Shown: one piece after another, positions 1 through 64,000 of the stretch
Position numbering within the stretch: the first letter of the stretch is position 1
How the letters are laid out: every line of letters begins with the position of its first letter
NCBI GenBank assembly: GCA_902543405.1
Contig: CACBYC010000005.1
Location: forward strand, 1 to 64,000
Length of the DNA: 64,000 nt
Source: an uncultured Pelagibacteraceae bacterium
Lineage (GTDB): Bacteria > Pseudomonadota > Alphaproteobacteria > Pelagibacterales > Pelagibacteraceae
Direction: 5' to 3'
Program-made: the position numbers and the translations under genes
Notes under the pieces: generated by a model
What the model was told of the DNA's origin: nothing
The model's input: only the letters and a program-made list of their open reading frames with translations
Database searches by the model: none

Positions 1-543
1 CCCTACAATAAATGCTAACCCAGCAGCAAAAAGACCTCCAACTATCCATGAGAATAAAACTGGTAACCCAAGTCCTCCAAGAAACCCAGTCTTTGCAGGA
101 TCAACAGCTTCTATTTGTTCAATTGCAGGTCCAGCGATTATTTTTATTAGGATTAATCCAACTATAATTATTCCAGCTATAAAATAATTTCTTTTTTTAG
201 ATTTTTGAATATTTTTTAAAATATACCTTGTAGAAAAAATCATTATTATAATTATTCCCAGGCAAGTCATCATATTTACTCCACCCACACTCCAGGCCTC
301 TGGAACAGGTGCTACAGATACTAATACTACTGCTAAACCTCCTAATGCCGTATAACCCATGATTCCAAAATTTATTAAACCAGCATAACCCCATTGAATA
401 TTTGCTCCCAAGGTCATTACTGCAGAAATCATACAATAATTAAAAATTGTTAGTGCAATAGACCAGGATTGAAAGATTCCAACTAAGATTATTAAAAGCA
501 TCATTATCGAATATGCTACAATTATATTTAAATAATTTCTCAT
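1..543 (-). CDS. livM: Branched-chain-type ABC transporter permease, LivM family (3' end outside window)
   Basis: Inner-membrane permease of a LivHMGF-type uptake system for branched-chain amino acids or related compounds. The reading frame opens at an ATG at 543-541 and stays open for 181 codons to the window edge, so the C-terminal part is missing. The protein begins MRNYLNIIVAYSIMMLLIIL and is strongly hydrophobic. It carries the LivM-type segment QWGYAGLINFGIMGY at about residues 50-64. The start overlaps the stop of the LivH gene as ATGA, which indicates translational coupling. The exact substrate cannot be read from the sequence. No signs of decay are visible. Confidence 0.85.
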   Translation of the reverse strand, partial: MRNYLNIIVAYSIMMLLIILVGIFQSWSIALTIFNYCMISAVMTLGANIQWGYAGLINFGIMGYTALGGLAVVLVSVAPVPEAWSVGGVNMMTCLGIIIIMIFSTRYILKNIQKSKKRNYFIAGIIIVGLILIKIIAGPAIEQIEAVDPAKTGFLGGLGLPVLFSWIVGGLFAAGLAFIVG

Positions 544-1550
544 ATACGTTTTCCTTCAAATATGCCTGACGGCCTAAATATTAAAACAATTACTAGTATC
601 GAAAATGAAATAGCAAATTTGTAATCGGTTGATAATAATTGCATCAATGAATTTGGTTCTAGTGACTCTGGCAAAATATAAACTAAAAATCTTTTATATG
701 CATAAGTCAAAAATATTTCAGCAAATGCTATAACATAACCTCCAAAGAACGCTCCATATGGATTTCCAATTCCACCAACTATCGCAGCAGCAAAAATCGG
801 TAGCATATTATTAAAATACACAAACGGTCTATAACTTTTGTCTAAACCATAAAGAATCCCACCAATTGTTGCTAATATTCCAGCAATGATCCAAGTAATT
901 AGAACTACTTTTTTTGGATCTATTCCAGAAAGAAGTGCTAAATCTTCATTATCTGAATAGGCCCTCATACTAGTTCCAGTCTTAGTTTTATTTAAAAACC
1001 AAAACATAATAGCAACAACAATAATAGTAACCACAATTGTTATCATTTGTGTAGATTTAATTGTCAAACCTTCTGCAAGACCTGTCATTTCTTTAAATTC
1101 AGTTGCTTTTAAAATGAATTTTTCACCATCTAAAAACCTTCGATCAGTTGGTCCAATTATAATCCTTATGACTGCTTGGGTCACAAACATTACCCCAACA
1201 CTAACCATAGCAAGCTGTACTGGTGGACTTTTTTTAATTCTGTAATATTTAAAAACTGTTTGATCAATTAAAAGCATGTATAAAATCATCATAAAAATTG
1301 CAAAAGGAATAGTGAGCAAAGCAGTGGGAAGAAAACCAAAGCTAATTCCGATTGATTGAAAGTAATAAGTCAAAAGCACAGCAAACATTGTACCAAATGA
1401 CATCATGTCTCCAGTTGCAAAGTTAGCAAATCTTAAAATACCGTATATTAAAGTTACAAAAATTGCTCCAAGAGCTAACTGAGAGCCATAAGTTAAGGCT
1501 GGAATAATTGTATAATTCAATAAAACTATTACTGCATTAATTAAATCCAT
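540..1550 (-). CDS. livH: Branched-chain-type ABC transporter permease, LivH family
   Basis: A 336-residue polytopic inner-membrane permease, partner of the LivM protein encoded just downstream. It has the LivH-like pattern LALGAIFVTLIYGILRFANF near the N-terminus and GALFGGYVIAFAE-like helices (AFFGGYVIAFAEIFLTYAYK) near the C-terminus. A loop of about 50 residues (roughly 125-165) separates the two halves. It lies 1 base from the upstream LivF gene and overlaps livM by 4 bases, so the four genes at 3036-1 look like one operon. Substrate class (amino acid, urea or amide) is inferred only from the family. The substrate-binding protein of this set is not within the window and may lie to the left. 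Confidence 0.88.
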   Translation of the reverse strand: MDLINAVIVLLNYTIIPALTYGSQLALGAIFVTLIYGILRFANFATGDMMSFGTMFAVLLTYYFQSIGISFGFLPTALLTIPFAIFMMILYMLLIDQTVFKYYRIKKSPPVQLAMVSVGVMFVTQAVIRIIIGPTDRRFLDGEKFILKATEFKEMTGLAEGLTIKSTQMITIVVTIIVVAIMFWFLNKTKTGTSMRAYSDNEDLALLSGIDPKKVVLITWIIAGILATIGGILYGLDKSYRPFVYFNNMLPIFAAAIVGGIGNPYGAFFGGYVIAFAEIFLTYAYKRFLVYILPESLEPNSLMQLLSTDYKFAISFSILVIVLIFRPSGIFEGKRI

Positions 1551-1551
1551 A

Positions 1552-2259
1552 CTAAGCTCCTAAGAAGGATCTCCTAACTTCTGGATCATTTAATAATTCC
1601 TTACCAGACCCCTCAAACTTATTTTCACCAGTAACAAGCACATATCCTCGATCAGAAATGCTTAAAGCCTGTTTAGCATTTTGCTCAACCATGATGATAG
1701 CTACTTTTGTATTTTTAACTCTAATAATGTGTTCAAATAATTCATCCATAACTATTGGGGAAACACCTGCTGTAGGCTCATCTAACATAAGAACAGATGG
1801 TTTTATCATTAGAGCGCGTCCCAAAGCTACTTGTTGTCTTTGCCCTCCTGATAATTGTCCTACAACTTGATCTTTTTTTTCTCTTAAAATTGGAAATAGA
1901 TCATATATTTCTTCGATAACGTTATTTACATTATCTGTTCTTAAAAAAGCACCAACTTCTAAATTTTCTTTTACAGTAAGTTCTGCAAAAACATTTCTAG
2001 TTTGTGGTACAAATGATATTCCCTTTTTTACTCTTTCTTGAGGAGATAGTTTAGAAATATCTTCTCCATCAATTGAAATATTACCAGATTTTAGATTTAA
2101 CAATCCTAGCATTGCTTTCATTGCTGTAGATTTTCCAGCTCCATTTGGTCCAAGAATAGCAACTATCTCTCCTCTATTAACATTGATAGTGCATGAGCTA
2201 ATAATATCAGGACCATCGCCGTATCCTCCTGTCATTTTATTTCCCTCAAAAAATGCCAT
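1552..2259 (-). CDS. livF: ABC transporter ATP-binding protein, LivF family
   Basis: Cytoplasmic ATPase subunit of the first Liv-type transporter, 235 residues, the usual LivF length. It shows Walker A GPNGAGKST near residue 37, the signature LSGGQRQQVALGRAL near 136, Walker B VLMLDEPTAGVSP near 156 and the H-loop region IIMVEQN (His replaced by Gln, as is normal for LivF-type subunits). It starts directly after the LivG stop (1 base apart) and precedes the LivH gene by 1 base, in the order livG-livF-livH-livM. Function as an ATPase is certain; the transported solute is not. Confidence 0.93.
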   Translation of the reverse strand: MAFFEGNKMTGGYGDGPDIISSCTINVNRGEIVAILGPNGAGKSTAMKAMLGLLNLKSGNISIDGEDISKLSPQERVKKGISFVPQTRNVFAELTVKENLEVGAFLRTDNVNNVIEEIYDLFPILREKKDQVVGQLSGGQRQQVALGRALMIKPSVLMLDEPTAGVSPIVMDELFEHIIRVKNTKVAIIMVEQNAKQALSISDRGYVLVTGENKFEGSGKELLNDPEVRRSFLGA

Positions 2260-3036
2260 TTACTTCTTTCTACCTAAATAACTATCTATAACTTTTTCGT
2301 TTTTCTTAACTTCATCTGAAGTTCCCTCAAAAAGAACAGATCCTTCTGACATTACAATAACTGGATCACACATTCTGCTTATAAAATCCATATCATGTTC
2401 AATCATACAAAAAGTATAGTTTTTTTCTTTATTAAGTCTTAAGATTGCTGTTCCTAATTCTTTTAATAATGTTCTATTAACCCCTGCCCCTACCTCATCC
2501 AATAATACAAGTTTTGCATCAACCATCATTGTTCTTCCAAGTTCTAGCAACTTTTTTTGCCCTCCGGATAAATTACCAGCACGTTCATTGGCAAGATGTT
2601 TAAGATTTAAAAACTCAGTTACTTCATACGCTTTTGCTCTAATTAAATCTTCTTCTTTTTTAATTAAATTTGGTTTTAAAAGGGCATTTATTAAAATTTC
2701 TCCTGTTTGATTGCCTGGTACCATCATTAAATTTTCAAGAACGGTCATATTCGAAAATTCGTGAGCTATTTGAAAAGTTCTTAGTAAACCTTTTGAGAAA
2801 AGTTCATGAGAGGGAACATTTGTTATATCTTCTTTATTAAATAATACCTTTCCGTCAGATGATTTGAGATTGCCTGCTATAAGATTAAATAAAGTAGTTT
2901 TGCCTGATCCATTTGGACCAATTATTCCTGTAATTGAACCCTCTTTTATTTTTAATGAGCAATTTGATACAGCTGCCAAACCACCAAAATATTTTGATAA
3001 GTTGTCAATTTGCAGAATGTTTGATGATTGCTGCAT
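2260..3036 (-). CDS. livG: ABC transporter ATP-binding protein, LivG family
   Basis: Second ATPase subunit of the first Liv-type transporter, 258 residues. Walker A GPNGSGKTT is near residue 40, the signature LSGGQKKLLELGRTMM near 157, Walker B LVLLDEVGAGVN near 177, and the H-loop CMIEHDMDFI near 210, all as in LivG. The Walker B continues DEVGAG where DEPTAG is common, a mild variation. It follows the ProC-like gene after 6 bases and abuts livF. The complete core set G-F-H-M is therefore present, without an adjacent binding protein inside the window. Confidence 0.93.
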   Translation of the reverse strand: MQQSSNILQIDNLSKYFGGLAAVSNCSLKIKEGSITGIIGPNGSGKTTLFNLIAGNLKSSDGKVLFNKEDITNVPSHELFSKGLLRTFQIAHEFSNMTVLENLMMVPGNQTGEILINALLKPNLIKKEEDLIRAKAYEVTEFLNLKHLANERAGNLSGGQKKLLELGRTMMVDAKLVLLDEVGAGVNRTLLKELGTAILRLNKEKNYTFCMIEHDMDFISRMCDPVIVMSEGSVLFEGTSDEVKKNEKVIDSYLGRKK

Positions 3037-3042
3037 GTAAAA

Positions 3043-3813
3043 TTATACTTTATTTAATCTTTTAAGAATACTATTTAGGGTTTTGTTAGTGGCTTTATAG
3101 AAACCAGCTTTTTTTAATTCATTTACACCTTGCTCATTTAATCCTTTTGGTGTTTGGGAGTCTTTGACAAGTATTTTTAAATCTCTATTTGAATTAATTA
3201 CAGCATCTTCTGAAAGTGCTAAAAAAAGAGATGTTATATATCTCTGAGATTGGTCTTTTTGAATTCCCCTTTTATTTAACCATTCAGACATTGTTCTTAA
3301 TAATTCATAAAAAGGTGCCATCATTCCAGATGTTGACCAAAAATTTTTAGATAATTTTTCGTTTTTAATTTCAACAACTGTTCCAAGATGTTTAAAAAAG
3401 TTTTTAACTTTCTTGTTTGGTGGAAAAATAGGAATTGGTCCTTTTTTAAAAGAAATAGGTGGTAAAGGAATTACTCTCGAAATATTTGCTTTTACTTTGA
3501 CTGCCTTCTTAATGTTTTGAAGATTCATTGTTGATATGAAACTTACAATTACCTGACTTTTTTTAAATTTTAGCTTATGTATAATTTGATTAGCCACAGT
3601 AGGTGTTACAGCTAGAAAAATCCAGTTACAATCATTAACAATATCTTGATTATTTTTTGCAATATAAATTTTTTTAAAACTTTTTTTAAGTTGTTTTGAA
3701 ATTTTTTTATTTCTTTCAGATAATATAATTTTGGTATATTTAATTTTAGACTTGCATATACCCGTCACCACTGCTGATGTAATTTTACCGGTTCCTATAA
3801 ATCCAAGTTTCAT
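3043..3813 (-). CDS. Pyrroline-5-carboxylate reductase-like protein (ProC family, divergent)
   Basis: A 256-residue NAD(P)-dependent enzyme of the ProC fold. The N-terminus MKLGFIGTGKITSAVVTGI is the Rossmann nucleotide-binding segment (GxGxxxxA-like), followed by a NWIFLAVTP motif near residue 64. The C-terminal helical dimerisation half ends with SQTPKGLNEQGVNELKKAGF, equivalent to the TPGGTT region of true ProC but altered. Housekeeping ProC makes proline from pyrroline-5-carboxylate. Because this copy is divergent and lies among transport and CsiD genes, it may act on another cyclic imine or imino acid; that is inference. It sits 17 bases from the csiD gene and 6 from livG, so it is probably co-transcribed. 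Confidence 0.75.
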   Translation of the reverse strand: MKLGFIGTGKITSAVVTGICKSKIKYTKIILSERNKKISKQLKKSFKKIYIAKNNQDIVNDCNWIFLAVTPTVANQIIHKLKFKKSQVIVSFISTMNLQNIKKAVKVKANISRVIPLPPISFKKGPIPIFPPNKKVKNFFKHLGTVVEIKNEKLSKNFWSTSGMMAPFYELLRTMSEWLNKRGIQKDQSQRYITSLFLALSEDAVINSNRDLKILVKDSQTPKGLNEQGVNELKKAGFYKATNKTLNSILKRLNKV

Positions 3814-3830
3814 AAGTGTATTTTCTACAC

Positions 3831-4751
3831 TTAATTGTTAAAAAAGGAACCTCTTATTCTTAGTAATTCTCTTGATAAATTTTTATTTTCTTTAAAAGGT
3901 TTTCGACCATGAAGCCAAAAATAATTATTCGCCACAACAGCACTTCCAACTGGCAAAGATGTTATTATCTTATTTTTACTTCCCTCAAGAGCATCAGATA
4001 GTCTTTGTAAAAACAATCCTTGATCCATATTTTTTGGTTCAGGAAATTGATCGATGTAAGAAATAATGGGTTTTCCATCACTATCTTTAGAAAACACAGG
4101 GTGTTCAACTTTATAATCAATATTTTTACTTTTTGGAGATCCCCAAATAAATTTTTGCTGTCCAATTTTATCATCTGAGAGATCAGACAAATGTTCCCAA
4201 TCATCAAGATGTAGTAAGGCGGTCTCTCCACCAATCACATTCTCCTCCTCAAGCTTTGACATTAATATCCAATCAGTTATTTCTCGTACATATGTTCCAT
4301 CAGTATGTAAATCCATATTTATATATGCCTTACGAAGATATGAGTCACTATTATCTTCATGTTTAACGTGAAATCTTGCATAGTATTTTCCAGCCATTGA
4401 GTCGTGATTTGGATTTCCAATTAAGTGAGTTATTGCAGTTGATAGTTTAACTAAAAATGATTGATCTATTTTAGAAGACTTATTTTTTGGACCAATTATA
4501 AAACAACCAGTATCTCTATCTTTAATAATTTCGTTTAAAAAATTACTTAATTTATTAGATGCAGTTTCATCTAAACTTTTTGCAATAGTGAACCGTGTAA
4601 ATGGTTTATATTCTAATGCTGTAATATTAAATTTTTTAAATGGAAACACTAATCGATCAATAATTTGATCCTCAATTTTAATATTTATTATTCTCTTAGA
4701 TTTTTCATGAAAGGAAATATCAAATCCATCTAATTTAAGAAGATTCTTCAC
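3831..4751 (-). CDS. csiD (glaH): Glutarate 2-hydroxylase, CsiD/GlaH family Fe(II)/2-oxoglutarate dioxygenase
   Basis: Cytoplasmic non-haem iron oxygenase that hydroxylates glutarate to L-2-hydroxyglutarate with 2-oxoglutarate and O2, a step of lysine and 5-aminovalerate breakdown in the characterised family members. The 306-residue protein closely matches the CsiD pattern: YYARFHVKHEDNSDSYLRKA around 123-142, the iron ligands H149-T-D151 in DLHTDGTYV, LLHLDDWEHL near 180, YIDQFPEP near 232, and the distal ligand H281 in FWLHGR. The start is GTG at 4751. No lhgO (2-hydroxyglutarate oxidase) or gabD/gabT neighbour is seen here, unlike the E. coli operon. It is in the same strand run as two Liv-type transporters, so the imported solute could feed it. 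Confidence 0.88.
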   Translation of the reverse strand: MKNLLKLDGFDISFHEKSKRIINIKIEDQIIDRLVFPFKKFNITALEYKPFTRFTIAKSLDETASNKLSNFLNEIIKDRDTGCFIIGPKNKSSKIDQSFLVKLSTAITHLIGNPNHDSMAGKYYARFHVKHEDNSDSYLRKAYINMDLHTDGTYVREITDWILMSKLEEENVIGGETALLHLDDWEHLSDLSDDKIGQQKFIWGSPKSKNIDYKVEHPVFSKDSDGKPIISYIDQFPEPKNMDQGLFLQRLSDALEGSKNKIITSLPVGSAVVANNYFWLHGRKPFKENKNLSRELLRIRGSFFNN

Positions 4752-4755
4752 GAAT

Positions 4756-5262
4756 TTATTTATTACAAATACCTATAGACTCTGGTCCACAAATTTCTCC
4801 CATTGTCCAAGTAGCTCCAATTAAATTCGCACCATCGAAATTTGCATTTAAAATATTTGATGACGTAAAGTTTGCCTCCATTAGATTGGAATTCTGAAAA
4901 TTTGCATCTATGAGGCTAGAACCTGTAAAATCAACTCTTGTTAAGTTAGCACTTGTAAAATTTGATTGCTCAAAATTTCCACCACCTAAATTTGACTCAT
5001 ATAAATTAGCTCTTATAAAAGATGACTCTGAAAAAGTTCCAAATGTTAAATCTGAATTCATCATTATACTTTTATCAAAATTTACTTGGATAAAACTAGC
5101 AAATGAGAGATTAGAGTTAGGAAGAAAGGTTCCTTGTAAATCCTGACCATCTGAAAATTTACATTTAGAATAGTCTACTCCATCAGCTATTGGATCATCA
5201 CATCCAGCATTTGCATTACTAGAAAGTATTAGAAAAAATATAATAAAAAAAAGTTTTTTCAT
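4756..5262 (-). CDS. Exported pentapeptide-repeat protein
   Basis: A 168-residue protein with a Sec signal peptide (MKKLFFIIFFLILSSNANA) and cleavage expected after ANA near residue 19. The mature part contains about a dozen A(N/D)(L/F)xx-type pentapeptides (for example FIRANLYESNLGGGNFEQSN), which fold as a right-handed quadrilateral beta helix. Four cysteines (CDDPIADGVDYSKCKF near the start, CGPESIGICNK at the end) could cap the solenoid as disulfides in the periplasm. Its function is unknown. It overlaps the azlD-like stop by 4 bases and is 4 bases from csiD, so it belongs to the same transcript. Confidence 0.8.
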   Translation of the reverse strand: MKKLFFIIFFLILSSNANAGCDDPIADGVDYSKCKFSDGQDLQGTFLPNSNLSFASFIQVNFDKSIMMNSDLTFGTFSESSFIRANLYESNLGGGNFEQSNFTSANLTRVDFTGSSLIDANFQNSNLMEANFTSSNILNANFDGANLIGATWTMGEICGPESIGICNK

Positions 5263-5585
5263 ACAGCAAAACTATTTAATGTAGCCAAAATTATAGCAGA
5301 TAATATGGTCGGATAAACTAAATTTCTTTTAGTGACATAAAAAATTAATATTGATAATAAAATGACAATTATCCTTAAAATATAATGTACATCTGAAAGA
5401 TCTCCAGATGGGAAAATTAACATTCTTGAGATTAAAGCTGCAAGAGTTGAATATGCTACACAATTAAACCATTTATAAATTTTAGATGTCTCTCCTATCT
5501 TTTCTGAAGTTAAAGCACCAAGAAATCTTGAAATATAAGTTGCAAGAGAAGTTACTAAAATTGCTAAAACAATATTAGCTGTCAT
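5259..5585 (-). CDS. azlD: AzlD family membrane protein (branched-chain amino acid exporter subunit)
   Basis: Small 108-residue integral membrane protein with about four hydrophobic helices. The N-terminus MTANIVLAILVTSLATYISRFLGAL matches the AzlD pattern (TYxxRxxG). AzlD partners AzlC in export of branched-chain amino acids or related compounds in characterised bacteria. Its start overlaps the end of the azlC-like gene by 11 bases and its stop overlaps the pentapeptide gene by 4. The presence of an exporter between two import systems is noteworthy. The substrate is inferred from the family only. Confidence 0.75.
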   Translation of the reverse strand: MTANIVLAILVTSLATYISRFLGALTSEKIGETSKIYKWFNCVAYSTLAALISRMLIFPSGDLSDVHYILRIIVILLSILIFYVTKRNLVYPTILSAIILATLNSFAV

Positions 5586-6279
5586 AAACCTCTCCTATAA
5601 AGTAAGCAATTGAACCAGCTACCAACCCACCAAGTAAAACACTCCATTCTGGTGAAAAAAAATAAAAAATTGGACCTAAAAAAGCGCCCAGAATAATTGC
5701 AGAGGAAAGTTGTATAGTTTTCATAACTCCTATCATTGCACACATAAAATAAATTGGATTTACTATAGCAAGTCCAATTATCATATCTTTGCTTAAAAAA
5801 TCGGCAGCATAAAATCCTAATACTGTTGAAAAAATGGCAATTAGCCAAGTAGCTGTTCCTATACCAATCCAAAAATCTATTCTATATTTCCTATCAATTT
5901 CCTCATAATTACTTTTTAAAATCAACCACGACGAAACAGCTACAAAGTGACAAGATATATAATATTTCCATCTAGGTTGACTATTATGTTTAAGTAATGG
6001 CATAATTGAAACGGTCATTGGAAATAGTCTAGAATTTACCAACCATACTGCTAAAAAAATATTTACAAGTGAAGCGCCAATAAGCATTGACTCTGCCATA
6101 ACTAATGATCCTGGAAGAGCATAAGTTAAAAATGTTGAGAAAATACTTTCTTGTATATTAAACCCTAAATTTTTTAATAAGGCACCTATAGCAATGAAAC
6201 TAGCTCCTAATGCGATTGCTGGACTATCAAATTTTTTTGAGCAGACTATTCCTTTGATAAAATATTTTAGGTTTATCAT
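5575..6279 (-). CDS. azlC: AzlC family membrane protein (branched-chain amino acid exporter)
   Basis: A 234-residue polytopic membrane protein of the AzlC family. It shows the family pattern GIVCSKKFDSPAIALGASFI at the N-terminus, a LPGSLVMAE segment near residue 55, and VNSRLFPMTVSIMPLLK near 80 (AzlC proteins usually have N.R...M...L.P). The family forms the large subunit of AzlCD exporters. It overlaps the downstream azlD-like gene by 11 bases and touches the upstream LivF gene by 1 base, so all are probably one transcript. Confidence 0.8.
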   Translation of the reverse strand: MINLKYFIKGIVCSKKFDSPAIALGASFIAIGALLKNLGFNIQESIFSTFLTYALPGSLVMAESMLIGASLVNIFLAVWLVNSRLFPMTVSIMPLLKHNSQPRWKYYISCHFVAVSSWLILKSNYEEIDRKYRIDFWIGIGTATWLIAIFSTVLGFYAADFLSKDMIIGLAIVNPIYFMCAMIGVMKTIQLSSAIILGAFLGPIFYFFSPEWSVLLGGLVAGSIAYFIGEVYDS

Positions 6280-7064
6280 TAACCGCCTAAGAATAGACGG
6301 CCGACATCTGGATTATTTAAAAGATCATCTCCTTTACCTGCAATAGCTGTTTCTCCTGAAACTAAAACATAGCCAATATCAGCAAACTCTAAACCTTTTT
6401 TGGCATTCTGCTCAACTAATATAATTGTTTTTTTTTCATTTTTTTGAAGATCGTCTAAAATCTCAAAAACCATTTGAATATATCTAGGCTCAAGCCCGAT
6501 TGATGGTTCATCAACAAGTAAAATAGAAGGTTTCATTACTAGGGCTCGAGAAATTTCTAAAAGTCTTCTTTCTCCACCCGATAATACTTTTGCAGGTTGA
6601 TTTCTTCTGTTTCTTAATCTTTCATATTTTTGAAGAACTCTCTCTGCTTCTTCAAAAGATTCTTCTGTTTTATCTTTAATGTATCCACCCATTAAAAGAT
6701 TTTCCTCTACAGTCATATCTGGAAAAACCGAATTATCTTGTAGAATATACGCTATGCCCTCAGATTTTAGTTTTTCTGCAGGACTGAGGTTAGTTATTTC
6801 TTTTCCATCAATTTCTATTTTTCCTGAAAAGATATTTGTAAAACCATATATTGAATGAAGTATAGTTGATTTTCCTGCACCATTTGGACCAATCAAACAA
6901 AGAGATTGTGCTTTACTTACAAATAAATCAAAATTGTGTAGTATTTCCATCTTACCATAACCAGCTGATAAACCTTTGATAGTTAGGTGAACATTTTCAG
7001 ATGATAGTTTTTTTAAATCCTCTGCTACAGGAGCTTTACCAAGAACTTCGTATTGATTTGCCAT
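6279..7064 (-). CDS. livF: ABC transporter ATP-binding protein, LivF family (second system)
   Basis: ATPase subunit of the second Liv-type importer, 261 residues. It is about 25 residues longer than the first LivF because of an N-terminal extension (MANQYEVLGKAPVAEDLKKL). Walker A GPNGAGKST is near residue 59, the signature LSGGERRLLEISRALVM near 161, Walker B ILLVDEPSIGLEP near 180, and the H-loop position is IILVEQN. It overlaps the LivG stop by 1 base. The set livK-H-M-G-F here is complete, unlike the set at 3036-1. Confidence 0.93.
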   Translation of the reverse strand: MANQYEVLGKAPVAEDLKKLSSENVHLTIKGLSAGYGKMEILHNFDLFVSKAQSLCLIGPNGAGKSTILHSIYGFTNIFSGKIEIDGKEITNLSPAEKLKSEGIAYILQDNSVFPDMTVEENLLMGGYIKDKTEESFEEAERVLQKYERLRNRRNQPAKVLSGGERRLLEISRALVMKPSILLVDEPSIGLEPRYIQMVFEILDDLQKNEKKTIILVEQNAKKGLEFADIGYVLVSGETAIAGKGDDLLNNPDVGRLFLGG

Positions 7065-7804
7065 TATTGAGCTCCTAAATAAGCGTCAATCACACGCTTA
7101 TCATTTTTAATTTCATTAGGTGTTCCATTTGCAAGCATTTTTCCATGCGCAAGACAAAAGATACTTTCAGCTAATTGCATTATTACTCTCATATTATGTT
7201 CAATAACAAGTAGAGTAATTCCAAAATCTTGATTTACTTTTATCAATCTATCAATAATTCCATTTATTAATGTAGGATTGATACCTGCAGTTGGCTCGTC
7301 CAGTAATAACATCTCAGGCTCATTCATTAATGCCATTGCTAATTCTAATAATTTCTGCTGACCAAATGATAAATCTCCAGCTCTTAATTTTCTTTTTTGG
7401 TATAATCCAACAAAATTTAATAAATTTTCAGCTTTTTCTGTAAGGTTTTGTGGTATCTGGGAAAATATAGAAACTAAACTTTCATCGCTTGCTTTGTGAC
7501 TTATAAGCATATTATCTACGCAATTCAATTTTCCATAAATTCTTGTTTGCTGGAAAGTTCTAAGCAAACCAAGTTTAGCTATTACTGGAACTGGTAATTC
7601 AGATACTTCTTTACCATTAAATTTAATTGATCCTTGGTCAATAGGATACGTTCCAACTATAGAATTAAACAATGTAGTTTTTCCAGATCCATTTGGCCCA
7701 ATTAAACCTACGATTTTTCCTTTTTCAACTGACATAGATATATCAACATTGGCTTTAACCCCACCAAATGACTTACTGACATTGCTTACCTCTAAAATAC
7801 TCAT
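7064..7804 (-). CDS. livG: ABC transporter ATP-binding protein, LivG family (second system)
   Basis: ATPase subunit of the second Liv-type importer, 246 residues. Walker A GPNGSGKTT is near residue 36, the signature LSFGQQKLLELAMALM near 144 (LSFGQ, a common LivG variant), Walker B MLLLDEPTAGINP near 162 and the H-loop LLVIEHNM near 196. The ATG start overlaps the LivM stop by 4 bases (ATGA). Together with LivF it powers the LivHM permease pair. Confidence 0.93.
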   Translation of the reverse strand: MSILEVSNVSKSFGGVKANVDISMSVEKGKIVGLIGPNGSGKTTLFNSIVGTYPIDQGSIKFNGKEVSELPVPVIAKLGLLRTFQQTRIYGKLNCVDNMLISHKASDESLVSIFSQIPQNLTEKAENLLNFVGLYQKRKLRAGDLSFGQQKLLELAMALMNEPEMLLLDEPTAGINPTLINGIIDRLIKVNQDFGITLLVIEHNMRVIMQLAESIFCLAHGKMLANGTPNEIKNDKRVIDAYLGAQ

Positions 7805-8850
7805 TTAAGTGTAACCTGTGCTTTCCGATCTGCTTCATCTACAACTTCACCAAATCGCTCTGGGTATTTTTCTCTCAACCAACCCATAATCCCCTCTGGG
7901 AAATAAATTACAATTACAACAATCAAAACTCCAAGAGCAACATATTGCCAACCTAAGAAAAAAGTCCAGAAACCTTCTTTAAATATATGAAACAATGTTG
8001 CTCCAATTACTGGTCCCCACAAGGTTCCTTTTCCTCCTAATATAGCCATCAAGACCATGAATACTCCCATTTCTCTTCCATCAAACGCTACATCGGTTGA
8101 GTCTATATATCCAACTAGTCCGCCCATGATACCTCCGGCCAATCCACAGAAAAATGCAGAGATCATCCAACCAATAATTTTATATTTCATTGTTTGAATA
8201 CCCATCGCTTCAGCCTTATCTTCGTTATCTCTAATTGCATTAAGAACAAGTTTAAATCTTGTTGAGTAAATTGCTTTAACTGCAAGAAATGTGAATACCA
8301 AAACTATAAAACTGCAAAAGTAGAAAAACTCTCCTCTTGCCTCTAACCTATCAACATTTGGAAATGGAGGGGTTGTAAATCCTTGTCCTGCTCCAATGAT
8401 TTCTATTCCACCAGAAATTTCTCCAGCCGCAACCCCTAAACCTAATGTGCAAATTGCAAAGTAATGTCCTCTTAAACCTAAAATTGAATAACCAATTAAA
8501 CCTGCAATAATTGCTGGAACTACTGCAGCAACTGCCAAACCAACTGCAAACCCTTGAAAAAATTGAGCAGGGGTATGAACAAAAGTTTTTTCTCCACCAC
8601 CCTCAGTCCACTCTCCTAAAGGAAAAAACATTCCTACTTGAACTGAGGCACATAAATACATTCCCAGTCCATAAAATAAAATATTTCCAAAAGTATTATA
8701 ACCCATTTCACCACCTTGGACATTCCAAGTGATAGCCAGAATTATTAATATACATAGAATTGATAATTGAACTTTAAAAGCTGGAAAAATAAACGGTGCA
8801 GCAAGCCCAAAGATTAAGATAGCTCCATATAAAATAATATTTTTGTTCAT
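7801..8850 (-). CDS. livM: Branched-chain-type ABC transporter permease, LivM family (second system)
   Basis: A 349-residue polytopic permease. The segment WNVQGGEMGYNTFGNILFYGLGMYL near residues 42-66 matches the LivM motif in which QxGxxSFGxxxFxGxGAY is usual. GLRGHYFAICTLGLG (near 130) and NAIRDNEDKAEAMGI (near 206) are conserved EAA-like and cytoplasmic loop regions. A hydrophilic insertion near residues 78-92 is likely periplasmic. It overlaps LivH by 1 base and LivG by 4. Substrate unknown; the protein is inner-membrane. Confidence 0.92.
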   Translation of the reverse strand: MNKNIILYGAILIFGLAAPFIFPAFKVQLSILCILIILAITWNVQGGEMGYNTFGNILFYGLGMYLCASVQVGMFFPLGEWTEGGGEKTFVHTPAQFFQGFAVGLAVAAVVPAIIAGLIGYSILGLRGHYFAICTLGLGVAAGEISGGIEIIGAGQGFTTPPFPNVDRLEARGEFFYFCSFIVLVFTFLAVKAIYSTRFKLVLNAIRDNEDKAEAMGIQTMKYKIIGWMISAFFCGLAGGIMGGLVGYIDSTDVAFDGREMGVFMVLMAILGGKGTLWGPVIGATLFHIFKEGFWTFFLGWQYVALGVLIVVIVIYFPEGIMGWLREKYPERFGEVVDEADRKAQVTLK

Positions 8851-9743
8851 TATTTTAGATATTCTCTTTTTCTTGAAAGTTTAAATCTTCTATAAACAAG
8901 AATTAAAACTAGCAGTAAAAACACTGATCCAATTCTAAATTCTGTTCCTAAAATATAATCTGCAAACTCCTCAAATACACCTAAACCCATACCTGACATT
9001 GCAACACCAGGTAAATTTCCAAGTCCAGCAACAATTACAATCATAAAAGATCTAATTGTGTAAGGTAAACCCATATAAGGATGTATAGTAAATGTTATAG
9101 AAATAAGTGCTCCAGCTACTCCACAAAGAGCAGCATTTATTCCAAAAGTTGCTGCATAAACTTTTTCAGTATCTACACCTAATATTTTTGCAGCTCTAGC
9201 ATTTTGAGCTGTAGCTCTAATAGCCCTTCCAAGCTTTGATTTTTTCATATAAATCACAAGCCCTATAGCAAACACAATACTTATAAATGCTGAAAAAATC
9301 TTTGAATTTGGCAATGTAACAGAGTTATCAAACAGCATTGTTGTACCATATCCCGAGTTTGCAAGAACTACATCTGCACCAAATGCAAAATTCATTAATT
9401 GCATAAATAAAATGCTTATTCCAAACGTCGCTAAAATCGAAATGAATAAGTCTCTATCAACAACTTTGTTAATAACTAATTTGTAAATAATAACTCCAAC
9501 AAAATACATTATTATTGGCGAAACTATTACTCCCCACGCGGGATGAATTCCATACAAATACATAAAGTATGCAATGTATCCTCCTAATATAACTAAATCA
9601 CCTTGAGCAATGTTAATAATATTCATAACCCCCCACTGGAGAGCCATTCCGTAGGCGATTAAAGCAAATAAAACTCCAAGTAACAAACCATCTAGCACAG
9701 CTTGTAAAGTTAACATCGGAACTTGGAAAATTAAAAAATCCAT
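8850..9743 (-). CDS. livH: Branched-chain-type ABC transporter permease, LivH family (second system)
   Basis: A 297-residue polytopic permease. QAVLDGLLLGVLFALIAYGM and NIINIAQGDLVILGGYIAYF near the N-terminus are the LivH signature (G...N.AHG....LGAY). RAIRATAQNARAAKILGVD near residue 172 is the conserved cytoplasmic loop. It is the first permease gene after the binding protein, separated from it by 61 bases that contain a hairpin terminator, a common device for making more binding protein than permease. Confidence 0.93.
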   Translation of the reverse strand: MDFLIFQVPMLTLQAVLDGLLLGVLFALIAYGMALQWGVMNIINIAQGDLVILGGYIAYFMYLYGIHPAWGVIVSPIIMYFVGVIIYKLVINKVVDRDLFISILATFGISILFMQLMNFAFGADVVLANSGYGTTMLFDNSVTLPNSKIFSAFISIVFAIGLVIYMKKSKLGRAIRATAQNARAAKILGVDTEKVYAATFGINAALCGVAGALISITFTIHPYMGLPYTIRSFMIVIVAGLGNLPGVAMSGMGLGVFEEFADYILGTEFRIGSVFLLLVLILVYRRFKLSRKREYLK

Positions 9744-9760
9744 AATTTCTAAATGCTATA

Positions 9761-9790
9761 TAAAAAAAAGCCCCCTATTACTAGGGGGCT
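9761..9790 (-). terminator. Hairpin terminator/attenuator between livK and livH
   Basis: An 8-bp perfect inverted repeat (AGCCCCCT at 9769-9776 with AGGGGGCT at 9783-9790, 6-base loop) is followed on the minus strand by a run of eight T (9761-9768 region). This is a textbook intrinsic terminator placed between the binding-protein gene and its permeases. It is much more G+C-rich than its surroundings. It probably sets the livK:permease expression ratio by partial read-through. Confidence 0.85.
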
Positions 9791-9804
9791 AACATTATTT
9801 TTAA

Positions 9805-11043
9805 TTATCTTTCAGACCACTTAGGAATTGGGTGAATTAATTCTGCTGAAGCCCATTTTAATGGAGCTACAACTTTATTTTCACATTTTCCTGCATCGTC
9901 ACACATAACTTGGAACAATACCATTGGTTTGTCAACATTTTGACCACCTTCTGCAAATTTGATATTTCCATAGAATGTTTGCATATTAGTATCAGCAAGA
10001 GCATCTCTTACTTTCTTTTGATCAAAAGAATTTGCTCTTTCAAATGCATCTTTAAAAACTAACAAAGCAGCTGAAGACTCTGCTGATTGATATGGCGGAT
10101 CATAACCAAATAATTTTTCAAAGTCAGCAGCGTATGTCATACCATCTTTGAAGAAATCATCTTTATAAGTTAATGTTTTATGCCATTGAGACGCACATAA
10201 AGCGTACTGTGAGTTCTTACCATGTTGCTTAGATAATTTAGCAGCATCACAGTGTGTCATTGCTAACATTGGAACGTCAACTTTCATTTCAGCAATTTGT
10301 CTAATAGCTGTTAATGCACCTTTTGTGTGTCCAGATACAACTAAAACATCTGGTTTAACAGCTTTAACTTTTGCTAAAGTTGCAGCCATGTCGTTTAGCT
10401 CTTTTGGAAGTTTATCATCGATTATAATTTTAGATCCAGTTCTCTCTGCAGCATCTAAAATACCTAATCTAACGTCTTGTGAGAATGCATCTTGCTCAAA
10501 AGCTTGTGCTATTCTTACACCTTTTCCACCGTTTAACTCAACAGCTGTTTCAATCGCAACATCTAAATATAAGTTCGCTGGCGCAAGCACTGCGAATAAA
10601 TATTTATAACCTTTTGTAAACAAAGATCTTGATGCACCATTAGCCTCAACCATTGGAACACCGTACTTCTCTGTAACAGGTGCAATTGCTTTCGTTAAAC
10701 CTGAACTATAAGGTCCAAGCATAAACTCAACACCATCTTGTGAAATTAATCTTTCTGCAAGTTGCGCTGCTCTTTTAGGATTTGACTCATCATCATAATA
10801 GATAATATCAAACTTATAAGTTTTTCCTCCAACTTTAATACCACCCATGTCGTTAATTCTATCAACGGCCATATTGTAACCGTTTTGAGTATGAACTCCA
10901 TTAGATGAATATTTTCCAGTTAAAGAAATTGCAGCACCTAAAATAATTTTATCTCCAACAACTTTTGCTAAAGAAACAACTGAAGTTGAGAATAAAATTG
11001 CTATTGCAGAAACAAATGTAATTATAATGTTTTTAATTTTCAT
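9805..11043 (-). CDS. livK: Periplasmic substrate-binding protein of the second Liv-type ABC transporter
   Basis: A 412-residue secreted solute receptor (Leu/Ile/Val-binding, type I periplasmic fold). It has a signal peptide (MKIKNIIITFVSAIAILF... SLA) of about 26 residues, then the typical opening KIILGAAISLTGKYSSNGVH, where SLTG is a conserved ligand-pocket motif. Conserved lobe motifs include YDDESNPKRAAQLAERLI near 92 and GPYSSGLTKAIAPV near 116. Length is slightly above LivJ/LivK (about 370) and resembles amide or urea receptors. It is the first gene of the run, with a good ribosome-binding site (GAGGAG, 4 bases before ATG). Ligand not determinable from sequence alone. Confidence 0.92.
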   Translation of the reverse strand: MKIKNIIITFVSAIAILFSTSVVSLAKVVGDKIILGAAISLTGKYSSNGVHTQNGYNMAVDRINDMGGIKVGGKTYKFDIIYYDDESNPKRAAQLAERLISQDGVEFMLGPYSSGLTKAIAPVTEKYGVPMVEANGASRSLFTKGYKYLFAVLAPANLYLDVAIETAVELNGGKGVRIAQAFEQDAFSQDVRLGILDAAERTGSKIIIDDKLPKELNDMAATLAKVKAVKPDVLVVSGHTKGALTAIRQIAEMKVDVPMLAMTHCDAAKLSKQHGKNSQYALCASQWHKTLTYKDDFFKDGMTYAADFEKLFGYDPPYQSAESSAALLVFKDAFERANSFDQKKVRDALADTNMQTFYGNIKFAEGGQNVDKPMVLFQVMCDDAGKCENKVVAPLKWASAELIHPIPKWSER

Positions 11044-11082
11044 TTATCTCCTCTTTATTATTAATTAATTAATTTAAACCTT

Positions 11083-11111
11083 ATTAAACTAAGAAATTAA
11101 TTTTTTTGCAA
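11083..11111 (-). promoter_or_regulatory. Possible sigma-70-type promoter of livK operon
   Basis: On the minus strand, TTGCAA (11111-11106) and TTTAAT (11088-11083) are separated by 17 bases, and lie 40 to 68 bases upstream of the livK ATG. Spacing and position suit a housekeeping promoter. In A+T-rich DNA such matches are frequent, so this is a suggestion only. Confidence 0.35.
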
Positions 11112-11135
11112 GTAACAGTAGTATCGCATTAAAGA

Positions 11136-11750
11136 CTAATATTGTTGCATAAATGCAATTATTGCTGCAATTACAATTAAAACGCACGCAGAAATTGTGT
11201 TTATAATCTTTGCGTTAGCTTTAACCCAGGTAATCATTTTATTTGCTAGAATGGCGTAACCGATTAAAGATAAAAAATCTAAAATTACATATGTAGTTAT
11301 TAAAATAATAAATTGAGCAATATAATTAGAGCTAAAATCAATAAATTGTGGAAAAATAAAAGGAAAAAACATCCAAGCTTTAGGGCTTGTTCCAGCAACT
11401 AAAAAACCATCTTTATAAAAAGATAAAAAAGTTTTTTCTGAATTTTTATCAGAGTTTATACTTTTTGGTCGAGATTTATAAATATCATAAGCAAGATATA
11501 GAATATAGATTATTCCTATCCACTTAATTGTATTAAGCAACTTAAGATTATCCGAAATAAATGAGCCAATAACAAATATAACAAGAGTTGCTTGAATAAT
11601 ATTTGCAGTAACATCTCCTAATGCTGTCCATACACATTTCTTAACTCCATAATTCATTGAATATGAAATGATTACAATCCTTGGTGTTCCAGGAGTAATA
11701 AACATAAAGAGAATAATTTGTAGAAAAAGGAAATAGTTTAATGGGAGCAT
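11136..11750 (-). CDS. LysE/RhtB family amino acid exporter
   Basis: A 204-residue inner-membrane protein with about six hydrophobic helices. The N-terminal pattern FLFLQIILFMFITPGTPRIV includes the family-typical TPGP-like motif (here TPGT), and GTSPKAWMFFPFIFPQF near residue 120 matches the N/S-PKA-x-xFF motif of LysE/RhtB exporters. Such proteins export amino acids or homoserine-lactone-like compounds. Its start lies only 5 bases from a 47-base inverted-repeat structure that could control translation. It is transcribed divergently from the gene at 11871. Confidence 0.8.
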   Translation of the reverse strand: MLPLNYFLFLQIILFMFITPGTPRIVIISYSMNYGVKKCVWTALGDVTANIIQATLVIFVIGSFISDNLKLLNTIKWIGIIYILYLAYDIYKSRPKSINSDKNSEKTFLSFYKDGFLVAGTSPKAWMFFPFIFPQFIDFSSNYIAQFIILITTYVILDFLSLIGYAILANKMITWVKANAKIINTISACVLIVIAAIIAFMQQY

Positions 11751-11755
11751 TTTGG

Positions 11756-11802
11756 GATAGTCCTAAAAAACCGGGAGCTAAAGATGGCTAGATAGGACTA
11801 TC
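11756..11802. promoter_or_regulatory. Strong inverted repeat in the lysE-type gene leader
   Basis: GATAGTCCTA (11756-11765) and TAGGACTATC (11793-11802) form a perfect 10-bp stem with a 27-base loop. The loop itself holds AGCTAAAGATGGCT, able to make a small inner stem. On the minus strand the structure ends 5 bases before the ATG of the LysE-type gene, so in the mRNA it would cover the ribosome-binding region. It could be an RNA regulator (riboswitch-like) or an operator for a dimeric repressor serving both divergent genes. I do not recognise it as a known riboswitch class. Confidence 0.55.
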
Positions 11803-11822
11803 TAAAAGTGATAATATCATAG

Positions 11823-11846
11823 GCATTAAAATTTGCATTAAAATTT
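11823..11846. repeat. Two tandem copies of a 12-bp repeat
   Basis: GCATTAAAATTT occurs twice in direct succession (11823-11834 and 11835-11846), in the divergent spacer between the lysE-type gene and the gene at 11871. It may be a duplicated promoter or operator element, or a simple slippage product. Confidence 0.6.
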
Positions 11847-11870
11847 ATTTAAAGTTTTGCTGAAAAATCT

Positions 11871-12170
11871 ATGAAAAAAAGTCACAGGCCTACAACCAAA
11901 GTCAAAAATCCTGAGCCAAAACCAGGAAGTCCAGACTGGGTTATCTGGGCAGCTTGGGCTGATAGAATAACATTTGAGGAGATAGAGAAAAAAACAGGCA
12001 AAACTGAATCTGATGTAATTAAGATAATGAGAAGAAGTCTTAAACCTTCATCTTTTAGGTTATGGAGAAAAAGAGTAAATTCACAAAGTATTAAACATAG
12101 AAAAAAATTTGAATATTCAAGAAAACAAATAAGAGTAAAAATTAAGAAAAATGAAATTCTTAACTGGTAA
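11871..12170 (+). CDS. Small conserved protein, TIGR03643 type
   Basis: A 99-residue basic protein. The central segment PDWVIWAAWADRITFEEIEKKTGKTESDVIKIMRRSLKPSSFRLWRKRV is characteristic of the TIGR03643 family of uncharacterised bacterial proteins. The helix-turn-helix-like spacing of ITFEEIEKKTGKTESDVIKIMRR suggests nucleic-acid binding, which is inference. The C-terminus is rich in Lys and Arg. It precedes the glutaredoxin gene by 28 bases on the same strand. Confidence 0.75.
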   Translation: MKKSHRPTTKVKNPEPKPGSPDWVIWAAWADRITFEEIEKKTGKTESDVIKIMRRSLKPSSFRLWRKRVNSQSIKHRKKFEYSRKQIRVKIKKNEILNW

Positions 12171-12198
12171 ATTATAAAAATATAATTATATCTTTAGT

Positions 12199-12453
12199 AT
12201 GAAAAACATTACCATGTATTCAGGCCCAATGTGTGCTTTTTGTGATGCAGCAAAAAGGTTGCTGAATAGAAATAATCTTGAATACAAAGTTATTGATGTA
12301 TCTACAGGTCCAGAGCTTAGAGATGAAATGATACAAAAAGCTAATGGAAGAAGAACAATACCTCAAATTTTTTTTAATGATGAACATATTGGTGGTTACC
12401 AAGAGTTAAGAGATCTTGAAAAAAATGGTCAACTAGAAGCATATTTAAAGTAA
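12199..12453 (+). CDS. grxC: Glutaredoxin
   Basis: An 84-residue dithiol glutaredoxin, the usual size for Grx3. The redox motif is C12-A-F-C15 (CPYC is commoner). The GSH-binding motifs TIPQIFFNDEHIGG (cis-Pro near residue 54) and GGYQELRDLE are present. It reduces disulfides and glutathionylated proteins in the cytoplasm with glutathione. It ends 1 base before the convergent stop of the DUF1479 gene. Confidence 0.92.
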   Translation: MKNITMYSGPMCAFCDAAKRLLNRNNLEYKVIDVSTGPELRDEMIQKANGRRTIPQIFFNDEHIGGYQELRDLEKNGQLEAYLK

Positions 12454-12454
12454 A

Positions 12455-13690
12455 TTAATTCCAATCAACTAAACCTAATTGTTTTTTAGCTAGTTCACTT
12501 AAATCATTAATTGTAACTCTATCTTTATAATTTACTTCATAATCTTCAGCAGCAAAATCAGGTGGACTTTTACCTTCAATAAATTTTTTTGATTGTTTTT
12601 TTATGTAATCAATATTTTTTTTACAGTATGGAGTTGCACCTACATAAATAACATTTGAAAAAGTTTTACCCATATGTTTTTCCTCAACAGCATGCACAAC
12701 GTCAGGGTGCCACCAAATAGTATCTCCAGGATACATTTTGGGAATTGAAATTAAACCTTCTAATAATAAGCTATGATATTTTTCATTTATTGATAAAGCT
12801 TTTCCTGCTTTTGAACCGCATAACTCGTTTTCAGGCACATCATCTAGCAAAGCTCTTGTTAAAACATAGGCCATTCCTTTGGCAATAGGAATTAATTGTA
12901 AAGTTCCATCATTTGGACCTTGTTCTGTTAAGGCTGTCCATCCTTGAAATGTTCTAAATACATGCGCTACCGCAGGTGACTCAAATTCAATTGTTTCATC
13001 TCTATATTTAGCATCAAACGGATTATAATTTTCGAAATTATCTGAAAAAATATCATTATAAATTTTTTGATATGCATTATCAGTCCATCTTTCAATCGAT
13101 CCAGCATCACAATGTGGTGATAGCCCCAATGTATCATCTCCTGGTTCTCTTCTTCTTACTCGATCTGCGTATACAAGTTCTTTATTTGGATCAAAAACGC
13201 TCTTATCCTTATACTTATAGTTCCAAAGATTATTTAGCCATTTTTTAACCTTTTCCATTTCTTGAGAGTGTCTAATTTCTGATTGCGCTTTAGACCAATA
13301 CAATCCAAAAATTTGAGGTTTTCCTGATTTGAGTTCACTAAAATATTTATCTATACCTATCTTTTTTTTTTGATCTTCAAAATAATTGTTTTCTAAAACA
13401 TATTGATCTAGATTTTTATTCAGATCTTTCATTTTTTTTTTACCAAAAACATTTCTAATTATTACACAACCACGTTTCAGAACTTTTTGATTAATAGTCC
13501 TTTCATTTTCAATTAAAATATTTTTAAATTCTATTTCTGGGATAATCGAGTTCTCAAAACTTTTAATTATCTCAACTTCTTTTTTGATATATTTCTCAAT
13601 ATTTTTGAAATTACTTAAATAATTTTTCGATTTATTTTTTAACTTAATTTTTTCAGAGATAATCTTTTTTTGTATTTCAATTATATTCAT
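12455..13690 (-). CDS. DUF1479 (YbiU-like) putative Fe(II)/2-oxoglutarate dioxygenase
   Basis: A 411-residue protein of the DUF1479/YbiU family. A lysine-rich N-terminal helix region is followed by GCVIIRNVFGKK near residue 74. A probable iron triad is H193-C-D195 in LSPHCDAGSIERW and H333 in WWHPDVVHAVEE. These are the features of a cupin-type 2-oxoglutarate oxygenase, but no substrate is established. It converges on grxC and lies 14 bases upstream-adjacent to msrB on the same strand. Confidence 0.8.
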   Translation of the reverse strand: MNIIEIQKKIISEKIKLKNKSKNYLSNFKNIEKYIKKEVEIIKSFENSIIPEIEFKNILIENERTINQKVLKRGCVIIRNVFGKKKMKDLNKNLDQYVLENNYFEDQKKKIGIDKYFSELKSGKPQIFGLYWSKAQSEIRHSQEMEKVKKWLNNLWNYKYKDKSVFDPNKELVYADRVRRREPGDDTLGLSPHCDAGSIERWTDNAYQKIYNDIFSDNFENYNPFDAKYRDETIEFESPAVAHVFRTFQGWTALTEQGPNDGTLQLIPIAKGMAYVLTRALLDDVPENELCGSKAGKALSINEKYHSLLLEGLISIPKMYPGDTIWWHPDVVHAVEEKHMGKTFSNVIYVGATPYCKKNIDYIKKQSKKFIEGKSPPDFAAEDYEVNYKDRVTINDLSELAKKQLGLVDWN

Positions 13691-13703
13691 AATTTGAAAT
13701 CAA

Positions 13704-14072
13704 TTATTTAGGTTTAAAAACTAAACAAACTCCATTATTACAGTATCTTTTTCCTGTTGGTTGTGGGCCATCATCAAATATATGGCCGTGATGTCCTCCA
13801 CAATTCTTGCAATGGTACTCGGTTCTGGCATAACCGATATGATAGTCTGTTGTAGTTTCAAATACATCAGGTAGAGATTTGTAAAATGATGGCCAGCCAG
13901 AGCCACTTTCATACTTAGTGTTTGACTCAAACAATTTCGCTCCGCAGTTTGCACAATGATAACTACCCTCTCTCTTTTCAAAATTAAGCTCACTTGAACC
14001 TGGAGGTTCTGTTGCTTCTTCAAATAATACTTTATTTTGTTGATGAGTTAAATTTGGATTATTTTTTGTCAT
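13704..14072 (-). CDS. msrB: Peptide-methionine (R)-S-oxide reductase
   Basis: A 122-residue MsrB, which repairs oxidised methionine (R epimer) in proteins. It has the four zinc cysteines C40-x2-C43 and C88-x2-C91, the substrate motif GSGWPSFY at 57-64, and the catalytic cysteine C111 in KRYCNNGVC. A second cysteine, C116, could act as the resolving residue. Length suits a free-standing MsrB. It overlaps the HDAC-family gene start-end by 14 bases. Confidence 0.95.
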   Translation of the reverse strand: MTKNNPNLTHQQNKVLFEEATEPPGSSELNFEKREGSYHCANCGAKLFESNTKYESGSGWPSFYKSLPDVFETTTDYHIGYARTEYHCKNCGGHHGHIFDDGPQPTGKRYCNNGVCLVFKPK

Positions 14073-14964
14073 TTAAATATTTAGCACAATTTTTATGTAA
14101 ACTTGCATGTAATTCAATAAGTTTTTTAAAGTCTTTGTTGTAACCACCACCTAAAACTCCACAAATAGGAACTCTTCTTTTAAAAAAGTTTCCAATAACC
14201 ATCTCGTCTCTTTTATTAATTCCTTTGTCAGTAATACACAACTTACCTAATCTATCATCTAAGTGAATGTCAACACCTGCGATATAAAATACGAAATCAA
14301 AATTAAAATCGTTTAGAAAAATTAAATTTTTTTTTAAAATATCTAAATACTCATCATCTTCCATGTTTTGTTCAAGTTCAATATCCAGATCACTTTTTGA
14401 TTTAATTGGTGGATAATTCACTTTTGTGTGCATACTAAATGTAAAAACATTATTTTCATTTTTAAATATTTCTGAATTTCCGTTACCTTGGTGAACATCT
14501 AAATCGACTATTAGGATTTTGTTAGCCAACCCTCTATTCAAAAGATACTTTGCAGCAACAGCCACATCATTAAAAACACAAAAACCAGCTCCCTCGTCAT
14601 AAATAGCATGATGACTTCCTCCAGCTGTGTTACAAGCTATTCCATAATTGATTGCTAATTTAGAGGCCAATACCGTTCCGCCTGTTGCAACTAAAGATCT
14701 TCTGACCACACTATCAACTAAAGGAAACCCTATTTTTTTAACCAATGATTGCTCTAATGTTTTATTTTTAATTTTAAAAATATACTCCTCCGAGTGAACT
14801 TCTTTAAGTGTATCTACTGAGCATGGATCAGGTTTATAAAACTTTTTAACTACCTTTTCTTTTTTTAGAAAACTTGCTAATTCACCAAACTTTTTAATTG
14901 GAAATTTATTATCATCACCAATTTTTGCTTCATAATCAGGGTGATTTACAACTGGTAATTCCAC
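14059..14964 (-). CDS. Histone deacetylase-family (acetoin-utilisation/HDAC) hydrolase
   Basis: A 301-residue zinc amidohydrolase of the arginase/deacetylase fold. Family motifs are GGSHHAIYDEGAGFCVFND near residue 116 (tandem His), KILIVDLDVHQGNGN near 148 (zinc ligands D-x-H), and IAGVDIHLDDRLGKL near 229 (third zinc ligand Asp). GVLGGGY near 273 completes the active site. Bacterial members remove acetyl groups from small molecules, polyamines or proteins; the substrate here is unknown. It overlaps msrB by 14 bases and is 1 base from the dehydrogenase gene, so these form an operon. Confidence 0.88.
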   Translation of the reverse strand: MELPVVNHPDYEAKIGDDNKFPIKKFGELASFLKKEKVVKKFYKPDPCSVDTLKEVHSEEYIFKIKNKTLEQSLVKKIGFPLVDSVVRRSLVATGGTVLASKLAINYGIACNTAGGSHHAIYDEGAGFCVFNDVAVAAKYLLNRGLANKILIVDLDVHQGNGNSEIFKNENNVFTFSMHTKVNYPPIKSKSDLDIELEQNMEDDEYLDILKKNLIFLNDFNFDFVFYIAGVDIHLDDRLGKLCITDKGINKRDEMVIGNFFKRRVPICGVLGGGYNKDFKKLIELHASLHKNCAKYLNDKK

Positions 14965-14965
14965 T

Positions 14966-15916
14966 TTACTTTATTTCTCGAATAGGCTTACCAGAAACAC
15001 AGGCTTCTAAATTTTCAATCATTTGAGTATAAAAAATAGAATAATTTTCAGCTGTAACGTAGCCTACGTGTGGAAGCAAAAGTGCGTTAGGCACAAATCT
15101 CAATTTATGACTACTGGGTAGAGGTTCTTTATCATAAACATCAATACCAGCTCCAGCAATTACATTAGTTGAAAGAGCTTTAATTAAATCATGTTCGTTA
15201 ACAATTGGACCTCTGGAAGTATTAATTAGAAAAGCAGATTTTTTCATTTTATGAAATTCAGCAAGCTTTATACAATCCTTGTATCTTGCTCCTCCTTGGA
15301 CATGAATTGATATAAAGTCAGAGTTTTGAATAAGATCCTCTTTATTAGATGGTAAAACATCAAGTTCTTTACACTTATCTAGACTTAAGTTTTCACTCCA
15401 TGCCATTAGTTGCATACCAAATGCTTTTCCAATTTTGGCAACTTGAGATCCAACTTTTCCTAAACCAATAAGTCCCAGAATTTTTCCTTTTAATTCTACA
15501 CCCACTGTTGTCTGCCAATAACCTTGGTACATGTTATCAACTTCCATCTTAATATTCCTAGCTAGACCTAAAATTAACGCCCATGTTAATTCACAGGTAG
15601 GGTTTGAGTTAATTTCTGTTCCAGTAACAACAATTTTAGCTTTTTTTGTTGCTTCAAGATCTATAGCTTTATTTCTCATTCCGCTTGTAGAAATGTATTT
15701 TAGTTTTTTCAAACTTTTAATAAGATTTGAAGTAATTGATGTTCTTTCTCTCATAATAAGCAGAGCTTCAAATTCTTTTAATTTTTCTATGGCGTCATCC
15801 TCGTTTTCAAAAGGTTCGCTGAAAATCTCAATATCAAACTTTGATGAAAGATTTTTTAAATCTATAAATTCTTGAGCAACGTTTTGATAATCGTCTAAAA
15901 TAGCTACCTTAAGCAT
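14966..15916 (-). CDS. D-2-hydroxyacid dehydrogenase (phosphoglycerate-dehydrogenase-like)
   Basis: NAD-dependent oxidoreductase, 316 residues from the ATG at 15916. This start was preferred to one 36 bases upstream because it begins the typical LKVAILDDYQNVAQEF strand and overlaps the DMT gene stop by 8 bases. The nucleotide-binding motif is GLIGLGKVGSQVAKIGKAFG near residue 145. Conserved catalytic regions are NTSRGPIVNEHDL (Arg), GIDVYDKEPLP (Glu) and LLPHVGYVT (His). The substrate is a 2-hydroxy or 2-oxo acid not identifiable here; neighbours handling 2-oxo acids make that chemistry plausible. Confidence 0.85.
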   Translation of the reverse strand: MLKVAILDDYQNVAQEFIDLKNLSSKFDIEIFSEPFENEDDAIEKLKEFEALLIMRERTSITSNLIKSLKKLKYISTSGMRNKAIDLEATKKAKIVVTGTEINSNPTCELTWALILGLARNIKMEVDNMYQGYWQTTVGVELKGKILGLIGLGKVGSQVAKIGKAFGMQLMAWSENLSLDKCKELDVLPSNKEDLIQNSDFISIHVQGGARYKDCIKLAEFHKMKKSAFLINTSRGPIVNEHDLIKALSTNVIAGAGIDVYDKEPLPSSHKLRFVPNALLLPHVGYVTAENYSIFYTQMIENLEACVSGKPIREIK

Positions 15917-16814
15917 TTTGAGTTTTTTTATTCGAAATTGTAATACCAGCAATTATGAAAATTGCACCTAAGAAATGATAAAATAAAATCTTTTCTTTGA
16001 AAATTATCATAGCCATTATTGCACCTAGAATTGGCATTAAATGAAGAAAAACTCCAGATCTATTAGCCCCAATAAGTTTTACACCTTTTATCCAAAACAG
16101 AAATGAGATTAAACCAGGGAAAAAAACAACATAGAATAAAACTAAATAAAAAGAAGATTGTAATTTGATTACACTGCCCAAACTATAATCAATAAAATAC
16201 ATCGGAATAAGAAAAATAACTCCAAATGTAATAACAACCTGCAAAAGAGAAATTGGAGATAGATTGAATTCCTTTTTTTTCAGAAGCGCTGAATAAAGAG
16301 ACCATGCAAACATTGCAATTAATGCAAAAATGTCTCCTTTGTTAAATGACAAATTTAATAAATTATTTAAATTTGCTTTTGTTATTATAAACAAAACACC
16401 TGTAAGTGAAAGAAATACTCCTATTATTTGAAATGAATTTGTTTTCTCAATTTTAAGTAAGAATGAAAATAATATAATCATAATTGGTACTGTTGAAATC
16501 ATAAGTACTCCAGTAATAACTTGGGTATGTCTTAAAGAGTAAAAAAGGGCTGAATTAAAAACAGTCACAGCCAAAATTCCCAATAATGAAAATAAAAAAA
16601 TATTATCTAATATAATTTTTTGGTTATTTAATAATTCTTTATAAGTGAATGGAAGCAAAACTAACCAAGCCAAAAACCATCTATAAAAATTTAATGATAT
16701 CGGAGGAATATCAATAATGCTTGCAGCTTTTCCTACTATAAAGTTGCCTGCCCAAAATAAACAAGCTAAAACCAAATAAAGAGAGGCTAAATATAAAGGG
16801 CTAAGTGTTTTCAT
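15909..16814 (-). CDS. EamA/DMT-family transporter
   Basis: A 301-residue protein with about ten transmembrane helices in two EamA repeats (LACLFWAGNFIVGKAA near residue 17 and ALIAMFAWSLYSALLKK near 163). This is the drug/metabolite transporter superfamily, which exports amino acids, nucleotides or other metabolites. It overlaps the large oxidoreductase gene by 14 bases at its start and the dehydrogenase by 8 at its end. Substrate unknown. Confidence 0.88.
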   Translation of the reverse strand: MKTLSPLYLASLYLVLACLFWAGNFIVGKAASIIDIPPISLNFYRWFLAWLVLLPFTYKELLNNQKIILDNIFLFSLLGILAVTVFNSALFYSLRHTQVITGVLMISTVPIMIILFSFLLKIEKTNSFQIIGVFLSLTGVLFIITKANLNNLLNLSFNKGDIFALIAMFAWSLYSALLKKKEFNLSPISLLQVVITFGVIFLIPMYFIDYSLGSVIKLQSSFYLVLFYVVFFPGLISFLFWIKGVKLIGANRSGVFLHLMPILGAIMAMIIFKEKILFYHFLGAIFIIAGITISNKKTQNA

Positions 16815-19800
16815 GAAAAGAATTTAGTAAATCTGTCCTATAGTTTATTGCTTCTTTTATATTCTTTTCCTTAACATGTCCAAAACCTCTGATTTGATCA
16901 GGTATTGATGCTATTTTAACTGCTGTTTCGTAGTTTGATTTATTTATTTTTGTTCCTATGCCAGTAATTGTTTGCTTATAATCTCTTATTAATTCTCTCT
17001 CCTTTTTTCTTTCATTTAAATAACCAAATGGATCAAGCTTTGTACCTCTTAAAAATTTTAATTTAGAGAGCAGTTTAAACACATTAAATAACCATCCTCC
17101 AAATTTTATTTTAAGCAATTTCCCATCAACTTTACTTTTTTTACTAAAAATTGGAGGGGCTAAATAAAAATTATAATTAAAATTACCCTCAAAGTTTTTG
17201 TTTACATCGTCTAGGAATTTTTTATTAGTCATTAATCTCGATACTTCATACTCATCTTTGTATGCCATTAATTTGAAATAATTTTTTAAAACTGCAGTTG
17301 AGAATTGACTACCGTTTCCTATATTTTTATCTATCTTTCTTGCATAGCTTACGAGATCTCCAAATTTTTCAGCATATTTTATATTTTGATAATCTTCCAA
17401 AAACTTGAATCTATTCTTATATTTTTCATCAAAGCCCTCTAGTACCTCTGGCTCATCTTTAATTATATCTAAAACCTCATCTTTTAAATTTTCATAATGT
17501 CTTCCAAATCTGAATGCATCAATATTATCTTTTACACTTGCACCATTTAACTCAATTGCTTTTTCGATTGATGAAGCTGAAATTGGTATTAAACCTGATT
17601 GATATGCTACTCCAACATTAAACATATTTGATAAAATTGAATTTCCTAAAATCTTTGATGTAATTTTATTTGATGATATAAACTTTATATTTTCTTGACC
17701 TGCTATGTTAATTAAATTGTCTCTCATTTCATCAAAAGGTAAATAAAAATTTTTATCCCTTGTAAAATCTCCAGGCATAACTTCATCTGTATTAATTATT
17801 AACTTTGAAATTTTTTTATCTAAGGTTTTTATTATTTCTAAATCATTTGATACAAGTAAATCAAATCCTAGAAGTAGGTTAGTATCACCATAAGATAACC
17901 TTATTGCTCCAACATCTTCTGGTTTTTTAAAAATTCTCAAGAAACTTTTAACAGCTCCACCTTTTTGTGCTAATCCAGTCATATCTAAAACCCCTGATCC
18001 TTTTCCATCTATTTGGGCAGCAGTTGCAAGGACAGCTCCAATTGTAACAACTCCTGTACCACCAATTCCAGCAATCATAATTCCAAAAGATTTATCAATT
18101 TGAGGTAATATTGGATCATCTATCTTAGAATTTATTTTATTAATTAAATTATCGTCATAATTTTTCTTAAGTCTTATATCTCCCTCAAGACTTACAAAAC
18201 TTGGACAAAACCCATCTACACATGTGTAATCTTTGTTACAAGAAGATTGGTCAATTTGTCTTTTTCTTCCATACTCAGTTTCGACAGGTGCAATAGATAC
18301 ACAATTAGATTGAATTCCACAATCTCCACAACCTTCACATAAGTCTTTATTAATAAAAATTTTTTTCCTAGGCTCCTCCAAGATACCTTTTTTTCTTCTC
18401 CTTCTTTTCTCAGCTGCACAAGTTTGATCATAAATTATTACAGTTGTTCCATTAATTTTGCTCAGTTCAATTTGAACATCTATAATATTTTTTCTATCAT
18501 AAACTTTAGAATTTCTCGCAAAACCTCCTCTGTCACTATATTTTTCAATTTCATCTGTGATTATTGCAATTTCTTCGACACCTTCTGCCTCAAGTTGCTT
18601 AGACATTTGAGCAACCGTTGGCAATCCATCTAATGCTTGTCCTCCCGTCAACGCAACGGCATCATTATACAAAATCTTAAATGTCATTTTTGTTTTTGCA
18701 GCAACTGCATGCCTTATGGAGAGAATTCCTGAATGGATGTAAGTCCCATCTCCCATATTTTGAAAAACATGATCTGTATTACTAAATACAGACTCGCCAA
18801 CCCAGGTTGCCCCCTCTGATCCCATTTGTGAAAAGCCTTCATTGTCTCTTTCCATATGTTCAACAAGATAAGCACAACTGATACCTGTAATTGCTCGACT
18901 ACCTTCTGGTATTCTAGTTGACGTATTATGAGGACATCCAGAGCAAAAATGTGGAACTCTTTTTAATGAAATATTTGAGTTAGTTTTTTCTTTTAAAGAC
19001 TTTAATTTGTTTGAAAGATTATGTACTTCATATGGTAAATGAAGGTAATTAATTATTTCCGAGATTTTTAATCCAATTTCTCCTGGGTCTAACGCGCCAG
19101 ATGAAACAAATAAATCATTGTTATTTTCGTCATATTTTCCAACAACTTTTATATTTAAATTTTTATTGAATAATATTTCTTTGACTTGTGTTTCAATGAT
19201 TGATCTTTTTTCTTCCACAACTATAATTTTTTCTAAATTTTCTGCAAATTTTTCAATTATCGTTTCCTCTAATGGCCAAGGCATGGCAATTTTAAGAAAT
19301 TTAATTCCTATTTGATCGGCAACTTCTTCATTTATTCCAATTTTTTCTAAACCTAATTTTGTATCTAAAAATGATTTTCCTGTACTAATTATTCCAACTT
19401 TTGCAGTTTCTGAGTCAAAAATTATTTTATTTAAATTATTTTTTTTACAAAATTCTTTAACATATTTAATTTTATGATGATGTAACCGATACTCTTTTTC
19501 TTGCGCAGTATCTTTGAGTCTTATATTTAAACCCTCAGATGGATATTTTTCATTTGAAATATCTACAATATTTAACCGATTTTCGTCTAAATCAACCGTT
19601 GCTCCTGAACTTACATTATCATGAACACATTTTATTCCCACCCAACATCCACTTCTTCTAGATAATTCAATTCCAATTATTCCATAATCTAGTATTTCTT
19701 GAACACCACTTGGATTAAAAAAAGGTATCATCGCATCAATCATTGCAAATTCACTTTGATGAGAAGTTGTTGAAGACTCACATATATGATCATCCCCCAT

Positions 19801-20220
19801 TAAGGCAATTACACCTCCAAATTTTGAGGTACCAGCTAAATTTACATGTTTGAGAGCATCTCCCGCTCTATCTACACCTGGCCCTTTTCCATACCATATG
19901 CCGAAAACACCATCGTATTTATCTTGTTTTCTAAGATTTACTTGCTGTGTTCCCCACAAAGAAGTTGCAGCAAGTTCTTCATTTATTCCTGGTTGAAAAA
20001 AAATATTGTTTTCATTCAAATATTTTTTATTTTTTAAAATCTGCTGATCATAACCACCTAGGGGAGATCCTCTATAACCAGAGATATAACATGCAGTATT
20101 TAAGTTTTTTTGTTTATCTCTTCTTGCCTGAACAATTGGAACTCGAACAAGGGCTTGGGCACCAGTTAAAAATCTAGTGCCTTTATTTAATTTATATTTG
20201 TCTTCAAGTTTAATTTCCAC
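16801..20220 (-). CDS. Indolepyruvate:ferredoxin oxidoreductase, fused subunits
   Basis: A 1139-residue cytoplasmic enzyme that oxidatively decarboxylates aromatic or branched 2-oxo acids to acyl-CoA with reduction of ferredoxin. Domains in order: an alpha-type pyrimidine-binding domain at the N-terminus (TGAQALVRVPIVQARRDKQK; SGYRGSPLGGYD), a TPP domain around 430-590 (PHFCSGCPHNTST, then GDGTYIHSG), a 4Fe-4S segment CEGCGDCGIQSNC near 630, and a gamma domain from about 705 (IMIAGIGGTGVVTIGAVLA) with a C-terminal extension. Fusion of all parts in one chain is known in alphaproteobacteria. It is next to a D-amino-acid dehydrogenase that would generate 2-oxo acids. Confidence 0.9.
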   Translation of the reverse strand: MEIKLEDKYKLNKGTRFLTGAQALVRVPIVQARRDKQKNLNTACYISGYRGSPLGGYDQQILKNKKYLNENNIFFQPGINEELAATSLWGTQQVNLRKQDKYDGVFGIWYGKGPGVDRAGDALKHVNLAGTSKFGGVIALMGDDHICESSTTSHQSEFAMIDAMIPFFNPSGVQEILDYGIIGIELSRRSGCWVGIKCVHDNVSSGATVDLDENRLNIVDISNEKYPSEGLNIRLKDTAQEKEYRLHHHKIKYVKEFCKKNNLNKIIFDSETAKVGIISTGKSFLDTKLGLEKIGINEEVADQIGIKFLKIAMPWPLEETIIEKFAENLEKIIVVEEKRSIIETQVKEILFNKNLNIKVVGKYDENNNDLFVSSGALDPGEIGLKISEIINYLHLPYEVHNLSNKLKSLKEKTNSNISLKRVPHFCSGCPHNTSTRIPEGSRAITGISCAYLVEHMERDNEGFSQMGSEGATWVGESVFSNTDHVFQNMGDGTYIHSGILSIRHAVAAKTKMTFKILYNDAVALTGGQALDGLPTVAQMSKQLEAEGVEEIAIITDEIEKYSDRGGFARNSKVYDRKNIIDVQIELSKINGTTVIIYDQTCAAEKRRRRKKGILEEPRKKIFINKDLCEGCGDCGIQSNCVSIAPVETEYGRKRQIDQSSCNKDYTCVDGFCPSFVSLEGDIRLKKNYDDNLINKINSKIDDPILPQIDKSFGIMIAGIGGTGVVTIGAVLATAAQIDGKGSGVLDMTGLAQKGGAVKSFLRIFKKPEDVGAIRLSYGDTNLLLGFDLLVSNDLEIIKTLDKKISKLIINTDEVMPGDFTRDKNFYLPFDEMRDNLINIAGQENIKFISSNKITSKILGNSILSNMFNVGVAYQSGLIPISASSIEKAIELNGASVKDNIDAFRFGRHYENLKDEVLDIIKDEPEVLEGFDEKYKNRFKFLEDYQNIKYAEKFGDLVSYARKIDKNIGNGSQFSTAVLKNYFKLMAYKDEYEVSRLMTNKKFLDDVNKNFEGNFNYNFYLAPPIFSKKSKVDGKLLKIKFGGWLFNVFKLLSKLKFLRGTKLDPFGYLNERKKERELIRDYKQTITGIGTKINKSNYETAVKIASIPDQIRGFGHVKEKNIKEAINYRTDLLNSFHENT

Positions 20221-20234
20221 ACTATTAAGCTTTG

Positions 20235-21476
20235 TTAGGCAAATCTAACTGAACTGTAAGGTTTTAAATTCATATTAGTATTTTCATTTGCAATCATACC
20301 GGACACTATTTTTCCAGAAATTGCACCTAAAGTCCATCCTAAATGATGGTGACCAAATGAGTAAAATACATTTTTATAATTTTTTGATGGTCCAATTATC
20401 GGTAAAAAATCTGGCAGTGTAGGTCTAAATCCTAACCATTCATCTTTATGCTCGGGTAAGCCGTCAAGCATATCCTTTGCATTTAAAATTAAGTTTTTGA
20501 TCCTAGATTTTGATAAAGCATTTTCTAAACCGCCGAATTCCACAGTGCCAACTACTCTCAATCCTTGATCCATTGGTGACATTCCAAACCCTCTGTTTGA
20601 ATAAACTACAGGTCTAGAAATTAAATGATCAAAATCTTTAAAATGAACATGATACCCTCTTTCGGTATCCAGTGGAATATTTTCATGAAGTTTATCAGTA
20701 AGTTTTTTTGAAAACGCACCACATGCAATAACTAATTTATCAAAAACAAATCTCTGAGTTTCTGATCTTAAAACAGGTTTTTCTTCATCAAAATTCAAAT
20801 CTTGGATATTAAGTTTTAAAAACTTTCCACCTTTATTTAAAAAATTTTGAAATAATTTTACTAGTATTTTTTTTGGATTTCTTGCATGTCTTGCATAATC
20901 ATAAAAAACACCTCCATGATAAAATGGTTTTAAATTAGGTTCTAAATCATGTATTTCTTTTTTGTTTACTATCTGCTGTTTAACACCTAGATCATCTCTA
21001 ATTTTTATTTCTAGCTCTCTACTTTTTAAATTTTTTTCATTCCAGACATATAATATTCCATTATTTTCAACTAAACCTTCAAGATCTATCTCTTCGAATA
21101 GTTCATCATAAGCCAGTAAAGATTGATCTAAAATTTGATGCATATTTTTTGCGGTATGCATCATTTTAGTATTTGTACAATTCATTAAAAATTTTGAAAA
21201 CCAAGGGATCATTTTTGGAACATAATTCCATTTAAGTGCCAAAGGTCCTCTTGAGCTCATGAGCATTGATGGAACATCACTTACAATGTCTGGTCTGTTT
21301 AAAGGAACTGATGCATAAGGAGAAAAATGACCTGCATTACCATAAGAGGCTGCATTTCCAGGCTCATCTCTATCAAACAAAATTACTTGATAGCCTTTTT
21401 TTTGAAGAAAAAGAGCATTACAGACTCCTTGGATTCCTGCTCCTATTATACCAACTTTTAAAATTTTTTCTGACAC
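20235..21476 (-). CDS. FAD-dependent D-amino-acid dehydrogenase-like protein (DadA family)
   Basis: A 413-residue flavoprotein of the DAO family. The FAD-binding motif KVGIIGAGIQGVCNALFLQKKGYQVILFDRDEPG is at the N-terminus (GxGxxG), and GFRPTLPDFLPIIGPS near 345 and SFGHHHLGWTLGAISGK near 370 are DadA-like. DadA deaminates D-amino acids to 2-oxo acids and passes electrons to the respiratory chain. The start is GTG. It lies 14 bases upstream of the oxidoreductase gene, so the pair may oxidise D-amino acids in two steps (inference). Confidence 0.85.
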   Translation of the reverse strand: MSEKILKVGIIGAGIQGVCNALFLQKKGYQVILFDRDEPGNAASYGNAGHFSPYASVPLNRPDIVSDVPSMLMSSRGPLALKWNYVPKMIPWFSKFLMNCTNTKMMHTAKNMHQILDQSLLAYDELFEEIDLEGLVENNGILYVWNEKNLKSRELEIKIRDDLGVKQQIVNKKEIHDLEPNLKPFYHGGVFYDYARHARNPKKILVKLFQNFLNKGGKFLKLNIQDLNFDEEKPVLRSETQRFVFDKLVIACGAFSKKLTDKLHENIPLDTERGYHVHFKDFDHLISRPVVYSNRGFGMSPMDQGLRVVGTVEFGGLENALSKSRIKNLILNAKDMLDGLPEHKDEWLGFRPTLPDFLPIIGPSKNYKNVFYSFGHHHLGWTLGAISGKIVSGMIANENTNMNLKPYSSVRFA

Positions 21477-21549
21477 AAGAAAAATATAGTTAGTGGGATA
21501 AATTATAATAGATGTTATTTGATCGCGGTGTATAACTGTTTACAATATC

Positions 21550-22680
21550 TTAATTGCCTATCGGATCTCGACTGTAAATTTTACAGCTCATTACGATGCT
21601 TAAACCTAGCATTATTGATAACATAGATGATCCTCCATATGACATGATAGGAAGTGGTGCTCCAACTATTGGCAACAACCCAACTACCATAGCTATATTT
21701 ACAAAAATATATAAGAATAAAGCAGACGCAAAACCAAAACAGTATAGTTTTGCAAAAAATGATCTACTAGAAAAACCAATCCATATTATTCTGTAAATTA
21801 ATAATGCGTATAATAAAATTAATAACATTGAACCAACAAAACCAAATTCTTCAGAGAAAAGAGTAAAAATAAAGTCAGTGTGTTTTTCTGGTAAGAATTC
21901 AAGATAACTCTGTGTACCTTGCAAGAAACCTTTACCTAGCAATCCTCCTGAACCAATTGCTATTTTAGATTGAATTATTTGATAACCAGCACCCAAAGGA
22001 TCTCTGTCTGGGTTAAAAAAAGTTAATATTCTTGATTTTTGATATGGTTTTAAAATTGAAATTACAAAAGGTAATGAGACTAATAATATTAATCCTGAAT
22101 ATATAAAATATTTTAAATTAAGTCCTGCTAACCAAATAATTGCTAAGCCGCTTCCTGCAATTAAAATTGCTGTTCCTAAATCAGGTTGAGTTATAACTAA
22201 ATAGCAAGGTACCAACAAAAGTATAATTGGTTGTAATAAATATTTGTAACTTTGAATATCAGAGTTTTGAATACGATGGTAATATCTTGCAAAACAAACA
22301 ATTATTGCAATTTTCATTGGTTCTGAAGGCTGAAGGTTCATTATGAATAGATTTATCCATCGCTTGGATCCAGAAGCAGAAATTCCAAAAAAAATTACAA
22401 GTAATAAAAGTAAAATTCCTAAAATATAAAAAATATAAGCCTGTTTATACCAAGTTGAAACTCTTACAAATGACAAAACTAAAAACATAGAAAAAAATAC
22501 CAGAAATCTATTCAGATGATTTTTAGTATAAAAAGAAAAGTTACCACTTTCTGTTGAATAAATTGCAAATACACTCACTGAACCAATTATGGCAACAATT
22601 ATAATTAAAAAATAATCAATTGCTTTAAGTTTATCGATAAATGAATAAGTTGAAGAATTTAGTGAGGTTGAAAGTATCAT
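21550..22680 (-). CDS. rodA (mrdB): Peptidoglycan glycosyltransferase RodA
   Basis: A 376-residue SEDS-family membrane glycosyltransferase that polymerises lateral-wall glycan strands with PBP2. About ten transmembrane helices are seen. Conserved motifs are GSGSKRWI-like GISASGSKRWINL, QPSEPMKIAII, QPDLGTAILI near 165 and the long-loop KSRILTFFNPDRDPLGAGYQI with QSKIAIGSGGLLGKG. PIVGAPLPIMSYGGSSM near 338 is the C-terminal SEDS signature. It overlaps the mrdA stop by 4 bases. Confidence 0.95.
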   Translation of the reverse strand: MILSTSLNSSTYSFIDKLKAIDYFLIIIVAIIGSVSVFAIYSTESGNFSFYTKNHLNRFLVFFSMFLVLSFVRVSTWYKQAYIFYILGILLLLLVIFFGISASGSKRWINLFIMNLQPSEPMKIAIIVCFARYYHRIQNSDIQSYKYLLQPIILLLVPCYLVITQPDLGTAILIAGSGLAIIWLAGLNLKYFIYSGLILLVSLPFVISILKPYQKSRILTFFNPDRDPLGAGYQIIQSKIAIGSGGLLGKGFLQGTQSYLEFLPEKHTDFIFTLFSEEFGFVGSMLLILLYALLIYRIIWIGFSSRSFFAKLYCFGFASALFLYIFVNIAMVVGLLPIVGAPLPIMSYGGSSMLSIMLGLSIVMSCKIYSRDPIGN

Positions 22681-24623
22681 GCAATATTTTTTAAATCTTT
22701 TCTAATTTTTTCTCTAACTTCGTGTCTATCTAGTATTTTTTTTATTAGTTTTTTTGCCAATGGGGCAGCTGCCTTACTGCCTGAGCCTCCATGCTCTATC
22801 AAGACACTTAGGGAATATCTTGGTTTATCATAAGGAGCAAACGCAATAAATAAAGCATGATCTCTACTTTTATATTCTATCTCTTCAAGGTCTAAATCAA
22901 GCTCTCTATCTTGGTCAGTAATTCTTTTAACTTGCGAAGTTCCAGTTTTTCCAGCAAACTTGTATTTATCTTCTTTGTGTCTAGATCTGAAGGAAGTTCC
23001 AAATTGTTCATTAGTTGACCCATACATTGCATCCAGAACTAACTTTAAATTGTTCGGATTTCTGTGAAGTCTTTCATAGTATTCAAATTCGTGATCTTTC
23101 AAAATATTTTGACTTACAGATCTATTTTTTTCACTTTCAATTTTTGATTTAATAATATCTAAATCTATTTCTTTATCATAAATTAAATTTGGCTTAATTT
23201 TGTAGCCTCCATTAGCCAATTGCGCTGTCATCAAACATAATTGAAGTGGAGTCGTCTGAATGTAACCCTGTCCTATTCCAGTAATTACAGTTTCGCCAAG
23301 ATACCAAGACTGTTCTAAAACTTGTTTTTTCCATTTAGTTGAGGGGATAATTCCTTTTTTTTCTTCTGAAAAAAAATCTTCTAAAACTTTTGAACCTAGA
23401 CCATATCTTTTTGCAATTAGTGAGAGCTTATCTACTCCTAAAAGCCTTGCGACTTCATAAAAATAAATATCACATGACTGTTTAATGGCATTTCTCATGC
23501 TCATCCATCCATGACCATTTTTTTTCCAACAATGATATCTTTCTCCATACAATTCATATGGATGATCATGGCCTTTACAGTTTACTTTGAACTTTGTATC
23601 TATTATTCCATATTCTAGTGCAGCAAGTGCAACCAAGGGTTTTATAGTTGACCCAGGAGAATATAATCCAGCTAGTGATTTATTTAGTAAAGGTCTTAAC
23701 TTATTATTTTTAATTTCATTCCAATCTTTGGTGCTTATTCCATGTGTAAACTTATTTGGATCAAAGGTTGGTGATGATGCCATTGCAATTACTTCACCTG
23801 TGTATATATCCATAACACATATTGAGCCTGCCTGATTTTTTAATAACTCTTGAGCCAATTGCTGAATTTCTAAGTCTATGGTCGTTCTTAAATTTTCACC
23901 TTGAGTTTCTTTGTTATAACTAATTTCACTTATTTTTTTTCCTGATGCATTTACTTCATATCTTTTAGTTCCGTGATTTCCTATTAAGTCAGTATCTTTT
24001 GAGTTTTCAATACCAATTTTACCAACTTTTAAACCTGGCACAAAATTTTCTTCTATTTTTTTTCTATATTGAATATCTGCAGTTGTTGCATCACCCACAT
24101 ACCCAACAACATGTGCTAAATCATTGGAATAAGGATAATATCTTGAGGTAGACAAAACTGGCTTTGCGCCTTCCAGTTCGTGTAAATATAAATTGAGTTT
24201 AGAAAACTCTTTCCATGATAAATTTTCAGAAATTACAAGAGTGTCCCATGGCTTAGACTTTTCTTTCTTTTCATATATTTTTTTTATCTCATCCTCTTTA
24301 AGGCTAATAATATTTTTAAGTTTAAAAATTGAATTATTAAAATTTGAAACTTCCTCAAGAGATAAATGAACTTGATAAACTCTTTTATTATCTGCAATAA
24401 TATTATTGAAATAATCAGTTATTATTCCCCTTTGAGGTGGTGTTTTCCACTCTCTAATTCTATTTTTATCAGATAAGACTTGATATTTTTGCTTTTGTGA
24501 AATTTGAAGATTATACAATCTTGATGTAACAACCCCTAGTAACCCGATCTTTGCTGCAATCAAAACAAATAATCTTCGACTTATAATTTTATTTTTATTT
24601 AAATCACCTGTTTTTTTTATCAT
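22677..24623 (-). CDS. mrdA: Penicillin-binding protein 2 (elongasome transpeptidase)
   Basis: A 648-residue class B PBP that cross-links lateral-wall peptidoglycan. One N-terminal transmembrane helix (LFVLIAAKIGLLGVVTSRLY) anchors it. The pedestal domain contains RGIITDYFNNIIADN. The transpeptidase domain has the active-site SxxK tetrad in SPGSTIKPLVAL, SxN-type SCD in KQSCDIYFYEVA, and KTG in FAGKTGTSQVK. Length is normal. It overlaps mreD by 20 bases and rodA by 4, so the five shape genes are one unit. Confidence 0.95.
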   Translation of the reverse strand: MIKKTGDLNKNKIISRRLFVLIAAKIGLLGVVTSRLYNLQISQKQKYQVLSDKNRIREWKTPPQRGIITDYFNNIIADNKRVYQVHLSLEEVSNFNNSIFKLKNIISLKEDEIKKIYEKKEKSKPWDTLVISENLSWKEFSKLNLYLHELEGAKPVLSTSRYYPYSNDLAHVVGYVGDATTADIQYRKKIEENFVPGLKVGKIGIENSKDTDLIGNHGTKRYEVNASGKKISEISYNKETQGENLRTTIDLEIQQLAQELLKNQAGSICVMDIYTGEVIAMASSPTFDPNKFTHGISTKDWNEIKNNKLRPLLNKSLAGLYSPGSTIKPLVALAALEYGIIDTKFKVNCKGHDHPYELYGERYHCWKKNGHGWMSMRNAIKQSCDIYFYEVARLLGVDKLSLIAKRYGLGSKVLEDFFSEEKKGIIPSTKWKKQVLEQSWYLGETVITGIGQGYIQTTPLQLCLMTAQLANGGYKIKPNLIYDKEIDLDIIKSKIESEKNRSVSQNILKDHEFEYYERLHRNPNNLKLVLDAMYGSTNEQFGTSFRSRHKEDKYKFAGKTGTSQVKRITDQDRELDLDLEEIEYKSRDHALFIAFAPYDKPRYSLSVLIEHGGSGSKAAAPLAKKLIKKILDRHEVREKIRKDLKNIA

Positions 24624-25134
24624 TCCGTTTAACTAGCACCATATTATCTATCCAAACAAATATTTTGAAAAATATAGGGTAAATTAAAAAAGTAACGAAT
24701 AAACCCAATATTAAACTTTCATAGACAATTGGAATTTTAAATATTGTTATTAATATAATATAATTTACTGACCCTACAATTAAAATTGCTATGAAAAATG
24801 ATATCCAATCATAAATTAAATTGTATATGATTGTTCTGTTTCTTATAAATGCTCCAATCGCAGATAATAATAAATAATCTAGGGAAGATATTCCAATTGG
24901 CAAACTTTGAACAATATCATTTATAATACCAACAAAAAAAATTAATCCATAACCTAGATGCTCTGGTTTTTTTAAACTCCAGAAGAATACAATTATGTAA
25001 CTAAAGTTTATGATAAAATCATTATTTTTATAAACAATATTAATGTTTAAACCTAAAATTACGACTAAAAATAAAATTAAAGTGGGTAAACTTGTAATTG
25101 TCTTAGAATAAATTCTGTTAGCAAATAAACTCAC
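24604..25134 (-). CDS. mreD: Rod shape-determining protein MreD
   Basis: A 176-residue membrane protein with about five hydrophobic segments, between mreC and mrdA as in most rod-shaped proteobacteria. GYGLIFFVGIINDIVQSLPIGISSLDYLLLSAI is the typical MreD core (FxxGLxxDxxxxxPxG). The start is GTG and overlaps the mreC stop (GTGA). Sequence conservation in this family is low, so the call rests on this core motif and on position. Confidence 0.9.
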   Translation of the reverse strand: MSLFANRIYSKTITSLPTLILFLVVILGLNINIVYKNNDFIINFSYIIVFFWSLKKPEHLGYGLIFFVGIINDIVQSLPIGISSLDYLLLSAIGAFIRNRTIIYNLIYDWISFFIAILIVGSVNYIILITIFKIPIVYESLILGLFVTFLIYPIFFKIFVWIDNMVLVKRNDKKNR

Positions 25135-25973
25135 TTTTTAAAATAAACCTTAACAAATTTAATTTGGTCAAAATCTGCAAAAAATTTCACAGATTTTATG
25201 TTATTTATAATAGTTATTTTGCCTATGGGTATTCCAGAGGAAATTATCCCATCAGTTCCTGAAGTATAAACAATATGACCCTCCTGGACTTGATTTTTTT
25301 CAGGCAGATACTCAATTTCACCATTATATTTACTTCCATTCCCTGAAACTATAGCGCTGGTTCCATGAGGTTCAATTATTACTGGTATTTTACTATTAAG
25401 ATCATTTATTAATAAAACTCTCGAGGTTAAATAATTAACTCCAACTACCTTACCTATAAAATATGATCCACTTCTCACAGCTGAACCTATTTTAATATCA
25501 TGTTTGAAACCTTTATTAATAATAATTGATCGCAAATATGGGCTTTTCTGATCTAGTAAAATTTTAGTTAAATGATAATTATCTGAAAAGAGGTTTCTTT
25601 CTTCAATCAGTGCATTAAGCCTTATATTTTCTTCTTTTAGAAACTGATTTTCAAGTTTTAACTCTTCAATATTTAAATCAATAATCTTTAATTGTTTATT
25701 TTCTTCATATATTTTTAAAAGATCATTAACACTGTAATAAGCATTTTTTAAAGATAAAAATGGTAATGATATTATATATGAAGTTTTAAAAACAGCATCT
25801 TTAGCTACTAACCTAAATTGATTAATAGGCCCTGTTTTAAAATATTCTAATGATAAAACAATTATGGATACTACAATTAAAGTTAAAAGTGAAAACTTTC
25901 GTCTATTACCTTTATTTAAAAAAATCGAACGAGCAGATATTACCAAATCATCTCTGCCCATTTCTTTAGACAT
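25131..25973 (-). CDS. mreC: Rod shape-determining protein MreC
   Basis: A 280-residue bitopic periplasmic scaffold protein. A transmembrane helix lies near residues 27-45 (FSLLTLIVVSIIVLSLEYF), followed by a coiled coil at about 85-125 (IYEENKQLKIIDLNIEELKLENQFLKEEN). The beta-rich MreC core follows with GSAVRSGSYFIGKVVGVN and SKIPVIIEPHGTSAIVSG. It links MreB filaments to PBP2/RodA in wall elongation. It is 5 bases downstream of mreB. Confidence 0.93.
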   Translation of the reverse strand: MSKEMGRDDLVISARSIFLNKGNRRKFSLLTLIVVSIIVLSLEYFKTGPINQFRLVAKDAVFKTSYIISLPFLSLKNAYYSVNDLLKIYEENKQLKIIDLNIEELKLENQFLKEENIRLNALIEERNLFSDNYHLTKILLDQKSPYLRSIIINKGFKHDIKIGSAVRSGSYFIGKVVGVNYLTSRVLLINDLNSKIPVIIEPHGTSAIVSGNGSKYNGEIEYLPEKNQVQEGHIVYTSGTDGIISSGIPIGKITIINNIKSVKFFADFDQIKFVKVYFKK

Positions 25974-25978
25974 TTTGA

Positions 25979-28602
<2,624 letters not shown>

Positions 28603-28692
28603 TTAATTAATTTAAGCATGAGTATCATACATGCTCACGCTCAGATTGCAAAATAAAATGGCTAATTTAGGCCAAATAAAACAATAATTTAT
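28603..28692 (-). other. Spacer between ilvC and leuA with two small hairpins
   Basis: On the minus strand, after the ilvC stop, TGGC/GCCA (28659-28662 with 28671-28674) forms a 4-bp hairpin followed by a T-rich stretch, possibly a weak terminator. Nearer leuA, AGCATG (28615-28620) pairs with CATGCT (28630-28635) around a 9-base loop, 12 bases before the leuA ATG. Neither is strong enough to assign a regulator. No leader peptide rich in Leu codons was seen. Confidence 0.35.
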
Positions 28693-29727
<1,035 letters not shown>

Positions 29728-29738
29728 TTAATTTTTAT

Positions 29739-30287
29739 TTATTTAAATATTTCTGACCCTCTAGTCATGGCAACTGCTCCTGTTCTTGAAACACTTACCA
29801 AACCAAATTTTTTTAAATTTTTTGACATACTGTCTATTTCTCTTCTTAAAGCTGTAATTTGTATAACATTTGATTTATTTGTTTTATCTAATATTACTGG
29901 ATTAAAATTTTTACAAGCTTCAAAAGCTTTATTTAATTTACCATTGTTTGCAACAAACTTAAATAATGCCATTTCTTTAAAAATAACATTTTTATCTTCT
30001 CTCTTAAAATCTGCTACTTTATGGACTGGAACTAATTTTTTTAATTGAAGTTTAATTTGATCTACTACTTGTGGTGTACCAGTAGTTACAATTGTTATTC
30101 TTGAAATATTTTGCTTCTGATCAACCTCAGCTACTGCAAGAGACTCAATATTGTAGCCTCTTCCTGAAAATAAACCAACTACGCGAGCTAAAACTCCAGC
30201 CTCATTATCTACCCATACAACAATAATATGAGTATCGGGCTTCTGTTTTTTTCCTGCAAAACTATATGCTGATTTTGAGTTAACCAT
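29739..30287 (-). CDS. ilvH: Acetolactate synthase small (regulatory) subunit
   Basis: A 182-residue regulatory subunit of acetohydroxyacid synthase. An ACT domain spans about residues 20-95 (IIVVWVDNEAGVLARVVGLFSGRGYNIESLAV), the site of valine feedback, followed by the C-terminal ALS_ss_C domain that activates IlvB. It has about 15 extra residues at the N-terminus relative to E. coli IlvH. It overlaps the ilvB stop by 1 base and is followed by ilvC after 23 bases. Confidence 0.95.
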   Translation of the reverse strand: MVNSKSAYSFAGKKQKPDTHIIVVWVDNEAGVLARVVGLFSGRGYNIESLAVAEVDQKQNISRITIVTTGTPQVVDQIKLQLKKLVPVHKVADFKREDKNVIFKEMALFKFVANNGKLNKAFEACKNFNPVILDKTNKSNVIQITALRREIDSMSKNLKKFGLVSVSRTGAVAMTRGSEIFK

Positions 30288-32053
30288 TAAACCAGTGTTC
30301 TTCCCTTTCCAGTAATCTTTTTTTCCTTTTGATCTTTAGGACCAAGTAACATTTGATTATGAGGTTTTCCAGAAGGTATCATTGGAAAACAGTTCTCTTG
30401 TTTATCTACAAGGCAATCAAAAATTACTGGTCGATCTGTGTTTAACATTTCAATGATCTTATCATCTAATTCTTCAGGGGTTTTTGCTCTTATACCGACA
30501 CAACCATAAGCCTCGGCCATTTTAACAAAATCTGGCAATGCAGCAGTGTAACTTTCAGAATAATTTTTATCATGAAGTAATTCCTGCCACTGTCTTACCA
30601 TTCCCATGTATTCATTATTTAAAATAAATATTTTTATGGGTAAATTGTATTGTACTGCTGTAGACATTTCTTGCATAGTCATTAAAACAGAGGCTTCTCC
30701 AGCAATATCAATAACTAATTTTTTAGGGTGTGCAATCTGAACTCCTACGGCTGCAGGTAAACCATACCCCATAGTACCAAGACCTCCAGAAGTCATCCAT
30801 CTATTTGGTTTATTGAACTTATAGTGTTGAGCAGCCCACATTTGATGTTGCCCTACTTCAGTTGTGATATATGCGTCTTTGTCTTTAGTTAACTCATATA
30901 ATCTTTCAATTGCATACTGTGGTTTTATTGTCTCTTCACTACCAATATAATCTAATGATCTTTTAGATCTCCATTTCTCAATTTGTTCCCACCAATTAGA
31001 AATTTGAGATTTATTTGATTTGGAAAAATTTTTTTTTGATCTTTTAAAAGTTTTTAGTGTTGTCGTTAGAACAGATTTAATATCGCCGACAATTGCTAAA
31101 TCTACTTTTACGTTTTTATTTATAGATGATGGATCTATATCAATATGAACTTTTTTAGATTTTGGAGAGAACTCGTCAATTTTACCGGTAATTCTATCGT
31201 CAAACCTTGCACCAACATTTATCATTAAGTCGCAGCTATACATAGCATTGTTTGCTTCATAGGTACCATGCATACCTAACATTCCTAAAAATTGATTATC
31301 ATCTGCAGGAAAACAACCAAGACCCTGCAAAGTTGAAGTTATTGGAAAACCTGTTGCATACACAAGTTCTCTTAACAGCTCACTTGCTTTTGTTCCTGAA
31401 TTTATTACTCCACCTCCAGTATAAAAAATTGGTTTTTTTGCTTTGCTAATTAAATTAATTAATTCATCAATATTTTTTTGTGAATAGTTATCATGAGATT
31501 TACCATTTAATTTTTTTTTATTTTTGTAGTTTTTGTATTTAGCTTTTTGAAATTGAATATCTTTAGGTATATCTACCAAAACTGGTCCTGGTCTACCTGT
31601 TGTCGCTACCTCAAAAGCTTTATGCATTATTTCAGCTAGATCATTTACATCTTTTACTAACCAGTTATGTTTAGTACAAGGTCTAGTAATACCAGTTGTG
31701 TCACATTCTTGAAAAGCATCTGTACCAATTAAATGTGTTGGAACTTGACCTGTGATGCAAACTAAAGGAACAGAGTCCATGTAAGCGTCTGTCAAAGCAG
31801 TAACAGCATTGGTGGCTCCAGGACCTGAAGTTACTAACAATACACCTGGTTTTCCAGTTGATCTTGCATAGCCTTCTGCGGCGTGTCCTGCGCCCTGTTC
31901 GTGTCTTACTAAAATATGTTTTATTGAATTAAAATTTTTTAATTCATCATATATTGGAAGGACTGCTCCTCCAGGATAACCAAATATGTGACTAACATTT
32001 TGATCTTCCAAACATTTGAATACTATCTCAGCTCCTGAATATAATTTTAGCAT
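30287..32053 (-). CDS. ilvB: Acetolactate synthase large (catalytic) subunit
   Basis: A 588-residue TPP- and FAD-dependent enzyme making acetolactate or 2-aceto-2-hydroxybutyrate. The catalytic glutamate is in LVRHEQGAGHAAEGYARSTG near residue 51. Other motifs are GFPITSTLQGLGCFPADD near 240 and the TPP/Mg segment GEASVLMTMQEMSTAVQYNLPIKIFILNNEYMGMV near 435-470 (GE/A replaces the more usual GDGS/GDAS start). It is the first gene of ilvB-ilvH-ilvC-leuA. A 6-bp inverted repeat (32057-32062 with 32081-32086) lies just upstream in the leader. Confidence 0.96.
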   Translation of the reverse strand: MLKLYSGAEIVFKCLEDQNVSHIFGYPGGAVLPIYDELKNFNSIKHILVRHEQGAGHAAEGYARSTGKPGVLLVTSGPGATNAVTALTDAYMDSVPLVCITGQVPTHLIGTDAFQECDTTGITRPCTKHNWLVKDVNDLAEIMHKAFEVATTGRPGPVLVDIPKDIQFQKAKYKNYKNKKKLNGKSHDNYSQKNIDELINLISKAKKPIFYTGGGVINSGTKASELLRELVYATGFPITSTLQGLGCFPADDNQFLGMLGMHGTYEANNAMYSCDLMINVGARFDDRITGKIDEFSPKSKKVHIDIDPSSINKNVKVDLAIVGDIKSVLTTTLKTFKRSKKNFSKSNKSQISNWWEQIEKWRSKRSLDYIGSEETIKPQYAIERLYELTKDKDAYITTEVGQHQMWAAQHYKFNKPNRWMTSGGLGTMGYGLPAAVGVQIAHPKKLVIDIAGEASVLMTMQEMSTAVQYNLPIKIFILNNEYMGMVRQWQELLHDKNYSESYTAALPDFVKMAEAYGCVGIRAKTPEELDDKIIEMLNTDRPVIFDCLVDKQENCFPMIPSGKPHNQMLLGPKDQKEKKITGKGRTLV

Positions 32054-32106
32054 TCAACCAATCTAGCTGAAGTTGTACTCATTGGTCAAGTTATTGTGAG
32101 GATTAT

Positions 32107-33015
32107 TTATAATTTTTTTATAAATTTAGAAAGATCCTTAACATCAAATTTTTGCCAATCACTCATTTGACCCCTAGACCAAGTTCGCTGTCTTTTAGCG
32201 TATTGTCTGGTTTTTATAACAATATTTAGTTTTAAATCATGTATAGAAGTTTTTTTATCAATAAAATCTTTAATCTCTCTTATTCCTATAACTTTGAAGA
32301 TGTTGCTATCACTCTTCAAATTGAGCTTTAAAAAATCCTTAACTTCTTTAATAGCTCCATCTTTAATCATTTGGTCTACTCTCTTGGAAATTTTATTAAT
32401 TAATTCATCTTTGGGATAATCAATATAAATTTTTATAAATTGATCTTTTTTAAAAGATGGTTTTGTTTTCTTATACCATTCTAAAATTGATTTCTTTGAA
32501 ATCGATATAACTTCATAAGCTCTGATTGATCTTTGAACATCAGTTGGGTCAATCCTATTTTTTACCAATGGATCAATTTTTAAAAGTTTTAAAAAAAACT
32601 TTTTTTGACCTAAATTATTTTGCATTCGTCTTGTTTTATTACGAATAGAGATGGGAATTTTTGGAATTTTAACCAATCCATCAGTCAGAGCTTTAAAATA
32701 AAGACCAGTACCACCGACTAAAACTGGTATTTTATTTTTGTCTCGAATTTTTTTAATTTTTTTCTTTGCTAATTTTAACCATTCGCCAGACGAAAATTCT
32801 TTTTTAACACTTCTAAAACCGTATAAATGGTGATCTATTTTATTTAAATCAGTTTTTGAAGGTCTAGCAGTCAGTATATTTAATTCTTTATATACCTGCA
32901 TACTATCTGCATTAATAATTTCTCCATTTAATTTTTTAGCAATTTTCAATGCAACTTTAGACTTGCCTGATGCAGTTGGACCTGAGATTAATATTATTTT
33001 GGACTTTAGGTCCAT
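32107..33015 (-). CDS. miaA: tRNA dimethylallyltransferase
   Basis: A 302-residue enzyme that adds the dimethylallyl group to A37 of tRNAs reading UNN codons. P-loop GPTASGKSKVALKIA is near residue 11, followed by NADSMQVYKELNILTARP (catalytic Asp/Thr region) and PVLVGGTGLYFKALTDGL near 99. The C-terminal motif TRQYAKRQRTWSR near 268 is typical. Length is normal. It is 4 bases downstream of the degP gene. Confidence 0.95.
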   Translation of the reverse strand: MDLKSKIILISGPTASGKSKVALKIAKKLNGEIINADSMQVYKELNILTARPSKTDLNKIDHHLYGFRSVKKEFSSGEWLKLAKKKIKKIRDKNKIPVLVGGTGLYFKALTDGLVKIPKIPISIRNKTRRMQNNLGQKKFFLKLLKIDPLVKNRIDPTDVQRSIRAYEVISISKKSILEWYKKTKPSFKKDQFIKIYIDYPKDELINKISKRVDQMIKDGAIKEVKDFLKLNLKSDSNIFKVIGIREIKDFIDKKTSIHDLKLNIVIKTRQYAKRQRTWSRGQMSDWQKFDVKDLSKFIKKL

Positions 33016-33019
33016 GTTG

Positions 33020-34417
33020 TTATTTTAATTTAACACCAATATATGTTCTTTGATTTTGGTTATTATAAATTGCAATCAGCAAGTTATTTTCATCACTTCT
33101 TAACTTTAATTTTACCACATTATCAAGATCACCTATTGTATTGATTTTTTTTCTATTTGCTTCAACAATAACATTGTTAACTTGTAAATAGTTTATAGGG
33201 CTATCTTTATCTATTTTAGTGATGACCACTCCACTTGTTCCTTTTGGAAGATTTCTTGCCTCAATATCCTCTTTACTTAATAAACGAACATCTATTTTCA
33301 AACCTTCAATTCTCTTTACTTTTGGTTTTTCAATTGTTGGTTTTTGTGCTTTAAAATCTTCTGAAGTTTCTAATCTTCCAAGAATTATTTCTTTTGTAAT
33401 TTCTCGTTTATTTCTCCAAACTTTAACAATTACTTTTTTTCCAACATCTGTTTCGGCAACTATTTTAGGTAGTTCCTTCATTTCATTAATAGGTTTTCCG
33501 TCAAACTCTAAAATTATATCGCCAGGTTTAATTCCTCCTTTATCTGATGGACTATTATCCGCAACGCTTGCAACCAGGGCACCTCTGGGTTTGTCCAGCT
33601 TTTCTGCATCTGCTATTCCTTGATCTACGACTTGTATTCTAACTCCAAGCCATCCTCTTTTTGTTTCTCCAAATTCAATTAATTGTTCAATTACTTTTTG
33701 AGCACTATTTGATGGTATTGCAAAACCTATTCCAATTGAACCAGATTGGCCAAGTATAGCTGTGTTAATTCCAATAACATCTCCGTTCATATTAAATAAC
33801 GGTCCACCAGAATTTCCTTGATTTATTGAAGCGTCGGTTTGAATATAATCTTCATATCTTGAAAGTCCTATGCTTCTATTTCTGGCGGAAATTATTCCTG
33901 CTGTTACTGTGCCTCCAAGACCAAATGGATTACCTATTGCAATAACCCAATCTCCAATTCTGGCCTTATCTGAGTTACCAAATTTTACTGGTTTAAATTT
34001 TTCGTCAGACTTTATTTTTAATACTGCAATATCCATACCAGCGTCGGCACCGAGCACTTCTGCTTTATAATCCTCATCTCCATTAACTCTAACAAATATA
34101 TCTGATGCTCCTTGAATAACATGGTTGTTTGTTATTACAATTCCCTCCTCATCAATTATAAAGCCTGATCCTAGCGCACTAGTTTGTCTTTGTTGAGGAG
34201 AGCCAAACATATCTTCAAATGGTGAACCTGGTGGAAATTCAAATGGCAAAGGATTTGATCTAGTTGTTACAGTAGTTGTAGTTGAAATATTTACAACCGA
34301 TGGCATTAATCTTTCTGCTAAATCTGCAAATGATGATGGAATTTCTTGAGCTTTGGAAATCGAAAAATAACTTATTGAAACTATTAATATTGATAAAATT
34401 TTGTACATATTTTTCAT
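33020..34417 (-). CDS. degP: Periplasmic serine protease, DegP/Do family
   Basis: HtrA-type protease and chaperone for misfolded envelope proteins. The ATG at 34417 (465 residues) is chosen because it overlaps the upstream stop as ATGA and begins a normal signal peptide (MKNMYKILSILIVSISYFSI, cleavage near SKAQE). A longer form starts 15 bases upstream. Counting from this start, the triad is H99 (TNNHVI), D129 (GMDIAVLKI) and S203 (QGNSGGPLF). Two PDZ domains follow, at about 255-345 and 370-460. It lies next to hflC/hflK, a common alphaproteobacterial arrangement for membrane quality control. Confidence 0.95.
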   Translation of the reverse strand: MKNMYKILSILIVSISYFSISKAQEIPSSFADLAERLMPSVVNISTTTTVTTRSNPLPFEFPPGSPFEDMFGSPQQRQTSALGSGFIIDEEGIVITNNHVIQGASDIFVRVNGDEDYKAEVLGADAGMDIAVLKIKSDEKFKPVKFGNSDKARIGDWVIAIGNPFGLGGTVTAGIISARNRSIGLSRYEDYIQTDASINQGNSGGPLFNMNGDVIGINTAILGQSGSIGIGFAIPSNSAQKVIEQLIEFGETKRGWLGVRIQVVDQGIADAEKLDKPRGALVASVADNSPSDKGGIKPGDIILEFDGKPINEMKELPKIVAETDVGKKVIVKVWRNKREITKEIILGRLETSEDFKAQKPTIEKPKVKRIEGLKIDVRLLSKEDIEARNLPKGTSGVVITKIDKDSPINYLQVNNVIVEANRKKINTIGDLDNVVKLKLRSDENNLLIAIYNNQNQRTYIGVKLK

Positions 34418-34599
34418 GACTTTGAATACCAAATAATTATAAATCCTATAATTGCAAATACCAATCCACCTGCTCTTAATTGTTTATCAGCTACAGCATC
34501 GAGTTTTTTTAACATATTTTTCATTTTTGATGGAAATAAGGCATAAAAAACACCTTCTATAAATAAGAAAAGACCAAATGCTATGATCAATTCTTTCAT
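34414..34599 (-). CDS. DUF2065 small membrane protein
   Basis: A 61-residue protein with two predicted transmembrane helices (ELIIAFGLFLFIEGVFYALFPS and LRAGGLVFAIIGFIIIWYSKS) and a short basic loop. This matches the DUF2065 family, usually found next to hflKC and degP as here. It is probably an accessory of the HflKC complex; that role is inferred from position only. It is 14 bases after hflC and overlaps degP by 4. Confidence 0.85.
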   Translation of the reverse strand: MKELIIAFGLFLFIEGVFYALFPSKMKNMLKKLDAVADKQLRAGGLVFAIIGFIIIWYSKS

Positions 34600-34613
34600 G
34601 TTAACTAAAATTG

Positions 34614-35474
34614 TTATTTTTCTTTATTTCCAAAAAACTTAAAGAATTCACTATCAGGAGATAATATCATTGATGTTTCTCCACCAATTAAGGCGTTTTG
34701 GTAAGCTTGCATTGCTCTGTAAAAACCAAAAAATTCAGGGTCTTGTCCAAATGCATCAGCAAAAATTTTATTTTTTTGACCATCTCCTTCCCCTTTCATA
34801 ATTTCTGATTTTTTTTGAGCGTCAGCTAGAATAACTGTAACTTCTTTATCTGCTGTGGATGTTATAGTGACTGCCATCTCAGCACCTTTTGCTCTAAATT
34901 CTTTTGCTTCTCTCTCCCTCTCAGTTTGCATTCTTCTAAAGATTGCATCACTATTTGCTTGAGGTAAATCAGCTCTTTTAATTCTTACGTCAACTATCTT
35001 AATACCAAAGTTTTCAGCTTCATTGTTAACACCTTGTTGAATTAAGGCCATTTGCTTTGATCTATCTTCAGATAACAATGTTTGTAGTTTTTGTTGACCT
35101 AATACATTTCTTATTCTCGAATTAATAATCGTTGCTAGTCTTGATCTCGCAACTCTTTCGTTTCCTACGGAAATATAAAATTTCAATGGATCAATAATTT
35201 GAAATCTTGCAAATGCATCAACTATTAGACGTTTTTGATCAGATGCAATAACCTCTTCTGGCGGAGTATCTAAATTTAAAACTCTTTTATCTAAAAACAC
35301 TACGTTTTGAATAAAAGGTAGCTTAAAGTTTAAACCTGGCTTTAAAATAATTCTCTTGGGATCACCAAATTGTAGGACTATAGCTTGGTTTACTTCTTTA
35401 ACTATAAATATTGAAAAGAATAAAGTTGCTCCTATTAAAATGATTATCGGTAATATAAATTTTCCAGCTTTCAT
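34614..35474 (-). CDS. hflC: HflC, SPFH-domain membrane protein
   Basis: A 286-residue subunit of the HflKC complex that modulates the FtsH protease. One N-terminal transmembrane helix (ILPIIILIGATLFFSIFIVK) is followed by the SPFH/band-7 domain (VNQAIVLQFGDPKRIILKPGLNFKLPF) and a helical region (VRIKRADLPQANSDAIFRRMQTEREREAKEFRAKG) typical of HflC. The start overlaps the hflK stop by 1 base. Confidence 0.95.
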   Translation of the reverse strand: MKAGKFILPIIILIGATLFFSIFIVKEVNQAIVLQFGDPKRIILKPGLNFKLPFIQNVVFLDKRVLNLDTPPEEVIASDQKRLIVDAFARFQIIDPLKFYISVGNERVARSRLATIINSRIRNVLGQQKLQTLLSEDRSKQMALIQQGVNNEAENFGIKIVDVRIKRADLPQANSDAIFRRMQTEREREAKEFRAKGAEMAVTITSTADKEVTVILADAQKKSEIMKGEGDGQKNKIFADAFGQDPEFFGFYRAMQAYQNALIGGETSMILSPDSEFFKFFGNKEK

Positions 35475-36574
35475 TAGTTTGTCCCTGATTTTAATTCTTG
35501 TAATGGAAGATATGGTACAACACCTGAGCCTGAATCTTTATCAATTATAATTTTATTAATATCAGCAAGAACCTGCTCCATTGTCTCCAAATACATTCTT
35601 TCTTGAGTAACCTCTTTTGCTTTCGCATACTCAGTGTAAATTGATAAAAATCTACTTGCTTCACCCTCTGCTTTTGCAACAACCTCTTTCTTATAAGCTT
35701 CAGCAGCTTGTAAAATTTTTGCTGCTTCTCCTCGAGCTCTTGGTATTACATCATTAGCGTAAGCTTCTGCTTCGTTTTTCGATCTTTCCATATCCGCTCT
35801 TGCAGCTTGTACATCTCTAAAAGCATCAATAACCTGGTCTGGTGGATCAGCTTTTTGAGTTTGTACTTGTGTAATTTGAACTCCACTTTCATATTCATCA
35901 AGTATTCCTTGTATAATATCTTGTGTATCTCTTTCTATAACTGCTCTACCTTCTGTAAGAATTGGTTGAATATCTGATCTTGCTATTACTTCTCTCATTG
36001 CAGTTTCTGCTGCAGCTTTAACTGTTCCCTCTGGGTCTTGAATTTTAAATAAAAAGTTACCCGCATCTTTAATTACCCAAAATACGGAAAAGTCTATGTT
36101 AACAATATTTTCATCACCAGTTAACATTAAGCTTTCCTCTGGAACATCCGCAACACCACCGCCTTGACCAAATCCACTATCTCTCTCTGATCTAAAACCG
36201 ATGTCCATTCTATTAACTTTTGTAACTTTTGGAGTTAACACACTCTCAATTGGGAATGGAAAATGATAATTTAATCCTGGTTGAGTGGTATTTACAAATT
36301 TTCCAAATCTTAAGACCACGCCCTGTTCATCGGGTAAAACTCTATACAAACCACTCAATGCCCAAATTACAACTAGTATGATCAAACCTAATATAATAGG
36401 TTTTTTTCCACCTGTACCACTTCCAGTAAATTTGTTTATAGTATCTTGCAATTTTTTAATTGCTTCATCTAAATTAGGAGGTGTAGGGCCTCTTCTGAAA
36501 CCTCCACCATTTCCGCTACCTCCACCACTACCTGGAGGACTTCCCCATGGACTTTGATTTTTATAAATCGTCAT
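35474..36574 (-). CDS. hflK: HflK, SPFH-domain membrane protein
   Basis: A 366-residue partner of HflC. The N-terminus is Gly/Pro-rich and cytoplasmic (QSPWGSPPGSGGGSGNGGGF), followed by a transmembrane helix near 64-82 (PIILGLIILVVIWALSGLY). The SPFH domain starts VLPDEQGVVLRFGKFVNTTQPGLNYHFPFPIE, and a coiled-coil rich region (QAARADMERSKNEAEAYANDVIPRARGEAAKI) follows. It is the first gene of hflK-hflC-DUF2065-degP-miaA and is divergent from mrp across 53 bases. Confidence 0.95.
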   Translation of the reverse strand: MTIYKNQSPWGSPPGSGGGSGNGGGFRRGPTPPNLDEAIKKLQDTINKFTGSGTGGKKPIILGLIILVVIWALSGLYRVLPDEQGVVLRFGKFVNTTQPGLNYHFPFPIESVLTPKVTKVNRMDIGFRSERDSGFGQGGGVADVPEESLMLTGDENIVNIDFSVFWVIKDAGNFLFKIQDPEGTVKAAAETAMREVIARSDIQPILTEGRAVIERDTQDIIQGILDEYESGVQITQVQTQKADPPDQVIDAFRDVQAARADMERSKNEAEAYANDVIPRARGEAAKILQAAEAYKKEVVAKAEGEASRFLSIYTEYAKAKEVTQERMYLETMEQVLADINKIIIDKDSGSGVVPYLPLQELKSGTN

Positions 36575-36627
36575 TATGACATTCTATATAGTGTCTTTAT
36601 GGTCAAAAACAAGGTAAGTGTATTTTT

Positions 36628-37452
36628 ATGAATGATAAAAAAGTAGGTCTTAGTGACACAATGAAGGCAAAAACTGAGCCAAAAACCTTCAAAAGAAACC
36701 CAATTCCAGGAACTAAGTTTACAATTGCAATATCTAGTGCAAAGGGAGGTGTTGGAAAATCTACTTTTGCTACAAATCTAGCTTTAGCCCTTAAAACTAT
36801 TGGATGTAAAGTCGGAATTTTAGATGCTGATATTTACGGACCTTCTTTACCAAAGTTATTCTCTATAAATGAAAAGCCAGATAGCGACGGTCAAACTTTA
36901 AAACCGATTATAAAGTATGATATTCAATGTATGTCTATTGGATTTCTGACAGATGAGCAAACACCGATGATCTGGAGAGGACCAATGGTAACAAGTGCTA
37001 TTAAAACTTTCACTCAAAAAGTCGGGTGGAAAGATTTAGACTTTATTATTGTTGATATGCCCCCAGGTACTGGTGATACTCAACTGACATTTGCACAAGA
37101 GATTAGTGTAGATGGTGCGATCATAGTATCAACTCCTCAGGAGATTGCACTCCAAGATGTAAAAAGAGGAATTAGAATGTTTGATAAATTAAAAGTAAAT
37201 ATTATTGGATTAATTGACAATATGAGTCACTTTATTGGAGATGATGGAAAAAAATATGCAATTTTTGGAGAGAATGGTGTTGAAAGAACCGCACAAGAAT
37301 TTGAGAAGAAATTTTTAGGACAAATACCAATAAACTCCGATGTTGGAAAATATGGAGATATGGGAATTCCTATTGTTGAAAAAGATCCAGAACATGAAAT
37401 TACAAAAATTTACTTAAAATTTGCTGAGGAAATTAAACAATCTTATCTGTAA
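36628..37452 (+). CDS. mrp: Iron-sulfur cluster carrier ATPase, Mrp/ApbC family
   Basis: A 274-residue P-loop ATPase involved in Fe-S cluster delivery. The deviant Walker A is [20 protein letters not shown] near residue 32, with [13 protein letters not shown] near 141. The N-terminal MIP18/DUF59 domain found in many Mrp proteins is absent, leaving only a basic lead of about 25 residues. The CxxC pair that bridges the cluster in the dimer is also missing: the region reads [20 protein letters not shown]. Cluster binding may therefore differ. Its end overlaps the convergent thyX end by 20 bases. Confidence 0.88.
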
Positions 37453-38380
37453 TTTCAAAAGCTTCCATAAGTTCATTCCACTCTCTTTTTGAAAGTCCGG
37501 ATTGTTCTAAATTTATCTCCTCACCTTTTAATAATTTTTGAATAATAATTTTTCCTTTAGCTGAGACTTCTGTACCACCTACTCTGTAGTCCATAAAAGC
37601 ATCGTATGTAATAGGAACCCATTTTTTTAATGTATCCAGCATTATATCTGCATAAACTCTTATTTCGTATTGTGCATGATGATCTGCACGTAATCTTAAA
37701 AAATTCATTAAATTTAATAAGTCAGTTTTCCAATACCACTGGGTGTAAGTGTTTAATGTTAAGTTCATTCTAGCTAATTCCCTTGCTAAACCTTTTTTAT
37801 TTTCATCAATTGTAGATCCATCAAATTTTTGATTAAGCATAGTTTCATAATTATCATATGTTCTTTCAGCATCATTTTTTAAAAGTTCTAATACTTCCTT
37901 TGCTTGATCCCCCTCAATCACATCACCTCTTCCTTGTCTGTTTGCAATTGATTGCGCTGCTAAATTTTGTGGATCAGGTAAATAAAATTCTTTATCTAAA
38001 ATAGAATATCTTGCGGAGTATTCATTAACATTTGCCGTACGATGTCTAATCCATTGTCTTGCTATAAATATTGGTAATTTAACATGATATTTAATTTCAC
38101 ACATTTCGAATGGAGTGCTATGCCAATGACGCATTAAATATTTTATTAGACCACTATCTGTTGAAACCTGTTTAGTTCCTTTACCATAGGAGACTCTAGC
38201 AGACTGAACAATCGAACTATCATCACCCATATAATCAATAACTCTTATAAATCCGTGATCTAGAGCTGGCATCGCTTCATATAATACTTTTTCTAACTCA
38301 GGAACTGTAACTCTTTTAGTTGTATTATTCTGGGATTGTTGCTCTTTTATATCTTTTATTTGTTCTTTAGTAAGTTTCAT
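37433..38380 (-). CDS. thyX: Flavin-dependent thymidylate synthase
   Basis: Makes dTMP from dUMP with FAD and methylenetetrahydrofolate. The 315-residue protein carries the ThyX signature [14 protein letters not shown] at residues 112-125, preceded by PIFIARQW. The nucleotide-binding region [17 protein letters not shown] lies near 232. Length is near the upper end for the family. It stands in place of ThyA in many streamlined marine bacteria. Convergent overlap with mrp. Confidence 0.95.
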
Positions 38381-38431
38381 TTTTGATATTATATTTTTTA
38401 TTAATTATGAAGATATAATCAATATAAATTG

Positions 38432-40543
38432 TTACTTTATCCTACTTAAAATTTCAATAAAATCTGGCATTATTAATTTTACTCCATCATCAGATAAGTG
38501 GTCGTCATCTAAATAATAAATCTCATTTTGGCTGTGAGTAATACATTTATCTTTTATATTTAAATCACACAATTTTTTATGAGGATATATTCTATATAAA
38601 TTTGGATGCTCAATCTGATCTAGCATTTCAAAAACTTCTTTATTCCTATCTAAAAATAAGTCGTAAGATGTTGTTACATATCTTTTTTCAGGTAATTCAA
38701 AAAATTCATCAGTTGATAAAAAATTTTGAAATAATGATTTCATTTTTAATCTTGGTAAGATTCGTGAGGCTACTACATTCGGAACCCAAAATCCTGCCTC
38801 AGGAACAGGATAAAAAATTATAACATTTATGTTTTTGTCCAATACTTTTGAGAGACTTTTATTAAAAGATTTTTTAATTATTTTTTTTCTATTTTTCTCT
38901 TCTAATCTTTGTTGATTTTCATCTAGAAAATAAGGCAAAAATTTAACTTTTTCAACTCCATCTGTGCCTTGATGGTTGTCAAAGCCTGTTCTATGCCAGT
39001 AAAGTGGAAATCTAGATATTAATATTATAGTTGAAATATTATTATTTTCCAAAATATTATTCACTTCTTTATAAAGAAATTTCATATCTCCGTTATTTCT
39101 CTCAACATTAAAAAAATCTAAAGAAAAGATATTTGAATATTCAAGATAAATTAAATTACGATTAGTAGTGTGAAGTTTATTTTTAATTTCATTTTTAAAA
39201 TTTCCCGCATGAGAATCGCCTATTAATAGAAATGTTTCAGAATTAGGTTTATAAGAGTAAATAGAATTAACTTTTTCTTCAATTGGCTTAATGTTTGTAT
39301 TTTTAAACAGAGGATTGTTTATTTTATCGGTAATCTTAAATTGTTTAAAATATTCAGGAATAATTGTAGAATAACCTTTGTTTTTATATGAATGAAAACA
39401 CAATATAAATAAAGTAAAAATTATTATAAATAAAAATAAAAATAAAGTTTTAGTACTTGTAATTTTTTTTTTTCTAAAAGGTTGCTCAATAAAATTGTAT
39501 GATAGAAATGATAAAAAAAAAATAGATAAAATTAATATTACATAATCTTTAATTGTGTTCATATCATAAGGGGAGAACTTTACAAATGAAAATACAGGAT
39601 AATGCCAAAGATAAAGTGAGTAAGATATTAAACCTATAAAAACTAATGGTTTTAAAGATAAAGAAAAATTTATAAAATTTTTTTCTTGAGCAAATAATAT
39701 AATCAAAAAAGTTCCTATAACAGGTATTAATGTAATTAAGCCAGGATGAGAAAAAATGACTTTGTTAACTAAATTGTATTCAGTTGTTAAACTTTCTTTA
39801 AAAAAAAATATGGATGAAAAAATAAAAATAATGCCGATTATTTGCAAAAAAAATTTGATTGATTTAGATTTTAAGTTAAAATTTTGCAGATGCATTTTTG
39901 CTGCTAGCGCACCTATTAAAAATTCCCATATTCTAGTTGGAAACATATAAAAACTTAGAGACTGATCGTAAAAACTTAAATAAATCGAATATATAAAACT
40001 TAAAATTGCTACGATACTGAAAGCAAAAACTATTTTTCTTTTTGAAAATTTATATATTAAAATTAAACTTAGTGGATATATGAAATAAAATTGTTCCTCA
40101 ACTGAAAGAGACCAATAATGAAGCAATGGTTTATAAATACTTGGTGACGCATAATAATTTATCTCATTAAAATAGAAAAAAAAATTAGAAGTAAAAAAAA
40201 TTCCACTTATTAATGACCCTACGTATTCTAACAATGGTAGTGGTAGGAAAAACAAAATTGCAAAAGGATACGTTACAGCAGCTACAGTTAATAATGCTGG
40301 CATTATTCTTCTAATTCTTCTTAAAAAAAAGTTGCTAAAAGTAAATTCGCCTTTATTTTGCTCAATTAAGATTAATTTAGTTATTAAATATCCAGAAATA
40401 ACAAAGAAAATATCTACACCTACATATCCACCTTTAAAATTAATGTTATAAAAGTTAAAATTAGCATGAAATAATATGACTGATAAAACTGCTATAGCTC
40501 TTAATCCATCAATTTGTGGAATATATGCAATTTTATTAGTCAT
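38432..40543 (-). CDS. OafA-type acyltransferase with C-terminal SGNH domain
   Basis: A 703-residue membrane protein. The N-terminal acyltransferase-3 domain (about 1-380, ten or so helices) begins YIPQIDGLRAIAVLSVILFHAN, with GGYVGVDIFFVISGYLIT and HYWSLSVEEQFYFIYPL as family motifs. The extracytoplasmic SGNH hydrolase-like domain (about 425-700) has the nucleophile region LLIGDSHAGNF and the C-terminal D-x-x-H in DDDHLSDDG. Such proteins O-acetylate lipopolysaccharide, capsule or other surface glycans. It is the last host gene before the tmRNA and its island. Confidence 0.9.
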   Translation of the reverse strand: MTNKIAYIPQIDGLRAIAVLSVILFHANFNFYNINFKGGYVGVDIFFVISGYLITKLILIEQNKGEFTFSNFFLRRIRRIMPALLTVAAVTYPFAILFFLPLPLLEYVGSLISGIFFTSNFFFYFNEINYYASPSIYKPLLHYWSLSVEEQFYFIYPLSLILIYKFSKRKIVFAFSIVAILSFIYSIYLSFYDQSLSFYMFPTRIWEFLIGALAAKMHLQNFNLKSKSIKFFLQIIGIIFIFSSIFFFKESLTTEYNLVNKVIFSHPGLITLIPVIGTFLIILFAQEKNFINFSLSLKPLVFIGLISYSLYLWHYPVFSFVKFSPYDMNTIKDYVILILSIFFLSFLSYNFIEQPFRKKKITSTKTLFLFLFIIIFTLFILCFHSYKNKGYSTIIPEYFKQFKITDKINNPLFKNTNIKPIEEKVNSIYSYKPNSETFLLIGDSHAGNFKNEIKNKLHTTNRNLIYLEYSNIFSLDFFNVERNNGDMKFLYKEVNNILENNNISTIILISRFPLYWHRTGFDNHQGTDGVEKVKFLPYFLDENQQRLEEKNRKKIIKKSFNKSLSKVLDKNINVIIFYPVPEAGFWVPNVVASRILPRLKMKSLFQNFLSTDEFFELPEKRYVTTSYDLFLDRNKEVFEMLDQIEHPNLYRIYPHKKLCDLNIKDKCITHSQNEIYYLDDDHLSDDGVKLIMPDFIEILSRIK

Positions 40544-40766
40544 TAATTAAAATAAAACTTTAGAATATTTATATAATAACTATATTACGTCTGTTGGATT
40601 TCCAACTATGACGATAAACGAATTTCGTAATAACCATTACGGACGTGGGGGCAGTACCCACCACCTCCACCATTTACAACTTAAGGGGGTGAATTAGGAT
40701 CGACGGGTGTCTAAAAGTTGTTCTTTCGTCCGGTATTGTTCCGCCGTGAAGGGCTAATTTATAAAT

Positions 40767-40796
40767 GCTAACGAAAGTTACGCACTTGCAGCTTAA
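40767..40796 (+). other. tmRNA proteolysis-tag reading frame
   Basis: GCT resume codon followed by codons for ANESYALAA and a TAA stop. The YALAA end is the classic degradation signal recognised by ClpXP and SspB-type adaptors. The stop codon lies in the 5' strand of a 9-bp stem, as in other tmRNAs. Confidence 0.95.
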
Positions 40797-40820
40797 TTAG
40801 TTTACTAATTAAGTTACGGG

Positions 40821-40851
40821 GTTTGGGGCACCTGGCAACAGAACGCCCCTT
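40821..40851 (+). repeat. Attachment site copy A (3' end of tmRNA coding piece)
   Basis: 31 bases at the tmRNA 3' end, starting GTTTGGGGCACC and ending AGAACGCCCCTT, are repeated exactly at 46186-46216. The last 14 bases recur at 53632-53645. The segment includes the GGGGC/GCCCC hairpin. After the final TT the sequence departs (CCAG here, ATTA in copy 2, TTTCAT in copy 3), marking the crossover side. It is interpreted as attL of a tmRNA-targeted island. Confidence 0.85.
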
Positions 40852-40904
40852 CCAGATTCTCGGTTCGCTAGAAAAATAAACACTTTTTAGAAAGTAAATA
40901 CAGG

Positions 40905-40928
40905 TTGGCGTCACGGTGGCGTCACAAG
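40905..40928 (+). repeat. Iteron pair B at left end of element 1
   Basis: Two GGCGTCA units (40907-40913 and 40918-40924) start exactly 11 bases apart, followed by CAAG. The same 24-base block with one difference (C to T) occurs at 46097-46120. It lies 53 bases from att copy A. Spacing of one helical turn suits arm-type binding by a recombinase or accessory factor (inference). Confidence 0.7.
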
Positions 40929-40939
40929 AAAGGAAAAAA

Positions 40940-41476
40940 CTATACCTTTTTACAATTAAAAATCATGGTTGGATATTCATCTGGACGTTGATAAAAATTT
41001 TTTTCTAATTTGTAGTCAAATTTTTTCTGTTTATCTTTATAAATAGAATAAAAATAATAACTTTCCACTACATCTCCATCTTTGGATTTATAATCTTGAA
41101 AATCTTTCAACGTCAAAATTCTATTATTATTTAAGACAGCATTTCCAAATAATGTTACCTCTGAATTTTGACCTCCATAATCAAGTTTAAAATTTGGTTT
41201 GTAAGGTTCATATGTATATTTCTTGCTACCATTATTTAACAACCAGTAATATTCATGCAATGTCCATATAAATTTTTGTCTTTCGATATCTAAAGTAAAT
41301 TCTTCATTAGTTATTAATTTATTTATATTATTTTTTTTTGCTTGCTTATAAGCATCATCATTTAAATCTTTAACTTCAACTATATTAGTGCATTTTAACT
41401 TTATTTCTTCAGACATGGTAGATGACGAAAAAAAAAGGGATAACAAAAAGATAGCAAAAACTCTTTTAATTAACAT
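40940..41476 (-). CDS. Exported protein of unknown function (element 1)
   Basis: A 178-residue protein from the ATG at 41476, with a signal peptide LIKRVFAIFLLSLFFSSS and cleavage expected near SEE. A longer frame begins 21 bases upstream, within the upstream gene. The mature protein is acidic to neutral, rich in Lys, Asn and Tyr, and has two cysteines far apart (KLKCTN near the N-terminus, FNCKKV at the C-terminus) that could form a disulfide. No domain recognised. It is the last gene of the operon, overlapping the previous gene by 11 bases. Confidence 0.7.
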   Translation of the reverse strand: MLIKRVFAIFLLSLFFSSSTMSEEIKLKCTNIVEVKDLNDDAYKQAKKNNINKLITNEEFTLDIERQKFIWTLHEYYWLLNNGSKKYTYEPYKPNFKLDYGGQNSEVTLFGNAVLNNNRILTLKDFQDYKSKDGDVVESYYFYSIYKDKQKKFDYKLEKNFYQRPDEYPTMIFNCKKV

Positions 41477-42257
41477 CAGGACAACCAATATATTCACCTG
41501 GATTCATTGCACACATTTCTAATTCTCTTTTTTGTTTTTCTAATTCTCTTTTTTCGAATTCAAGTTTTTTCATTTTATTTTTACTAATCTGTAATTCTTG
41601 CTTAAGATAATTTCTGTTTCTTTCGATAGCTTCTGCCTCTTCCTGAAGTTTGACAGTATTATAAACTTGCATTGCAGTGTCGTCTATTTTTTTTAAAAAT
41701 GTTTCTGATTTTAATCTTGTGTTATCAGTTATAGCTTGTATTTTTCTATTAAATTGTCCCCAGGTAATCTCATTATTTTCTAATTCGGCTAATGCAAATA
41801 AAGTCTGGATGTATCTTCTTTGAGGTATCATTGAGAGTTCTAATATTAATGCTGATTTATAGTTATTTGATCTAATATAATTAAAACACTTGTCTAGCTC
41901 TGAACCATAATCTGATATTAATTCCTTTTCTGTCTGATTAGCAAAACTACTGTCAGAAAAATTTTTATAAGTTTTAATTTTTGGACTTTTATTATGAAAG
42001 CCTAATTTTAAGAAAAGATTATTTTCAATATTTTCTTTTTTACAGTTACTAAAGGCTTCTAATTTTTGAAAAAAATCGTCAGACTCTTTTTGGTTAAATC
42101 CTTTTTGTTTCCAAGCATTTTTAACCTTTCTGTTTTCTTCATAGACTTTATTTGCTTCATCAAAAAAACCAATTGCAAAGTCTTTCCAAAAGCCATTTAA
42201 AAAAACAAAGCATATTAAAAGAAAAACTATTTTATTAACAAACTTCATATTTTTCAT
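41466..42257 (-). CDS. Exported coiled-coil protein of unknown function (element 1)
   Basis: A 263-residue protein with a signal peptide (KFVNKIVFLLICFVFLNGFW). The mature part is helical, with a probable coiled coil at about 205-248 (QEEAEAIERNRNYLKQELQI and on through repeated KxELEKQKRELE). It ends MCAMNPGEYIGCPDVN with two cysteines. An ATG three codons later is an alternative start. It overlaps the next gene upstream by 4 bases. Function unknown; a periplasmic structural or binding role is possible. Confidence 0.7.
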   Translation of the reverse strand: MKNMKFVNKIVFLLICFVFLNGFWKDFAIGFFDEANKVYEENRKVKNAWKQKGFNQKESDDFFQKLEAFSNCKKENIENNLFLKLGFHNKSPKIKTYKNFSDSSFANQTEKELISDYGSELDKCFNYIRSNNYKSALILELSMIPQRRYIQTLFALAELENNEITWGQFNRKIQAITDNTRLKSETFLKKIDDTAMQVYNTVKLQEEAEAIERNRNYLKQELQISKNKMKKLEFEKRELEKQKRELEMCAMNPGEYIGCPDVN

Positions 42258-42796
42258 TTTACATTTCTTAATGGTAAAATAGTTAATTTATCATTTAAAT
42301 TATAAAGACCATAAATTGTCATTCCAAATAATCTAGTTCTGTATTTAGAATAGTGTTTAATAAGGACTATACTTAGACAATCACTCTCAACATTAGGAGC
42401 AAAATCATTACAGAAATACAATGGTAATTCAGAAATTAAGGTATACTCAAACTCATCTCCAGAATTACACTCATCCAAGTATCTTGTTAAAGACATCTCT
42501 TCGTCCCATGATGAGTTATATTTATCTCCAATGGGTATCTCTTTTCCTAAATGATTACCTATTTTATTTACAAATAATTCAAATTTAGGATTACCCCAAT
42601 GTTCGTCTAATTTATTAATATAATTATCGTAGTATGACTCATACCAATCTCCAGATGCTACAGGATATAGGTTATTCAAACATTTTTCTGAGATTTTAGT
42701 ATTGTCATATACCCAAGGTTTATATTTTATTTCCTCTGCAAAAGTTAAGTTAAAAGAAAGAAAATAAGTGAAAAGTATTGTTATTATTTTTATCAT
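42254..42796 (-). CDS. Exported protein of unknown function (element 1)
   Basis: A 180-residue protein with a Sec signal peptide (MIKIITILFTYFLSFNLTFA, cleavage after TFA). The mature part has cysteines in SEKCLNN, LDECNSG, YFCNDF and ESDCLSI, enough for two disulfides in the periplasm. No domain recognised. Its ATG overlaps the upstream stop by 1 base and its stop overlaps the downstream start by 4, so expression is coupled. Confidence 0.7.
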   Translation of the reverse strand: MIKIITILFTYFLSFNLTFAEEIKYKPWVYDNTKISEKCLNNLYPVASGDWYESYYDNYINKLDEHWGNPKFELFVNKIGNHLGKEIPIGDKYNSSWDEEMSLTRYLDECNSGDEFEYTLISELPLYFCNDFAPNVESDCLSIVLIKHYSKYRTRLFGMTIYGLYNLNDKLTILPLRNVK

Positions 42797-43896
42797 TAAT
42801 ATTTGGGCTCTCCTCCTATACTATTTATCATCCAGGATGAATGCCATGGATAACAATTCCCAATTAATTCAAAAATATCTTTGTAATTATCATTGCTTAA
42901 GCAATTCTTTTTAACAACCTCAATCTCCTCTTTTGGAAGAGCATAATAAATTTTATCTTCATAAAGTTTTTCTATTTTCTCATATGTAATTGATAACTTT
43001 TCTAATGTTTCATTAAAATTTTTTATAATTTTATTTTCATTATCTATTTTAATAAGAATAAAACCATCCCATACATCCCACCAATAATTATTACTAAAAT
43101 CTTCATATATTTTATCAAAATTATTTTTAGTATAAGTGTTGAGTTTATCTACTTGTTTATACTTTGCTAATGTAGATAAAATTAAGGCTGGATTTAATTT
43201 GTTGATATCAATTTTCTTATTTAATTCCTCAAATTTTAAATCAAAATTAATTCCGTTTTCATTATCAATTTCAAAAAAAGAAGCTCCGTGGTAAAAATAT
43301 GTAACAGCACTAAAATTTCCACTAATAGTAACGCCATTAGCAAGTATTAATTTGTCATTATTAAGTAAAGCATCTTTTACTTGGTTTATTTTTAATTTAA
43401 TTAATTTATTCTGAATTTTCACTTGACCACTGTCCATATAAGGAACGAATAATCTAAAAGCAGTGAAATCTATATGTTTATATCCATCTCCACAATATTT
43501 GTGCCAACCTACTCCCCAGGCAATAACTTTTCCTTTATGTTTTATTTCATAAATAGAGGTTGCACCACTAACCTTTCTATCCACTAACGTAATCCCTTCA
43601 TTATCTTTGATTGTCATATCTCTAAAATTAGAAAGATATAAGGTTATTTTCTTATCAACTAAATTTATAGTTGATGATGCATTAGTTTGAAATTCTCTAT
43701 CGTATTTACTTTTTTCAAGCTTTGTAATTTTATTTGGTACTTCTTCTAAAATATTTTCAATGTTTAGAGGTGAATTAAAATATTGTTTTGGGTCTGGAGT
43801 ACATGCATTAAAATAAACATTTTGTCCTAATTCAAAAGAATAAGACAAATTTGTAAACAGTAATCCCAGAAATACGATACCTAAAAGTTTTTTCAT
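42796..43896 (-). CDS. Large exported protein of unknown function (element 1)
   Basis: A 366-residue protein with signal peptide MKKLLGIVFLGLLFTNLSYS. The mature N-terminus FELGQNVYFNACTPDPKQY resembles a short SH3-like or cell-surface lead but is not assignable. Cysteines occur near both ends (FNACTP, HKYCGDG, KNCLSND, GNCYPWH). Its first 17 coding bases are identical to those of the gene at 44739, although the mature proteins differ. One base separates it from the neighbour at 43898. Confidence 0.7.
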   Translation of the reverse strand: MKKLLGIVFLGLLFTNLSYSFELGQNVYFNACTPDPKQYFNSPLNIENILEEVPNKITKLEKSKYDREFQTNASSTINLVDKKITLYLSNFRDMTIKDNEGITLVDRKVSGATSIYEIKHKGKVIAWGVGWHKYCGDGYKHIDFTAFRLFVPYMDSGQVKIQNKLIKLKINQVKDALLNNDKLILANGVTISGNFSAVTYFYHGASFFEIDNENGINFDLKFEELNKKIDINKLNPALILSTLAKYKQVDKLNTYTKNNFDKIYEDFSNNYWWDVWDGFILIKIDNENKIIKNFNETLEKLSITYEKIEKLYEDKIYYALPKEEIEVVKKNCLSNDNYKDIFELIGNCYPWHSSWMINSIGGEPKY

Positions 43897-43897
43897 G

Positions 43898-44245
43898 TTA
43901 ATAAAATATTACACAATTCTTATCTGTATAGGATTTTGAATATCCAGACAAAGCATCTTGGGTTCTATTAATGACATACTTGCCTCCATAATCCATATAA
44001 ATATCAAAATCAAAATCACTTTGATTATCGCTGAACTCTCCGTAGACGCTAATTTTGTATTGTCGTTGATCTTTTGTTATTTTAAAGGTTATGCCATCAT
44101 TATTTGGAAAGCTTAATATAATTTCTGTATCTTTAACTTCATACATGGCTTTTCCATGTCTGAAATTATCACAAGTCCAAGTTTCAGTATAAGCACTCCC
44201 ACAAAATAACAAACTAAGAACAAGGATCGATAGAAGTTTTTTCAT
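43898..44245 (-). CDS. Small exported protein of unknown function (element 1)
   Basis: A 115-residue protein with signal peptide MKKLLSILVLSLLFCGSAYT, similar to those of its neighbours. The mature part (TWTCDNFRHGKAMYEVKDTE...) alternates short beta strands and has two cysteines, one near each end (WTCDN, KNCVIFY), suggesting a small disulfide-closed beta domain. No family recognised. It is 11 bases after the gene at 44257. Confidence 0.68.
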   Translation of the reverse strand: MKKLLSILVLSLLFCGSAYTETWTCDNFRHGKAMYEVKDTEIILSFPNNDGITFKITKDQRQYKISVYGEFSDNQSDFDFDIYMDYGGKYVINRTQDALSGYSKSYTDKNCVIFY

Positions 44246-44256
44246 AAATTTATTAT

Positions 44257-44739
44257 TTAGAATTTGGATGTTCCTCTTTTTTTACATTCCATTGTGTATG
44301 CATCATCAATATTAAATTTTTCTGTTTTACCATCAATAGGCTCTTCAGACACTCCTATTCCTGCAAACCCTTGAAGTCGATCAATTTTAACTAACCATAA
44401 ATGATCTTTAAAATCAGAACTCCACCATTCTGTCCAATCACTGATATAGGTTGTGTATTTTTTATATTCTCCAGATTTAGATTTATATTTCGAACCCTCA
44501 ACAAGCGGTCTCGCCTCTGACTCAACTACGTATTCATCGATTTTTTTAACAAAAAATTCTACTTTGTTACCCCCTGATCCTTGAAATACTTGAATAATTT
44601 TTTCATCAAAATTTATATAAATATAGTCATCAAAAGCTATTCCCATAATGATATCTTTGCATTTTAATTTAGTCATTACAGCATTTGCACTTTGGCAAAA
44701 CAAAATACTTAAAACCACGATCCCTAAAAGTTTTTTCAT
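44257..44739 (-). CDS. Exported protein of unknown function (element 1)
   Basis: A 160-residue protein with signal peptide MKKLLGIVVLSILFCQSANA. The mature part begins VMTKLKCKDIIMGIAFDDYI and ends TMECKKRGTSKF, again with one cysteine near each end. Predicted strands with Trp-rich stretches (SDWTEWWSSDFKDHLWLV) suggest a beta fold. The overall plan (one signal peptide, beta-rich body, N- and C-terminal Cys) resembles the gene at 43898 and could reflect distant paralogy. It overlaps the lipoprotein gene by 4 bases. Confidence 0.68.
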   Translation of the reverse strand: MKKLLGIVVLSILFCQSANAVMTKLKCKDIIMGIAFDDYIYINFDEKIIQVFQGSGGNKVEFFVKKIDEYVVESEARPLVEGSKYKSKSGEYKKYTTYISDWTEWWSSDFKDHLWLVKIDRLQGFAGIGVSEEPIDGKTEKFNIDDAYTMECKKRGTSKF

Positions 44740-45206
44740 TTATTTCTTGGAAGAACTCTCACTTGCTCTCCATAAACAATGGTAACTTTATCATCTAATT
44801 TAAATTTTGATTTGTTATCTTTATCAGTACCTTGAATAACTCCTATTGGTTTATCCTCACCATCAATTGAAATTACATATTGAAAACCATTGTGTTCACC
44901 CAGTTTAACAGTTGAATAATAACCAATTACACCTCCAATTGTTGTACCTGCAATTATTGCAATATCTGTTCCTCTTCCGCTACCTATGTCTTCTGCAATT
45001 ATACCTCCAATTGCTCCACCAACTGCGGCGCCTATATCTGATGTTTTGCCTTTAATTTTTACAGGTACAATATCAACTATTGTGCCAAAGTCTGTATTTA
45101 AGACTACTTGACTATCATCTTTACTTGCGTTGTAAGGATTTGAAGTGCATGAGTAAATAAATAATAATATTGCTATAACCAGGTATTGTATTTTAATTTT
45201 GTCCAT
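44736..45206 (-). CDS. SlyB/Pcp-like outer-membrane lipoprotein with glycine zipper
   Basis: A 156-residue lipoprotein. The signal MDKIKIQYLVIAILLFIYSC has its lipobox cysteine at residue 20. A glycine-rich hydrophobic segment, DIGAAVGGAIGGIIAEDIGS followed by TDIAIIAGTTIGGVIGYYS, is the 2TM glycine-zipper domain of the SlyB/Pcp family. The C-terminal part (FQYVISIDGEDKPIGVIQGT ... VRVLP) is the usual beta domain. SlyB helps keep the outer membrane stable under stress in E. coli. It is the only island gene of element 1 with a recognisable family. Confidence 0.8.
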   Translation of the reverse strand: MDKIKIQYLVIAILLFIYSCTSNPYNASKDDSQVVLNTDFGTIVDIVPVKIKGKTSDIGAAVGGAIGGIIAEDIGSGRGTDIAIIAGTTIGGVIGYYSTVKLGEHNGFQYVISIDGEDKPIGVIQGTDKDNKSKFKLDDKVTIVYGEQVRVLPRNK

Positions 45207-45672
45207 AAATTATTTTTTTTAATTTTTCTATTTGTTGTTTTAATTCATCATTTATTTCTATATCAAACCTAAAATCTAATTCTGCTTTAGTTACTTTTTT
45301 TACTTTTCCCCATGACAAAGCGTGCATTCTTAATTTAAAAGTTTGTTTTGATATTCCTTTTCTACCTATTCTAAATTCTTGGAAGTAATCATCAACGACG
45401 AATCCCTCTTTATCTAGCATTTTAAAGTCATAGGCACCTTTAATCTCCTCACTACAATTATTTTGCAATCTAACAATAAAACGTGCATCGCTCCAACCCA
45501 TATTTCCAAGAGTACTTAATGCATTTCTTTTTGATTTAATATCTACTACCTTAATACAATTGATCAAATCTTTATCAACTGACTGTACTTCAAAATCCCA
45601 TTTTTGAGTTTTAGCAAACGCAATCTGATTAAAAAATAAAACAATAATGGCAACAAAACATATCTTTTTCAT
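45193..45672 (-). CDS. Exported protein of unknown function (element 1, operon start)
   Basis: A 159-residue protein with signal peptide MKKICFVAIIVLFFNQIAFA. The mature region has an immunoglobulin-like strand pattern (SDARFIVRLQNNCSEEIKGAYDFKMLDKEG), similar in shape to FxLYD-type domains that describe protein modification of a conserved core, and ends in a charged helix (ELKQQIEKLKKIIYGQN). Two cysteines (INCIKV, NNCSEE). First of eight overlapping genes; overlap with the next is 14 bases. Function unknown. Confidence 0.7.
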   Translation of the reverse strand: MKKICFVAIIVLFFNQIAFAKTQKWDFEVQSVDKDLINCIKVVDIKSKRNALSTLGNMGWSDARFIVRLQNNCSEEIKGAYDFKMLDKEGFVVDDYFQEFRIGRKGISKQTFKLRMHALSWGKVKKVTKAELDFRFDIEINDELKQQIEKLKKIIYGQN

Positions 45673-45736
45673 GATCCAAGATTAACAAATCCTGAACCAC
45701 GAGTCTGCCTCTATTTATTCATGATATCCAATAAAA

Positions 45737-45940
45737 CTAAGTAGCTATTGCCTTTTTTGAATTCTGGACATAGCAATCTCTACATACTGGTTTTTCTGCT
45801 ATTTCAAATTCTGAAAAATATATTTTCATTCTCTTTCTGACTGGTTTTTCTTGTCCACAGAAACCACACCTTTCGGTTCTGATTTTTTCTAAAGTTTCCG
45901 CAGTTACGCTATCCTGAGAATTTATATTATACCAAGCCAT
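45737..45940 (-). CDS. Small protein with two CxxC pairs (putative zinc-binding)
   Basis: A 67-residue protein with CGFC and CRDC motifs about 30 residues apart (ERCGFCGQEKPVRKRM ... KPVCRDCYVQ), the layout of a treble-clef or zinc-ribbon domain. There is no signal peptide, so it is cytoplasmic, unlike the other genes of element 1. It could bind nucleic acid or act as a small regulator; this is inference. It lies 64 bases upstream of the exported-protein operon. Confidence 0.65.
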   Translation of the reverse strand: MAWYNINSQDSVTAETLEKIRTERCGFCGQEKPVRKRMKIYFSEFEIAEKPVCRDCYVQNSKKAIAT

Positions 45941-46073
45941 TGAATTATTTATGGTACCAAAAAGTTTTCAATTGTCCTGTCTTTATTCGACTTGCTATAC
46001 ACCTAAAGCAGTGGGACCCCTTTATGTAGTTATTGGTATGTGGGTAACTTTAATTAAATCTATTTTGGACTTT

Positions 46074-46092
46074 GTTTGGGACCCCTCTTCCA
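46074..46092 (+). repeat. Degenerate att-like motif
   Basis: GTTTGGGACCCCTCTTCCA keeps the outer parts of att copy A (GTTTGGGG at its start, CCCCTT plus the following CCA at its end) but lacks the middle. It is followed 4 bases later by iteron pair B', echoing the A-then-B order at the left end. A shorter GTGGGACCCCTTT occurs at 46011-46023. These may be relics of earlier integrations. Confidence 0.4.
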
Positions 46093-46096
46093 ATAT

Positions 46097-46120
46097 TTGG
46101 CGTCATGGTGGCGTCACAAG
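46097..46120 (+). repeat. Iteron pair B' near right end of element 1
   Basis: 24 bases differing at one position from 40905-40928, with two GGCGTCA units (46099-46105 and 46110-46116) 11 bases apart. Same orientation as the left copy. It lies 65 bases before att copy A'. Confidence 0.7.
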
Positions 46121-46185
46121 TTCCTTGATTGGTGTTCTATTAATGGTAGTATTTATCTGTGTTTATTAGTGGATCTTGATAAACA

Positions 46186-46216
46186 GTTTGGGGCACCTGG
46201 CAACAGAACGCCCCTT
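46186..46216 (+). repeat. Attachment site copy A' (exact 31-bp repeat of tmRNA 3' end)
   Basis: Identical to 40821-40851 over 31 bases and different on both sides (preceding A instead of G, following ATTA instead of CCAG). It marks the junction between two tandem elements. It lacks the tmRNA tag and acceptor piece, so it is not a functional second tmRNA. Confidence 0.88.
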
Positions 46217-46260
46217 ATTAAAGGTTTCCCTTATCCACACTCATTTTCTAAAAATAAAGT

Positions 46261-46291
46261 TCAATGAAGGTTCAATGAAGTTTCAATGAAG
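46261..46291 (+). repeat. Three TCAATGAAG iterons at left end of element 2
   Basis: TCAATGAAG at 46261-46269, 46272-46280 and 46283-46291, spaced exactly 11 bases start to start. The same 9-mer occurs three times near the right end (53520-53584). It starts 45 bases inside att copy A'. Interpreted as arm-type sites for recombination. Confidence 0.75.
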
Positions 46292-46314
46292 TTTGAAAAC
46301 AACAGAAATAAGTT

Positions 46315-46488
46315 TTACCTCTTATTTTTAATTTTAAATCCTTGAGACTCTAATATTTTAATCAAATTAATTTTCATTTGGTCCCTAGATGTTTTTCTGT
46401 CACCTATTTTCTCAAAAAATATTGGTTTTAAACCTCTATCTTTTTTTGATTTAAAATAGTCTTTTATAGATTGTATTTTAATTTTCAT
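46315..46488 (-). CDS. Small basic protein of unknown function
   Basis: A 57-residue frame starting MKIKIQSIKDYFKSKKDRGL and ending KILESQGFKIKNKR. It has an unusually perfect ribosome-binding site for this genome (AGGAGG, 3 bases before ATG), which argues that it is expressed. About a third of its residues are Lys or Arg and it contains no cysteine or membrane segment. Its place beside the att site and iterons, and its size and charge, would suit an excisionase-like or DNA-bending factor or a control protein, but no family motif is seen. Confidence 0.55.
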   Translation of the reverse strand: MKIKIQSIKDYFKSKKDRGLKPIFFEKIGDRKTSRDQMKINLIKILESQGFKIKNKR

Positions 46489-46589
46489 GTGCCTCCTTTA
46501 GCGTTATTATTTTATGTCTGAAGCAAGTAGAGTAATTTCTAAATCACAGACAATTTTAATATATCATATTAAAAATATTTAACCAGTCC

Positions 46590-46997
46590 TTGAAAATTGA
46601 AAAATTGTTCCTAAATATATCATTGTTAACCATCTTAAAAACTAAAAAACTCACTTACATTTATGGAAAATATAATCTGCCGAAAGGTTGGAAATACGAA
46701 GTATTTGATAAAAATGAAAATCCAATCGCAAAATACTATTCAGCATTAACTGATTATGGGGAAATGATTAAATACTCTGACATAATACATCCTAAAAATA
46801 GTAATATGTTTGCAGAATTTGATGACTACATAAACATCAAAAAAGAAGACTTAAAGGGAATTACTTTTGAACAACTATTGTTCTATTTAAAAAATATAGA
46901 ACCAAAAGAAAAACAATCAAAGAAAGATTGTTTAATTCAATTATTAGATAAAAAACAAATCAAATATGAGGAAGGACTATGGGATGAAGCAGTTTAA
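46590..46997 (+). CDS. Protein of unknown function (element 2)
   Basis: A frame of 135 residues from a TTG codon; no ATG occurs before about residue 58, so the start is uncertain. The region KGWKYEVFDKNENPIAKYYSALTDYGEM looks like a small beta domain, and the acidic C-terminal part (GITFEQLLFYLKNIEPKEKQ) is helical. No family recognised. It ends 8 bases before the convergent stop of the EVE-like gene. Confidence 0.5.
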   Translation: MKIEKLFLNISLLTILKTKKLTYIYGKYNLPKGWKYEVFDKNENPIAKYYSALTDYGEMIKYSDIIHPKNSNMFAEFDDYINIKKEDLKGITFEQLLFYLKNIEPKEKQSKKDCLIQLLDKKQIKYEEGLWDEAV

Positions 46998-47005
46998 TAC
47001 AGACA

Positions 47006-47422
47006 CTATTTCAAATTAAAAAAACTCTCTAATTTTTTTGTATCAAACTCATTTAATTTTAACGGAGCATTAAGTAATCTTAAACCAGGACTTTTTGCTA
47101 AAGCAAAAACTTCTAATTCATTTTTAATATTATCAAAATCTAACCAATTTTCTTGATTAAGAATTTTTAATGGTTTTGTTTTAATCGCTTTGGTGAATTC
47201 TTTGTCGTATTTATAGGTATTTGGTAAATCAAAAATTTCATTGCTAGTTATTTTTCTAATATCAGAAAATTTTTTTTGTTTTGTTATGTATGTAAAAATT
47301 TTATCATTATTTTCAAATTTTTTATTTTTAAATACTCCTAGATGCATTCCTAGAAATTCAAATTTATTTTGAAAATCATTTTCCCAGTTAAACAAACTTT
47401 CTACAAATATCCAATTGTTCAT
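47006..47422 (-). CDS. EVE-like (PUA-fold) putative modified-base-binding protein
   Basis: A 138-residue cytoplasmic protein. It opens MNNWIFVESLFNW and continues with FLGMHLGVFKNKKFENNDKI, then IFTYITKQKKFSDIRKITSNEIFD, which resembles the EVE-domain order: an initial Trp strand, a G-x-(W/H) segment, a GD-x-(V/I)-x-x-Y-x-T strand and an x-K-I-T-S strand. EVE/YTH/PUA-fold domains bind modified bases and are often attached to or beside restriction enzymes. The match is by pattern only. It is divergent from the nuclease gene across 51 bases, fitting a role in the same system. Confidence 0.5.
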   Translation of the reverse strand: MNNWIFVESLFNWENDFQNKFEFLGMHLGVFKNKKFENNDKIFTYITKQKKFSDIRKITSNEIFDLPNTYKYDKEFTKAIKTKPLKILNQENWLDFDNIKNELEVFALAKSPGLRLLNAPLKLNEFDTKKLESFFNLK

Positions 47423-47473
47423 AATTTAAATATATAACTGGTTTAGTATTTTTTTTAGTGCTATTTTTTTATT

Positions 47474-48532
47474 ATGAAAATAGCAGATAAATTAGGTTTA
47501 AAAGATGAAATTTTTGCAAGAATGGTGGTTAAAACAAAAATGTTATTTTCTAATGTAATTGGACATGCTGCAGAACTACATTATGAAAAATATTTAAAAA
47601 ATTCTAAAATTCAATTTACAAAAGCAGATACAGATAATCACTTTGATTACATAGTCGACAATAAAAAAGAGCAAGTAAAAAGATGGGAAAGCGCTGGTAC
47701 AAACGATAAATTTCTTGCGATCAATTTAACTCAAACCCATGGTGATCGTTCTGGAGAAGGAAATTTTTACCATAAAAAATCTTTTGATAAATTAGTTGCT
47801 TATGATGTTCTTTTTAAAAGTTTTAAAAAATTTGACATTAGCGAAATTGAAACCAACAAAAGATTTAAAGATTATATTGTTGGCAAATTTAAAATAAAAA
47901 GAGAAACTGAAAATCTATTAGATAATGAACAAAAAGAATTTCTTAATCTCATTAAAGTTAAAAACAAAGATTATCCTGATGCACTAGAAAAATATAAATC
48001 TAAATTAAATTTAAATTATTTGGATATACTTAAAAAAGTTTGCAATCTTACACTCGAAGAAATTGATAGTTTATTTACTGATGAAAACTTCAGACTAGTA
48101 ACAGGTGCAAAAGGTTTTGCAGCAGAGGAACACTTCAATGTATTGCTTGAAAAAAATAAACTTAATTATAAACAAGATAAAGATATGTATTCTAAAGTTG
48201 ATCATTGGGTTGGAAAACACAGGGTGCAAGTAAAAATTCCAAATTTAAGAGCAGTCACTAATGAAAAATGGGCATTCAAAACACATAAGTCACACGGTTC
48301 AGGTGTTAAAGAACTCTACACTACCGATGAATTTGATTTTGTTGCTCTATTCATAGGATTTAATATGAACGAAAAAATAGATAGATACTTGCCTGTATCA
48401 GTCAAAAATGAATTTTTAATTATTCCTACAAAAGATCTTCCAGAACATCCAAAATATCCCGGTCATTTAAAAAGAGTTTCTTCATTTAATAAGGATTATT
48501 ATAAAGTTAATGATTTATCTTTATTAATTTAA
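47474..48532 (+). CDS. Putative restriction endonuclease with two PD-(D/E)XK-like domains
   Basis: A 352-residue protein that looks like an internal duplication. Domain 1 (about 25-145) has GHAAELHYEKYL (E34), then D58 in NHFDYIV and a QVK motif at 67-69 after E66. Domain 2 (about 210-350) repeats the plan with GFAAEEHFNVLL (E218), D243 in SKVDHWV, and Q252-V-K254. Each also has a HG segment (THGDRSGEG; SHGSGVKE) and a later FDKLVAYDVLF / FDFVALFIGF strand. Helix-E, D and (E/Q)xK are the usual catalytic set of this superfamily. It sits 16 bases before two methyltransferase genes. Specificity unknown. Confidence 0.65.
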   Translation: MKIADKLGLKDEIFARMVVKTKMLFSNVIGHAAELHYEKYLKNSKIQFTKADTDNHFDYIVDNKKEQVKRWESAGTNDKFLAINLTQTHGDRSGEGNFYHKKSFDKLVAYDVLFKSFKKFDISEIETNKRFKDYIVGKFKIKRETENLLDNEQKEFLNLIKVKNKDYPDALEKYKSKLNLNYLDILKKVCNLTLEEIDSLFTDENFRLVTGAKGFAAEEHFNVLLEKNKLNYKQDKDMYSKVDHWVGKHRVQVKIPNLRAVTNEKWAFKTHKSHGSGVKELYTTDEFDFVALFIGFNMNEKIDRYLPVSVKNEFLIIPTKDLPEHPKYPGHLKRVSSFNKDYYKVNDLSLLI

Positions 48533-48548
48533 AAGATATTAAATTTAT

Positions 48549-49364
48549 ATGGCAGAATCGATATTTAGATACCCTGGGGGAAAATTAAAAGCGTTAAAAT
48601 TTATAAATCCATTTTGGCAACAAATAAATCATGATGAGTATAGAGAACCATTTGTTGGTGGTGGTTCTGTATATATCCATAAACCAAATGTTCAATTTAA
48701 TTGGATTAATGACTTAGACAAAGATCTTTATTCTTTTTATAAAATTATATCTAAAATTGATGATAGAGAAAAATTAATTAATGACTTAACTAAAGCGAAA
48801 ATTAATAAAAAAAATCACGACAAATTATACTATTCCAAACCTAAAACTAATTTTGAAAGAGCGTATAGATTTTATATTTTAAATAGATGTTCTTTTTCTG
48901 GAATAACAAAATGGAATTCTTTTATTGGAGATGTGAGATATAATATTAAGAGAGCACAAAAGTTGATAAATCTTGTTGGTGAAAAATTAAAGAAAACAAA
49001 AATAACTAATTCTGATTTTGAAAAAGTTATTGTAGAAAAACCTAGTGGAAAAAAAGTATTTCTTTTTCTAGATCCACCCTATGCTGAAAGTAGACAAATA
49101 GCGGCATATAATATTCATTTTGAAAAAAATGATCATGAGAGGTTGGCAAAATTATTAAAACAAACAAACCATCCCTTTTTATTAACTTATGATAATTGTG
49201 AATACATAAGAAAACTTTATAAATGGGCAAATTTTTATGATCATACTTGGACATACTCTGTAGCAAATTCAAAAGTTCATCATAATCCAAGAGAAAGTGG
49301 CAATGAACTATTTATCTCAAATTTTAAACTCAAGTCGATTAATGAAAATCTCAAACTAATATGA
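48549..49364 (+). CDS. D12-class DNA adenine-N6 methyltransferase 1
   Basis: A 271-residue Dam/MboI-type methyltransferase. Motif X is RYPGGKLKALKFI near residue 7, motif I REPFVGGGSVYI at 32-43, INDLDKDLYSFYKII near 53, and the catalytic motif IV DPPY at 175-178 within LFLDPPYAESRQ. S-adenosylmethionine-dependent adenine methylation is expected, protecting DNA from the adjacent nuclease. It overlaps methyltransferase 2 by 4 bases (ATGA). The two proteins are clear paralogues with different central (target-recognition) regions. Confidence 0.9.
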   Translation: MAESIFRYPGGKLKALKFINPFWQQINHDEYREPFVGGGSVYIHKPNVQFNWINDLDKDLYSFYKIISKIDDREKLINDLTKAKINKKNHDKLYYSKPKTNFERAYRFYILNRCSFSGITKWNSFIGDVRYNIKRAQKLINLVGEKLKKTKITNSDFEKVIVEKPSGKKVFLFLDPPYAESRQIAAYNIHFEKNDHERLAKLLKQTNHPFLLTYDNCEYIRKLYKWANFYDHTWTYSVANSKVHHNPRESGNELFISNFKLKSINENLKLI

Positions 49365-50137
49365 AAAGAGTAAAAACTTGCTTAAGAACGCCAGGGGGTA
49401 AATTTTATGGATTTAGAAAATTAGAAAAATATTTTGATACTGATTTTAATGAATATAGAGAACCATTTTTAGGTGGTGGAAGTGTTTATCTATCTTTAAA
49501 TAAAAATACAAAAAAAAATTGGGTAAATGATATTGATAAAGATCTTATAAATTTTTATCAGACAATAATTGATGATAATAAAAAAAAGCAACTTTATAAA
49601 CTTTTAAGAAATGAAAGTGTTGATAAATCTAGATATAAAAAAATATTAAATTTTTCTCCAAAAAATAAAATAGAAGAGGCATATAAATATTTTTATATTA
49701 ATAGAACCTCTTTTAGCGGCATTATGAATAAACCAAGATGGGGTTACAAAATTGGAAGTAGTGTTGAACCAAAAGGATGGATTGATCGTATTGAACCTGT
49801 TTCCTTAAAGATGAAAAATACTGATTTAACTTCTCTTGATTTTAAAAAAGTAATATCTAAAAAAAGTTCAAATAATGTTTTAATATATTGTGATCCTCCA
49901 TATTATAAGGTTTCAAAGGGAATTTATAAAAATGAATTCTCTCAAAAAAATCATGAAGATCTTTGTGATTTACTAAAAAAAACTAATTTCAAATTCTTAC
50001 TTTCATACAATTATCATAAAGAATTATTAAAAATGTATAAATGGGCATTCATTAATAGTACTGACTGGAAATACTTTATGAGTGAAGGAAGAAGGTTGGT
50101 TGGAAACGAATTAATCATTTCAAATTATAAAATTTAA
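49361..50137 (+). CDS. D12-class DNA adenine-N6 methyltransferase 2
   Basis: A 258-residue paralogue of the preceding enzyme. Motif X is LRTPGGKFYGFRKLE near residue 8, motif I REPFLGGGSVYL at 33-44, VNDIDKDLINFYQ near 55, and motif IV DPPY at 178-181 in IYCDPPYYKVSKG. Two separate m6A enzymes are typical of systems with an asymmetric recognition sequence, each methylating one strand (known for several type IIS systems). Its stop overlaps the convergent helicase gene by 4 bases. Confidence 0.9.
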   Translation: MKRVKTCLRTPGGKFYGFRKLEKYFDTDFNEYREPFLGGGSVYLSLNKNTKKNWVNDIDKDLINFYQTIIDDNKKKQLYKLLRNESVDKSRYKKILNFSPKNKIEEAYKYFYINRTSFSGIMNKPRWGYKIGSSVEPKGWIDRIEPVSLKMKNTDLTSLDFKKVISKKSSNNVLIYCDPPYYKVSKGIYKNEFSQKNHEDLCDLLKKTNFKFLLSYNYHKELLKMYKWAFINSTDWKYFMSEGRRLVGNELIISNYKI

Positions 50138-53100
50138 ATTTCATAATTTAAAAATTTAAAAAAATTATTCATAAGTTTTATTTGATCTAAGTTTTTTGGA
50201 GAACTATCTAATAATTTAGGGTTAAAAAGTATTATTGAAGTAACTTGTGCTCTTGAAATTGCAACATTCAATCTATTTCTACTAAAAAAAAACTCTTTAT
50301 TTCTGGGTAAGGAATCGTTGTCAGATGAAGTCATAGAAATAATAGTTATTGGTGCTTCTTGACCTTGAAATTTATCAATAGTACCCACTCTAGGGTTCTT
50401 AATCTTTGCTTCTTCTAATTTAGAAATTAAAAGATTAACCTGTGTATTGTATGGACTAATAATCAGAAAATCATCAACGGTTAATTTTCTTTTTTTACCA
50501 TTATCATCAAAATCACTTCCTATTAATTGTTGCATTAAATCTTTTACAATTTCAAACTCTTCAATACTTGTTTGAACATTATTTTTGTGATCCATTTGGA
50601 TGTAGTGAATTCCATCTTTTTTAATTAAAGATTTTTTGTCAAATTTAATTATTCTCTTATCTGTTCTTTCATCACAGACCAGTCTTTCTTCATAAAAATT
50701 TGATGAAATAAAATTATTTATCTTAGAATTTAATCTGTAAGTTTTATTTAAAAATATTCCTCTATCTTCTGGAATTGTATCTTTACCTTCTAAAAGATAA
50801 TCTAAAATTGATTGACCGGACTCGTTAGGATGTGTTCCTCTTATTGGTTGTCCTAATTGATTTTGATCTCCTATTAAAACTATATTTTTTGCTATATTGC
50901 CTATGCTAATTAAATCTGCCAAACTTACCTGACCTGCTTCATCTATAAAAAGATAATCAATTTTCTCATCATAAAATGAACTTGCTAAATGATATTTGGT
51001 TCCCGCAAATATTTGACCTACATTATCTTCTTTTAAAGCATCCATAAAAATAGGATCTTTTTCATATGTTTTTATAAATTCTCCATTAAATATAGTATCC
51101 TCATCTTCCAAGTTTCCTCTTTTATAACCTTCAAAGTTAAATTGTTTTTCTTTTGCCATGTCTTCAATTCTTTGGAGCAAATTATGAATTACTTTGTGAG
51201 ATAAACCTGTAATTGCTATCTTTTTATTTTGTTTTAACAATTCTATGATTGCATTAGATGCTTGAAAAGTTTTACCAGTTCCTGGTGGTCCTTGAATGTA
51301 AATAAAACTATCTTCTAAATTAGAAATAATTTTTGGAATCTCTTTACTAAAGTCATCTGACTTAACTATTTTTTCTCCATTTTTAATTCCTTTAATATTT
51401 GGGTGTTTCTTTTCTAAAAAGTCATTCAATGCTTTATATTTTTTCTCATTATTGATTAATGTATCTATGAATTTGTAAGTATTGGAAATGAGTTTAGTAT
51501 TTGGTCTAGGTTTATCGGGACCTATAGATAATAATTGAGGTAACAAACCTTGAGATTTTCCTCTCTTCAATAAAAGTTCCTTTTTTTTATAATCAATGTC
51601 AATTATTGTTCCTGCATAATCATTTTGTTCAATATCTTGATTGTTTGCAATTACAGTTTTTTTACTTTTTCTTAATTTAAAATCTTGGTCTTCAAATTTA
51701 TATGAATATAACAATGATCTTTTGTCAGTAGTAGGTTCACCATTTGACTTCATGTTTCCTATGCACTCAGGATCATCAATTAGTTCTTCGTCAGATTTTG
51801 TTCTTCTATCAAAAAACTCTCTCCATGCGGGTTTGTCTTCACGATTATAAAAACCAATAATGTCAGACATTAATTGTTTTATTTGTTTATTTTTAATTTT
51901 AGACTTTTCAACTTTCTCTTGGTAAGTAATCATATCCACTTCCCAATCTCTTAGTTCCATTTCACTATCCTTTTTTTGTGAAACAAACCAAGAAGTTTCT
52001 GAGGGTTTGATGTCCAACAACCATTTATGAAGTTGGTAAGTAGAATTGCAATCTTGTTTATTGTAACTTTCTATCTCATCTAAAAAGTTTTGATCCTGAG
52101 TTTCTAACCATTCTATATAGTATTCTTGAGATGCATCTCCCCTTTGAACATCACCTTCTCTTTTAAACTCATAAAATTTTTCAACATTTTTAAGTGAGTA
52201 ACTATTTTCTGAAATGAAAAGTCCTTGTCTATTTACCTCTAATAAATTTACAAATTTATCTAGGTTTAAATAGTGATCATATTCAATACCCTTGACTTTG
52301 TGAAATGAAGTTAGTTTTAATAACGCAGTAATCTCATACGAACCATAATGATAAATTTTTGAATTTGGATACTTTTTAAAATGAGATTTAGTAAAATTAA
52401 AAAATTTAATTAAGTTTTTTTTTTCTTCTTCTTTGCTATGAGACCATAATGCCTCAAATTTCTCTTTTCCATTTTCTATATAATAAATTCCTAATAAATA
52501 TTCCAAACCTCCTGGATAGATATGATCTTCAACACTTTCTATATCAAAGTACAAATCACATTCTGATGGTTCAGGTAATAAATTAAAACCTTTAAAACCA
52601 TTTAGATTATTAGGATTTGGTTGATGAATTGGGACATTTGTTTTTTCATACTCTTTTTGAAGTTTTGCTTGAGTGATTAACTTATGTGATATTTCTTTCC
52701 TAAAACCTTTAAGAATTTTATTTGGATTTTGTTTGGAGAGTTTAGTTGCTGTATCAATTTTAAATTCTAATAGTTTTTTTAAATGTACTTTAGTTAATCC
52801 ACCAATTTGATTAAGATTATCCTCTTTAATCCAAATTTTTTCGCATTCTTCTTGCCATTCGCAAGTACTACAAAAACTACACTTCTCTGGTCTTTGTTTA
52901 TCTACACCATTTCCAACAAACTTCTCGTAATTTTCTCTATGAATTTTAAAAAACTCATTAACTTGATTTACTTGAACATCTTCCCTAACCATATTCTTTA
53001 AAACAATAGTAAATCTTTTTGGAAGAACGCCTTGAGTGTTCTCCAACATATATGTGTACATTCCTAATTGAATGATGTGATCTGGTTTTGGTTTATTTGA

Positions 53101-53499
53101 ATACTTTGTATCAATTACCTCATAACTATAATCACCAAATTTTGATTTAAGTTCTTTATTGATTATTAAAAAATCAAATTCACCAGTCCACTTATCTTTC
53201 TTTAACCATCCACCATGAATAATTTCCCAACCGTCTTTCATTGCTTGAATTGTTTTTGAGATTTTTTCTTCTCTAGTTAAATCAGATTTTTTTAAATCTA
53301 ATACTTTCTTATGTGTTTTTTTAAGTTCTTTTAGATAATCTTTTTCATGTTGATTACCTTTTTCAAATCTTATTTTATCGTTAATATTAAGTTCAATTTT
53401 TTTAAGATTTAATTTTTTTTCATTAATTTCATTAAAAATTATGTACTTACAACCTAAGTACTTTTTAAGCATTGTGGGTGAGTAAAGATTTTTTGCCAT
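50134..53499 (-). CDS. Multidomain nuclease-helicase (RecB/Cas4-like nuclease, RNase H-like exonuclease, SF1 helicase)
   Basis: A 1121-residue protein from the ATG at 53499; a TTG 24 bases upstream, inside an iteron, is judged less likely. Domain 1 (about 1-225) is a TM0106/RecB-like nuclease: D109 in GEFDFLI, EVIDTKYS near 127-134, QLGMYTY near 144, and a cysteine cluster CSFCSTCEWQEEC near 207-219, likely an Fe-S site. Domain 2 (about 318-495) is RNase H-like (DIES near 319, YHYGSYE, YSLKNVEKFY, YNKQDC). Domain 3 is an SF1 Upf1/Dna2-type helicase: GPPGTGKT near 737, DEAGQ near 853, IGDQNQLGQ, TYRLN, GTIDKFQGQE and RLNVAISRA. It could process foreign DNA. Confidence 0.85.
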   Translation of the reverse strand: MAKNLYSPTMLKKYLGCKYIIFNEINEKKLNLKKIELNINDKIRFEKGNQHEKDYLKELKKTHKKVLDLKKSDLTREEKISKTIQAMKDGWEIIHGGWLKKDKWTGEFDFLIINKELKSKFGDYSYEVIDTKYSNKPKPDHIIQLGMYTYMLENTQGVLPKRFTIVLKNMVREDVQVNQVNEFFKIHRENYEKFVGNGVDKQRPEKCSFCSTCEWQEECEKIWIKEDNLNQIGGLTKVHLKKLLEFKIDTATKLSKQNPNKILKGFRKEISHKLITQAKLQKEYEKTNVPIHQPNPNNLNGFKGFNLLPEPSECDLYFDIESVEDHIYPGGLEYLLGIYYIENGKEKFEALWSHSKEEEKKNLIKFFNFTKSHFKKYPNSKIYHYGSYEITALLKLTSFHKVKGIEYDHYLNLDKFVNLLEVNRQGLFISENSYSLKNVEKFYEFKREGDVQRGDASQEYYIEWLETQDQNFLDEIESYNKQDCNSTYQLHKWLLDIKPSETSWFVSQKKDSEMELRDWEVDMITYQEKVEKSKIKNKQIKQLMSDIIGFYNREDKPAWREFFDRRTKSDEELIDDPECIGNMKSNGEPTTDKRSLLYSYKFEDQDFKLRKSKKTVIANNQDIEQNDYAGTIIDIDYKKKELLLKRGKSQGLLPQLLSIGPDKPRPNTKLISNTYKFIDTLINNEKKYKALNDFLEKKHPNIKGIKNGEKIVKSDDFSKEIPKIISNLEDSFIYIQGPPGTGKTFQASNAIIELLKQNKKIAITGLSHKVIHNLLQRIEDMAKEKQFNFEGYKRGNLEDEDTIFNGEFIKTYEKDPIFMDALKEDNVGQIFAGTKYHLASSFYDEKIDYLFIDEAGQVSLADLISIGNIAKNIVLIGDQNQLGQPIRGTHPNESGQSILDYLLEGKDTIPEDRGIFLNKTYRLNSKINNFISSNFYEERLVCDERTDKRIIKFDKKSLIKKDGIHYIQMDHKNNVQTSIEEFEIVKDLMQQLIGSDFDDNGKKRKLTVDDFLIISPYNTQVNLLISKLEEAKIKNPRVGTIDKFQGQEAPITIISMTSSDNDSLPRNKEFFFSRNRLNVAISRAQVTSIILFNPKLLDSSPKNLDQIKLMNNFFKFLNYEI

Positions 53500-53519
53500 A
53501 TTAGAATTTACCCCAATTC

Positions 53520-53584
53520 TCAATGAAGTCTAGAAACGGGGTTTTTGAAAAATGGTCAAACTCTCAATGAAGTCTTCAATGAAG
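53520..53584 (+). repeat. Three TCAATGAAG iterons at right end of element 2
   Basis: TCAATGAAG at 53520-53528, 53564-53572 and 53576-53584. Spacings are 44 (four times 11) and 12 bases. Same sequence and orientation as at 46261-46291. It ends 47 bases before att copy A''. Confidence 0.75.
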
Positions 53585-53624
53585 TATTCCAAATATCTAG
53601 GTATTTTGGTATAATTTGGTTCTC

Positions 53625-53648
53625 GGGGGACACAGAACGCCCCTTTTT
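53625..53648 (+). terminator. Hairpin plus T-tract at att copy A'' (displaced tmRNA terminator)
   Basis: GGGGG (53625-53629) can pair with CCCC (53640-53643) and is followed by TTTTT (53644-53648). The last 14 bases before the T-tract extension, ACAGAACGCCCCTT (53632-53645), equal the end of the tmRNA att repeat. Reading across, the original tmRNA would have ended GCCCCTTTTT; the island now separates the T-tract from the gene. Confidence 0.6.
53632..53645 (+). repeat. Attachment site copy A'' (14-bp partial, right end of island)
   Basis: ACAGAACGCCCCTT matches the last 14 bases of the 31-bp att copies. Upstream it diverges, though GGGGG is kept, so the hairpin shape survives with a shorter loop. 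It is 22 bases from the tRNA-Leu 3' end and is taken as attR. Confidence 0.65.
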
Positions 53649-53667
53649 CATATAAAAGATAAATTAA

Positions 53668-53753
53668 TGGTGCGGCCAGAGAGAATCGAACTCTCATGAG
53701 CAAGGCTCACACGGCCCTCAACCGTGCCTGTCTACCAATTTCAGCATGGCCGC
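53668..53753 (-). tRNA. tRNA-Leu (anticodon GAG)
   Basis: 86 bases including encoded CCA. The acceptor stem is GCGGCCA/TGGCCGC with A discriminator. The anticodon arm GCACGG-TTGAGGG-CCGTGT shows anticodon GAG (reads CUC/CUU). A long variable arm (GAGCCTTGCTC) and the T arm GAGAG-TTCGATT-CTCTC are present, as expected for leucine. It lies directly outside the right end of the island but is not itself disrupted. Confidence 0.95.
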
Positions 53754-53811
53754 AAATCATGCGTCAGATTAAATGAATGACAATTCTATTTCAAGTTGAT
53801 AAGTTTTTATT

Positions 53812-54801
53812 ATGGAATACTCAACTCAAGTTAAAATTGCAACTGATCCTATTTATCAAAAGGTTTCTAAATCCATTCCTGAAATAGAGTGGGCCACTCA
53901 TGCACCTTACATTTATAAAATAAATAAACTTAAAAAAGAGAAGAACGCAGTAATTCTTGCTCATAATTACCAAACTCCTGAAATATATCATGGCATATCA
54001 GATTTTTCAGCAGACTCGTTAGCCTTAGCAATTGAAGCTGCAAAAACAGAGGCTGATATAATTGTTATGTGTGGTGTACATTTTATGGCGGAGACTGCAA
54101 AATTGATGAGTCCCGATAAAAAAGTTTTACTGCCAGATATGAAAGCTGGTTGCTCTTTATCCTCATCTATAACTGGTGAAGATGTAAAAAACTTAAAAAA
54201 ACAATACCCTGGTGTTCCTGTAGTATCATACGTTAACACTTCTGCGGATGTTAAGGCTGAAACTGACGTTTGTTGTACATCAGCAAATGCTGTTAAAATT
54301 GTGAACTCTTTAGGTGTAAAAAAAGTAATTTTCTTACCAGATGATTATTTAGCAAAATATGTTGCTTCTCAGACTGATGTAGAAATTATTTCATGGAAAG
54401 GTACTTGTGAGGTTCATGAGCAATTTAATGATGAAGAGATTAATGAAATAAGAAAAAATAATCCTGGGATTAAAATTATTGCTCATCCTGAATGTCCTCC
54501 TGATGTAATAAAAGCAAGTGATTTTGCTGGCTCAACTAGTGGGATGATTAAATATGTAAAAGATAATCAACCTGAGAAAGTTATGATGGTTACAGAATGC
54601 TCAATGAGTGATAATGTTCAAATTGATAATCCTAATGTAGAATTTATTAGACCTTGTAACTTATGTCCTCACATGAAAAGAATTACACTGCCAAAAATAC
54701 TTGATTGTTTAGAAAATGAAACCAACGAATTAATAATGGACCACGAAACAATTGAGAAAGCTAGGAAATCAGTAGAGAGAATGGCTGAAATAGGCAGATA
54801 A
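53812..54801 (+). CDS. nadA: Quinolinate synthase
   Basis: A 329-residue 4Fe-4S enzyme that condenses iminoaspartate and dihydroxyacetone phosphate to quinolinate in NAD synthesis. Motifs: AVILAHNYQTPEIYH near residue 43, VMCGVHFMAETAKLMSPDK near 84 (cluster Cys), VSYVNTSADVKAETDVCCTS near 139, AHPECPPDV near 220 (cluster Cys), and the third ligand in RPCNLCPHMKRI near 282. It is followed by nadC after 5 bases. No nadB lies next to it. Confidence 0.96.
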   Translation: MEYSTQVKIATDPIYQKVSKSIPEIEWATHAPYIYKINKLKKEKNAVILAHNYQTPEIYHGISDFSADSLALAIEAAKTEADIIVMCGVHFMAETAKLMSPDKKVLLPDMKAGCSLSSSITGEDVKNLKKQYPGVPVVSYVNTSADVKAETDVCCTSANAVKIVNSLGVKKVIFLPDDYLAKYVASQTDVEIISWKGTCEVHEQFNDEEINEIRKNNPGIKIIAHPECPPDVIKASDFAGSTSGMIKYVKDNQPEKVMMVTECSMSDNVQIDNPNVEFIRPCNLCPHMKRITLPKILDCLENETNELIMDHETIEKARKSVERMAEIGR

Positions 54802-54806
54802 ATTCA

Positions 54807-55643
54807 GTGCCAAAAATTCAATTAAGTAAAAATTTTATCCGATCAACTTGTAAGTTAGCTCTTAATGAGGATCTATATCCTTCAGGAGATATTACAACAA
54901 ATCTATTAAATAATAATTCAATCTCAAAAGTTAACCTAATAAGTAATGAAAAAGGTATTATAGGTGGATTAGAATTTGCTAAGCAAACATTTAATTTATT
55001 AGACAGAAATATTAAATTTCATATAAAAAAAAAAGAAGGATCAAAAATTAACAAAGGATCTGTAATTGCTGTAATTGAGGGTAAAATTAAAAATATATTA
55101 ATTGGAGAAAGAGTTGCTCTAAATTTTCTCTCTCATATCTCTGGAATTGCAACTAAAACCAATAAATTTGTAAAAAAGGTAGGCAAGAAAACAAAAATTT
55201 GTTGTACTAGAAAAACAATTCCTAACTTAAGAGTTATTCAAAAATATGCCGTAAAATTAGGCGGTGGGACTAATCACAGATTTAATTTAAGTGATGAATT
55301 TTTAATTAAAGACAATCATCTAGCCTCATCAAAGAAATTTGAAGAAATAGTGAAAAAAGCAGTTAAAAATAAAAAAAAAAGAAAAATTACTGTCGAAGTA
55401 GACACTTTGAAGCAATTTAAAAGAATTAATGGTCTTAATTTTAATACAGTTCTGTTTGATAATATGAGTCCAAAAACTCTTAGGGTGGCTATTAAATATG
55501 CAAAAGGTAAATATGAGACTGAAGCCTCTGGAGGAATAACTTTAAAAAATGTAAAAAATTTAGCTGCAACAAACGTTGATAGAATATCAGTAGGTGAGTT
55601 AACACATAGCATTCAAGCTTTGGATTTAAAATTAGAGATTTAA
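54807..55643 (+). CDS. nadC: Nicotinate-nucleotide pyrophosphorylase (carboxylating)
   Basis: A 278-residue quinolinate phosphoribosyltransferase, next step after NadA. Start is GTG at 54807. Motifs: LNEDLYPSGDITTNLL near residue 18, RVALNFLSHISGIATKT near 101, CTRKTIPNLRVIQKYAVKLGGGTNHRFNLSDEFLIKDNHL near 132-172, and ETEASGGITLKN near 237. All phosphoribosyl-diphosphate-binding basic residues typical of the family are present. Its end overlaps the convergent ppdK by 4 bases. Confidence 0.96.
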   Translation: MPKIQLSKNFIRSTCKLALNEDLYPSGDITTNLLNNNSISKVNLISNEKGIIGGLEFAKQTFNLLDRNIKFHIKKKEGSKINKGSVIAVIEGKIKNILIGERVALNFLSHISGIATKTNKFVKKVGKKTKICCTRKTIPNLRVIQKYAVKLGGGTNHRFNLSDEFLIKDNHLASSKKFEEIVKKAVKNKKKRKITVEVDTLKQFKRINGLNFNTVLFDNMSPKTLRVAIKYAKGKYETEASGGITLKNVKNLAATNVDRISVGELTHSIQALDLKLEI

Positions 55644-58300
55644 TTTTTTCTTATTTGAGCTTGCGCTGCAGCTAATCTTGCCACTGGAACTCTGTAAGGT
55701 GAACAAGATACATAATCTAATCCAGTTTTTGCGCAAAATTCAATACTTTTAGGGTCTCCACCATGCTCACCACAAATTCCAAGTTTAATTTTTTTGTTTT
55801 GTTTTCTGCCTTTATCAGTAGCAATTTTTATTAAGTCTCCGACTCCATCATCAATTGATACAAAAGGATCAATGTCAAAAATTTTGTTCTCGATATAATC
55901 ATTAAGAAATTTACCACTGTCATCTCTGCTAATTCCAAATGTAGTTTGAGTTAAATCATTTGTTCCAAAACTAAAAAATTCAGCATGTTTAGCGATATCT
56001 TTTGCCTTTATTGCTGCTCTTGGCAATTCAATCATTGTTCCAACTAAAAAATCAAGTTTAATTTTATTCTCATTTTGAACTTTTTTTGCAACCCTAATGA
56101 CTAGATCTTTCATAATTTTTATTTCAGCTTCTGTTGAAACTAAAGGGATCATAATTTCAGGCATAGTTGATTGAATTTTTCGTTTTTTGCATTCCACTAA
56201 AGCCTCAAAAATTGCAGTACATTGCATTTCATAAATTTCGGGGAATGAAATTGCCAATCTACAACCTCTATGACCTAACATTGGATTTTGTTCATGAAGT
56301 TCTGAAATTCTAGCTTCAAGTTCTTTAGCGGGAATATTTAGTGAAACTGCAACATCATTAATTTCGTTATTACTTTTTGGCAAAAATTCATGTAGTGGTG
56401 GGTCAAGCAACCTTACTGTTACTGGCAAACCTCTCATTATTTTAAATATTTCAATAAAATCCTTTTTTTGATGTGGTAATAGCTTTTTAAGTGCATTAGA
56501 TCGATCTTCAATTGTTTTCGATAATATCATTTCTCGTACTGATAGAATTCTTTCCTCCTCAAAAAACATATGCTCAGTTCTACACAAACCAATACCCTCT
56601 GCACCAAATTCTCTAGCAGTTTTACTATCTAATGGTGTCTCCGAATTAGTTCTAATTTTTAATTTTCTGAAATCATCAGACCAACTCATTATTTTTGAGA
56701 AATCACCTGATATTTCTGGTTTAACTGTTTTTATCTCACCAATAATTATTCTGCCTGTTGAACCATCAATTGTAATTGTTTCACCTTCTTTAATCACTTT
56801 ATTGTTTGTTTTGAATAATTTGTTTTCATAATCAATTTCTATTTCACTAGATCCAGAAACACATGGTCGTCCCATCCCTCTAGCAACTACTGCAGCATGA
56901 CTTGTCATACCTCCTCTTGAGGTAAGTATTCCTTTTGCAGCATGCATACCATGTATATCTTCTGGCGAAGTTTCTACACGAACTAATATTGTACTTTGCA
57001 TCATACTATTTAGTCTTTCAGCCTCCTCGGACGTAAAAACAACTTTTCCACTTGCAGCACCGGGTGATGCGGGTAAGCCTGACCCAATTACTTCTAAGTT
57101 TGCTTTCTCATCTAAAGTTGGATGAAGCAAAGTGTCTAAAGAACTTGGTTCTATTCGTAATATTGCATCTTTTTTAGTAATCAACTTTTCATTAACCATA
57201 TCTACAGCTATTTTTACAGCAGATTTAGCTGTTCGTTTTCCAGAGCGTGTTTGAAGCATCCAAAGTTTTTTATTTTCAACTGTAAACTCAACATCCTGCA
57301 TATCTTTGTAATGTTTTTCTAATTTGATTAATATATTTTTAAGTTGATTGTATGTCTTTGGCATTGCCTCCTCCATTGACTTAAGAGTTTCTTTTGATTC
57401 AACTCTAGCTTTTTTTGTAATATGTTGTGGTGTTCTAGTTCCAGCAACAACATCCTCTCCTTGCGCATTTATTAAATATTCTCCATAAATATTTTTTGAT
57501 CCATCTGATGGATTTCTAGTAAAGACTACACCAGTTGCACAATCATTTCCCATATTTCCAAAAACCATTGCTTGTACATTAACTGCTGTACCCCAATTAG
57601 ACGGTATTTGATTTAATTTTCTATAGACTTTTGCTCTGTGGCTTTCCCAAGATAAAAAAACAGCACTTATAGCTCCTATCAATTGTTCATTGACATTTTG
57701 AGGGAAATCTTTTTTTGTTTTTTCTTTTACGATGTTTTTAAAATCTTTAATTAAAGCTTGCCAGTCATACTCATCTAATTCTGTGTCTAATAATACTCCT
57801 TTTGTTAACTTATAGTTCTCGATTATATCCTCAAAGTGATAACTTTCTATTCCCAATACAACACTAGAATACATTTGAATAAAACGCCTATAGCTATCAT
57901 TTGCAAATCTTAAATTTGAAGTTTTTTTTGCAAGTGCTATTACCGTATTATCATTTAGACCTAGATTTAAAATTGTATCCATCATACCAGGCATAGAAAC
58001 CCTAGCTCCAGATCTCACAGAAACTAGAAGAGGATTTTTTAAATCTCCAAATTTTTTTCCAGAGTCTTTTTCAATAAATTTTAATTCTTTATTTATTTCA
58101 TTAAGTATTTTTTTATTTAATTTTTTTTTATTCTTATAAAATAAATCACATACCCCTGTTGATATTGTAAAACCAGGGGGTACAGGTAGCCCTATTCTTC
58201 CCATCTCAGAAAGATTTGCACCTTTGCCACCAAGTATATTTTTTGGTAGTTTAATATTTTTTATTTTATTTGATTTAAAATTAAATATCAATTTTTTCAT
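55640..58300 (-). CDS. ppdK: Pyruvate, phosphate dikinase
   Basis: An 886-residue enzyme interconverting pyruvate, ATP and phosphate with phosphoenolpyruvate, AMP and PPi. The N-terminal nucleotide-binding domain starts with LGGKGANLSEMGRIGLPVPPGF and includes VSVRSGARVSMPGMMDTILNLG. The swivelling phosphohistidine domain has the catalytic His in RGGMTSHAAVVARGMGRPCV near 455. The PEP barrel includes GLCRTEHMFFEEERI near 570 and the C-terminal catalytic Cys in LGICGEHGGDP. It begins 1 base after glyS, a common alphaproteobacterial pairing. Confidence 0.96.
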   Translation of the reverse strand: MKKLIFNFKSNKIKNIKLPKNILGGKGANLSEMGRIGLPVPPGFTISTGVCDLFYKNKKKLNKKILNEINKELKFIEKDSGKKFGDLKNPLLVSVRSGARVSMPGMMDTILNLGLNDNTVIALAKKTSNLRFANDSYRRFIQMYSSVVLGIESYHFEDIIENYKLTKGVLLDTELDEYDWQALIKDFKNIVKEKTKKDFPQNVNEQLIGAISAVFLSWESHRAKVYRKLNQIPSNWGTAVNVQAMVFGNMGNDCATGVVFTRNPSDGSKNIYGEYLINAQGEDVVAGTRTPQHITKKARVESKETLKSMEEAMPKTYNQLKNILIKLEKHYKDMQDVEFTVENKKLWMLQTRSGKRTAKSAVKIAVDMVNEKLITKKDAILRIEPSSLDTLLHPTLDEKANLEVIGSGLPASPGAASGKVVFTSEEAERLNSMMQSTILVRVETSPEDIHGMHAAKGILTSRGGMTSHAAVVARGMGRPCVSGSSEIEIDYENKLFKTNNKVIKEGETITIDGSTGRIIIGEIKTVKPEISGDFSKIMSWSDDFRKLKIRTNSETPLDSKTAREFGAEGIGLCRTEHMFFEEERILSVREMILSKTIEDRSNALKKLLPHQKKDFIEIFKIMRGLPVTVRLLDPPLHEFLPKSNNEINDVAVSLNIPAKELEARISELHEQNPMLGHRGCRLAISFPEIYEMQCTAIFEALVECKKRKIQSTMPEIMIPLVSTEAEIKIMKDLVIRVAKKVQNENKIKLDFLVGTMIELPRAAIKAKDIAKHAEFFSFGTNDLTQTTFGISRDDSGKFLNDYIENKIFDIDPFVSIDDGVGDLIKIATDKGRKQNKKIKLGICGEHGGDPKSIEFCAKTGLDYVSCSPYRVPVARLAAAQAQIRKN

Positions 58301-58301
58301 A

Positions 58302-60365
58302 CTAGGCTTCTATTTTTGAAAAATTAAAATAGTTATCAAAAGTTTTACACAACATATTTAATAATTCTAATCTATTTTTTTTAATTATTATATCTTCATC
58401 ATTAACAATAACATTATCAAAAAAATCGTTTACCTCATTCTTAATACTTGATAAGATTTTTAAAGTCTCCTCGTAATTTTCGTCTTTCCCAATACTCAAA
58501 AAATATTTTCTTATATCATTTATTTTTTTATATAATTTTTTCTCATAATCATTTTTAAATAAACCTGGATCTGCAAAACCAAGGGATTCAGTAGATATTT
58601 TTTCTTCAGTATTTAATATATTTGAAGATCTTTTGTATGCTGCAATAGTTTCAAAGCCGATTTCCTTTTTAATATTTTTATTTAAACATAAAGACTTTTT
58701 ATAAGCCTTTAATATATCGTCTAATCCAAGCAAAAATGTTGAGCTTTCAATTATATCTTGTCTTATTTTTTTTTCTTTTAAATAATTTTTTAATCTTTCA
58801 ATTATAAAATCACTTAATTCGTTTTGTATCTTTTTAATATCAAACTCATAGCCCTGATCTTTATATACTGAACAGGTGTAAACAATTAAATCTTTTAGTT
58901 TGATTTTTATTTCATTTTCGACAATTAATCTGACAAGACTTATAGCCATTCTTCTTATGGCATATGGGTCTTTTGAACTAGTAGGTCTCAGATTAATTCC
59001 AAAAAAACCAACTAATGAGTCTAGTTTATCACTTAAAGATAAAGCAATACTGTACATTTTTTTTGGTAATTTGCTTTCCATCCCGTTAGGCAAATATTGT
59101 TCAGATACAGCAAGACAAACTTCTTTATCAAACCCTTGGAACCTTGCAAAATGACCTCCAACAATGCCTTGGAGTTCTGGAAACTCTCCAACAAGATCAG
59201 ACATTAAATCAACTTTACAAATTGATGAAGCTATTTCAATTTTATCTTTACTAATTAAAAAATCATCAGAAATCAATGATGACAACTTTCTCATGCGCTG
59301 AATTTTGTCAAAATAGGATCCTAAGCCTTTAAAATAATTTATGTTTTTTAACTTATCTACTTGTTTAACTAAATTTTGAGTTTTATTTTTTTCCCAAAAA
59401 AACTCAGCATCACGTAATCTTGCTTCAATCACCCTCTCATTTCCTAATTTAACAAACCCCTTAATATCTTTTATGTCTGAAACAACAAAAAAATTATTTG
59501 TAAGATTATTTTTTTTATCAAAAGTTGGTAAATATTTTTGATGACTCTGCATAGTCGTAATCAATATTTCACTTGGTATATTTAAAAATTTTTTGTCAAA
59601 ATCACAAACAATTACAGCCGGCTTTTCAACTATATTTACTATTTCATCTATAAGCCTATCATTCTGTACGATTTTTAAATTTTTTTTATTAATTATTTCA
59701 TTAATCTTATTCTGTATTATTTTTTTTCTTAAATCTTGATCAATTAAAATACCTTTTTGTTTAAAAAATTTTAAATACGAATGAAAGTCGTTAAAAATGT
59801 GCATGCCTTCTTCTAGTGATTTATCTATAAAAGTTTTGTTGGAGCTATTTATGTGGTTAAAATCAAAATTTAGAGGTTTTTTATTAAATATTGCTAAAAT
59901 AGATTTAAGAGGTCTTCCCCAATAAAGATCATAATTTGCCCATTTCATTGATTTATTCCAAGTAATCTTTTTTAAGATTTCACTTAAATTTTTTTCTAGT
60001 AAATCTGAAACTTTTATTTTTCTAGACTCTTTATTAAAAAAATAAAATTCACCTTTCTCAGTATTTTTTTTAAAGATTTTTTCTAATTTTGTATTGTTTG
60101 ATCTAATAAATCCCTCTAATGCTTTTTCAGGAGCATTAACATTTGGGCCTTTAATTTCCTCTGAGCTTAATTTGATTTCATTAGGGATTTTATCAACATG
60201 TAGAACTAATCTATTTGGTGTTGAATAAACATTGAAATTTTCATTGAATTTGATTTGGTTATCAATAAAAAAATTTTTAATATTTTTTTTTAATTCATTC
60301 CTTGCGTTTATTTGAAGTCTTGCAGGAATTTCCTCACTAAATAGCTCTACAAATAATTCTGACAT
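58302..60365 (-). CDS. glyS: Glycyl-tRNA synthetase beta subunit
   Basis: A 687-residue subunit of the alpha2-beta2 bacterial GlyRS, required for tRNA binding. It opens with the family motif ELFVELFSEEIPARLQ, followed by KGPNVNAPEKALEGFIRSN near 73 and TTMQSHQKYLPTFDKKN near 270. An HD-like region (GIVGGHFARFQG, then EQYLP) and an anticodon-binding-like C-terminal domain complete it. Start overlaps the glyQ stop by 1 base. Confidence 0.95.
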   Translation of the reverse strand: MSELFVELFSEEIPARLQINARNELKKNIKNFFIDNQIKFNENFNVYSTPNRLVLHVDKIPNEIKLSSEEIKGPNVNAPEKALEGFIRSNNTKLEKIFKKNTEKGEFYFFNKESRKIKVSDLLEKNLSEILKKITWNKSMKWANYDLYWGRPLKSILAIFNKKPLNFDFNHINSSNKTFIDKSLEEGMHIFNDFHSYLKFFKQKGILIDQDLRKKIIQNKINEIINKKNLKIVQNDRLIDEIVNIVEKPAVIVCDFDKKFLNIPSEILITTMQSHQKYLPTFDKKNNLTNNFFVVSDIKDIKGFVKLGNERVIEARLRDAEFFWEKNKTQNLVKQVDKLKNINYFKGLGSYFDKIQRMRKLSSLISDDFLISKDKIEIASSICKVDLMSDLVGEFPELQGIVGGHFARFQGFDKEVCLAVSEQYLPNGMESKLPKKMYSIALSLSDKLDSLVGFFGINLRPTSSKDPYAIRRMAISLVRLIVENEIKIKLKDLIVYTCSVYKDQGYEFDIKKIQNELSDFIIERLKNYLKEKKIRQDIIESSTFLLGLDDILKAYKKSLCLNKNIKKEIGFETIAAYKRSSNILNTEEKISTESLGFADPGLFKNDYEKKLYKKINDIRKYFLSIGKDENYEETLKILSSIKNEVNDFFDNVIVNDEDIIIKKNRLELLNMLCKTFDNYFNFSKIEA

Positions 60366-61237
60366 TAACTTTGGCTTTCAATCCAAACTTTCCCAATTGA
60401 TTTAGTTAGTTCTCTTATTCTTGCTATATATTCAGCCCTTTGTGCTACACTAATCACTCCTCTTGCATCTAAAATATTGAAGACATGACTACATTTTAAA
60501 CATTGATCATAAGCTGGAAGAGAAATCTTTTTTTCAACTAATAATTTTGTTTCTTCTTCAAGCATTTCAAATATTTTAAATAAATTATCAGTATTGGCAT
60601 ATTCAAAATTATATGCTGAAAATTCTTTCTCTGACTGATGAAAAACATCTTTGTAAGTAATTCCTTCATCATTCCAAATTAAGTCAAAAACACTTTTTTT
60701 GTTTTGAATAAACATGCACAATCTCTCTAATCCATATGTAATTTCAACAGATACAGGTTTGCATTCAACTCCAGCCATTTGTTGGAAATAGGTAAATTGT
60801 GTAACTTCCATTCCATCACACCAAACTTCCCATCCAAGACCTGCAGCTCCTAATGTAGGACTTTCCCAGTCATCTTCAACAAACCTTATATCGTGTTCCT
60901 CATGGTTAATACCTATTGATGACAAGCTATTTAAATACATCTTTTTTATTTCTTTTGGTGAAGGTTTAATTAAAACTTGGAATTGATAGTAATGTTGCAA
61001 TCTATTAGGGTTGTCACCATATCTTCCATCAGTCGGACGGCGTGATGGTTGAACATATGCAGTTTTCCATGGTTTTGGGCCAAGCGATCTTAAAGTGGTT
61101 GCTGGATGGAATGTCCCAGCACCAACCTCTAGATCGTACGGTTGTAATATTGCACAACCTTTTTTAGACCAGTACTTTTGTAAGTTAAAGATTGTATCTT
61201 GAAAAGATAAAGTTTTTTTTTTTATTTTAGAGACCAT
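60365..61237 (-). CDS. glyQ: Glycyl-tRNA synthetase alpha subunit
   Basis: A 290-residue class II aminoacyl-tRNA synthetase catalytic subunit. Hallmarks are [35 protein letters not shown] near the N-terminus, [28 protein letters not shown] near 60, [19 protein letters not shown] near 137, and EITYGLERL near 168. The C-terminus [20 protein letters not shown] is also conserved. Overlaps the S49 peptidase gene by 11 bases. Confidence 0.97.
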
Positions 61238-62036
61238 ACCTCTGCCAGATTGATCTTTCTTCTAATACACTAATTACTTTATCAGTATAATTTTCAGAAG
61301 ATGCTAGCTTTTTTGATAACCATCCTTTACTTTTTCCAAATTTCTTAATTTCTAAATCATCTCCATATTTCTCTCTTAATATTTGATCTGCATTTCCTAT
61401 TCCATCGATTAGCCCTAATTCTTTTGCTTTTTTTCCTGCCCAAAATTCTCCAGAGAAAAGTTCAATACCAGAGTTTTTGTTTAGTTTTTCTTTTCTACTT
61501 TCTTCAACAACATCTATAAAATCTTGATGAATTTCTAACTGGATATTTTTTAAACGATTTATATCTTCTTCTTTTTCATCCAAAAAAGGATCTAAAGTGC
61601 TTTTATTTTTTCCGGCGGTGTAAACTCTTCTTTCAATCCCAATTTTTTCAATTAAATTTTTAAAACCAAATGAAGCAGAAATAACTCCGATAGATCCTAT
61701 AATTGAGCTTGAGTTAGCATAAATTTCATCACCGGCACACGCAATAAGATATCCTCCAGATGCTGCCACATCCTCAGCAAAAATAATTACTTTCTTTTTT
61801 GTTTTCTTAGCCTGTTCTTTTATTAATTTACATATCAAATGTGATTGTACTGGAGATCCACCAGGTGAATTAATTGTAATTGCAACGGCTAATGCTTTCT
61901 TTACTGAAAAAGCCTTTTTTATAATTTCTTCTTCACTTGAATATTCTATTCCTTGCCTGAACCTTCCAACATTTCCTATAACCCCTGATAATTTGAGGTG
62001 ACTTATTATCTTTTTTTTTTTAAAAATTGAGAACAT
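61227..62036 (-). CDS. S49-family serine peptidase (SppA/SohB-like)
   Basis: A 269-residue signal-peptide-peptidase-type protease of the short bacterial form. [16 protein letters not shown] near 57 is the oxyanion region. The nucleophile Ser is in [20 protein letters not shown] near 92, and the general-base Lys lies in [13 protein letters not shown] near 142. Family members cleave remnant signal peptides and other membrane-embedded substrates. No clear N-terminal transmembrane helix is seen, so it may be cytoplasmic or peripherally attached. It heads the run S49-glyQ-glyS-ppdK. Confidence 0.88.
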
Positions 62037-62146
62037 TAGAATTTTTATAAGTTTTTTAAATATATTATAAACCCTAGTTATAATTAAAGAATAAGGTGCG
62101 TCAATTGATAAGTATATTAATAAATTGGATATAATAGTTTTAATTA

Positions 62147-63160
62147 ATGGGAACTGTAATACAGCTAAAAAAACAAATTAATAATTCATATGCAGATTTA
62201 AAAAATTCAGTCGATGATAAATTGATTCTAGTTGAAGAAAAAATCAATTCTAGACTAGCAAGTAAAGTTGAATTGGTTCAAAAGATGACCAAGTATCATC
62301 TAAAAACTGGTGGAAAAAGACTAAGAGCACTCTTAACCTTGCAATGTGCTAAAATTTGTGAATATCAAAAAGGATTAAGAGATGTAAATCTTGCCGCTTG
62401 TGTAGAACTTATACATGCAGCTACTTTAATGCATGACGATGTAATAGATAGTGCTGACATTAGACGAGGTAAAAAAACACTTAATACAATTTGGGGAAAC
62501 CATTCATCAATTTTGGTAGGTGATTATTTACTTAGTAAATGTTTTGAAATGATGGTAGAGGATGGGAATTTAGAACTATTAAAACTTTTAGCAACTACAT
62601 CATCTGAAATTGCGCAAGGTGAAGTTCTTCAATTACAACACAATAAAGAAATAGATATCTTGGAAGAAACATATCTAAATATTATTTCATCAAAAACAGC
62701 TTCTTTATTTGCAGCAGCTACTAAAGTTGGCGCAATTATTGCTGAAAAAGATTTAAAATATAAAAATGCTTTGGAATTTTATGGAAAAAACTTGGGGCTT
62801 ACATTTCAAATAGCAGATGACACATTAGACTATAACTCTGAATTAAAATTATTTGGAAAAAATATTGGCAATGACTTTTACGAAGGTAAAGTTACTTTGC
62901 CTATAATTTTACTTTATCAAAAAGTTGATAAGTTTGAAAAAGAAAAATTAAAATCTTTTTTTGAAAAAGATATTCGTGAAAAGCAAGATTTAGAACATGT
63001 TCTAGCTCTAATAAAAAAAAATAATATTATTAATGAGTGTTATAAAAAAGCAGAACATTATATTAATTTAGCTTCTAATTCTTTAAGTGTATTTGAAGAG
63101 TCTGAAGAAAAAAATATATTAAAAAACTTAACTTCTTTTAGTATTGAAAGAAATTTTTAA
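62147..63160 (+). CDS. ispB: Polyprenyl diphosphate synthase (octaprenyl/decaprenyl type)
   Basis: A 337-residue trans-prenyltransferase that makes the ubiquinone side chain. KYHLKTGGKRLRALLTLQCAK near 50, the first Asp-rich motif LMHDDVIDSADIRRGKKT near 95 and the second QIADDTLDY near 219 are all present. Length and divergence fit IspB rather than the shorter farnesyl synthase. The exact chain length cannot be told. Its end overlaps the convergent pdxH by 4 bases. Confidence 0.9.
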   Translation: MGTVIQLKKQINNSYADLKNSVDDKLILVEEKINSRLASKVELVQKMTKYHLKTGGKRLRALLTLQCAKICEYQKGLRDVNLAACVELIHAATLMHDDVIDSADIRRGKKTLNTIWGNHSSILVGDYLLSKCFEMMVEDGNLELLKLLATTSSEIAQGEVLQLQHNKEIDILEETYLNIISSKTASLFAAATKVGAIIAEKDLKYKNALEFYGKNLGLTFQIADDTLDYNSELKLFGKNIGNDFYEGKVTLPIILLYQKVDKFEKEKLKSFFEKDIREKQDLEHVLALIKKNNIINECYKKAEHYINLASNSLSVFEESEEKNILKNLTSFSIERNF

Positions 63161-63780
63161 GGACTTAATAATACTTTTTTCCATTTTTTGGGTAATCTAA
63201 TATATTTTAACCTTTCATGAATTCGATTCTGTCCATCTAGCCAAAATTCAATTTCCTTTGGTTTAATTCTCCAACCAGACCAATGTTCAGGACGTGGTAT
63301 ATTTTTTTTTTTTGGATATTTTTTCTTAAATTCCTCAATGGACTTATATAAATCTTGTCTTTGTTTTAAAATAGAACTTTGCTTTGAGGCCCAAGCACCT
63401 ATTCTACTTCCATAAGCTCTAGAATTATAATAATCATCAGCTTCTTTTTTTGATACTTTAGATGCAACGCCAATTATTCTAATTTGCCTTTGCAAACTTT
63501 TCCAATGAAAGCACATCGAAATTTTTGAGGTATTTCTGATTGCTTTACTTTTGTCACTATTAAGGTTTGTATAAAAAACAAATCCATTTTTATCAAAATT
63601 TTTAAGTAGCACCATTCTAACTGTTGGAAACCCATTTTTATTTACAGTTCCAACTGCAAACGCGTTTGGATCATTAATTTCTGTTTTTTTTGCTTTATTG
63701 AACCATTCTTCAAAAAGTTTTATTGGGTTATTATGCTCTTTAAAGCAAAGATTTAGTCCAAGTGAGTTTTTTTCGTTCAT
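63157..63780 (-). CDS. pdxH: Pyridoxamine/pyridoxine 5'-phosphate oxidase
   Basis: A 207-residue FMN enzyme producing pyridoxal 5'-phosphate. Typical segments: NAFAVGTVNKNGFPTVRMVLLKNFDKNGFVFYTN near 38, SKAIRNTSKISMCFHWKSLQRQIRI near 79, YGSRIGAWASKQSSIL near 123, and the C-terminal RPEHWSGWRIKPKEIEFW plus NRIHERLKY. It is divergent from aroC across 32 bases. Confidence 0.95.
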   Translation of the reverse strand: MNEKNSLGLNLCFKEHNNPIKLFEEWFNKAKKTEINDPNAFAVGTVNKNGFPTVRMVLLKNFDKNGFVFYTNLNSDKSKAIRNTSKISMCFHWKSLQRQIRIIGVASKVSKKEADDYYNSRAYGSRIGAWASKQSSILKQRQDLYKSIEEFKKKYPKKKNIPRPEHWSGWRIKPKEIEFWLDGQNRIHERLKYIRLPKKWKKVLLSP

Positions 63781-63812
63781 AAAATTAAAAAAATAATTTA
63801 TACATTAAAATA

Positions 63813-64000
63813 ATGTCTTTTAATACTTTTGGAAAGTTATTTAGGTTTACCACTTGGGGAGAGTCACATGGTCCGGCTATTGGATGCGTTGTAGATGGCT
63901 GTCCTCCAAATATTCCTATAAAAGAAAGTGATATACAAAAAGAACTTAATAAAAGAAAACCAGGACAATCTAAATTTACAACTCAAAGAAAAGAGGACGA
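63813..64000 (+). CDS. aroC: Chorismate synthase (5' part only)
   Basis: The first 62 codons of aroC, truncated by the window edge. The translation [20 protein letters not shown] is followed by [16 protein letters not shown] and ends with [21 protein letters not shown] and KRKPGQS are signature motifs of chorismate synthase, the final enzyme of the shikimate pathway, which uses reduced FMN. Confidence 0.95.

What the first reader, a model, noticed from the sequence alone, without database searches (positions are those of the whole stretch)
46261..53584. Matching iterons with 11-bp periodicity inside both ends of each element
Element 2 has three TCAATGAAG units at the left end (starts 46261, 46272, 46283, exactly 11 apart) and three at the right end (53520, 53564, 53576; spacings 44 and 12). 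Element 1 has a different pair (GGCGTCA units 11 apart) at 40907/40918 and again at 46099/46110. Two unrelated sequences in the same place with the same helical spacing suggest element-specific arm sites that let a trans-acting recombinase recognise each element. This could define a family of minimal elements mobilised by an integrase encoded elsewhere, comparable in concept to satellite elements or tycheposons.
Basis: partly seen in the sequence, partly recalled or inferred. Interest (0 to 1): 0.75.

Follow-up and report, generated by a model that had tools for sequence, protein, structure and literature searches.

The report
SAR11 tmRNA cassettes with integrase-arm addresses
Two pieces of foreign DNA sit one behind the other at the end of a stress-response RNA gene in an abundant ocean bacterium; each carries its own repeated "address label" at both ends, and comparison with hundreds of relatives shows a large family of such cassettes that lack their own insertion enzyme and probably borrow one from small mobile elements.

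Summary
The repeats are real, not chance, and general. The window is a SAR11 genome. Two elements lie in tandem between the tmRNA 3' end and tRNA-Leu(gag); six relatives show the empty site. Each element is bounded by the tmRNA 3'-end core and carries its own direct repeats inside both ends. All 23 Pelagibacteraceae matches to TCAATGAAGNNTCAATGAAG in a 257-Gb genome collection lie 59-71 bp right of the core. Fifteen complete elements share both ends with near-identical geometry but mostly unrelated interiors (0.6-7.3 kb). In an unselected set of 161 cores, tandem repeats are enriched only at 11-12 bp spacing.

Element 1's ends match an integrase-carrying element at the tmRNA of another genome (G134), where the GGCGTCA pair directly precedes the integrase gene. 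That enzyme has a lambda-Int-like N-terminal arm-binding fold. The repeats are therefore best read as arm-type sites, and the elements as integrase-less hitchers or cis-mobilizable elements. Near-identical cassettes in different surroundings show they move as units. Not shown: recombination in trans, and the integrase for TCAATGAAG. Closest known: Dehalococcoides ssrA islands, CIMEs, tycheposons, PICMIs. New variant of a known kind.

The parts
40555..40853 (+). tmRNA (ssrA), permuted alphaproteobacterial type; its 3' end is the integration site
   Evidence: Rfam alpha_tmRNA 227.5 bits; ARAGORN
40821..40851 (+). core 1 (attL of element 1): 3' end of tmRNA, GTTTGGGGCACCTGGCAACAGAACGCCCCTT
   Evidence: empty-site relatives
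40905..40928 (+). element 1 left arm pair, GGCGTCA at 40907 and 40918 (11 bp apart)
   Evidence: same pair precedes the integrase gene in G134
40852..46185 (.). element 1 (5.3 kb): secreted or lipoprotein-like ORFs on the - strand, no integrase
45737..45940 (-). 67-aa ORF shared with the right end of the G134 integrase-carrying element
46097..46120 (+). element 1 right arm pair, GGCGTCA at 46099 and 46110
46186..46216 (+). core 2: perfect 31-bp copy of the tmRNA 3' end, boundary between elements 1 and 2
46261..46291 (+). element 2 left arm array, three TCAATGAAG 11 bp apart (CAATGAAG at +59, +70, +81 from ACAGAACGCCCC)
46217..53631 (.). element 2 (7.4 kb): defence-like cargo, no integrase
47474..48532 (+). 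352-aa protein, no family match; a restriction-endonuclease role is a guess from its position beside the methyltransferases
48549..49364 (+). D12-class N6-adenine DNA methyltransferase
49361..50137 (+). second D12-class N6-adenine DNA methyltransferase
50134..53523 (-). Cas4-like / RNase H-like / superfamily 1 helicase fusion (about 1120 aa); its annotated TTG start runs into the right arm region, the real start is probably later
   Evidence: homologue in L187 at 86% DNA identity
53520..53584 (+). element 2 right arm sites, TCAATGAAG at 53520, 53564, 53576 (CAATGAAG at -111, -67, -55 from the core)
53615..53645 (+). core 3 (attR): element-type half-site CTCGGGGGAC joined to ACAGAACGCCCCTT
53668..53753 (-). 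tRNA-Leu(gag), the host gene that follows tmRNA directly in relatives with an empty site

Best explanation
The iterons are arm-type binding sites of lambda-like tyrosine integrases, and the two elements are integrase-less mobile cassettes stacked at one attachment site, the 3' end of tmRNA. Proposed mechanism: an integrase binds the distant repeats with its N-terminal domain and the core with its core-binding and catalytic domains. It recombines the short core shared by the element and tmRNA, which rebuilds the tmRNA 3' end at the left and leaves a usable core at the right, so further cassettes can stack. Each element family carries its own arm repeat, so an integrase should act on elements with its own address even though all share the core. 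The enzyme is supplied in trans by small integrase-plus-primase elements (seen at tmRNA in genomes G134 and G504) when they enter or reside in the cell. Shown: anatomy, conservation, empty sites, a matching integrase for element 1's arms, cassettes at new positions. Inferred: binding of the arms, action in trans, and the source of the integrase for the TCAATGAAG family.
For: Empty attB: six relatives have the tmRNA core, then 19-30 bp, then reversed tRNA-Leu(gag). No element-internal integrase: none in G000, and none in any TCAATGAAG element or fetched core array by two purpose-built integrase HMMs, apart from G134, G504 and a fragment in G132. Matching integrase: G134 carries element 1's left end (358 bp at 93.6%, tmRNA included) followed by a 343-aa integrase, and element 1's right end (524 bp at 80%) beside tRNA-Leu. 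Its model has a beta-beta-beta-alpha N-terminal domain, aligns full length with lambda Int, and it keeps the catalytic residues. 13 of 21 SAR11 integrases of this type have an 11-bp-spaced pair 30-43 bp before the start codon, with differing sequences. Same repeat at both ends: 32 of 89 cassettes share a direct 9-mer between their own ends against a permuted mean of 2.6 (maximum 10); inverted matches are at chance. TCAATGAAG family: 23 of 23 GTDB loci at cores; ends 84% and 93% identical at the median, interiors mostly unrelated. Mobility: eight cassette pairs shared between genomes with dissimilar neighbours, for example 99.3% element against 93% flank.
Against: No recombination was observed, and no excised circle or phage-borne attP was found. 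No integrase with TCAATGAAG arms turned up in the genomes that carry these elements or beside other SAR11 integrases. Integrases of this type are rare (18 of 399 genus genomes, 2 at tmRNA), so most cassettes have no resident helper. Only 17% of cores show a strict tandem 9-mer pair, so arms may be degenerate or absent in many cassettes. The G134 element lies on two contigs that were not joined.
Confidence: 0.72

Rival explanations
1. The elements are decayed remnants (CIMEs) that lost their integrase and no longer move by themselves; they persist and travel only together with neighbouring functional elements by accretion.
For: Element 1 shares both ends with an integrase-carrying element, as expected for a deletion derivative. 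CIMEs and accretion are established elsewhere (PMC5704250, PMC3146451).
Against: Fifteen TCAATGAAG elements keep near-perfect end geometry with mostly unrelated interiors, which decay of one parent would not give. Cassettes are shared between genomes with different neighbours.
Confidence: 0.2
2. The enzyme is the conserved chromosomal Xer-like recombinase (about 320 aa) found once in nearly all Pelagibacteraceae genomes, making this an integron-like system with a fixed host recombinase.
For: It is single-copy, widespread, and sits in a conserved host locus. Cassettes are much commoner than lambda-like integrases.
Against: It has no detectable arm-binding domain and is not near a core. PF00589 was not found in 4 of 10 genomes with TCAATGAAG elements, although those assemblies are incomplete. 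Element 1's ends are tied to a different integrase.
Confidence: 0.1
3. Cassettes are shuffled by homologous recombination between the repeated cores and their conserved flanks; the repeats are only passengers.
For: Cores are near-identical direct repeats in tandem.
Against: This does not explain conserved arm positions, the preference for 11-bp spacing, or insertion at new loci behind rnhA-like, pnp-like or tRNA-Thr genes.
Confidence: 0.06
4. The repeats are operator or replication iterons unrelated to integration.
For: Tandem 9-bp repeats at helical spacing are also typical of repressor and Rep binding sites (general knowledge; no tool result supports it here).
Against: They occur at both ends, in the same orientation, at fixed distance from the core, whatever gene lies inside, and in front of integrase genes.
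Confidence: 0.03

Closest known systems
Dehalococcoides ssrA-specific genomic islands (McMurdie 2011, PMC3146451)
   Same: Tandem islands bounded by copies of the tmRNA 3' end; about half (15 of 31) lack an integration module and were suggested to be cis-mobilizable.
   Different: Their integrase is a serine recombinase (DsiB, CcrB-like). Here the matching enzyme is a lambda-like tyrosine integrase, and each family has its own arm repeats with fixed geometry at both ends.
CIMEs and tandem accretion (ICESt1-type; PMC5704250)
   Same: Elements with attL and attR but no integration or transfer genes, stacked in one site.
   Different: CIMEs are described as decayed ICEs or IMEs. The TCAATGAAG family is a set of cassettes with shared ends and swapped interiors, and no integrase-bearing parent is known.
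Tycheposons (Prochlorococcus; known here only through PMC10872708, PMC11389934, PMC10803314)
   Same: Marine streamlined hosts, tyrosine recombinase, cargo islands, satellite-like relatives.
   Different: Described at tRNA genes with a resident recombinase; the window elements have none and use tmRNA.
PICMI phage satellites (PMC10803314)
   Same: The G504 element resembles them: an integrase, a DUF5906-containing primase, small ORFs, no recognised capsid genes, about 6 kb.
   Different: No alpA or fis was seen; the host is SAR11, the site is tmRNA, and no helper phage is known. The window elements lack integrase and primase altogether.
Integron cassette arrays without integrase (CALIN, PMC11389934)
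   Same: Arrays of small cassettes lacking an integrase, thought to be mobilised in trans.
   Different: The sites here are lambda-type (core plus arm repeats) in tmRNA, not attC hairpins.

Membership tests
lambda-type tyrosine-integrase att sites (core plus arm-type sites) | Core shared between element and target, with target gene end rebuilt | tested here: met
   31-bp core at tmRNA and 46186; half-type core at 53632; empty sites in relatives
lambda-type tyrosine-integrase att sites (core plus arm-type sites) | Direct arm repeats at helical spacing on both sides | tested here: met
lambda-type tyrosine-integrase att sites (core plus arm-type sites) | Cognate integrase with N-terminal arm-binding domain | tested here: inconclusive
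   Met for the GGCGTCA type by a sequence neighbour (L113); not found for TCAATGAAG
lambda-type tyrosine-integrase att sites (core plus arm-type sites) | Binding and recombination by that integrase | not testable with these tools
   needs biochemistry
CIME (cis-mobilizable element) | attL and attR present, no integration or transfer genes | tested here: met
CIME (cis-mobilizable element) | Derived from an ICE, IME or satellite by gene loss | tested here: inconclusive
   Element 1 shares ends and a 67-aa ORF with the G134 element; no parent known for element 2
Tycheposon | Resident tyrosine recombinase | tested here: not met
   no PF00589 in the window genome
Tycheposon | tRNA integration site | tested here: not met
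   the site is tmRNA
PICMI / phage satellite | integrase, AlpA, primase and Fis genes | tested here: not met
   absent from both window elements; the G504 relative has integrase and primase only among recognised genes
PICMI / phage satellite | Packaged by a helper phage | not testable with these tools
   no end sequences in IMG/VR or phage records
Dehalococcoides ssrA-GI | Serine recombinase module DsiA/DsiB in the complete members | tested here: not met
   the complete relatives (G134, G504) carry tyrosine integrases instead; a serine-recombinase search was not run separately
Integron / CALIN | attC sites folding as single-stranded hairpins | not tested
   the boundary is a tmRNA-derived core, so no attC model was run

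The most novel reading that the evidence does not exclude
SAR11 carries a two-tier, addressable cassette economy: a large pool of non-autonomous cassettes, many with defence cargo, that share one tmRNA-derived core but bear interchangeable arm-repeat 'addresses', each read by a different visiting satellite integrase. The TCAATGAAG family would be a site-specific counterpart of MITEs: fixed termini of about 110 bp, arbitrary content, helper never or rarely resident.
Probability: 0.45. Interest if true: 0.85.

Novelty: new variant of a known kind. Interest (0 to 1): 0.74.

Why it matters
SAR11 bacteria are among the most abundant cells on Earth, have streamlined genomes, and show few recognised mobile elements, so how they gain variable genes is an open question. 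This gives a concrete, searchable vehicle: cores in most Pelagibacteraceae genomes sampled, arrays of small cassettes with defence and other cargo, and an end signature that allows members to be found and matched to their enzyme. It also makes the arm-site idea testable: whether arm repeats alone decide which integrase moves which cassette.

Tried and rejected
(1) Phage attP: the core in IMG/VR only found tmRNA genes encoded by T4-like phages; two shorter core patterns gave only high-GC chance hits; the left-end consensus found nothing; the right end found nothing among phage records. (2) TCAATGAAG or GGCGTCA pairs in viral contigs: no hit lay beside the core; one low-GC hit read in detail (L012) is inside a coding gene. 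(3) The conserved Xer-like recombinase as enzyme: kept as a rival (no arm domain, not near cores). (4) Larger SAR11 integrases (400-570 aa) as owners of TCAATGAAG: none has such repeats beside it. (5) L108 as empty site: rejected, 160 bp of cassette-like remnant lie between the core and tRNA-Leu; better empty sites were then found. (6) Close relatives of the G134 integrase in IMG/VR: none; phage records gave only matches below 60% identity. (7) Papers on SAR11 tmRNA islands: none found in the open library. (8) A direct tie between the G134 and G504 primases: no significant similarity. (9) Cassettes under 300 bp were removed from the end-sharing test because their end windows overlap.
Full report
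**Setting.** The window is one contig of a SAR11 genome (G000, 82% complete, 37 contigs). A permuted alphaproteobacterial tmRNA gene ends at about 40853 (Rfam alpha_tmRNA, 227.5 bits), and a tRNA-Leu(gag) gene runs towards it from 53753 to 53668. Between them lie two elements. Their borders are the tmRNA 3' end (GTTTGGGGCACCTGGCAACAGAACGCCCCTT, 40821-40851), a perfect copy at 46186-46216, and a copy with a different left half at 53615-53645. Six relatives (L222, L223, L224, L225, L229, L237) show the empty state: tmRNA core, 19-30 bp, then reversed tRNA-Leu(gag).

**Observation.** The right iterons of element 2 are spaced 44 and 12 bp rather than 11.

**The TCAATGAAG family.** One exact-pattern scan of 257 Gb of GTDB contigs for TCAATGAAGNNTCAATGAAG gave 43 loci, 23 of them Pelagibacteraceae. 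In all 23, and in 11 of 11 genus genomes found by a slightly looser exact pattern, the array starts about 59 bp right of the tmRNA-derived core (a few are shifted by a base or carry an extra unit). Fourteen elements were complete in the fetched DNA; with the window there are fifteen. Their right iterons sit at -111, -67 and -55 from the right core, or within a few bases of it in a sub-group. Left ends are 84% and right ends 93% identical at the median, while only six of 105 pairs of interiors show any DNA similarity, two of them under 50 bp. The window element and L187 share the Cas4-like helicase gene at 86%. Cargo includes DNA methyltransferases, an AlwI-type restriction enzyme, GIY-YIG-like and PD-(D/E)XK proteins and MORN repeats. 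None of these elements encodes a tyrosine integrase detectable with two HMMs built from 21 lambda-like and 10 Xer-like SAR11 recombinases.

**Is this general?** The core, with at most two mismatches, is present in 320 of 397 genomes of the order, many with two to five copies in tandem. From loci chosen only because they contain a core, 161 cores were tested for a 9-mer tandem pair (at least 8 of 9 matching, at least 3 G or C). Only spacing 11 (16.8% right, 14.3% left, background 1.3%) and spacing 12 on the left (13.0%, background 1.7%) were enriched. The repeat sequences differ among cassettes (ACTATGTAC, TGGCACA, GACGCA, TGTACGG, ACTCGTC, GATCGC, ACACG-type and others). Of 89 cassettes of at least 300 bp (median 829 bp), 32 share a direct 9-mer between their own two ends; permuted pairings give 2.6 on average and at most 10; inverted matches are at chance. 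So 'same repeat at both ends, different between elements' is a property of the system.

**A matching integrase for element 1.** In genome G134 the tmRNA core is followed by almost the same left end as element 1, including GGCGTCATGGTGGCGTCA. The start codon of a 343-aa-frame integrase (ATG at L113:7470) lies about 20 bp further on. The alignment with the window runs 358 bp at 93.6%, tmRNA included. A second G134 contig begins inside a primase-like gene and ends its foreign part with element 1's right end (524 bp at 80%, with the 67-aa ORF and a degenerate repeat pair), then the core, then tRNA-Leu(gag). The two contigs are not joined. A homologous element in G309 (L259) suggests that only a small piece of the primase gene is missing, so the G134 element would be a 4-5 kb integrase-primase element without capsid genes (inference). 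The integrase keeps the catalytic residues. Its AlphaFold model (mean pLDDT 88.5) begins with three strands and a helix, residues 2-45, the arrangement of arm-binding domains. Foldseek aligns it over its length with full lambda Int (1z1b, 1z1g).

**A second integrase.** G504 has a complete 6.2-kb tmRNA element with a 52% identical integrase, small ORFs and a 733-aa DUF5906 primase, and different repeats (GTTAAGCAA). Other SAR11 integrases of this type sit by tRNA genes or elsewhere; 13 of 21 have an 11-bp-spaced pair 30-43 bp before the start codon. In no case is the sequence TCAATGAAG.

**Movement.** Eight cassette pairs are shared between genomes but lie among different neighbours. One pair is 99.3% identical while its tmRNA flank is 93% identical. 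Arrays also occur away from tmRNA, directly after the stop codons of genes that read as rnhA and pnp and after tRNA-Thr (gene names from translated ends, not searched).

**Mechanism and limits.** The best reading is arm-type sites of lambda-like tyrosine integrases, with the window elements as hitchers that lack an integrase. Anatomy, conservation and the existence of a matching integrase are shown. Binding, recombination in trans, and the helper for TCAATGAAG are not. Of ten genomes with TCAATGAAG elements, six have the conserved Xer-like recombinase, four have no PF00589 match, and one also has a larger integrase. I found no phage or viral contig with these ends. The main rivals are decayed CIMEs and a host Xer-like enzyme.

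**Known relatives.** Dehalococcoides ssrA islands are the nearest parallel (tandem, tmRNA, about half without integration genes; PMC3146451), but they use a serine recombinase. CIMEs (PMC5704250), tycheposons, PICMIs (PMC10803314) and CALINs (PMC11389934) share single features. I found no paper on SAR11 tmRNA islands, though most subscription journals are not in the library searched. I rate this a new variant of a known kind.

Noticed in passing
L071, L072, L080, L085, L088, L122, L124, L132, L119: Copies of the tmRNA 3'-end core with cassette arrays also lie directly after stop codons of host genes (ends read as rnhA, pnp and a topoisomerase-like protein) and after tRNA-Thr, so the core has spread to secondary sites.
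   Followed up: partly
L089:4644-5600, L090-L095, L103, L104, L106: Pelagibacteraceae carry one conserved Xer-like recombinase (about 320 aa) in a constant neighbourhood (homoserine dehydrogenase, transporters) with variable genes on its other side; the sister family has XerC/XerD-like enzymes instead.
   Followed up: partly
L003-L010: T4-like marine phage contigs encode their own permuted tmRNA with the same 3' hairpin as the host attachment core.
   Followed up: no
L137 upstream of 1501; L073, L074, L117: The arm pair GGGCACACATAGGGCACA in front of a tRNA-Met-associated integrase (G543) is identical to the arm pair of tmRNA cassettes in three other genomes, suggesting arms and core specificity can be reassorted.
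   Followed up: no
L113:8463-8560 and L259:4711-4810: A conserved non-coding stretch (AATCCTATAGTTTAAAGGTT..CGCATAGCTAATTCGAGG) follows the integrase gene in two related minimal integrase-primase elements with different attachment sites.
   Followed up: no
L255:1-560 (G394): A 570-aa integrase is preceded by a run of CACTAC-type repeats about 11 bp apart; another integrase class with helically spaced repeats.
   Followed up: no
window 43855-45672: Several element 1 ORFs begin with similar signal-peptide-like N-termini (MKKLLGIV..), as if duplicated secreted proteins.
   Followed up: no

Follow-up and report, generated by a model that had tools for sequence, protein, structure and literature searches.

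A candidate single-chain Type IIT restriction-modification system on a tmRNA-associated island in a Pelagibacteraceae genome

What is encoded by a locus in which a nuclease with an internal duplication is followed by two adenine methyltransferases, and how would the two strands of its target be handled? The locus lies in the window, which is the whole stretch of 64,000 nucleotides analysed here, from a genome of 1.13 Mb in 37 contigs. The size of this genome, its permuted alphaproteobacterial tmRNA and the homologue of the nuclease in Pelagibacteraceae point to a host probably of SAR11 type. A preliminary description had read it as a restriction-modification system with a tandem nuclease and two m6A methyltransferases, and this part stood, while its view that the architecture is unrecognised among known enzymes did not. 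The locus is almost certainly a restriction-modification system in the broad sense, and it is probably a Type II system of the Type IIT kind, with a single-chain nuclease, that lies on an island adjoining the tmRNA gene. The genes and domains concerned are:

47006..47422, minus strand: accessory protein of 138 amino acids, family unproven, divergent from R across a 51-base gap
47474..48532, plus strand: R, tandem PD-(D/E)XK nuclease of 352 amino acids (open reading frame, internal homology, model, conserved sites)
R, about residues 1-145: N-terminal domain with active-site residues E34, D58, Q67 and K69
R, about residues 195-352: C-terminal domain with active-site residues E218, D243, Q252 and K254, preceded by a helical linker
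48549..49364, plus strand: M1, D12-class N6-adenine DNA methyltransferase of 271 amino acids (GGGS and DPPY motifs; PF02086)
49361..50137, plus strand: M2, second D12-class adenine methyltransferase, 258 amino acids (PF02086)

The coordinates of R and the motif positions first reported for it (E34/D58/K69 and E218/D243/K254) are correct, and Q67 and Q252 complete both sites. That R holds two copies of one domain was also proposed at that stage, and a half-versus-half alignment and a profile comparison both agree. Alignment of the N half to the C half scored 75, where shuffled sequences averaged 34.3 (z 6.5; none of 1000 shuffles as high), profile-profile comparison of the halves gave a probability of 92%, and the N half of the homologue from Pelagibacteraceae AG-439-A02 against the C half of the window protein gave a z of 10.8 in the shuffle test. 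The halves have diverged to about 30% identity to each other.

No match to R at a useful E-value was found in Pfam, NCBIfam, PADLOC, PHROGs or the PDB sequences, and its homologues matched the Pfam families Mrr_cat and PDDEXK_5 below threshold, in a D..QxK stretch. PADLOC did pick out the nucleases next to two further D12 methyltransferases, which served as positive controls (REase_II, E 1.2e-23 and 7.9e-194). Nucleases adjoining other D12 methyltransferases in Acinetobacter and on cyanobacterial plasmids were considered as relatives and proved unrelated to R.

An AlphaFold2 model based on the window protein and its two closest homologues (mean pLDDT 72.6, pTM 0.74) places in each half a long helix followed by three strands, bearing E34/D58/QVK69 or E218/D243/QVK254; pLDDT falls below 50 at residues 72-99 and 129-144 of the N half. 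The top fold match of the C half was the homing endonuclease I-Ssp6803I (Z 9.4, 120 residues, 3.2 A). The C half also matched Hjc resolvases (Z 7-8), with SPARDA nucleases next, and the N half matched NhoI (Z 6.4) and EcoRV; values of Z below 8 can reflect common arrangements, and the rows here are concordant with one another and with the motifs. Further rows were PD-(D/E)XK enzymes as well (PvuII, DpnI, RecU), and among the fold matches listed none was to a solved Type IIT enzyme such as BbvCI or Mva1269I, an absence that does not speak against such a likeness. The nuclease fold expected in both halves was found in each as PD-(D/E)XK, R having the alpha-beta-beta-beta core, the acidic residues and the (D/E/Q)xK motif of the superfamily at the level of sequence and model. 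Two uncharacterised giant-virus proteins in BFVD (A0A1V0SIJ8 and A0A3G5A8P9; Klosneuvirus and Hyperionvirus) gave full-length Foldseek matches to the R model (E about 4e-7). They were rejected as tandem counterparts of R, as both domains align and their relative placement does not (TM 0.3).

Five R loci were available for comparison, the window and the following four:

L003, Pelagibacteraceae AG-439-A02: R 64% identical, contig ending inside M1
L004, Ca. Wolfebacteria: R 60% identical, gene order R-M1-M2 as in the window
L002, Planktothrix agardhii plasmid: R (NIES204_44480) about 23-28% identical, preceded by a small HTH gene, with two D12 genes running towards it
L058, phage-like 42-kb IMG/VR contig: McrB/McrC-like genes on one side of the R module and a lysozyme gene on the other

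Residues E34, D58, Q67, K69, D243, Q252 and K254 occur in five of five proteins and E218 in four, the Planktothrix protein having Q instead; T88-H89-G90 and H244 are likewise invariant in this five-way alignment, which includes the window protein. Both E/D/QxK sites persist to 20-23% identity, barring the one E-to-Q change. A first BLAST of the halves had pointed to a swapped domain order in the Planktothrix protein, which was discarded as profile comparison with the window protein shows collinear domains (N with N 96.8%, C with C 94.8%). We read this conservation as evidence that both nuclease sites are in use, and with both sites conserved a role of one domain per strand would be favoured over a split into recognition and cutting. 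One site could be weak, given that the domains differ and that one homologue is without the C-domain glutamate. A genuine restriction-modification system in which one R domain cuts, the other serves DNA recognition or dimerisation and a double-strand cut needs two R molecules appears unlikely: the Planktothrix substitution, the distant likeness of the halves and the better match of the C half to solved nucleases would suit it, while the D and QxK residues, invariant in both domains of all five proteins at 20-23% identity, would be needless in a non-catalytic domain.

The two genes after R were described earlier as overlapping paralogues encoding D12 methyltransferases, and the matches to PF02086 agree (M1 122 bits, E 3.5e-35; M2 85 bits, E 8.8e-24; curated cut-off 22 bits), as do a mutual identity of 37% and a 4-base overlap of the M2 start with the M1 end. 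Their orthologues in the Wolfebacteria locus are 71% (M1) and 58% (M2) identical. Both proteins match the PADLOC Type II model PDLC03247 (MTase_II; M1 5.8e-66, M2 7.8e-48) and the PD-Lambda-5_B model (M1 4.1e-38, M2 2.6e-36). No PD-Lambda-5 partner was matched among the scanned proteins, and R had no PADLOC match at E up to 1. PD-Lambda-5 was therefore rejected as the identity of the system, its components being incomplete, the Type II model fitting M1 and M2 far better and R matching no PADLOC model.

The closest solved relative of M1 is 7m6b, a stand-alone methyltransferase with a palindromic site, so that paired methyltransferases alone do not prove an asymmetric target. In DpnII-type systems, one of the methyltransferases prefers single-stranded DNA. 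A palindromic-site system, with R as a natural single-chain pseudo-dimer and M1 and M2 either redundant or differing in substrate, would accommodate the stand-alone 7m6b and also the end-to-end alignment of the R model with engineered single-chain PvuII (3ksk), which is weak (216 residues, Z 5.5, rmsd 6.1 A). We regard this arrangement as quite improbable, as a symmetric target needs neither the full-length D12 pair seen in every complete locus nor halves diverged to about 30% identity.

D12 methyltransferases adjoin R at all five loci, across distant hosts and varied gene orders, and a D12 pair is present at four of them (the window, Planktothrix, Wolfebacteria and the phage-like contig), the AG-439-A02 locus being cut by the contig end. 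The phage-like copy was found blind, through a search with the methyltransferases alone: two of 80 viral loci with D12 genes held two such genes, and one of these two carried R. The linkage of a nuclease gene to methyltransferase genes that marks Type II restriction-modification is seen at five of five loci, and it is because every R homologue sits beside D12 methyltransferases that the system is placed in Type II; of the new evidence this linkage weighs most. Homologues of R lying without methyltransferase neighbours, which the preliminary description had named as counting against its reading, made up none of the five. A repair or resolvase-like nuclease with no restriction role, set beside methyltransferases by chance, is suggested by the nearness in fold of the C half to a homing endonuclease and Hjc resolvases, and is hardly credible against linkage at all five loci, in unrelated hosts and in mobile or variable DNA.

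The R gene of the Wolfebacteria locus carries an internal TAG (L004 4145-4151) and both methyltransferases there are undamaged, a pattern that would fit loss of restriction with methylation retained. The R family is rare. No further copies were found in 297 genomes of the order, 398 of the phylum and 385 of the class, which are samples with overlapping draws, and none other among 333 genomes in the phylum of the Wolfebacteria genome. A Nostoc plasmid (L007 2648-4343) carries an unexpected combination, a HaeIII-family nuclease gene that overlaps the gene of a D12 adenine methyltransferase; HaeIII itself is paired with a cytosine methyltransferase.

The 138-amino acid protein divergent from R had been labelled EVE-like. 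It had no Pfam match at E up to 1 (PF01878 included), and comparison of its profile with those of EVE proteins from this order gave a probability of 0.7% (P 0.036), which is not significant. Its structure model was too low in confidence to use (pLDDT 38), and EVE identity is unproven. Hits at E 1e-4 that suggested EVE relatives elsewhere in the order were treated as chance, and one of these, L011, when read through was a riboflavin-pathway gene. The gene was found only with the two Pelagibacteraceae copies of R (the window and AG-439-A02), the AG-439-A02 homologue being 54% identical and in the same place beside R. In AG-439-A02 the neighbour of the R module differs from that in the window, being a fumarase-like gene, and the short contig showed neither a tRNA nor a tmRNA gene. 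The 138-amino acid gene and R have accordingly been kept together at a different genomic place, which supports a functional link.

The module lies in DNA inserted at the tmRNA gene, which is permuted, of alphaproteobacterial type and intact (Rfam match 40555-40853). The relevant features are:

40838..40851, plus strand: attachment repeat core at the tmRNA 3' end, first copy
46186..46219, plus strand: second copy of the tmRNA 3' end, about 31 bases, left border of the restriction-modification piece
50134..53523, minus strand: TM0106-family RecB-like nuclease fused to an SF1 helicase, 1129 amino acids (TIGR03491, E 7.3e-71)
53632..53645, plus strand: third core copy ACAGAACGCCCCTT, right border of the insert, next to tRNA-Leu

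The core ACAGAACGCCCCTT is present in three copies against 0.14 expected by chance. In two relatives, G074 (L052) and G1035 (L055), the tmRNA runs through the core into tRNA-Leu and the nadA-side sequence, giving clean empty sites, and as the tmRNA joins directly to the right border in both, the 12.8 kb between the repeats is inserted DNA. The insert (40838-53645) is made up of two pieces in tandem, about 5.4 kb and 7.4 kb long, and the second contains the restriction-modification module. No integrase was recognised in the portion of the insert that was scanned. Such a double insertion next to the tmRNA, taken with the empty sites in two relatives, fits a horizontally moving cassette.

Several other features of the region were recorded. 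The first inserted piece (40940-45672) encodes a series of small proteins, all from the minus strand; none passes a Pfam cut-off, and several have secretion-signal-like starts (MKKLLxI...). Short repeats of TTCAATGAAG occur at 46267-46300 and 53515-53584, near both ends of the second piece and by the attachment repeats. Next to the tmRNA, a 703-amino acid membrane acyltransferase with an SGNH domain is encoded at 38432-40543; this gene is absent in G074, where its neighbours are only about 30 bases apart. The gene of the 1129-amino acid helicase-nuclease is convergent with M2 in the same island piece as the module, in PADLOC its product matches helicase regions of MkoA and MkoC, and a homologue (38% identity) was present in only one of 20 other genomes of the genus. 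It was considered as a component of the system and is placed outside the module, because no such gene is listed beside R in the Planktothrix, Wolfebacteria and phage-like loci.

Under the Type IIT reading, R would fold into two homologous PD-(D/E)XK domains that form a built-in heterodimer. Its target would be non-palindromic, perhaps near-palindromic, and each domain would cut one strand with its own E/D/QxK metal site. M1 and M2, as diverged copies of a D12 m6A methyltransferase, would share the protection of that target between them, one strand each. A more specific version is possible, though doubtful, in which R is a natural single-chain heterodimer derived from an internally duplicated resolvase or homing-nuclease-like domain, with halves that read and cut their own half-sites and with the small, divergently transcribed Pelagibacteraceae protein as an integral regulator or reader.

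Type IIT enzymes have two different catalytic sites, one for each strand of an asymmetric target, exist in single-chain and heterodimeric forms, and generally come with two methyltransferases, of which each serves one strand (PMC4081073). Two different catalytic sites are present in R as judged from sequence and model, and two D12 genes are present, each of which would serve one strand. Single-chain Type IIT enzymes with two catalytic sites and two methyltransferases are already known (PMC4081073), and it is on this point that the architecture cannot be called unrecognised.

In a study of Pelagibacter genomes methyltransferases were mostly orphan (PMC9516812), which makes a complete restriction-modification cassette notable in these streamlined marine bacteria, and its location beside the tmRNA, where two relatives have clean empty sites, illustrates one route by which such genomes acquire defence genes. 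None of the libraries searched has a model for this restriction enzyme family, and the presence of two active sites suggests that strand-specific nickases could be obtained by single point mutations.

Among known systems, R resembles Mva1269I, BsrI, BtsCI, AciI, BssSI and BsrBI, which are single chains with two catalytic domains, usually with two methyltransferases and asymmetric sites; a controller gene accompanies AciI and apparently also the Planktothrix R gene. Unlike in these single-chain enzymes, the domains of R are diverged copies of one domain within just 352 residues. R has no detectable sequence relation to nuclease models of Pfam, NCBIfam or PADLOC. I-Ssp6803I and the Hjc resolvases, the nearest solved folds of the C domain, are alike at fold level only, being single-domain in the matches and having other biological roles. 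In the heterodimeric BbvCI and Bpu10I, as in R, there are two homologous PD-(D/E)XK halves, but the subunits are separate (275 and 285 residues), and no sequence match between R and these enzymes was seen in the Pfam models or PDB sequences searched. The R1 and R2 subunits of BbvCI are 27% identical and each cuts one strand, and full activity is retained when R1 is tethered to R2 by a 21-residue linker (PMC6326814). The sequence family of R appears to be new to the Pfam, NCBIfam, PADLOC and PDB sequence libraries, while the concept that it would embody is known already.
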